DNA from: a virus
IMG/VR virus record: IMGVR_UViG_3300046009_010585
Span: 1-24,313 of that record
DNA length: 24,313 nucleotides
Strand: one strand, 5' to 3'
Position 1 is the stretch's first letter; each line of letters begins with the position of its first letter. Below the pieces are notes generated by a model. That model was not told the DNA's origin. It did not search any database and saw nothing but the letters and a program-made list of their open reading frames with translations. A program made the translations under genes and the position numbers. Shown here piece after piece: positions 1 to 24,313 of the stretch.

Positions 1-237
1 ATTTTTAAATGCTGATTTTTTGTTTTCAATCCAAACATGCACTTCGGATTTCATTGGAGTTACATTAACAATGTCTTTGCTTTGTACTCGTGCTGGCAAT
101 ATCTCAACAGTACCATCTGGGTGTATTGTTTTTGCTACACGGATCCTAGGTTTAGGCTCTATTGGTTTCTTACACAACATTCCTACACGTCGCAATGATA
201 ACAAGCACCATGTTTTAAAATTTCGCTTTCTGTTCAT
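1..237 (-). CDS. Partial basic protein, C-terminus beyond left edge
   Basis: A 79-codon frame starts with ATG at 237 and stays open to the left edge, so the C-terminus is missing. The N-terminus is basic (MNRKRNFKTW), followed by a KKPIEPKPRIRV stretch and a region with TIHPDGTVEILPARV. I do not recognise the family. The start is supported by an A-rich leader ending AAAGAG just before the ATG and by a promoter of the window-wide type at 248-280. No membrane segment or enzyme motif is visible in this part. It is the first gene of a transcript that continues left of the window. Confidence 0.75.
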   Translation of the reverse strand, partial: MNRKRNFKTWCLLSLRRVGMLCKKPIEPKPRIRVAKTIHPDGTVEILPARVQSKDIVNVTPMKSEVHVWIENKKSAFKN

Positions 238-247
238 CTCTTTTTTT

Positions 248-280
248 TTATATTATATGAAATGTTCTAGAAAAAACCAA
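248..280 (-). promoter_or_regulatory. Promoter, TTGGT-N18-TATAATAT
   Basis: On the minus strand the -35-like element TTG lies at 280-278 and the -10-like element TATAATATAA at 257-248, with TTTCA directly in front of the -10. Spacing matches twelve other sites in the window. The ATG of the next gene is 10 nt past the -10 box, giving a predicted leader of about 8 nt. Confidence 0.75.
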
Positions 281-300
281 CCAATACGGAAGAAACTTTG

Positions 301-666
301 TTATCCTTTAATTAATTTTTTTGTTTGTTGTTCTGCTTCTTTGACTACAAAATATGTGTCAATGAGTTTATCAATACGAGAATCTATGTATCTTTTAGAC
401 ACTGCGACTTCTTCTTGTATCTGATGTTGAAGAGTTCGTTCAACCATTGTGATATCGCGTCCCGTTGCTTCAAATTGTTGCCAAGTGTCTGCGTGTTCAG
501 ATTGCATATCGCGGTAAATCGAATCAGTATTCTGTGTTAGTTGTGTTTGTAATTCCTGAACTTGTTTGTTTAACTTTAATATCTTAACCAAACCTACAAC
601 AACAGCAATCATGAATATAATTGCTACTATCGTAACTATGCCTAAAACAAATGATGTTAGTTCCAT
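301..666 (-). CDS. Membrane-anchored coiled-coil protein, function unknown
   Basis: A 121-residue protein. Residues 3-31 form one strongly hydrophobic membrane segment (IVTIVAIIFMIAVVVGLV). The rest, about 32-118, is polar and rich in Q, E and K (KQVQELQTQLTQ) and looks like a coiled coil. This suggests a single-pass inner-membrane protein with a soluble tail, possibly an accessory or exclusion protein; that role is a guess. The start is unusual here: a near-consensus Shine-Dalgarno GGAGG sits 7 nt upstream of the ATG, whereas most genes in the window have only A-rich leaders. It follows a 29-aa membrane mini-protein in the same operon. Confidence 0.75.
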   Translation of the reverse strand: MELTSFVLGIVTIVAIIFMIAVVVGLVKILKLNKQVQELQTQLTQNTDSIYRDMQSEHADTWQQFEATGRDITMVERTLQHQIQEEVAVSKRYIDSRIDKLIDTYFVVKEAEQQTKKLIKG

Positions 667-707
667 GTGTTTCCTCCGTATGTCAAAGAACTCCTGTACG
701 GGTTGGT

Positions 708-797
708 CTAAATATTACTCAGTATCAATAATATCGCATCCAATATTATTGCAATGTATAATGGCCATGGCCACATTTTAATCAGCCAATGTTTCAT
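708..797 (-). CDS. 29-aa single-span membrane mini-protein
   Basis: A short frame starts at ATG 797-795, which overlaps the TGA stop of the HAD phosphatase as ATGA, and ends at TAG 710-708. The product begins MKHWLIKMWPWPLY and continues with a hydrophobic stretch AIILDAILLILSNI, so it is essentially one membrane span. Start/stop overlap is the usual sign of translational coupling and recurs across this window. Tiny membrane peptides are common in phage accessory regions. No family is recognised; the call rests on the overlap, the tidy fit between neighbours and the composition. Confidence 0.55.
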   Translation of the reverse strand: MKHWLIKMWPWPLYIAIILDAILLILSNI

Positions 798-1336
798 TGT
801 AAAAACTTCATGATTTTTTCTTTAATACCTATTTGTTTGATACCTTCTCGGGACCTGGGTGTCTGAACGAAATTTGTCAACCCCCAGCCATCGTGTAGTG
901 ACAAGTCTAAATCATCTACAGCAACCCAATGTGTAACTTCTGGATGTTCTGACAACCAATGCAATATTTCACAGCTACGTTCAATCTCCAATGAATTGTC
1001 AAATGTGAATTCAAAATGTCCCGGAACTTTGTCTTGTTTTAACAATTCAGAAAATATGCCTGTCATATCAATCGGAGGTTTAATTCCTCGAGTTACGTAC
1101 ATGGTTTGCATTTGTTGCAATGTGCTACGACGTCGCCAATCCGTTGACGTAATAATTTCACAACCAGTTTCTTGTATGATGTCATTGAGAACTTTAACAG
1201 CTTTTTTGTCAAAATTATCGTTGCGAATATCCATTGGAGTATCCGGATTGCTATCAAATCCTGGCTTCTTGAACCGTCCACCCCATTGTTGAGCTAGGCA
1301 TATTACGCCATCGTGGTCAAGGAATAATGCTTTCAT
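794..1336 (-). CDS. HAD-superfamily phosphatase, Swiss-army-knife RNA-repair type
   Basis: A 180-residue HAD-like hydrolase. Motif I is FLDHDGV at residues 6-11, with nucleophile D7 and acid/base D9. Motif II is probably STDWR (64-68), and the acidic motif is VAVDDLD (138-144). The DxDG start, the S-x-WR signature and a C-terminal WVAVDD motif resemble the HAD domain found in Swiss-army-knife RNA repair proteins, which would make it a small nucleic-acid or nucleotide phosphatase. It is translated 2 nt after a 43-aa mini-protein and overlaps a 29-aa one by ATGA. A metallophosphoesterase lies upstream in the same operon. Exact substrate unknown; HAD membership is firm, the subtype less so. Confidence 0.85.
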   Translation of the reverse strand: MKALFLDHDGVICLAQQWGGRFKKPGFDSNPDTPMDIRNDNFDKKAVKVLNDIIQETGCEIITSTDWRRRSTLQQMQTMYVTRGIKPPIDMTGIFSELLKQDKVPGHFEFTFDNSLEIERSCEILHWLSEHPEVTHWVAVDDLDLSLHDGWGLTNFVQTPRSREGIKQIGIKEKIMKFLQ

Positions 1337-1338
1337 TG

Positions 1339-1470
1339 TTAATCGAATTCAGGATTTTTAACAAAACCGCCATGAATCATAACAAAACGAACTTTTGCTA
1401 AAAATTTACGCCATGTTAATTTCATTCGGCCATCATGAAACGCTTGTTCTGGTTTTGTTCGCGTTCTCAT
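1339..1470 (-). CDS. 43-aa basic mini-protein, coupled to neighbours
   Basis: The frame runs from ATG 1470-1468, overlapping the stop of the phosphoesterase gene as ATGA, to TAA 1341-1339, 2 nt before the HAD gene. The product is basic, with RTRTKPEQAF at the N-terminus, MKLTWRKFLAKVRFV in the middle and GGFVKNPEFD at the end. It fills exactly the gap between two solid genes and follows the local overlap pattern, which is the main evidence. No family is recognised. It could be a small regulator or binding peptide, but nothing in the sequence decides this. Confidence 0.6.
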   Translation of the reverse strand: MRTRTKPEQAFHDGRMKLTWRKFLAKVRFVMIHGGFVKNPEFD

Positions 1471-2225
1471 CGGTTTGGCCAAGTTATTTCGTTTGTTTCG
1501 TCGTTCCATTTTATTGTTATGGGTTGGTTAGTATAATGATATTGTTCATTTAAGATAGACGCATTGAAGAAATGTGTATGTCCATTGTAATGATATCCAG
1601 CTCCTCCATGTATATGTCCACAAACATGAATCTTAGGACGAATCAATTCAATGCGTTCCTTTAATAATTCACATCCTAACAACGGAGTATTGTATGGCGG
1701 ACCTGAGGTATCTAAATATGTTTGTGCTGGGCCATGTGTGATAAGAATGTCAGTCCATTTTGGAATTGCATCCCAACGTGCTTTCAATTCTTCGCCACCT
1801 CTAGGCAAATTAAATGCCCAATTATAAAATTCTGGTTGCCATGGTGATCCGTATATGTGAATATTTTCTTCCGGAAAGTCTCCGTTAGGTCCATCAAAAT
1901 ACAAAACCAATTCGTCATCTTGAAGATATTCAATAGTTTTATATCCAGATAATATACCTTTAGCCCATTCCGGATCCAATTGCATAATGCGGTCATGATT
2001 ACCAGCAACTAAAATTTTAGTTTCATATCCTGGAATTGAATCAAACCAATCAAAGAATTCAATCGCTTCGGATTTACTGTAACCAGATCCCATGAAATCG
2101 CCAGCATGAATAAGAATATCTCCGCCTGGCAAATCAACACTTTGTTCTGCGCTACGGATGCTACGTGAAGATAATACGTGGTGATGCTTGGTATGCGTAT
2201 CACTAAGAAATGTAATGGTCATCAT
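1467..2225 (-). CDS. Calcineurin-like metallophosphoesterase
   Basis: A 252-residue protein with all binuclear metal-site motifs of the calcineurin-like family: SDTH (D9, H11), AGD (D43), GNHD (N77, H78), THG (H164) and GHIH (H204, H206). Length and order fit the MPPED/YfcE-like branch of phosphodiesterases. The substrate cannot be read from the sequence; cyclic nucleotides, RNA 2',3'-cyclic phosphate ends or phosphoproteins are all known for the family. The promoter at 2235-2265 lies immediately upstream. The start is Met-Met, so ATG 2225 and ATG 2222 are both possible. It heads an operon with a 43-aa protein and the HAD phosphatase, which hints at nucleic-acid end processing. Confidence 0.9.
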   Translation of the reverse strand: MMTITFLSDTHTKHHHVLSSRSIRSAEQSVDLPGGDILIHAGDFMGSGYSKSEAIEFFDWFDSIPGYETKILVAGNHDRIMQLDPEWAKGILSGYKTIEYLQDDELVLYFDGPNGDFPEENIHIYGSPWQPEFYNWAFNLPRGGEELKARWDAIPKWTDILITHGPAQTYLDTSGPPYNTPLLGCELLKERIELIRPKIHVCGHIHGGAGYHYNGHTHFFNASILNEQYHYTNQPITIKWNDETNEITWPNR

Positions 2226-2231
2226 CTTTTT

Positions 2232-2405
2232 TTAATAATATATATAATTTCTGGGAAATATCCAAATAATTGAGTTGATTAGAATGATAAGGAAATAGAC
2301 TAAAACTAAGACTAAATCGAAATCAAAGACCCTCTTTACCACAAAGACAAAGACAAAAACTAAGACTCGGTTTGTTAGCCAATTATCTGCCTGGTAAAGA
2401 TTCAT
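2232..2405 (-). CDS. 57-aa hydrophobic membrane protein (small, previously hidden frame)
   Basis: A frame from ATG 2405-2403 to TAA 2234-2232. The N-terminus is MNLYQADNWLTNR, then come two very hydrophobic stretches (VLVFVFVFVV and LVLVLVYFLIILINSIIWIF) separated by KRVFDFD, so two membrane spans are likely. The repetitive DNA at 2296-2372 (copies of GTCTTAGTTTT-like sequence on the minus strand) is explained as codons for alternating V, L and F. The leader ends GAGAAAG before ATG, like other starts here. Its last codons overlap the promoter of the next gene. Composition and fit support it; no family is recognised. Confidence 0.5.
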   Translation of the reverse strand: MNLYQADNWLTNRVLVFVFVFVVKRVFDFDLVLVLVYFLIILINSIIWIFPRNYIYY

Positions 2406-2435
2406 CTTTCTCTATGGATTTTCAGTAACTTGTCT

Positions 2436-2457
2436 AACTGGGAGTTCTATCTCAGTT
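2436..2457 (-). other. Hairpin, 8-bp stem with one mismatch
   Basis: AACTGGGA (2436-2443) faces TCTCAGTT (2450-2457) across a 6-nt loop. On the plus strand it is followed by a T-rich run, but no plus-strand gene ends here, so a role in the minus-strand RNA is more likely. Confidence 0.4.
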
Positions 2458-2489
2458 TTGTTTAATTTTGTAAAGAGGCGGTAGTTGTG

Positions 2490-2510
2490 AATGCAACCCG
2501 AAGTCGCATT
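2490..2510 (-). other. Hairpin with TTCGG loop
   Basis: In the minus-strand RNA an 8-bp stem (one G-U pair) closes a 5-nt UUCGG loop. The compact loop and good stem suggest a stable element. There is no U-tract after it, so it is not an intrinsic terminator. Confidence 0.5.
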
Positions 2511-2571
2511 AGAAGTGTCATATGTATATTTTAAATACTTTTTTATAAAACCTCATCATTCTACTCATAAA

Positions 2572-2608
2572 GGTAACGGAGTTATAACTCGTGCCATGCT
2601 CCGTTACC
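2572..2608 (-). terminator. Hairpin after the 304-aa gene, terminator-like
   Basis: GGTAACGGAG (2572-2581) and CTCCGTTACC (2599-2608) form a perfect 10-bp stem with a 17-nt loop, starting 10 nt past the stop codon of the 304-aa gene. The following bases on the minus strand are only weakly U-rich (TTTATG), so it may be a terminator or an RNA-stabilising 3' end. Confidence 0.55.
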
Positions 2609-2618
2609 AACCCAAATA

Positions 2619-3533
2619 TTAATTTATTTTAGCTAGAAAGGAGTCAACTGTTGCTTTGAATCTAGTATCAACTTCAATTCTCAAAGCTGCAACTCTTTCT
2701 GTTTCTTGTTGACGACTTGCTTCAAATTGCATGGATGCCTTTCTGGAATCATCGCTCCATTTCATTCTTGCGGATCTATATGTATCCATTCGACCTTCGT
2801 TGATTGCATTTGCTTCTGACTGCAAATCTGCATTCTCTTTCGAGATTCTAGCATTCTCTGAAGTAACCAAGTTTTTAACTTTGGCTTTGAAGTAATTAAC
2901 ACGTTGCTCTGCGTCTCTATGTAACTTTGCAATTTGTTCGTGTACTCCGGATAATTGGTCGATTGTGTGGTGAATGTGAACATCTAACGGTGTTTTCTTT
3001 CCAGCTTCCACTTCAATCCACTCCAATGTTTTAAGCGTCGGCAATTCGCTTCTAAGACGGTCTAGGGTACCTCGTTTGTGAATGAATTGACCATAATGTG
3101 CTGCGTGTGATTCCGCCGAAATAAATTCGTTGCGTTCTGCAACCGTCAATTGATTCCAACCCCAAGATTCCTCAACTAATTCAGTTAACTGAACTTCTTC
3201 TAGTTCTGGATATTCAGGTGCAGTAACCGCGTACTCAAAGCGTTGATTCTTTACACGAGTTAACATGGCATCTTTTGCTTTGATGTTTTCCATCAAGAAG
3301 GCTTGCGTTGCATGCAACTCGGCTTTACGTACCAACATCTCTACTACATTATCCGGCAATGGATTTGCCTGAGTCTCGATATATTGAGTCTCTCCAATTT
3401 TCAATGTTTTTGAGGCATTGTTGATATTGGCTAATTTGAATTCAATATCGCGACTTGCTTGATTGCATAAGTTAGATACTGATTGTGCTTGCGATAATGA
3501 TAATCCTTTTGCGGATAATGAATGATTTGTCAT
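2619..3533 (-). CDS. 304-aa charged helical protein, unknown function
   Basis: A 304-residue protein with no signal peptide, membrane span or enzyme motif that I can see. It begins MTNHSLSAKGLSLSQAQSVSN and is rich in A, E, K, Q and R, with long helical stretches in the C-terminal half (about 170-300), including FKAKVKNLVTSENARISKEN and SRQQETERVAALRIEVD. A coiled-coil or scaffold-like protein is plausible, but this is inference. It is the last gene of a run (4242 to 2619) and is followed by a strong hairpin. The leader is A-rich without a Shine-Dalgarno. Confidence 0.75.
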   Translation of the reverse strand: MTNHSLSAKGLSLSQAQSVSNLCNQASRDIEFKLANINNASKTLKIGETQYIETQANPLPDNVVEMLVRKAELHATQAFLMENIKAKDAMLTRVKNQRFEYAVTAPEYPELEEVQLTELVEESWGWNQLTVAERNEFISAESHAAHYGQFIHKRGTLDRLRSELPTLKTLEWIEVEAGKKTPLDVHIHHTIDQLSGVHEQIAKLHRDAEQRVNYFKAKVKNLVTSENARISKENADLQSEANAINEGRMDTYRSARMKWSDDSRKASMQFEASRQQETERVAALRIEVDTRFKATVDSFLAKIN

Positions 3534-3554
3534 GGTTTTCTTTTATTTAGTTAA

Positions 3555-3905
3555 TTAGAATAATTCGTTTTTGTGAAATTTTGCTTCTGTTCCATTTGGA
3601 TCTTCAAAATACATTTTTAAATATTTAAACATTTTATCAAATGTTTCAAATACAAATGATTGACATCCTAATCGTACAATGAATCCGTTATTAACTTGGT
3701 TAATTTCTGGTTGATAATTAGCTTTATTTGATCCAGGATTTTGTATAGGAGTGGGTACAGGAGTAGATACATCGTTCATTTCATAATCATAAGTTACTGT
3801 ACGTTCTACCGGTTCCATTCCGGAATTATCGTTAACGATACTAGCAACATGTTCTGTTAAAATTCGGCTAAACTCGTTTACTCTTTCTTGTTGTACTTGT
3901 GTCAT
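3555..3905 (-). CDS. 116-aa unknown protein
   Basis: A soluble acidic protein. The first 30 residues (MTQVQQERVNEFSRILTEHV) look helical, residues 45-70 are a proline-, asparagine- and threonine-rich linker, and the C-terminal part (about 72-116) includes GFIVRLGCQSFVFETFDKMF, which could be a small alpha/beta domain. No family is recognised. It has its own promoter at 3921-3950 with a predicted leader near 11 nt, and it is followed 21 nt later by the 304-aa gene, so the two probably share a transcript. Confidence 0.7.
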   Translation of the reverse strand: MTQVQQERVNEFSRILTEHVASIVNDNSGMEPVERTVTYDYEMNDVSTPVPTPIQNPGSNKANYQPEINQVNNGFIVRLGCQSFVFETFDKMFKYLKMYFEDPNGTEAKFHKNELF

Positions 3906-3920
3906 AGTTGTTCTTTTTTT

Positions 3921-3950
3921 AAATTATATAAAATTATTCAATCAATTCAA
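3921..3950 (-). promoter_or_regulatory. Promoter, TTTGA-N18-TATAATTT
   Basis: TTTGA ends with its TTG at 3950-3948; the -10-like TATAATTT is at 3928-3921. It lies between the stop of the 95-aa gene and the ATG at 3905 and matches the window-wide architecture. Confidence 0.65.
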
Positions 3951-3954
3951 ACCG

Positions 3955-4242
3955 TTAACAAAACTTTTTAGTAGAATCAGGATTAGAAGGGTCAAATCCA
4001 GCACAAATAGGAGTCAATTTAGATGGTTCAATTACAATATTGGGTTCTTGCCATTGTGGCATTGTTGGCTGTGACCATGTTGGATTAGCCGGTACTCCGG
4101 GTACGGTGCGATCCGGTGTCTGTTTGTTAAATACCAATGCTAAATGATCTTTGATAATAGCTGTTTGCGAAGAGTTTAAATTTAATGGATTTTCTATCTC
4201 CATGAATCCTTGTAACCAATAAGCAAATTGTTCTGCTGTCAT
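3955..4242 (-). CDS. 95-aa protein, phage small-protein type
   Basis: The N-terminal half (MTAEQFAYWLQGFMEI, then SSQTAIIKDHLALVFNK) resembles a small uncharacterised protein seen in many phages, where an AEQFxYWLQGF motif is followed by an IKxHLxxVF helix. The second half is a proline-rich tail (PNPTW, PTMPQWQEPN) ending in CAGFDPSNPDSTKKFC. Function is unknown. It lies directly after the last tRNA of the array with no promoter of the common type between, so it is probably made from the tRNA read-through transcript. The leader reads AAGAACAAGTT before the ATG. Confidence 0.75.
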   Translation of the reverse strand: MTAEQFAYWLQGFMEIENPLNLNSSQTAIIKDHLALVFNKQTPDRTVPGVPANPTWSQPTMPQWQEPNIVIEPSKLTPICAGFDPSNPDSTKKFC

Positions 4243-4263
4243 AACTTGTTCTTTCTGTTTAAG

Positions 4264-4337
4264 TGGACCAGCCTGGACTCGAACCAGGGACCGTCGCGTT
4301 ATGAGCGCGCTACTCTAACCAACTGAGCTACAGGTCC
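4264..4337 (-). tRNA. tRNA with CAT anticodon, Ile2-like or elongator Met
   Basis: Cloverleaf with acceptor GGACCTG, D-arm GCTC/GAGT, loop CTCATAA and a perfect T-stem CCTGG/CCAGG. The GGACCT acceptor resembles Ile2 tRNAs whose C34 is modified to lysidine, so it may read AUA. Discriminator A, next base C, no CCA encoded. Last tRNA of the array in transcription order. Confidence 0.85.
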
Positions 4338-4508
4338 AATTTGCTTGTCTAGACAAGCTACCAATAAAATAAAAAACACGCTCCTAAGCATTCTACTCCC
4401 AGCTCCGAGGAATTGTATATAACTTAGCCCGATACTCACCGCTGTACAGGTACTTAGGTTCGCGTGTTTGTGATCCATGTTCTGATTTCGGGATGAATCT
4501 TTCCCACG
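4338..4508 (-). other. 171-nt tRNA spacer with palindrome and open frame
   Basis: No tRNA was found here. It contains a 16-nt perfect palindrome (4343-4358), a 6-bp inverted repeat CCTAAG/CTTAGG (4383-4388, 4453-4458) and, on the minus strand, an open stretch of about 37 codons ending at 4393 (product tail LYSGEYRAKLYTIPRSWE) that lacks a start codon. The last may be a gene remnant or chance. Confidence 0.4.
4343..4358. repeat. Perfect 16-nt palindrome
   Basis: GCTTGTCT is followed immediately by AGACAAGC, giving a spacer-less palindrome 5 nt beyond the 5' end of the CAT-anticodon tRNA. It could be a protein-binding site or fold as a hairpin in the precursor transcript; the sequence does not decide. 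Confidence 0.5.
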
Positions 4509-4600
4509 TAGTCAGGACAGGATTCGAACCTGTATGTACAGTTATACAGAACTGCACATCCCTGTATGGATATTTGCGTCTACCATTCCGCCACCTGACT
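4509..4600 (-). tRNA. Class II tRNA with abnormal anticodon loop, identity unassigned
   Basis: Acceptor AGTCAGG/CCTGACT, a Leu-like D-arm (GCG, then GAATGGTAGA, CGC), a long variable arm (CAGTT/AACTG) and a normal T-arm ACAGG/CCTGT with TTCGAAT-type loop. The anticodon stem ATATCC/GGATGT leaves a 6-nt loop ATACAG, or an 8-nt loop CATACAGG if the last pair opens. Neither gives a normal 7-nt loop with U33 and a standard Leu, Ser or Tyr anticodon. Confidence 0.65.
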
Positions 4601-4659
4601 ATATTAAAACTTGTAAAACCCACCCCATGGCAAGGAAACTCCGTTTCGTGTTTTTTGCG

Positions 4660-4743
4660 TACCCCAGGCGGGACTTGAACCCGCACGAGCATAATGCCCA
4701 CTGAATTTTAAGTCCAGCGTGTCTACCATTCCACCACCGGGGC
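4660..4743 (-). tRNA. tRNA-Leu(TAA)
   Basis: Class II cloverleaf, 84 nt. Anticodon stem CTGGA/TTCAG with loop CTTAAAA gives TAA. The long variable arm GGGCATTATGCTC and the GAATGGTAGA D-loop are typical of Leu. Discriminator A, then C. Confidence 0.93.
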
Positions 4744-4901
4744 AAATGGCAATTTAATTGATTAGATCTCACGAAGCATTGCCAACTCCGAATGAAGAAC
4801 GATTTACGGCTTTACTTCATTGATTCCCGCCTTTGTCTCACGCCCAAAAGTATGTCGAAAGGTTTCTGGGATACCTATAACCTCAAGTAATCATCTTGTA
4901 G
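4744..4901 (-). other. 158-nt tRNA spacer with inverted repeats
   Basis: No tRNA signature is present. TGGCAAT (4747-4753) pairs with ATTGCCA (4778-4784), starting 3 nt from the Leu tRNA, and AATGAAG (4791-4797) pairs with CTTCATT (4815-4821). No convincing gene was seen. It looks like a structured spacer. Confidence 0.4.
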
Positions 4902-4974
4902 TAGCGGGGGCGGGACTCGAACCTGCGACCTTCAGGTTATGAGCCTGCTGAGCTACCAACTGCTCTACCCCGCT
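4902..4974 (-). tRNA. Initiator-like tRNA-fMet(CAT)
   Basis: D-arm GAGC/GCTC following TA, loop CTCATAA and the AAGGTCG junction are the hallmarks of bacterial initiator tRNA. However the 1-72 position is an A-U pair rather than the usual mismatch, and the pairs under the loop read AGG/CCT rather than GGG/CCC. The T-stem has one A-C mismatch. Discriminator A, then C. Confidence 0.85.
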
Positions 4975-4980
4975 ATATTG

Positions 4981-5052
4981 TATTCCGTACGGGAATCGAA
5001 CCCGTGACTTTGCCGTGAAAGGGCAACGACTTAACCGCTTGTCGAACGGAAC
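4981..5052 (-). tRNA. tRNA-Glu(TTC)
   Basis: Acceptor GTTCCGT/ACGGAAT, anticodon stem TTGCC/GGCAA, loop CTTTCAC giving TTC, T-loop TTCGATT. Six-nt spacer CAATAT to the initiator-like tRNA downstream. Confidence 0.94.
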
Positions 5053-5059
5053 TTGTATG

Positions 5060-5131
5060 CGGTCCATGCGAGAATCGAACTCGAGGCACCACCGTGACAG
5101 GGTGGTATGTTAGCCACTACACCAATGGACC
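5060..5131 (-). tRNA. tRNA-Asp(GTC)
   Basis: Acceptor GGTCCAT/ATGGACC, anticodon stem CCACC/GGTGG, loop CTGTCAC giving GTC. Discriminator G, as expected for Asp, followed by C. Confidence 0.95.
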
Positions 5132-5176
5132 ATTAATAAAAGTCCCCTATCGGTTATAGGATCTTTAAGACTTTCG
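5132..5176 (-). repeat. Two-tier hairpin in tRNA spacer
   Basis: AAAGTC (5139-5144) pairs with GACTTT (5169-5174) and inside it CCTAT (5146-5150) pairs with ATAGG (5156-5160). The outer arms sit 7 and 2 nt from the Asp and Ala tRNAs, so the spacer folds into its own stem between them. Confidence 0.55.
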
Positions 5177-5250
5177 TGGAGCCGGTGGGAATCGAACCCA
5201 CCACAGATTGCTTGCAAAGCAGTCTCGTCAGCCTTGAGACATACAACCCC
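5177..5250 (-). tRNA. tRNA-Ala(TGC)
   Basis: Loop TTTGCAA between CTGC and GCAA gives TGC. Acceptor GGGGTTG/CGGCTCC pairs with wobbles, T-stem GGTGG/CCACC is perfect. Discriminator A, then C. Confidence 0.93.
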
Positions 5251-5256
5251 ATTATG

Positions 5257-5329
5257 AGCGATAGACAGGGCTCGAACCTGCGACCCCCGACTTGGAAGGA
5301 CGGTGCTCTACCATCTGAGCTACTATCGC
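5257..5329 (-). tRNA. tRNA-Gly(TCC)
   Basis: Acceptor GCGATAG/CTATCGC, loop CTTCCAA giving TCC. The anticodon stem CCGTC/GTCGG has one T-T mismatch. Discriminator T (normal for Gly), then C. Its 5' end abuts the stop codon of the 47-aa gene. Confidence 0.92.
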
Positions 5330-5473
5330 TTAAAAACCATACGACATAAATTGTCTATACATAATATGTTCTTCCTGGCACGCACATTCCGTTAACGTAC
5401 CTTGAAATAAAATCGAATTATCTGACAACGCAATCAATTGATATGTGTCATTAATTAAATGTCTAATTTCCAT
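5330..5473 (-). CDS. 47-aa protein inside the tRNA array
   Basis: The product runs MEIRHLINDTYQLIALSD, then NSILFQGTLTECACQEE and IMYRQFMSYGF. The core resembles small phage proteins of the pattern YxLIDxxxNxxLFxGTLxEC, which are uncharacterised. I chose the ATG at 5473 rather than a longer in-frame start at 5512, because the promoter at 5492-5522 predicts an RNA start near 5487 and an AAAGAG leader precedes this ATG. The stop codon TAA (5332-5330) touches the tRNA-Gly 5' end, so the transcript probably runs on into the second half of the tRNA array. Confidence 0.75.
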   Translation of the reverse strand: MEIRHLINDTYQLIALSDNSILFQGTLTECACQEEHIMYRQFMSYGF

Positions 5474-5491
5474 CTCTTTATTTTTATACTT

Positions 5492-5522
5492 TAAATATAT
5501 AAAATAAATCAATCGAATCCAA
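5492..5522 (-). promoter_or_regulatory. Promoter, TTGGA-N18-TATATTTA
   Basis: TTG at 5522-5520 inside GGTTGGA, TATATTTA at 5499-5492. Identical architecture to the site at 7714-7744, including AAAAGGTTGGA. Predicted leader to ATG 5473 is about 14 nt; the transcript can continue into tRNA-Gly and the following tRNAs. Confidence 0.75.
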
Positions 5523-5544
5523 CCTTTTTGTTACTTTTTTTTTG

Positions 5545-5616
5545 AGCTTAAGGAGGGACTTGAACCCCCATACCGAGATTTTGCAGACCTGGACCTTACC
5601 AATCGGACACTTAAGC
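5545..5616 (-). tRNA. tRNA-Cys(GCA)
   Basis: Perfect acceptor GCTTAAG/CTTAAGC, loop CTGCAAA giving GCA, discriminator T as is typical for Cys, then C. Last tRNA of the upstream half of the array before the promoter for the 47-aa gene. Confidence 0.93.
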
Positions 5617-5621
5617 ATTTG

Positions 5622-5694
5622 TGGACCGGGAGGGAATCGAACCCCCGACACGAAGATCTTCAATCTCCTGCTCTACCAACTGAGCTACCGGTCC
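5622..5694 (-). tRNA. tRNA-Phe(GAA)
   Basis: Acceptor GGACCGG, anticodon stem GGAGA/TCTTC, loop TTGAAGA giving GAA, T-loop TTCGATT. Spacer CAAAT to tRNA-Cys. Confidence 0.94.
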
Positions 5695-5700
5695 TTGTTG

Positions 5701-5773
5701 CACTCCAGGATGGGTTCGAACCACCGACACCCGGATTTGGAATCCGGTGCTCTACCAACTGAGCTACTGAAGT
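5701..5773 (-). tRNA. tRNA-Trp(CCA)
   Basis: Anticodon stem CCGGA/TCCGG with loop TTCCAAA gives CCA. Acceptor ACTTCAG/CTGGAGT, discriminator G (Trp-like), then C. It reads UGG only, so there is no sign of a UGA-as-Trp code. Confidence 0.95.
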
Positions 5774-5840
5774 ATGTAATAAACCTAATTTTGCTTTACT
5801 ATACCTAGTTGGTTTAGTGTCGCAATTTTTTATTTTATCG
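5774..5840 (-). other. 67-nt spacer, possible weak promoter
   Basis: On the minus strand TTGCG lies 17 nt before TATAGTAA, close to but not matching the window-wide promoter rule, upstream of tRNA-Trp. TAAACC and GGTTTA form a 6-bp inverted repeat. The promoter reading is tentative. Confidence 0.3.
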
Positions 5841-5913
5841 TACCCTCGCAGAGATTCAAACTCCGATTCCATCATTAGAAGTGATGTGTCCTATTCCGTT
5901 GAACGACAAGGGC
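5841..5913 (-). tRNA. tRNA-Arg(TCT)
   Basis: Anticodon stem CATCA/TGATG, loop CTTCTAA giving TCT (AGA/AGG). T-loop TTTGAAT, a minor variant. Discriminator A, then C. Confidence 0.93.
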
Positions 5914-5918
5914 AATTG

Positions 5919-5991
5919 TACACCTGAAGAGATTCGAACTCCTAGCCTCTTCGTTCGTAGCGAAGTGCTCATCCATTTGAGCTACAGGTGT
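5919..5991 (-). tRNA. tRNA-Arg(ACG)
   Basis: Acceptor ACACCTG/CAGGTGT, anticodon stem CTTCG/CGAAG, loop CTACGAA giving ACG, which would need A34 deamination to inosine by host TadA to read CGU, CGC and CGA. Spacer CAATT to tRNA-Arg(TCT). Confidence 0.94.
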
Positions 5992-6140
5992 AAGTAAAGA
6001 TGATGAATAACTTTATCGGGAATCTTGGCTTGGAAGCCTTCACACACCATTAGAGAGCTGAGTATTGCTACTTATCCTTAGTGTGTACCTTTGCGACACG
6101 TCTCTCCACGCTTGCCATTCTACGCTTTGTATCATCTTTG
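5992..6140 (-). repeat. 149-nt tRNA spacer closed by a 9-bp inverted repeat
   Basis: AAAGATGAT (5996-6004) and ATCATCTTT (6131-6139) are perfect complements lying 4 nt and 1 nt from the flanking tRNAs. The inside has only short frames (31 and 16 codons) that I do not count as genes. Confidence 0.55.
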
Positions 6141-6221
6141 TACCTCGGGAGGGACTTGAACCCTCACACCTTTCGGCAACGGTTTCTAAGACCGCCGTGA
6201 CTACCATTCCACCACCAAGGC
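6141..6221 (-). tRNA. tRNA-Leu(TAG)
   Basis: Class II, 81 nt. Anticodon stem GCGGT/ACCGT, loop CTTAGAA giving TAG, variable arm TGCCGAAAGGTGT. Discriminator A, then C. Confidence 0.93.
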
Positions 6222-6349
6222 ATAAAGAGCAGCTACGGGTTTTTCGGGGTTACTGATTGAGTGCAATGAGTGACGCCTGCCTACTACTAACCCTTTTTCA
6301 GCATTTAAAACACTCTACTTCTCAACTACAGCATTCCACTGCTCTTTGG
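6222..6349 (-). repeat. 128-nt tRNA spacer closed by a 9-bp inverted repeat
   Basis: AAAGAGCAG (6224-6232) and CTGCTCTTT (6340-6348) are perfect complements lying 2 nt and 1 nt from tRNA-Leu and tRNA-His. No gene is seen inside. Confidence 0.55.
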
Positions 6350-6422
6350 GTGTATGACGGGAGTTGAACCCGCGACCTCTTGAACCACAATCAAGCACTC
6401 TAACCAACTGAGCTACATACAC
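6350..6422 (-). tRNA. tRNA-His(GTG)
   Basis: Anticodon stem CTTGA/TCAAG, loop TTGTGGT giving GTG. Acceptor GTGTATG/CATACAC with discriminator C, as His requires. The base in front of G1 is U, so the G-1 identity element is not encoded. Confidence 0.93.
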
Positions 6423-6424
6423 AG

Positions 6425-6492
6425 TACCGAGAAGTGGTAACGATCCACTCTAGGTTCGGATATGAGCCAAACCCGGTCCCTGACCTCTCGAT
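6425..6492 (-). tRNA. Aberrant tRNA with CAT anticodon and short D-arm
   Basis: Only 68 nt. Acceptor ATCGAGA/TCTCGGT, anticodon stem TTTGG/CCGAA with loop CTCATAT, 5-nt variable loop, T-stem AGTGG/CCACT with loop ATCGTTA. Between acceptor and anticodon stem there are only 14 nt, folding as GGTC-AGG-GACC. It still has discriminator A followed by C, like every other tRNA here. It may be elongator Met or Ile2. Confidence 0.65.
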
Positions 6493-6498
6493 ATATTG

Positions 6499-6584
6499 AG
6501 GAAAGCATTGGAATCGAACCAAATACCTTTGCAGGTACACATTGCTTAGCAGGCAAGCCCTATCGCCATCAAGGTTTACTTTCC
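6499..6584 (-). tRNA. tRNA-Ser(GCT)
   Basis: Class II, 86 nt. Loop CTGCTAA between TTGC and GCAA gives GCT. Acceptor GGAAAGT/GCTTTCC, variable arm TACCTGCAAAGGTA. Discriminator T instead of the usual G of Ser tRNAs, then C. Confidence 0.9.
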
Positions 6585-6589
6585 AATTG

Positions 6590-6663
6590 TGCGTCTAACT
6601 GGACTCGAACCAATAACCTTCCGCGTATCAGGCGGATGCTCTAACCAATTGAGCTATAAACGC
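6590..6663 (-). tRNA. tRNA-Ile(GAT)
   Basis: Anticodon stem TCCGC/GCGGA, loop CTGATAC giving GAT. Acceptor GCGTTTA/TAGACGC, discriminator A, then C. Spacer CAATT to tRNA-Ser. Confidence 0.95.
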
Positions 6664-6669
6664 ATTGTG

Positions 6670-6744
6670 CTGACCAGGTAGGACTCGAACCTACTATCCT
6701 CGGCTTAACAGGCCGTAGCTGTATACCACTTAAGCTTCTGGCCA
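6670..6744 (-). tRNA. tRNA-Asn(GTT)
   Basis: Loop CTGTTAA between CGGC and GCCG gives GTT. Acceptor TGGCCAG/CTGGTCA, discriminator G as expected for Asn, then C. Confidence 0.94.
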
Positions 6745-6750
6745 ATATTG

Positions 6751-6831
6751 TGGAAGTGGTAGGGTTCGAACCTACACGCCTTTCGGACTTGATTTACAGT
6801 CAAGCGAGCCAGCCAATTGCTCAACACTTCC
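6751..6831 (-). tRNA. tRNA-Tyr(GTA)
   Basis: Class II, 81 nt. Loop CTGTAAA between TTGA and TCAA gives GTA; variable arm TCCGAAAGGCG. Perfect acceptor GGAAGTG/CACTTCC. Discriminator A, then C. Confidence 0.94.
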
Positions 6832-6836
6832 AATTG

Positions 6837-6909
6837 TACACCCTATAGGATTCGAACCTATGACATCTGCTATGTAAAAGCAGCGCTCTACCAATTGAGC
6901 TAAAGGTGC
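6837..6909 (-). tRNA. tRNA-Val(TAC)
   Basis: Anticodon stem CTGCT/AGCAG, loop TTTACAT giving TAC. Acceptor GCACCTT/AGGGTGT with wobble pairs, T-stem ATAGG/CCTAT. Spacer CAATT to tRNA-Tyr. Confidence 0.94.
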
Positions 6910-6914
6910 ATTTG

Positions 6915-6985
6915 TGATCCTGGACGGTAATGATCCGTCTTCCCCAAATTAAAAGTTTGGTGCATCACCTTAATGCTTCAGGATC
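6915..6985 (-). tRNA. tRNA-Lys(TTT) with non-canonical T-loop
   Basis: Acceptor GATCCTG/CAGGATC, D-arm GCAT/ATGC, anticodon stem CCAAA/TTTGG, loop CTTTTAA giving TTT, T-stem GACGG/CCGTC. The T-loop is ATCATTA rather than TTCRANT: A54 for T54, T58 for A58, and A60. All stems are intact. Confidence 0.88.
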
Positions 6986-7052
6986 TTTCGTTTTGCGATA
7001 CTTATCGCTCTTGTCACTTTCCATAATTGATCCTTTTATGGGTTAATAATAG
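6986..7052 (-). repeat. 67-nt spacer with two small hairpins
   Basis: GCGATA/TATCGC (6995-7000, 7003-7008) and CCATAA/TTATGG (7021-7026, 7036-7041) are perfect 6-bp inverted repeats between tRNA-Lys and tRNA-Pro. No gene. Confidence 0.45.
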
Positions 7053-7126
7053 TCTAAGCGGAAAGACTCGAACTTTCAGTCTCTGCATCCCAAATGCAGC
7101 GGATTAACCAATTTTCCTACGCCTAG
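7053..7126 (-). tRNA. tRNA-Pro(TGG)
   Basis: Anticodon stem CTGCA/TGCAG, loop TTTGGGA giving TGG. Acceptor CTAGGCG/CGCTTAG with C1-G72, a Pro-type pair; discriminator A, then C. Confidence 0.94.
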
Positions 7127-7192
7127 TTGTCAACTGTGTAGCAATTGCCAAATGCAAATTACTTTTTGTATAGCGCACAGTTGCTCGCTTTG
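7127..7192 (-). repeat. 66-nt tRNA spacer with 8-bp inverted repeat
   Basis: CAACTGTG (7131-7138) and CACAGTTG (7176-7183) are perfect complements, 4 and 9 nt from tRNA-Pro and tRNA-Ser. No gene inside. Confidence 0.5.
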
Positions 7193-7276
7193 AGGAAGAA
7201 GTAGGTGTCGATCCCAATACCTTGCAGTACCACCCGCTTTCAAGGCGGAGTCACAGGCCGCTGTGATTCATCTTCC
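7193..7276 (-). tRNA. tRNA-Ser(TGA) with non-canonical T-loop
   Basis: Class II, 84 nt. Anticodon stem TCCGC/GCGGG, loop CTTGAAA giving TGA. Variable arm TACT-GCAA-GGTA. T-loop is ATCGACA (A54 and A60) and the T-stem has a mismatch; the D-arm TCACA/TGTGA is atypical. Discriminator T, then C. Confidence 0.8.
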
Positions 7277-7281
7277 AATTG

Positions 7282-7355
7282 TTGCCCCGGGAGGAGTCGA
7301 ACCTCCAAACTCCACAGTCAAAGTGTGGTGACTTTGCCAATTCGTCTACAGGGCA
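7282..7355 (-). tRNA. tRNA-Gln(TTG)
   Basis: Anticodon stem CCACA/TGTGG, loop CTTTGAC giving TTG. Acceptor TGCCCTG/CGGGGCA, discriminator A, then C. Spacer CAATT to tRNA-Ser. Confidence 0.94.
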
Positions 7356-7391
7356 TTGTATAGCCAATATGTCAAAGAACGTTTTCTTTTG

Positions 7392-7464
7392 AGCTTTGAG
7401 AGGGAATCGAACCCACAACCTCATCATTACAAGTGACGTGCACTACCAATTGTGCTATCAAAGC
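7392..7464 (-). tRNA. tRNA-Thr(TGT), first of the array
   Basis: Anticodon stem CGTCA/TGATG, loop CTTGTAA giving TGT. Acceptor GCTTTGA/TCAAAGC, discriminator T, then C. It lies just past the terminator at 7473-7503, so the array starts either by read-through or from a promoter I cannot see. Confidence 0.93.
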
Positions 7465-7472
7465 ATTAATGT

Positions 7473-7503
7473 AAAAATCCCGAGCCTAATTAAAGACCCG
7501 GGA
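7473..7503 (-). terminator. Intrinsic terminator before the tRNA array
   Basis: On the minus strand TCCCGGGTC (7503-7495) pairs with GGCTCGGGA (7486-7478) as a 9-bp GC-rich stem with two G-U pairs and an 8-nt loop, followed at once by five T. It sits 27 nt past the stop codon of the 44-aa gene. Incomplete termination could meter transcription into the tRNAs. Confidence 0.8.
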
Positions 7504-7530
7504 CAAATTCATTTATATAATAAAATTACA

Positions 7531-7665
7531 TTAACTTATCCCGGAACTTCCTGTATATTGCTTTGGATCTTGAATCGGCAGCTCCATACAGAAGCGGCTA
7601 TGATTCGTCACCTGATTGGCACTCGACCAATATAAGCAATTTGATATGTTAATGTTTCTTTTCAT
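7531..7665 (-). CDS. 44-aa small protein
   Basis: A frame from ATG 7665-7663 to TAA 7533-7531. The product begins MKRNINISNCLYWSSANQ and continues through NHSRFCMELPIQDPKQ to a GSSGIS end; two cysteines and two aromatic residues suggest a small folded or metal-binding peptide, which is inference. Strong context supports it: the promoter at 7714-7744 lies upstream and an intrinsic terminator (7473-7503) lies 27 nt downstream, so it looks like a complete single-gene unit. Its predicted leader, about 44 nt, is the longest in the window and could carry regulation. No family recognised. Confidence 0.65.
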   Translation of the reverse strand: MKRNINISNCLYWSSANQVTNHSRFCMELPIQDPKQYTGSSGIS

Positions 7666-7713
7666 TTCTAGTTATAAATATAGGGTTACTTATTTTTCTT
7701 TTTATTTATATAT

Positions 7714-7744
7714 TAAATATATGAACTTTTTTTTTAATTTCCAA
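7714..7744 (-). promoter_or_regulatory. Promoter, TTGGA-N18-TATATTTA
   Basis: TTG at 7744-7742 in GGTTGGA, TATATTTA at 7721-7714. A repeated ATGAACTTTTTT (7721-7732 and 7752-7763, plus strand) brackets the spacer and could be a binding site. A TATAAATA-like octamer lies just downstream (around 7704-7711). Confidence 0.7.
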
Positions 7745-7767
7745 CCTTTTGATGAACTTTTTTAACT

Positions 7768-8010
7768 TTATTTTAAAATAACCGTTCCTTCCATTACTCC
7801 CCAACTCGATTTTTCGCGGAAATAAACGATGCCTGTAACGGTGTCTTTTGTACAAATCCACATTTCGTTTTCTTTCCAAGTGACATTCAAAACCTTTTCA
7901 TTTGGTTTCAACGAAATTTCTTCTGTTCCACCCCATCTACGAGCTCTGGAATTTTCTGTGCAACTAGTTGCCAATGAAACTAATGCTACTGCTAAAATTA
8001 ATTTTTTCAT
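7768..8010 (-). CDS. 80-aa lipoprotein, unknown function
   Basis: The N-terminus MKKLILAVALVSLATSC is a lipoprotein signal peptide with the lipobox LATS-C17, so the mature protein should be lipid-anchored in the host envelope. The mature part (about 63 residues) has RRWGGTEEISLKPNEKVLNVTWKE, then CTKDTVTGIVYFREKSSWGV, probably a small beta domain. No enzyme motif is visible. Phage lipoproteins of this size are often linked to superinfection exclusion; here that is only a suggestion. Promoter at 8018-8049, predicted leader about 4 nt. The gene is preceded by the thioesterase operon and followed by the 44-aa unit. Confidence 0.85.
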   Translation of the reverse strand: MKKLILAVALVSLATSCTENSRARRWGGTEEISLKPNEKVLNVTWKENEMWICTKDTVTGIVYFREKSSWGVMEGTVILK

Positions 8011-8017
8011 ATTTTTC

Positions 8018-8049
8018 TATATTATATGAAATTTACTGTCAAGATCCAA
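8018..8049 (-). promoter_or_regulatory. Promoter, TTGGA-N18-TATAATAT
   Basis: TTG at 8049-8047 within GGTTGGA, TATAATATA at 8026-8018, TTTCA directly before the -10. Its -35 lies inside the last codons of the thioesterase gene. Predicted leader to ATG 8010 is about 4 nt. Confidence 0.75.
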
Positions 8050-8449
8050 CCATTTTTCCTAAAATGCCTGAAATTCTTTTACGTGCTTTGTCGCCTAATG
8101 GAATTGGATGACCTTCTTCATCAATTTGCACAAACTTCATGTTGGTTTTCAATACCACCGTTTGCTTTCCGGTGTATACATTGTGTGCACGTGCCTCAAT
8201 ATACAATGTAACCGATGTGTTGCCTAATTCTTCCGGACGACTGAATATTTTAAGCAATTGTCCTTCTTTGCTAGGTTTTTCAAATACACATTTGTCAATG
8301 GATACCGTTACCATACGGGGCGTATCACACAATTGCATTGCGTATGCCACTGCGGATGCATCCAACCATGAAAGTAATTTGCCGCCGAAGAGGTTTCCAT
8401 GAAATCCTAAATCAGATTTCTTTATTGGGTGTGTTGTTATTAATTCCAT
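8039..8449 (-). CDS. Hotdog-fold acyl-CoA thioesterase
   Basis: A 136-residue hotdog protein of the acyl-CoA hydrolase (YciA/BACH-like) branch. The signature GNLFGGKLLSWLDASA spans residues 18-33, with the catalytic-type Asp at 30; the second strand pair TVSIDKCVFEKPSKEGQLL and the IEARAHNVYTGKQTVV region fit the family. It should hydrolyse acyl-CoA to free acid and CoA in the cytoplasm. This is unusual phage cargo and could alter host lipid or CoA pools. It follows the three secreted-protein genes with a 17-nt gap and no promoter of the common type, so it shares their transcript. No truncation is visible. Confidence 0.9.
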   Translation of the reverse strand: MELITTHPIKKSDLGFHGNLFGGKLLSWLDASAVAYAMQLCDTPRMVTVSIDKCVFEKPSKEGQLLKIFSRPEELGNTSVTLYIEARAHNVYTGKQTVVLKTNMKFVQIDEEGHPIPLGDKARKRISGILGKMVGS

Positions 8450-8466
8450 TGTGTTGATTTTTAAAA

Positions 8467-9030
8467 TTATTTGATAATGGTAACATGACCATGTAATATG
8501 ATTCGTTCATCTGAATTCAAGATACCAAAGTTTATGTACCAAATATATACGCCATCGGCTACTAGTTTATTGTTGTAAGTACCATCCCATTTTGCTGCAT
8601 CATCGAAACTTTGCCAAATTAAATTGCCCCATCGGTTTACTACAATCAAATTGAAATCCATTGCATCAAATGATCCAGTAAACACCGGACCCCATACGGT
8701 ATTGAATTCATCTCCGTTTGGTGTAAATGTATTTGGTATCCAATACACTAAATCATCACATTCCATAACCGTTACCGTAATTGATTGGGTATCTCCTGGA
8801 CAGGCTGAGCCAATTGGTGTTGCCGTTAATGTGTATACACCCGGTGTATCCCATGTAATGATTACGGAATTACCATAATAATACTGTGAATTTAATTGCC
8901 ATTCAACGTTGCTAGCAATGTTTGATTGGGTTGAATATGTGTATGTTGCCGTATTATCGCATAATTCTACGGTTTGCTGCGATAATAACCATAATGGCAT
9001 CCATATTAATATGTATATAATAAACCGCAT
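8467..9030 (-). CDS. Secreted protein with CHU_C / T9SS type B sorting domain
   Basis: A 187-residue secreted protein. Residues 1-18 are a signal peptide (MRFIIYILIWMPLWLLSQ). Residues about 22-90 form a PKD-like beta domain with two cysteines. Residues 97-187 are a gliding-motility-associated C-terminal domain: it starts IPNTFTPNGDEFN, continues NRWGNLIWQS and WDGTYNNKLVADGVYIW, and ends GHVTIIK. In Bacteroidota this domain directs export through the type IX system to the cell surface. ATG overlaps the upstream stop as TAATG. Together with the next two genes it resembles one long flavobacterial adhesin split into parts. Surface role inferred. Confidence 0.88.
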   Translation of the reverse strand: MRFIIYILIWMPLWLLSQQTVELCDNTATYTYSTQSNIASNVEWQLNSQYYYGNSVIITWDTPGVYTLTATPIGSACPGDTQSITVTVMECDDLVYWIPNTFTPNGDEFNTVWGPVFTGSFDAMDFNLIVVNRWGNLIWQSFDDAAKWDGTYNNKLVADGVYIWYINFGILNSDERIILHGHVTIIK

Positions 9031-9581
9031 TAGTTGTGCTGTATTGGGGTTAATACTGGTATCGTGTTAACGACTGTGTTGGTTGTGGTTGTGAAAGTAC
9101 AGCCGGCGTTTGAATATGTATATGTAATTGTTGAATTAGAAGTACCAGGACAATATTGAGTACCCGTTACTCCGATGCCACTCCAGGTTCCGCCTATAGG
9201 ATTAGCTGTTAATGCAACACACGGATCATTGGCACAAAAAGGTCCAACCGGGACAATCGTTGGTACGACTTGATAGATTAATACATTGAGTGTAACTGGC
9301 AACGATACACATCCTGCTGCATTGGTAAATGTTACAGATACCGCATTGTTAATTAATCCTGCGGGACATGCAGACCAATTCACTGATATATTATTTGTTC
9401 CCTGGCCAGATACTAATGTGGCACATGTAGGTATTGTCCATGTATATGTTCCCGTACCTACCGATGCTACTTGATAGGTTGATAATGCGGTGGTTTGATA
9501 GCAAATCGTGTCTGGATTTGTTGTTGTCTGTGAATATGCTACACTTGTTAGTAACATTAATGCTAAAACGAGTTGTTTCAT
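9030..9581 (-). CDS. Secreted PKD-like beta protein
   Basis: A 183-residue protein. I place the start at ATG 9581, because a signal peptide MKQLVLALMLLTSVAYSQ begins there and an AAAAAAAGG leader precedes it; an in-frame ATG at 9638 would add 19 residues inside the upstream gene. The mature part is T-, N-, V- and G-rich with strands such as GTYTWTIPTC and AVSVTFTNAAGC, then GGTWSGIGVTGTQYCPG, typical of flavobacterial PKD/Ig-like surface repeats. The last residues NTIPVLTPIQHN closely match the end of the neighbouring 196-aa protein. It probably acts outside the cell; function unknown. Confidence 0.8.
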   Translation of the reverse strand: MKQLVLALMLLTSVAYSQTTTNPDTICYQTTALSTYQVASVGTGTYTWTIPTCATLVSGQGTNNISVNWSACPAGLINNAVSVTFTNAAGCVSLPVTLNVLIYQVVPTIVPVGPFCANDPCVALTANPIGGTWSGIGVTGTQYCPGTSNSTITYTYSNAGCTFTTTTNTVVNTIPVLTPIQHN

Positions 9582-9597
9582 GTTGTTAATCCTTTTT

Positions 9598-10188
9598 TTA
9601 ATTGTGACTGATAATACCCAATACCGGTGTTGATGCATTGATTGTCCCGTTAAAAACTGTGAATGGTGTTACGTTGTCACACGAACTATTGTTGTAACTT
9701 CCCCATAAACCATCCGGACCAGCTGTAACTTGAATCAATAAACTTTGAGGTGTGCATCCATTTGCCACCGTTAATGTCACACAAAATGTCCAGGTACATG
9801 AACCTGAATCTCCAAAATCATTTCCAGGATTACCGTCCGTAGTTAAATCAAAGAAATATCCAGGACCTACTGTTGCAACCGGAGTTGTTGTTGCAGTTAC
9901 TGTGGTTCGCCATACCCACTGTCCTCCGGTAGCATTTCCTCCACAATTTGCTGGTGCTGTTTGTGGTGTAACGGATGCCCAACCGGAACCTAAATTCAAA
10001 TCAAATCCTTCAATCCAATTGGTACCTGCTTGACTGTATCCGGTCATTGTATAACACATTGTTACTGTTTGTCCCGGAAGATATGTTCCTGCAGTCGGTT
10101 GAGGTGTTAACGTAAATGATTGCGTTCCTGCACATTGTGAATATGCATAATTACATAACAACAAATATACTATTAATAACCATTTCAT
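9598..10188 (-). CDS. Secreted beta-rich protein, first of three
   Basis: A 196-residue protein with signal peptide MKWLLIVYLLLCNYAYSQ and about six cysteines in the mature part. The body contains TAGTYLPGQTVTMCYTMTGY, GFDLNLGSGW, CTWTFCVTLTVANGC and GPDGLWGSYNNSSCDN, an N-terminal domain seen in long flavobacterial surface proteins that carry a CHU_C domain at the far end. Its C-terminus STPVLGIISHN matches the 183-aa neighbour (xPVLxxIxHN). The ATG is preceded by a very AT-rich 11-nt gap after the GNAT gene. The three proteins may assemble or act as a split adhesin; this is inference. Confidence 0.8.
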   Translation of the reverse strand: MKWLLIVYLLLCNYAYSQCAGTQSFTLTPQPTAGTYLPGQTVTMCYTMTGYSQAGTNWIEGFDLNLGSGWASVTPQTAPANCGGNATGGQWVWRTTVTATTTPVATVGPGYFFDLTTDGNPGNDFGDSGSCTWTFCVTLTVANGCTPQSLLIQVTAGPDGLWGSYNNSSCDNVTPFTVFNGTINASTPVLGIISHN

Positions 10189-10199
10189 ATATATAAATA

Positions 10200-10529
10200 T
10201 TATTCCACTACTTTTTCTACGTATGTACAGGTTTCACCAGCATCGAACCCCTTTTCCAATAACAATGGCAACGATGCAGGCTTGCACCACGCATACACTA
10301 AATAGCCCCGGAATTTTTGTTGGACGTATTCCCAACGTGCATCCCACAGCATTCGAAAGATTCCTTTACGGCGATGGTCTTCGTGAACCCAAGCATCAAG
10401 GAATTTAATGCGTTGAGTTTCTTCTCGTTCCATGTAAATATGTCCTACAATGTCTCCGTTCACCATTGCAATCCAAGTTTCAAGTCGTTGTGCATTGCTC
10501 TTTAGATGCACTATTTTAATGTCTTCCAT
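10200..10529 (-). CDS. GNAT-family N-acetyltransferase
   Basis: A 109-residue GNAT protein. Residues 20-55 form strands ETWIAMVNGDIVGHIYME and RIKFLDAWVHEDHRRKGI; HRRKGIFRML (about 52-61) is the acetyl-CoA-binding motif A in a variant R-x-K-G-x-x form. The C-terminal VYAWCKPASLPLLLEKGFD is the usual motif B region where a residue pair precedes the EKxGF turn. Short but complete. It should transfer an acyl group from acetyl-CoA to a small molecule or a protein; the target is unknown. It lies 3 nt after the ABC membrane gene, in the thyA operon. Confidence 0.85.
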   Translation of the reverse strand: MEDIKIVHLKSNAQRLETWIAMVNGDIVGHIYMEREETQRIKFLDAWVHEDHRRKGIFRMLWDARWEYVQQKFRGYLVYAWCKPASLPLLLEKGFDAGETCTYVEKVVE

Positions 10530-10532
10530 AGG

Positions 10533-11357
10533 TTAATGTATTCGTTTTAATATGTCACTTAATCGGGTGTACATTTCTACTGCTACCGGTACTGACAGCA
10601 GTGCGATAAGAAAATTATTTACATACGAGTATACTGTGATCACATTACCTATCGTAGCATGTTGAGTTGTCAGTACTAACACCATGATGGCAACAAACAA
10701 AAATATGTTTTTAATCATCATGATGAGGAACCAATTCTTACCTTGCAGAGTTGATTCGAATATCTCTAAATGTCTTCGCCGTTTAAAAAACAATACTGAG
10801 GCCTCATATCCAGCTTGTATAGCGTCTCCTTTGCGTTCATAGTGAGTGTTCCTCAGTTTGATTGCCTGTTTTATTTTGCCGTATAGTATGGTTACAGCTG
10901 CAAGTATTAATACAAATGCAATGCTAACCAATATACCAACCTGCCAATTTTCTGAGTAAATAAACCCAATAGATCCTATAATTGTAACAATGGTTGCAAT
11001 ATAATAATGCACATAGCCTTCTAGTACATGAACAATATCATGTGCCATATCTGTTCTAGCAATTTTGGTGGATGTATCATGATGTGGTTGCCGCAGAAAG
11101 CGAAACACGATGCTGTTGTATATTCGAGTGTACACTTTGGTATCATACACCATTCGTTTATAATTAAAAAATGCAGATAAGAAATATGATACTCCTAACA
11201 GCACCAACCAGTGCCATGTGCCATTCATCAAGCCATCAATGCTCTTACCAAGCAGGAACGGTGTTGCTAGGTTGGACAGCTCGGCGATGAGCATGAACAG
11301 ATAGATGAATGATAACTGGCGTCGATGCTGTTTGAATATCTCATAGATTTTATTCAT
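10533..11357 (-). CDS. ABC transporter six-TM domain protein without ATPase
   Basis: A 274-residue integral membrane protein with about six spans (near residues 15-35, 48-68, 120-138, 142-162, 214-234 and 243-262). It matches the type I ABC exporter membrane domain: an N-terminal elbow helix (YEIFKQHRRQLSFIYLFML), the KSIDG turn, and a coupling-helix region YERKGDAIQAGYEASVLFFK. There is no Walker A, signature or Walker B, so the ATPase half is missing and no NBD gene lies nearby. It may pair with a host ATPase or act as a membrane modifier. It begins 2 nt after thyA, so translation is coupled. Confidence 0.8.
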   Translation of the reverse strand: MNKIYEIFKQHRRQLSFIYLFMLIAELSNLATPFLLGKSIDGLMNGTWHWLVLLGVSYFLSAFFNYKRMVYDTKVYTRIYNSIVFRFLRQPHHDTSTKIARTDMAHDIVHVLEGYVHYYIATIVTIIGSIGFIYSENWQVGILVSIAFVLILAAVTILYGKIKQAIKLRNTHYERKGDAIQAGYEASVLFFKRRRHLEIFESTLQGKNWFLIMMIKNIFLFVAIMVLVLTTQHATIGNVITVYSYVNNFLIALLSVPVAVEMYTRLSDILKRIH

Positions 11358-11359
11358 GC

Positions 11360-12619
11360 TTAATTACTTAATGGTGCTTTAATTGGTGGGTGTGATTGGT
11401 AGTTTCCTAGTTGCAAGTCTTCTTCCAACAAGCAACGACAAAAGTGATCATTGGTAAAGTTATTGAATACTGATATGGCATCTATAGCGCCTTCTCCACA
11501 CTCTCCTGATTCAGTTGGCCAAAACTCTGTGTTGATGTTTAGAGTTGGTAGCGTGTATGGCATTCTTCTTGAGTAAGGTATATTTTTATAATTTAACCAA
11601 TAATGTATTACAGGTTCAGTAAATGGTGTTATATTGCCAAATTCTCTAACATCAATGGGGTCTGTTAACATTTCTTTTCGTTCTTCCCATGGAATTTTAC
11701 CAATTTGTTCTTTGGCTTGTTCAATATGATTCAAATACAAATGGGTATCACCCAAATTTCCAATTAATTCATCTGGTACCATATTCACTGCTTTAGCAAT
11801 AATTTCTAACAATAATCCGTAAGATGCGATATTAAATGGAAGTCCTAAGAATGTATCTACTGAACGTTGATTCCACATTAAAGAGATTGCTCTGGTTGGG
11901 ACATAATCTAAAGGGTCGATATTCGGTATATATCCTTTGCTAGCATGAATTGCAATTCGTTCCTGTGAACTTAACTCTCTTGTATAAACTTGAAATCCAT
12001 AATGACAAGGTGGAAGAACCATTTGGTCCAACTCTCCAACATTCCAAGCATTAACCATTAATCGTCTTGAGTCTGGATTTGTTTTAAGGTCGTTGATTAG
12101 ATTTTGGATTTGGTCTATTGTTTTATATGTTATTCTATGACCAATATTATCAATTTCAAAATATTTTGAACTAAAAACCCCAACATCAGTAATCCCCGTA
12201 GGTACTTTCCAACTTCTCCATTGCTTACCATATACAGGGCCTAAATCACCCCACTTTTTTGCAAACTCATTATCTGTTTTGATTTTGTTAATAAATTCTT
12301 CAGGTGTGTCTGGCCAGTCACCTCTAAATTCATTGGTTTTATTAATATAGTTTTTGAAAGCATCACCGTCCCAAATATGACAATTATTATCAACTAGGAA
12401 TTTAATGTTTGTATCACCACGTAAGAACCATAATAATTCAGTTACAATTGTTTTAAATGGCATCTTCTTTGTTGTAAGAAGTGGAAAACCATCTGACATC
12501 TTGTGACGTATTTGTCTTCCGAACACTGAAAGTGTGCCTCCATTTCTAGTTTCTTTTTTAATACCATTCTCTAAAATATCTTTTAAAAGATTTTGGTAAT
12601 CTAGATCTAATTTATTCAT
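11360..12619 (-). CDS. thyA: Thymidylate synthase
   Basis: Makes dTMP from dUMP using methylene-tetrahydrofolate. Key positions are visible: RNGGT phosphate loop (R25), PLLTTKK (46-52), LLWFLRGDTN (62-71), the RR pair at 185-186, LPPCHYGFQVY with catalytic C205, RSVDTFLGLPFN (252-263), GDTHLYLNH (290-298) and the C-terminal HPPIKAP. At 419 residues it is clearly longer than the usual 264-316; the extra sequence lies mainly between about 310 and 400, including SGECGEGAIDAISVFNNF, before the normal C-terminal end. It heads an operon with the ABC membrane protein and GNAT. Folate and dUMP come from the host; no dihydrofolate reductase is seen here. Confidence 0.96.
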   Translation of the reverse strand: MNKLDLDYQNLLKDILENGIKKETRNGGTLSVFGRQIRHKMSDGFPLLTTKKMPFKTIVTELLWFLRGDTNIKFLVDNNCHIWDGDAFKNYINKTNEFRGDWPDTPEEFINKIKTDNEFAKKWGDLGPVYGKQWRSWKVPTGITDVGVFSSKYFEIDNIGHRITYKTIDQIQNLINDLKTNPDSRRLMVNAWNVGELDQMVLPPCHYGFQVYTRELSSQERIAIHASKGYIPNIDPLDYVPTRAISLMWNQRSVDTFLGLPFNIASYGLLLEIIAKAVNMVPDELIGNLGDTHLYLNHIEQAKEQIGKIPWEERKEMLTDPIDVREFGNITPFTEPVIHYWLNYKNIPYSRRMPYTLPTLNINTEFWPTESGECGEGAIDAISVFNNFTNDHFCRCLLEEDLQLGNYQSHPPIKAPLSN

Positions 12620-12626
12620 TTTTTCT

Positions 12627-12941
12627 TTATTTTCTACCTAATGTTGGTCTAAATGTGAAATCAACCCAAACTCTGCAAACAATTAACTCTAATCCAATCA
12701 TATAGTTGTTTATCATGTTGTTGGCTGAAAATGTTTTCGAAGCAACCATTTTTCCATCTTTACTACGTTTAGCAGCACCAACCACTTTACTACGTTTGGC
12801 CCATATACCTAAACGCAATGTTGTTCTAATTTTATGCCCTTCATAGTTGCTACTCAGAACACCATCTTTGGCACCTGGTTCCCATCTATGACGTAATACC
12901 CATGTTGACCGAAAAGGTCCTATTTTAATTCTTTTTACCAT
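12627..12941 (-). CDS. 104-aa basic unknown protein
   Basis: A basic protein (many K and R) with a positively charged N-terminal part (MVKRIKIGPFRSTWVLRHRW), a KRSKVVGAAKRSKDGKMV loop and an aromatic C-terminal part (VCRVWVDFTFRPTLGRK). Predominantly beta-like pattern. Nucleic-acid binding is possible from charge but not shown. It overlaps the upstream 54-aa gene by 17 nt and precedes thyA by 7 nt. No family recognised. Confidence 0.7.
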   Translation of the reverse strand: MVKRIKIGPFRSTWVLRHRWEPGAKDGVLSSNYEGHKIRTTLRLGIWAKRSKVVGAAKRSKDGKMVASKTFSANNMINNYMIGLELIVCRVWVDFTFRPTLGRK

Positions 12942-13089
12942 TATCTATCATGTTAAACATTGCATCTAATTCTTCTGCAGTTTCATAAGTATAATCACAG
13001 TTCTTCCAACGAAGATACGCACAACTAGTTGCCCAACAATCGCAAATCAAGCATTCAGCATTGTGGTCAAATTGGCAAGGAAGCATCAT
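12925..13089 (-). CDS. 54-aa cysteine-rich mini-protein
   Basis: A frame from ATG 13089 (Met-Met start) to TAA 12927-12925. The N-terminal 31 residues hold six cysteines (MMLPCQFDHNAECLICDC, then CAYLRWKNC), followed by an acidic helix YETAEELDAMFNMIDNG. The C-x7-C-x2-C-x1-C spacing suggests a small zinc-binding fold. The pattern CQFDxxxECLICDCW is familiar from small phage proteins, but I cannot name a family. It begins 2 nt after the 107-aa gene and overlaps the next gene by 17 nt, so it is coupled on both sides. Confidence 0.7.
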   Translation of the reverse strand: MMLPCQFDHNAECLICDCWATSCAYLRWKNCDYTYETAEELDAMFNMIDNGKKN

Positions 13090-13091
13090 GT

Positions 13092-13415
13092 TTATTTAAT
13101 TAAGTTCAACCAATCCGTATCTGCTGGCATTATGGTTACTGGAATATCGTTTTCAACCCCTCGGTCAATAATAGTACGTAACATGTTTTCTGAATAAGAT
13201 GTTGCAATGCCATAGCCATTTTTATGACATACATACGATGATCCAGAGTATCCAACGAATTCATAATGCGGACCGTCTTCATATATAGCTTTGATGCCAC
13301 TATTAATTCTCCAAGCATCGCCATTCAAGTATCCACCTGCCCATGAAGCAAAGAGTTTGTATATCGGGTCAACGTTTCCAATTTGAATTACAACCCATTT
13401 ATCTGGTTTTTCCAT
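13092..13415 (-). CDS. 107-aa unknown protein
   Basis: A soluble protein with mixed alpha/beta pattern: WVVIQIGNVDPIYKLFASW, GGYLNGDAWRINSGI, HYEFVGYSGSSYVCHKNGYG and a C-terminal MLRTIIDRGVEND-IPVTIMP. It is rich in aromatic residues and has no signal peptide or catalytic motif I can name. Own promoter at 13426-13456 with a predicted leader near 6 nt. First gene of a small operon running on to the 54-aa, 104-aa and thyA genes. Confidence 0.75.
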   Translation of the reverse strand: MEKPDKWVVIQIGNVDPIYKLFASWAGGYLNGDAWRINSGIKAIYEDGPHYEFVGYSGSSYVCHKNGYGIATSYSENMLRTIIDRGVENDIPVTIMPADTDWLNLIK

Positions 13416-13425
13416 ATTTTTTATT

Positions 13426-13456
13426 TTATTATAAGAAATTTAATGCAAATTACCAA
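13426..13456 (-). promoter_or_regulatory. Promoter, TTGGT-N18-TATAATAA
   Basis: TTG at 13456-13454, TATAATAA at 13433-13426, with TTTCT directly before the -10. The -35 lies inside the last codons of the preceding gene. Confidence 0.7.
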
Positions 13457-13791
13457 GTGTCTGACTCAGTTAAATCCAACATTGTATTGGCTAATGAACT
13501 ATAAACTGTGACTACGACACCGACACCGTTTGGACTAAATGTGTATTCATATTCACCATATTCACCGTAGATTGCTTTGATGTGCGTTTTCCATTCCTCA
13601 AGTTTTTTTGCTTGTGAAACGGATAATCCGTAAGTTGTAGCATATACCCATTGACCCCAATGTGAATTCTTTTTCCAAGATTCAAACATACGTTGTGTCC
13701 ACTCTGGGCCATCTGCGTATTTTAATCCATCAATTTCTGCTTGTGTGTTAGACAATATGAAGCTTGTCCAATTTAATAACCATGGTTCCAT
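13450..13791 (-). CDS. 113-aa unknown protein
   Basis: I start at ATG 13791, which follows the upstream TAA by one base; a longer in-frame start at 13830 would overlap the neighbour and add a lysine-rich MMPNIQKEKKKSN. The product is tryptophan-rich at the N-terminus (MEPWLLNWTSFILSN, EWTQRMFESWKK), with WGQWVYATTYGLSVSQAKKL in the middle and strands YEYTFSPNGVGVVVTVYSSL near the end. Function unknown. It is the last gene of the run that starts at 14625. Confidence 0.75.
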   Translation of the reverse strand: MEPWLLNWTSFILSNTQAEIDGLKYADGPEWTQRMFESWKKNSHWGQWVYATTYGLSVSQAKKLEEWKTHIKAIYGEYGEYEYTFSPNGVGVVVTVYSSLANTMLDLTESDTW

Positions 13792-13792
13792 A

Positions 13793-14173
13793 TTACTTTT
13801 TTTCTTTTCTTTTTGTATATTCGGCATCACATAACGTTGCGTGCCAACCTAAATCAGTACGTAGTTTGCCAGGTTCTCCGGTTACTTCACAAGTTTCATA
13901 ACTTAATCGCTCTGCTTCACTGATACGTGCATATATTTCATCTGAACCAGCATCGATATAAAATCGCAAACCACCAAACTTTTCTTTTACTTGACATACT
14001 TGTTGATTCCAACCCAATGCAATCAAATCAACAATAAGATCTTTTAGTAATTGGTACCAGCCCGGGCCACATTCAAATATTCCGTAATGTTTAATTGATT
14101 TCCTCTCCGGGTAGTATCCATTTTCCAATCCTCCGATGGATTGCAGAAACTCATTCATTTCTTGTTCTGTCAT
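13793..14173 (-). CDS. 126-aa conserved protein with QVKEKFGGLRFY motif
   Basis: Contains CGPGWYQLLKDLIVDLIALG, then QVKEKFGGLRFYIDAGSDE, an AERLSYETCEVTGEPG segment and WHATLCDAEY at the end. This order (GWxxLxxxLIxxL, VKEKFGGLRFY, SxxxCExxGxPG, TLC) is a widespread small phage/bacterial family of unknown function; the Cys residues (CEVTG, TLC) suggest a degenerate metal-binding knuckle. Its ATG overlaps the stop of the 151-aa gene as ATGA, so it is translated by coupling. No signal peptide. Confidence 0.8.
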   Translation of the reverse strand: MTEQEMNEFLQSIGGLENGYYPERKSIKHYGIFECGPGWYQLLKDLIVDLIALGWNQQVCQVKEKFGGLRFYIDAGSDEIYARISEAERLSYETCEVTGEPGKLRTDLGWHATLCDAEYTKRKEKK

Positions 14174-14625
14174 TTTTCTAGTTCTGAGATTAAATATTGT
14201 ATTACAGCAAATTCTGTTTCGTGCAATGAAATATGTTTTTCACCTAAGCTAGTGCATACATTGATATCGTAGCCTTCGCCGTTGGTCCATTGAGTAATTT
14301 CAATAAAATCATGTTCTTTATGCCAAGCAGTTGTCAACTCGGCAAATATTGATTTTCTAGTACCAACATCAACTTTACCGGCATAATGTTTTTTTGCATA
14401 CTCAGCATCACTAAGAGAATCTTCCGCATCATCTTCCAATGATTTAATGAATTTGCGTATATCGCCGATTGTCATGATACCATTTGCGTCAGTATCAATA
14501 GTAAATACCGGCATATCATTTGGTAATAACTCAAATGCTTTACCTATAACTTCGCAGGAATCTGAGCTGATACGTGCTACTTCTATTGTAGTGTGCGCGG
14601 AACTAGTTGCATAATAAATTGTCAT
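14170..14625 (-). CDS. 151-aa unknown protein
   Basis: An acidic soluble protein. The N-terminal part (MTIYYATSSAHTTIEVARIS) looks like beta strands, the middle is helical and acidic (DIRKFIKSLEDDAEDSLSDA), and the C-terminal part has HDFIEITQWTNGEGYDINVC and a final helix FAVIQYLISELEK. No family is recognised. Promoter at 14638-14668, predicted leader about 8 nt. First gene of a three-gene run (151, 126 and 113 aa). Confidence 0.75.
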   Translation of the reverse strand: MTIYYATSSAHTTIEVARISSDSCEVIGKAFELLPNDMPVFTIDTDANGIMTIGDIRKFIKSLEDDAEDSLSDAEYAKKHYAGKVDVGTRKSIFAELTTAWHKEHDFIEITQWTNGEGYDINVCTSLGEKHISLHETEFAVIQYLISELEK

Positions 14626-14637
14626 CGTTTTTTTTAT

Positions 14638-14668
14638 TTAATATAATAAATAATATTCACAATTCCAA
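14638..14668 (-). promoter_or_regulatory. Promoter, TTGGA-N18-TATATTAA
   Basis: TTG at 14668-14666, TATATTAA at 14645-14638. It lies in the gap after the 85-aa membrane gene and fits the window-wide rule. Confidence 0.7.
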
Positions 14669-14674
14669 GCAAAA

Positions 14675-14932
14675 TTACTTGTTTATTACACGAAGTATTC
14701 TGTGGGTTGGAATTTGTTCTTGTGATCCATCACAATATTCAATAGTAGCGATGCCAGTACTGGAAAAGTATACATACCTAGCATCCCGACTTGTTTCTCC
14801 TTTGATAAAAATAACGTAGTCACATTGCAATGACACTTCTTTCTTAGCTAAATATATGAATAACGGAACCAGTACCGATGATACTATTACTATTATTAAT
14901 GCAATTCTAAAATTTTCAAAACCTTTAAACAT
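14675..14932 (-). CDS. 85-aa small membrane protein
   Basis: Residues 10-29 (ALIIVIVSSVLVPLFIYLA) form one membrane span; the rest is a soluble C-terminal part with VSLQCDYVIFIKGETSRDA and RYVYFSSTGIATIEYCDG, a likely small beta domain with two cysteines. Topology would leave the C-terminal part on one side of the inner membrane. Function unknown. It follows the RNA ligase by 11 nt with no promoter, so it is the last gene of the groEL transcript or of the shorter one that starts at 16535. Confidence 0.7.
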   Translation of the reverse strand: MFKGFENFRIALIIVIVSSVLVPLFIYLAKKEVSLQCDYVIFIKGETSRDARYVYFSSTGIATIEYCDGSQEQIPTHRILRVINK

Positions 14933-14943
14933 TGTATAAATTT

Positions 14944-16089
14944 TTAGTGACTATCGCCAACGTTATTTTTTTCTCCGTAGATTAAATAATCCGGATTGAT
15001 TACTTTGGCAACTTTATGACGGTCACCACTTACATGTTTAATAACAATTCCTTCGTGTGGTACTTTGGTTCCTTCAATGAAGTTTTTGAATGTGTATTTG
15101 TCTTGTACTTCTTGAGACCAAACGCCTTCATGCAAAACTGGCACATGTTCTAACCCTAATGATTCGGCAATCCATTCCGTGTCACGAGTCGCTTGATATT
15201 TGTTATCAGCGGTAACATCGAACAATGCAAATTGCAAATCAGTTAAACCGTAATCATAATTCTTTTGAATGCCGGCTCCATAAATTTCTCCATAGATAAC
15301 GAATCCATTGCCAATTGCATCTTTGCCAAATTCGCGAACTGTTTTCCACAATTTGTTTTTGATATCATGACGTTCTGCAATCGTTCTCCAAACATCCGTT
15401 GAATAGAATCCTTGTGAATCAGATCCTTTTTCAACATTATGAGAACCATATACATATTCGTAATCCAACCATTGCCATTCAGGAAAAGATAACAATGGAA
15501 CATTTCTTTGAACCCACATACGAGTACGGTCAAACAAAGACAAATTAGTTTTCTTTACGACACCAAAACGTGCATTTGTACCATGCAATTTGCGTGTAAT
15601 TTGAACTTCTTCTGCTTCCGTAAACAACCCTTTAACATTTTTCAAATTAGGAAATTTGTAATATACATGGAAGTTTGTGTTAGAACGGTAACGAATTTTC
15701 TTGCCTGATGACAATTGTACTTGTGTTACCGGTGGCTCGTATTTGACGATGCCTAACAATTCCATACAGTCACATCCATCATAACGATATTTGTCTGGGA
15801 CATTTGCTATTGGAATGATTAAACATTCTGAATACACTCCGCGTAACTTAACTGTTCTTACTCGTTGTCCTTTGCGAAGATAACTAGTTACATTCATTGC
15901 ATCAGATAACTTCACCGGAATTACCGCATCTGTTGTAGCAACAACTACTAAAGATCCTACTCGATATTCGCCTTTTTTAGTGATTGCATTCCATCCACCT
16001 ACTACTGCCAATTCAATGTTGTCAGCACCTTCAATTGCTTTTACTTCGGTTACGCTTCCTACGTAACATACGCTGTTGTTATTTTCCAT
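14944..16089 (-). CDS. RNA ligase, DraRnl/Rnl5-like
   Basis: A 381-residue ATP-dependent RNA ligase. The N-terminal about 120 residues look like an OB-fold (VGSVTEVKAIEGADNIELAVV, like tRNA-binding/OB folds), and the nucleotidyltransferase domain follows. Motif I is RKLHGTN with adenylated Lys 167; YGSHN (214-218) and VIYGEIYGAG (264-273) are motifs III/IIIa, HEGIVIK (345-351) is motif IV and KVAKV (359-363) is motif V. This N-terminal OB plus ligase layout matches the Deinococcus Rnl5 type, which seals 3'-OH/5'-phosphate ends. It follows the P-loop kinase by 2 nt, giving a kinase-ligase pair that fits RNA repair. Confidence 0.9.
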   Translation of the reverse strand: MENNNSVCYVGSVTEVKAIEGADNIELAVVGGWNAITKKGEYRVGSLVVVATTDAVIPVKLSDAMNVTSYLRKGQRVRTVKLRGVYSECLIIPIANVPDKYRYDGCDCMELLGIVKYEPPVTQVQLSSGKKIRYRSNTNFHVYYKFPNLKNVKGLFTEAEEVQITRKLHGTNARFGVVKKTNLSLFDRTRMWVQRNVPLLSFPEWQWLDYEYVYGSHNVEKGSDSQGFYSTDVWRTIAERHDIKNKLWKTVREFGKDAIGNGFVIYGEIYGAGIQKNYDYGLTDLQFALFDVTADNKYQATRDTEWIAESLGLEHVPVLHEGVWSQEVQDKYTFKNFIEGTKVPHEGIVIKHVSGDRHKVAKVINPDYLIYGEKNNVGDSH

Positions 16090-16091
16090 TT

Positions 16092-16502
16092 TTATAATTT
16101 AATTTGAAATCGGTTTTTCATTTGTTCCAACTTGTCAGCTGGTACTCCATGTTCATTAACTCCTCCGTGACGGTTCTCTACAATCAAGGAGTACACTCGA
16201 TATCCATACTTATCAGCTAACATGTAATACGCTTCCATTTCCCATTCCTGAGTGAACGTATTTGATACCACAATTTGGCGATAGAATTGATCATTGATTA
16301 AAGAGTCTTTCATATAAGTTTCAACCAACTGCTGGCAATATGTATGGGCATCTTTTAGTTTAGATGCATCAAATTTATACTCGCCATTAACCATAAAATA
16401 TTTATCAGCTTCACAAACTAAAAAGTCATGGCCGACAATTGTTTTAGCTAAAGTTGACTTACCACTTCCGGGCAAACCTCTTAATAAGAATAACTCTTTC
16501 AT
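16092..16502 (-). CDS. P-loop kinase, polynucleotide 5'-kinase-like
   Basis: A 136-residue AAA_33-type P-loop kinase. Walker A is RGLPGSGKST (8-17); LVCEADKYF (about 28-36) supplies the acceptor-site aspartate; IVVSNTFTQEWE (about 77-88) is the Walker B-type strand; NRHGGVNEHGVP (108-119) is the lid arginine region seen in Pnk-like and NEDD4BP2-like kinases. It should phosphorylate 5'-OH ends of RNA or DNA, or a small substrate. Directly upstream of the RNA ligase (2-nt gap), which favours a nucleic-acid end-healing role. The promoter at 16506-16535 places the RNA start at the ATG itself. Phosphatase motifs are absent, so 3'-end healing would need another protein. Confidence 0.87.
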   Translation of the reverse strand: MKELFLLRGLPGSGKSTLAKTIVGHDFLVCEADKYFMVNGEYKFDASKLKDAHTYCQQLVETYMKDSLINDQFYRQIVVSNTFTQEWEMEAYYMLADKYGYRVYSLIVENRHGGVNEHGVPADKLEQMKNRFQIKL

Positions 16503-16505
16503 AAC

Positions 16506-16535
16506 ATATTATAAGAAATTAATCTACATTTTCAA
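16506..16535 (-). promoter_or_regulatory. Promoter, TTTGA-N18-TATAATAT, leaderless
   Basis: TTG at 16535-16533, TATAATAT at 16513-16506, preceded by TTTCT. The ATG (16502) is only 3 nt past the -10 box, so the transcript should start at or within a base of the start codon. Confidence 0.7.
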
Positions 16536-16730
16536 AGTCTACATCCGGAATTGTTTCACAAAAAAGAAAATGAGTTGGAGTTCTCAATACATGATCAGAT
16601 CCAACCCAATCTCTAACTGCTTGTACATAATCCATATTGGGATGTTCATTTTCTTCTTTGCAGAAATGTGATATTGTTTGCGTTCTTAAGATTTTATACG
16701 CAATCCCATTATGTATTTGTATTTGATTCA

Positions 16731-16731
<1 letters not shown>
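16519..16731 (-). CDS. 70-aa unknown protein after GroEL
   Basis: The product begins MNQIQIHNGIAYKILRTQTI and contains SHFCKEENEHPNMDYVQAVRDW and VLRTPTHFLFCETIPDVDFE. H, C, E and D residues are abundant but no known metal motif is clear. The ATG overlaps the GroEL stop as TAATG, so it is coupled to groEL. A small GroEL-associated factor is possible; it is too short and unlike GroES (no mobile-loop signature), so I do not call it that. Confidence 0.7.
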
Positions 16732-18350
<1,619 letters not shown>

Positions 18351-18364
18351 TTATTCCTTTTTTT

Positions 18365-18395
18365 TTATTATATAAACTTTTTTCCTTTATTCCAA
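18365..18395 (-). promoter_or_regulatory. Promoter, TTGGA-N18-TATAATAA
   Basis: TTG at 18395-18393 in CCTTGGA, TATAATAA at 18372-18365. It overlaps the last codons of the endonuclease gene. Predicted leader to groEL is about 13 nt, A-rich with a weak GGA near the start. Confidence 0.72.
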
Positions 18396-19060
18396 GGAAT
18401 TTTATTTTTATGTGAATCTGACATTTTTTTTAATGTTTCGGAACCATATGGATTTTTTAATCCTTTATTCCAAACAATTTTATTTGTAGGTTTATGTTTT
18501 TTACCTGTAAAAATTGTACAATTATCAAAATGCCATCGTTTCATTTGCGGTTCTCCGCCATTTTTTTGACAATGCGGACATTTTAATATTTTTTTTGATT
18601 TACCTTTAAGTGCAGCTGATATTTTTGTTTTTGATGCATCTGGCAATGTTTTGCCATACCAATATGCTTTGTCTCCGCGTTGTGCATCTGCTATTTTCTT
18701 TTTAGTTTCTTCCGAATGATTAATAATTTGTTTAGTCCTAGCAGTTCGTATTTTTTCTTTAATTATTTCCAAATTTGGATGATTAGATAAACTATCACCA
18801 CCGGTGCTTCCATCTAAAATATTATAAAAGTTATTATTATTAGCAGCATCATGAAATTTTATCCAATGTTCTTCTGCTAGTTTTAATTCATTAAGTGTAT
18901 CACATTCTTGCAATATTTCTTTTTTAAAATTTTCTCGGCCATATTTTTTTATAGCTTTATTTAATAATTTTCCAGAGCCTAAATATTTAGGATTATTATA
19001 CATATCTCGACCGATATATTGTTTTCCATTAACCAAATTTGTTGTAATATAAACTACCAT
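18368..19060 (-). CDS. GIY-YIG homing endonuclease with NUMOD3-type repeats
   Basis: A 230-residue free-standing homing nuclease. The catalytic module has the GIY/YIG pair as VYI (3-5) and YIG (15-17), with R18, and the usual downstream E in KLAEEHWIKFH. Residues about 100-160 hold NUMOD3-like DNA-binding segments (SEETKKKIADAQRG, ISAALKGKSKK); KCPHCQKNGG and HFDNC suggest a zinc finger; two more NKGLKNP/NKGKKF-type segments end the protein. It makes targeted double-strand breaks that spread its own gene. It sits between groEL and the VWA gene and lacks the TTKGW element of the common promoter, as expected for a mobile insert. Confidence 0.92.
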   Translation of the reverse strand: MVVYITTNLVNGKQYIGRDMYNNPKYLGSGKLLNKAIKKYGRENFKKEILQECDTLNELKLAEEHWIKFHDAANNNNFYNILDGSTGGDSLSNHPNLEIIKEKIRTARTKQIINHSEETKKKIADAQRGDKAYWYGKTLPDASKTKISAALKGKSKKILKCPHCQKNGGEPQMKRWHFDNCTIFTGKKHKPTNKIVWNKGLKNPYGSETLKKMSDSHKNKIPWNKGKKFI

Positions 19061-19115
19061 AACTAACCTATTTATTATAAATATAGATATAGTGACTTTT
19101 ACAGTATTAGTACTA

Positions 19116-21320
19116 TTATTTTGCCTTTTCCAAGAACTTGCGATTAACTGTTTTGGATACTTCTGACATATTCAATGGATCAATGAACATCGAATCCGAT
19201 CCATACATGTATTTGAAATTAGATTTAGAATTAACTGATACATATCCTTGGAAAATAAAATATGAAATTATATTAATTCCTAACGATTTATATGTATCGA
19301 TAACTTTTTTAGTAAATTGAACTCCGTTATACGTATAACGACTACATCCATCAATTGAAGTAGGGTCGCCATCGGAATAATTAATGAATATACATTCATC
19401 GCCACGCGCATCCGCTTTTATATCAGATTCAATACTTTTAAATGCTAATCCTTCCGGAGTAATTCCAAATACACTGAGATATTTGAATAAATTTCTAACC
19501 TTACTCATTTTATCCAAAGCAGAATCATATGCATACAATGTAACACATTTGTTTCCGTTGCCAGATAATGAACTAGTTCCTCGAAGTGATATTTGTACTC
19601 GTATACCCGTTGTCATAGATGCTGCTTGTGCAATTGCTACTGCTGAAGTAATTGCATTATGAAATTTCGTACCCGTCATCGATCCGGATGCATCAATTGA
19701 AATATGTATAAAATACTTTTTAAATTTATCCGTAACAATTTTGTGAAACACATTAACATTTTCATAACCCAATTGTGCTACTAATCGTCTATCAATTTTT
19801 CCAGATTGCAAACGAGTTGTTTTAAGTGTTCGTTCTGAGTCTCTAATTTGCAATTTGCTACCTAATTGTTTACCTAATATAATGCCTTTAGTTACTGCTT
19901 CATCGTGTTCGCGTATAATACGTGTATAGCTTGACGTTTTATAATCAGTTTTGCCATTAATACAAGCTGCAGAGCTGTGACAGAATAAATCTGGCATTGA
20001 ACAAATAACATTTGCAGTTAATTTTTTAATAACAACTGTATCAATTGGATCACTTTTACCTGCGGGGCCTGTATATACAACTCTGGATTCGGTTCCTGAT
20101 TCCTTTAATGCACGAACCATTACATTTTGTGATTTTGTTAATCGACCTTTTTTGTTCAAATTACCTTCAATAAAATCAGCTTGTTTTTCTAATGCCTTTT
20201 TTAATTTGTTTAAATCATTAGGTGACAATGCATCGGAATCATCTTCTTCGTCTGCATCTTCTTCATCCGTTTCCTCATCTTCAGAGTCATCATCGTTATC
20301 TTCCGCAGTTTCGTTTACGTCGTCTGTTTCGTCTTCCGAATCGTTATCTTCAGATTCTTCCGTTGGATCTTGTGGTTCGGGAACATCAGGCGTGTCATCG
20401 GATTCAGAATCAGAGCCATCACTAATATCCATGGCCTGAACATTATCTGTATCAATGTCAGTATCGTCTGATTCAGGTTGTGGTTGTTTTGGTTTTTTCG
20501 GAGCTGGTTTTGGTTTTTCATTTGCCGTTTTTACTGCTACATCAATGATTTTAAATATTTCACACGATAACAACAATGCATCTTGCGTTGATTGCAATCT
20601 ACTAATATGCTTCAAATCAATTAAAGTCCAAATAGTTTTGAGTTGTTTTAACGTATCAAGTTGACGATTTGGATTGGTAAAATTGATAATATGAAACAAG
20701 TAATCATCCCAAGTTTCGTGTTTCTTTTGGCGAGCAATTAATGCTTTGTCAATAATTTTATCATTGAAATAACGATTATACATGGCCTCGTAATACATAC
20801 GGTATCCAGGTGCATTTGTGTATATATGATAATCAATTCTTCGGTCTTCAATCCAATTCAACAAACCTTTAATATGGTTTAACTGTGAACCCGTTAGGTT
20901 GTCACCGCATCCTTGAAACCGGGCCACATCAGCCATTTTGGTATCTTGTATGAATGATGTGGTATTGCCATCAGAACGTTTAAAAATTGAAAAATCAGTT
21001 AATGCAATATGCGAGCCTTCATGAAGTGCCAATCCAACTGCTGGGTCAAAATGGTTATTATCTAACTGCGTGCCTATAACAACTCGTTCCCCATCGGTAT
21101 AACTAGAATCTTTGCTTTGAAATACAACAGGAATTTGCTTGCCGGTAACGATATTAACAAAATTACCAATTGCCCTTTGTACAGCTGCAAGTTTCGTTAA
21201 ATCTAAAGAATTCTCTCTATCTCCTCGCTTAAAGTCAGTATCAAAATCATACCAGAAACTCGAGGCTGATTTACTAGAAAAAGACTTCATTACTACTGGT
21301 TTATTGTTTTGAATAGCCAT
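19116..21320 (-). CDS. CobT-like VWA protein with HExxH metallopeptidase-like domain
   Basis: A 734-residue protein. Residues 96-110 hold GLALHEGSHIALTDF, an HExxH zinc motif (H100, E101, H104), and NWIEDRRID (155-163) may give the third ligand. Residues 284-364 are extremely acidic (D, E and S repeats) as in CobT. Residues 536-734 are a von Willebrand factor A domain with MIDAS DASGS (543-547). The next upstream gene is a MoxR/CobS-like AAA+ ATPase, and the two probably form one machine that remodels or inserts metal into a target. Phages of many kinds carry such pairs, but the true substrate is unknown. The ATG at 21320 is 12 nt past the -10 box of its own promoter. Confidence 0.88.
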   Translation of the reverse strand: MAIQNNKPVVMKSFSSKSASSFWYDFDTDFKRGDRENSLDLTKLAAVQRAIGNFVNIVTGKQIPVVFQSKDSSYTDGERVVIGTQLDNNHFDPAVGLALHEGSHIALTDFSIFKRSDGNTTSFIQDTKMADVARFQGCGDNLTGSQLNHIKGLLNWIEDRRIDYHIYTNAPGYRMYYEAMYNRYFNDKIIDKALIARQKKHETWDDYLFHIINFTNPNRQLDTLKQLKTIWTLIDLKHISRLQSTQDALLLSCEIFKIIDVAVKTANEKPKPAPKKPKQPQPESDDTDIDTDNVQAMDISDGSDSESDDTPDVPEPQDPTEESEDNDSEDETDDVNETAEDNDDDSEDEETDEEDADEEDDSDALSPNDLNKLKKALEKQADFIEGNLNKKGRLTKSQNVMVRALKESGTESRVVYTGPAGKSDPIDTVVIKKLTANVICSMPDLFCHSSAACINGKTDYKTSSYTRIIREHDEAVTKGIILGKQLGSKLQIRDSERTLKTTRLQSGKIDRRLVAQLGYENVNVFHKIVTDKFKKYFIHISIDASGSMTGTKFHNAITSAVAIAQAASMTTGIRVQISLRGTSSLSGNGNKCVTLYAYDSALDKMSKVRNLFKYLSVFGITPEGLAFKSIESDIKADARGDECIFINYSDGDPTSIDGCSRYTYNGVQFTKKVIDTYKSLGINIISYFIFQGYVSVNSKSNFKYMYGSDSMFIDPLNMSEVSKTVNRKFLEKAK

Positions 21321-21332
21321 ATTTGCGTTTTA

Positions 21333-21365
21333 TTATAATATATGAAATTAAATGTTATTTTCCAA
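21333..21365 (-). promoter_or_regulatory. Promoter, TTGGA-N18-TATATTAT
   Basis: TTG at 21365-21363, TATATTATAA at 21342-21333, TTTCA before the -10. Lies between the MoxR and VWA genes, so the two can be transcribed apart. Predicted leader about 10 nt. Confidence 0.75.
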
Positions 21366-21376
21366 ATATTTAAGCA

Positions 21377-22531
21377 TTAAAATGGATTATCATCTTCGTC
21401 TGTATTGAAAATATCTTGTACTTCAGTGGCAATATGTTTTTGAATAATTTGTTTCACAAAGGTTCTTTCGGAGTCAGCTCCACCCGATGCATCAAAGAAT
21501 GGTAATACCGATACCTCCATGGCTTCTGACAATGAAAACTCATCTGCTAACAATTCACAAACACGAACTGTCATACGAGTTGATATCATGGTACTCAATT
21601 TTCCTTCTTCTGATTTCCATTCTTTTCTAGTTGCATCTGCAATATCAGCTACAGCGTGTATCATTGTAGGAGAAATTCGATTGCCATATCTTTTTGTTAA
21701 TAAATCTTCTTCTTGAGTCAAAGAAAGAATATCAACCTCAATAATTTCGAATCGATCCATTAATGCACGGTCCAATACGCGAGTTGAAGTATATTCGGTA
21801 CCGATATTTGCAGTGGCAATAAATGATACTCCAGATGCTACACGAATAGTTGGAGAATTAACATCTTCATCCAATCTCAAATAGCGTTGACCTTCATCTA
21901 AAACAGTCATTAAGATGTTCCATGCTTCTGGATGTGCTCTAGATAACTCATCTAACAATATCACAGCCGATTCCGTTTGAATTGCTCTTACGAATGCCGA
22001 TTCATCAAATGTAGTTTCGCCGTCTTGGAAATGCGTGTTACCAATAAGAGTTGCTCTTGGATCTTGTGTAGCTCCCAAGTTGAAATAAAAGAATGGACGT
22101 TCCGTTGCTACCGGCAATGCTTTTGCGGCTTGAGTCTTACCACAACCTGCAGGGCCAACCATCATGATGTTTTTTCCGCGGGCTGCTGAACGAACCAAAT
22201 ACTTCCATTTAATGTCAGACATTTCTAAGTCATTTGGCTTAATCTTGTATGAATTCTTAATCAATTCCAAAACAGGATCCATTTCTCTTTCCTCTTGCAC
22301 TTGCAATACGGGTTGTTTATATTGTATTTGACGACCTGTATCATCTGTTGCCGGTACTCGACGTGCTCGACCCGTTGTATGGTCAAATACCAAATTTTGA
22401 TTGTTAGTGTATGCCGCATTTATCATAACTGGCCTAAATAACTCAGAAATGTCTGCTCCTGTGTTAACATCAATTACGGTTAAATAACCTGGCGTTGAAT
22501 CATCAATTCTTCCTGTTTGTATCGTATTCAT
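21377..22531 (-). CDS. MoxR/CobS-like AAA+ ATPase
   Basis: A 384-residue AAA+ protein. Walker A is GPAGCGKT (126-133), Walker B is ILLDE (191-195), sensor 1 is ATANIG (239-244), and DRALMDRF (254-261) gives the arginine finger. This is the MoxR-like/CobS branch. The N-terminal 100 residues are a linker with an LFRPVM motif and a disordered stretch. It should form a hexameric ring that works on the VWA/HExxH partner encoded next. The predicted leader is about 8 nt from the promoter at 22542-22573. Function of phage-encoded pairs is unresolved; metal-cofactor loading or protein remodelling are the usual proposals. Confidence 0.92.
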   Translation of the reverse strand: MNTIQTGRIDDSTPGYLTVIDVNTGADISELFRPVMINAAYTNNQNLVFDHTTGRARRVPATDDTGRQIQYKQPVLQVQEEREMDPVLELIKNSYKIKPNDLEMSDIKWKYLVRSAARGKNIMMVGPAGCGKTQAAKALPVATERPFFYFNLGATQDPRATLIGNTHFQDGETTFDESAFVRAIQTESAVILLDELSRAHPEAWNILMTVLDEGQRYLRLDEDVNSPTIRVASGVSFIATANIGTEYTSTRVLDRALMDRFEIIEVDILSLTQEEDLLTKRYGNRISPTMIHAVADIADATRKEWKSEEGKLSTMISTRMTVRVCELLADEFSLSEAMEVSVLPFFDASGGADSERTFVKQIIQKHIATEVQDIFNTDEDDNPF

Positions 22532-22541
22532 ATATCTTTTT

Positions 22542-22573
22542 TTATATTATATGAAAAATATATACAAATTCAA
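22542..22573 (-). promoter_or_regulatory. Promoter, TTTGA-N18-TATAATAT
   Basis: TTG at 22573-22571, TATAATATAA at 22551-22542, TTTCA before the -10. It lies directly after the stop of the CUB gene and drives the MoxR gene, predicted leader about 8 nt. Confidence 0.72.
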
Positions 22574-22575
22574 AG

Positions 22576-23844
22576 TTATCTTATGATTTTTTTTGCCGTT
22601 CCATCGTCATATACTTCAAGCAATAGCCCCGATTCGGTTGGCATAGCTTCTTTCCCCAGCAAGTTTAGTACTCGCACTACATGGCGTATTTTGTTGGTGT
22701 TATCAATTAATATCGGACCGTATACTTTGTAATTTCCATCCACATCATGTTGAACCAATTGATAGTAATTTAAACTGGCATTTGGTGCCGATTCGGTTAC
22801 ATGATATATGTTTTTTGTGTTTGAATTTGTAGCTGACGGATGCGTGGCAATCGTGTTCCATGTTTCGCCATTTTGACTAACTTGTACTTCAAAATGTGAA
22901 CTATTCCATTCTGATGCAGTTGCCCAATCGAATGCATTGTATGAATCATATGCATATCCTTCAAAATACATTAACTCTACCGGTAATGCCAAAATTTGAT
23001 TGATTGTTGCTTGATATCCAGCCCATGTTCCGATATTGGATACATCACTAGTAAATCGAATAGTTATTGCACTATTTGATTGAGTTGTTACGTATGACAA
23101 ATTAGTTGCAGTTCCCGTTAATGTTGCTAATAATGGAGCCGATGTGTTGAAACCATCATATACATATAAATAATCATAATCAGTTTCAATGTTTAAACTA
23201 GAAATATTTAATTCTAATTTTTTAGTTGGATCCGTTGGTGTAAATGTTATGGTTTGTGATAAGTTATTTCCATATGTTTCAGCATAACTACCTTGATCTA
23301 TAATTGTTATGGATTCATTAACTGTTTGTGAACAATTGCCTAGCATCGGAAGCAATGTGTTTTGCACGGTGTTTGTTGAAGTCCAAGACATATCATCAAT
23401 ATATCGTTCTTGTGCACCCGATGCTCGAGTATCTCTGACTCTAACATATACGTTGCTTAATGCAGATAAGTTAATTGTATATTGCTGATATGTAGCAGTA
23501 ATGGTTGTTATGGTACCTCGACTTGTCCACGTAGTTCCATTGGTCGAAGTTTCAATAACACAGCTCCACGCCGTTGTGTTTGTACTACGACGATACCAAA
23601 ACGAAAAAACACCTGGAGATGCAATGATTGGAGTTCGAATCCAATCGCCAGAGCCATTAAACCCTATAGCACGTCCGCCAGTTCGAGTAGGTGTTGTTAC
23701 CGTGATCACGGAGTTTATTGTCCAGGTTCCTCCTTGGGTTGTTACTGTTGTAGTTCCGAAGCTTTCGTATACTTGGTATCGACTGCATTGTGTATGTACT
23801 AATGTACTAAATAATGTTGCAATAATTACAATGTACCATTTCAT
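22576..23844 (-). CDS. Secreted CUB-domain protein with T9SS-like C-terminus
   Basis: A 422-residue exported protein. Signal peptide MKWYIVIIATLFSTLVHTQC (1-20). Residues 22-155 look like a jelly-roll/MAM-like domain (GDWIRTPIIASPGVFSFWY, RYIDDMSW). Residues 170-283 are a CUB domain: an N-terminal Cys, GSYAETYGNN, and YDYLYVYDGFNTSAPLL. Residues 287-380 match a flavobacterial segment before T9SS tails (LPVELMYFEGYA, WATASEWNSSHFEVQ, NYYQLVQHDVDG). The last 38 residues (VVRVLNLLGKEAMPTESGLL, then VYDDGTAKKIIR) fit a type A sorting tail. It should be exported by the host type IX system. CUB domains often bind proteins or sugars; the target is unknown. The ATG overlaps the 38-aa gene. Confidence 0.85.
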   Translation of the reverse strand: MKWYIVIIATLFSTLVHTQCSRYQVYESFGTTTVTTQGGTWTINSVITVTTPTRTGGRAIGFNGSGDWIRTPIIASPGVFSFWYRRSTNTTAWSCVIETSTNGTTWTSRGTITTITATYQQYTINLSALSNVYVRVRDTRASGAQERYIDDMSWTSTNTVQNTLLPMLGNCSQTVNESITIIDQGSYAETYGNNLSQTITFTPTDPTKKLELNISSLNIETDYDYLYVYDGFNTSAPLLATLTGTATNLSYVTTQSNSAITIRFTSDVSNIGTWAGYQATINQILALPVELMYFEGYAYDSYNAFDWATASEWNSSHFEVQVSQNGETWNTIATHPSATNSNTKNIYHVTESAPNASLNYYQLVQHDVDGNYKVYGPILIDNTNKIRHVVRVLNLLGKEAMPTESGLLLEVYDDGTAKKIIR

Positions 23845-23957
23845 TGTAAGTCCTTATTTTTATGTTTAGGTTTACGTGTATATGTTTTTTTGCTTTTTTG
23901 CACGATGGGTCTAGTTGCTGCCCAAATTTCTTGCATGGTAACTTCTATCTTTTTCAT
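23841..23957 (-). CDS. 38-aa basic mini-protein
   Basis: A frame from ATG 23957-23955 to TGA 23843-23841, the latter overlapping the CUB gene's ATG as ATGA. The product is MKKIEVTMQEIWAATRP, then IVQKSKKTYTRKPKHKNKDLQ, acidic to start and strongly basic at the end. Small phage proteins with an R-x-K-x-K-KxYxRKxKHK tail are familiar but unnamed. The promoter at 23960-23993 lies only 2 nt upstream, so it is probably made from a leaderless mRNA and then couples translation of the exported CUB protein. Nucleic-acid binding is suggested by charge only. Confidence 0.7.
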   Translation of the reverse strand: MKKIEVTMQEIWAATRPIVQKSKKTYTRKPKHKNKDLQ

Positions 23958-23959
23958 AC

Positions 23960-23993
23960 TTATAAATATATGAAATTTATGTTATAAATCCAA
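23960..23993 (-). promoter_or_regulatory. Promoter, TTGGA-N18-TATATTTA, leaderless
   Basis: TTG at 23993-23991, TATATTTATAA at 23970-23960, TTTCA before the -10. The ATG at 23957 lies 2 nt past the box, so RNA should start within about one base of the start codon. Confidence 0.75.
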
Positions 23994-24313
23994 TCACCAT
24001 TTTCGACAAGACCAATAACGTGCTTTCCAACGAGGTCCTGGAGTTTCACAACGATGGCGAGCTCTAAATGAACGTCGTCGTGCCGGATTGCTTTTACGGA
24101 TTCTCATGTTAGGATCTCCGAAATTAACTTTAACTACATTGCCTTTGTCATTTTTAACATACACTTTGAATTTTTTCACATCACCGCGAGTTGGTTTTCC
24201 TAGTTGAACTTTGCGTCCTTGGTATTCTGCTTCATTAAGACCAGGTTCCATTATTTCAATTATTTCTGGCTTATCTGTAGCATACGCTTCTTTGATATAT
24301 TCAATTAGACATT
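23994..24313 (-). CDS. Partial conserved phage protein with basic C-terminal domain
   Basis: The frame is open to the right edge, so the N-terminus is missing; 105 residues are visible. The first ATG inside the window (24251) is probably not the start, because upstream codons continue in frame (CLIEYIKEAYATDKPEIIEI). The C-terminal part is strongly basic: YQGRKVQLGKPTRGD, KKFKVYVKNDKGNVVKVNFG, then RRRSFRARHRCETPGPRWKA and YWSCRKW. This ending (VKVxFGDPNM, FRARHxC, GPxxKARYWSC) is a conserved domain found in many phage and metagenomic proteins. I recall it as an uncharacterised DUF-type domain. Two Cys and two His could bind zinc. The function is not known to me. Confidence 0.8.
   Translation of the reverse strand, partial: CLIEYIKEAYATDKPEIIEIMEPGLNEAEYQGRKVQLGKPTRGDVKKFKVYVKNDKGNVVKVNFGDPNMRIRKSNPARRRSFRARHRCETPGPRWKARYWSCRKW

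Follow-up and report, generated by a model that had tools for sequence, protein, structure and literature searches.

Genes with T9SS type A sorting domains have been described in a Cryophage, in which they encode an endoglucanase, a GH39 protein and a PA14 protein; this cargo is found in one phage, varies among phage variants and was read by the authors as hijacking of the host system (Bellas et al. 2020, PMC7468147). On the bacterial side, long and short CTDs side by side have been reported within the phylum for Prevotella intermedia only, and its short CTDs are cleaved and glycosylated and have been modelled as three strands binding PorV (PMC11969387). SprB of Flavobacterium johnsoniae is a T9SS type B cargo belonging to TIGR04131 (PMC12618676). 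We analyzed a 24,313-base IMG/VR viral contig (the window) that encodes a putative T9SS cargo with a CUB domain and a short C-terminal tail.

The gene located at positions 22576..23844 (minus strand) encodes a protein of 422 residues, the open reading frame, strand and coordinates being exactly those of the original prediction. The protein comprises, in this order, a signal-peptide-like N-terminus, a jelly-roll domain, a CUB domain, a pre-sorting segment and a short C-terminal tail. The N-terminus (residues 1 to 19; 23788..23844, minus strand), which starts with MKWYIVIIATLFSTLVHTQC, was judged signal-peptide-like by eye, as originally predicted, with a cut likely before Gln19 or Cys20, and the complete homologues display the same pattern. 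Residues 22 to 159 (23368..23781, minus strand) matched neither Pfam nor any other sequence family, and the predicted jelly-roll was recovered at the level of the fold. In a structure model of residues 1 to 285 (16 family members; mean pLDDT of 69, with most CUB strands scoring higher), this region adopts a cleaved-adhesin/reelin-repeat-like fold resembling a reelin repeat (5b4x; Z = 11.4, rmsd of 3.3 Å over 134 residues) and the K1 cleaved-adhesin domain of gingipain Kgp (4itc; Z = 11.1, rmsd of 3.0 Å over 130 residues), residues 14 to 58 being largely of low confidence.

The CUB domain (residues 171 to 285; 22990..23334, minus strand) was identified both by sequence and by fold. PF00431 matched residues 171 to 270 above its cut-off (E = 8.6e-8; 32.9 bits versus 21.4), so that the HMM search proposed with the original prediction bore it out, and profile comparison retrieved cubilin (5.5e-16) and neuropilin-2 (1e-10). 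The modelled domain superimposed on the CUB domains of spermadhesin and neuropilin with rmsd values of 2.0 to 2.4 Å over 109 to 112 residues, the best matches being spermadhesin 1spp_B (Z = 15.0; 2.0 Å over 109 residues) and neuropilin-2 (Z = 14.3). Three acidic residues invariant in the 16 members, E220 and D224 (23173..23187, minus strand) and D267 (23044..23046, minus strand), are placed like the ligands of calcium-binding CUB domains, and the protein may therefore bind calcium, D267 being the candidate third ligand. Foldseek also returned whole-protein matches to multi-domain animal proteins; outside the CUB domain these had high rmsd values and were not accepted as evidence of homology. 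No PHROG family matched the protein. The best structural match in BFVD was a 658-residue protein of an uncultured Caudovirales phage (A0A6J5NMN5), which is annotated as a CUB protein and is 35% identical; we found no published study of it.

The viral origin of the gene is indicated by its surroundings. The window contains an array of 22 tRNA genes (4263..7464, minus strand) and encodes GroEL (PHROG, E = 6.5e-173), an RNA ligase, a VWA-type protein and an AAA ATPase, the last located downstream of the CUB gene (21377..22531, minus strand) and also its neighbor in sister phages; we regard the ATPase gene as genomic context and not as a component of the mechanism. A sister contig of 144,950 bases contains the same region, with a CUB protein 99% identical to that of the window, and encodes a T4-like large terminase 55.6% identical to that of Flavobacterium phage vB_FspM_immuto. 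A bacterial chromosome, which would have undone the claim of a phage setting, was ruled out by the phage genes of the window and of the sister contig and by the presence of relatives beside gp23 capsid genes elsewhere. A plasmid origin was likewise rejected, since tblastn against plasmids matched only the pre-sorting or CUB parts. An open reading frame resembling GIY-YIG/NUMOD3 homing endonucleases (18368-19060, minus strand) lies between the GroEL and VWA genes of the window, and it looks like an insertion because the latter two lie next to each other in the sister contig.

Comparison of the CUB gene with its sister copy (32759-34027) gave a dN of 0.0072 and a dS of 0.112 (dN/dS of ~0.06), indicating that the protein is under purifying selection. 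DNA identity to the sister contig was 97.1% for the CUB gene, versus 91.5% for the neighboring ATPase gene and 72.6% for the VWA gene, a pattern as after recent exchange between phages. This excess of identity would also be expected of a recently captured host gene carried as a passenger devoid of a phage role, as would the presence of CUB-domain relatives in 133 of the 150 genomes of the presumed host family. However, a profile search of the genomes of this Fluviicola family mostly retrieved the CUB part alone, with few matches extending into the N-terminal domain, and no full-length bacterial relative was found in a scan that used two short patterns and is weak for that reason. Moreover, 28 viral loci (some of them cut by contig ends) encode proteins of the full architecture, at positions conserved within each phage lineage, and phage hallmark genes are present. 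Together with purifying selection, these observations make a passenger gene or a bacterial contig very improbable, and this reading is already largely refuted.

Recurrence in 28 viral loci also indicates that the architecture is not due to chance. Some family members contain an additional GEVED or galactose-binding-like domain. The family gene was found in no fewer than four unrelated neighborhoods, each of them conserved among the phages of one lineage: in one lineage it is located directly downstream of a gp23-type major capsid gene (PF07068, E = 1.4e-72), in a second it is found near a GH19-type endolysin gene, and in another context it lies beside a phage sigma factor gene. Where terminases were found in other contigs of the family, they were ~30% identical to that of the sister contig, indicating transfer of the CUB gene among distantly related large phages. 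Signal-peptide-bearing subtilase genes adjoin the phage CUB gene in loci L035 (8167-9819, minus strand) and L043 (8335-9789, plus strand); the encoded proteins have a T9SS-like tail, which in L035 scored below threshold with PF18962 (22.3 versus a cut-off of 27).

Proximity to the capsid gene in one lineage and to the endolysin gene in another raises the question of a virion component, i.e., a capsid decoration or tail adhesin sharing domains with bacterial surface proteins, and binding domains are indeed frequent on phage structural proteins. We consider this explanation improbable, since the protein starts with a signal-peptide-like N-terminus and ends in a tail that also occurs on secreted proteins of cells, some of the unrelated contexts are away from structural genes, and PHROGs offered no match.

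The C-terminal end of the protein is shared more widely than its N-terminal domains. The pre-sorting segment (residues 287 to 380; 22705..22986, minus strand), defined by sequence comparison, contains the motif LPVEL..W.TASE.NS..YY.L.Q.D.DG. By tblastn it matched genes on Hymenobacter, Aureispira and Flammeovirga plasmids whose annotation reads "T9SS type A sorting domain-containing protein," which agrees with its original designation as a flavobacterial pre-sorting segment. In nearly all of the 80 top-scoring bacterial loci, the segment is followed by a canonical-length type A tail, and the 11 canonical-length tails that were examined all matched TIGR04183. The segment followed by the short tail was found in at least 201 viral loci; the best 80 of these include 36 members of the CUB family, and most of the others differ in their N-terminal parts after a signal-peptide-like start. 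Uncultured huge phages of 462 to 642 kb also contain related open reading frames, one of which has the same pre-sorting segment and passes the TIGR04183 cut-off (32.7 versus 23); Bacteroidetes are among the predicted hosts of huge phages with complete genomes (Al-Shayeb et al. 2020, PMC7162821). Several TIGR04131 domains are present in LR745206 and LR756502.

In the window, the pre-sorting segment is followed by a tail spanning residues 382 to 422 (22579..22701, minus strand), presumed to be a short T9SS signal. This tail of ~40 to 41 residues is conserved at the exact C-terminus of the complete homologues. Strands were predicted at residues 389 to 394, 407 to 412 and 417 to 421 in a model of middling confidence. 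In an alignment of 15 tails, G16 and G26 were invariant and a basic residue was found near the end in all 15; motif D consists of Gly followed by aliphatic residues, and the GxY/GxN of short CTDs is absent. No match to the tail of the window protein was obtained with TIGR04183, PF18962, TIGR04131 or any relevant NCBIfam model, and scanning the 15 short tails alone against the curated T9SS models gave none. Comparison of the short-tail profile with canonical tails from the same bacteria by hhalign revealed no similarity (probability of 0.2%), and homology of the short tail to type A CTDs is unproven for this reason. Membership in type A was rejected on the TIGR04183 and PF18962 cut-offs. Thus, the description of the protein as a complete type A cargo was wrong, and what holds of the claimed type A-like tail is the layout of a short CTD with three predicted strands. 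The homologue encoded by locus L035 has the same body and a longer, type A-like tail, which scored below threshold with both TIGR04183 (15.2 bits) and PF18962 (20.0).

The distribution of the short tail in bacteria provides an indication of the host. It was found on diverse proteins, many with a signal-peptide-like N-terminus, of Fluviicola, Brumimicrobium and other Crocinitomicaceae, and was present in 95 of 150 Fluviicola-family genomes and in 110 of 199 genomes of the order. Phylum-wide it was detected in 1 of 296 genomes, that one being the centre genome itself, and restriction to this lineage is approximate, as the sample is thinly spread over the phylum. The T9SS translocon protein SprA is encoded by 149 of the 150 Fluviicola-family genomes. 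Recurrence of the tail in SprA-bearing Crocinitomicaceae leads us to regard it as a sorting module and to propose that the phage probably infects a host of the Fluviicola/Crocinitomicaceae lineage. A contig with a T9SS-type protein from a MAG labeled "Oligoflexia" (L060) is probably a misbinned Bacteroidota contig.

Failure of every T9SS model and the lack of alignment with canonical CTDs would fit a protein exported by Sec alone, whose tail is not a T9SS signal and which would remain in the periplasm or on the periplasmic side of the outer membrane, where it might take part in late lysis or in remodelling of the envelope. We find this unlikely, because the upstream pre-sorting segment is the same as in bacterial type A cargo, the tail behaves as an interchangeable module on unrelated secreted proteins of an SprA-bearing lineage, and one family member, that of L035, bears a type A-like tail instead. 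Export through the host T9SS is the reading that we prefer, with a probability of about 0.7 for T9SS-dependent export of the CUB protein. This part of the original prediction is sustained as a good inference, drawn from the tail layout, the tails of the SprA-bearing lineage, the type A-like tail of the homologue and a TIGR04131 cargo encoded in the window.

The latter, a second putative cargo, is encoded by the open reading frame at 9030..8467 (8467..9030, minus strand) and combines a signal-peptide-like N-terminus with a T9SS type B sorting domain that passes both TIGR04131 (44.3 bits versus 35) and PF13585 (49.4 versus 27). The same open reading frame is present in the sister contig, and a 44%-identical relative occurs in LR745206. 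No PorP/SprF shuttle gene for type B cargo was seen among the window open reading frames scanned. Two companion open reading frames with signal-peptide-like N-termini precede it: one (9030..9638, minus strand; start probably near 9581) contains a PKD-like domain (PF19408, 35.8 bits versus 25), and the other (9598..10188, minus strand) matched no family. The region 8467-10188 (minus strand) therefore contains three consecutive open reading frames of this kind, the first two sharing "..PVL..I.HN"-like C-termini that may represent another type of tail. Near the type B cargo, an open reading frame of 274 residues (10533-11357, minus strand) matches an ABC transporter membrane region (PF13748, 72.2 bits) and lacks an ATPase domain. 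An 80-residue open reading frame with a lipoprotein-like start, MKKLILAVALVSLATSC, is located at 7768-8010 (minus strand).

In other phages, a gene encoding a membrane protein of ~155 residues with several hydrophobic segments is frequently linked to a gene for short-tailed cargo. Among the CUB-family loci compared, the membrane-protein gene adjoins the CUB gene in five, which represent three different contexts. The protein was detected in 54 viral loci, and a short-tail cargo gene was directly adjacent in 32 of them, a rate somewhat biased upward by the choice of seeds from the neighbors of CUB genes; after dereplication at 90% identity, linkage was found for 19 of 31 distinct loci, commonly with an ATGA overlap between stop and start codons. 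Examples are located in L023 (11272-11748), L034 (2707-3171), L024 (9415-9879) and L038 (4276-4740). Pfam returned nothing above cut-off for this protein, and the presumed host family almost entirely lacks it (a single weak match with stops in 150 genomes). The window does not carry the gene, the CUB and ATPase genes being separated by just 44 bases. It is conceivable, if doubtful, that a dedicated surface-export module is common to many large phages infecting one Bacteroidota lineage, in which a cargo with exchangeable binding domains and a short T9SS tail is in many phages translationally coupled to the phage-specific ~155-residue membrane protein. The two would then form a new system for surface remodelling or superinfection exclusion via the host T9SS.

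On the basis of this architecture, the following sequence of events can be proposed. The CUB gene would be expressed in an infected Bacteroidota cell, and the signal peptide would direct passage through Sec. The tail of ~40 residues may then act as a minimal CTD recognized by the host T9SS, which would place the mature jelly-roll and CUB protein on the cell surface or in the medium, so that display or release of the viral protein by the infected cell is probable. There it could bind and change the surface of the infected cell, for instance through adhesion, aggregation, masking or exclusion, although any benefit for the phage is a guess. We regard binding at the infected cell as plausible, at somewhat less than even odds. 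If the proposal is correct, use of the T9SS would be a common strategy of Bacteroidota phages, given several lineages and at least 201 loci with the same end. It would also add to the curated models a short sorting tail that they lack, provide a sequence signature by which the host lineage could be recognized and open phage-driven alteration of the infected-cell surface to direct testing.

Phage use of the T9SS amounts, within the literature searched, to one remark on one phage, and we found no report of phage CUB proteins or of Crocinitomicaceae phages with T9SS cargo, preprints and most subscription journals lying outside the search. Compared with the P. intermedia short CTDs, the phage tail has a length within their range of ~40 to 55 residues, the Gly of motifs B and D, a basic motif E, short spacers of a few residues between motifs, three predicted strands and a C-terminal position on proteins that start with a signal-peptide-like sequence, a likeness judged on the motif layout given in the text of that paper and not by alignment. 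Unlike the phage tail, the P. intermedia CTDs are bacterial, belong to another order and have a motif D Tyr/Asn that is not conserved in the phage. With type A CTDs (TIGR04183/PF18962) the family shares the upstream pre-sorting segment and, in L035, a sub-threshold type A-like tail, whereas the window tail lacks YPNP and the middle strands. TIGR04131, the model to which SprB belongs, is passed by the second cargo of the window and not by the CUB protein. Phage-encoded T9SS cargo is already known as a kind from the one earlier report on Cryophage. In contrast to the type A domains of that single phage, the proteins described here combine CUB and cleaved-adhesin-like domains with an unmodelled short tail and are conserved over several T4-like lineages; what appears to be new is the CUB/cleaved-adhesin family with its wide distribution, its short tail and the membrane-protein gene linked to it.
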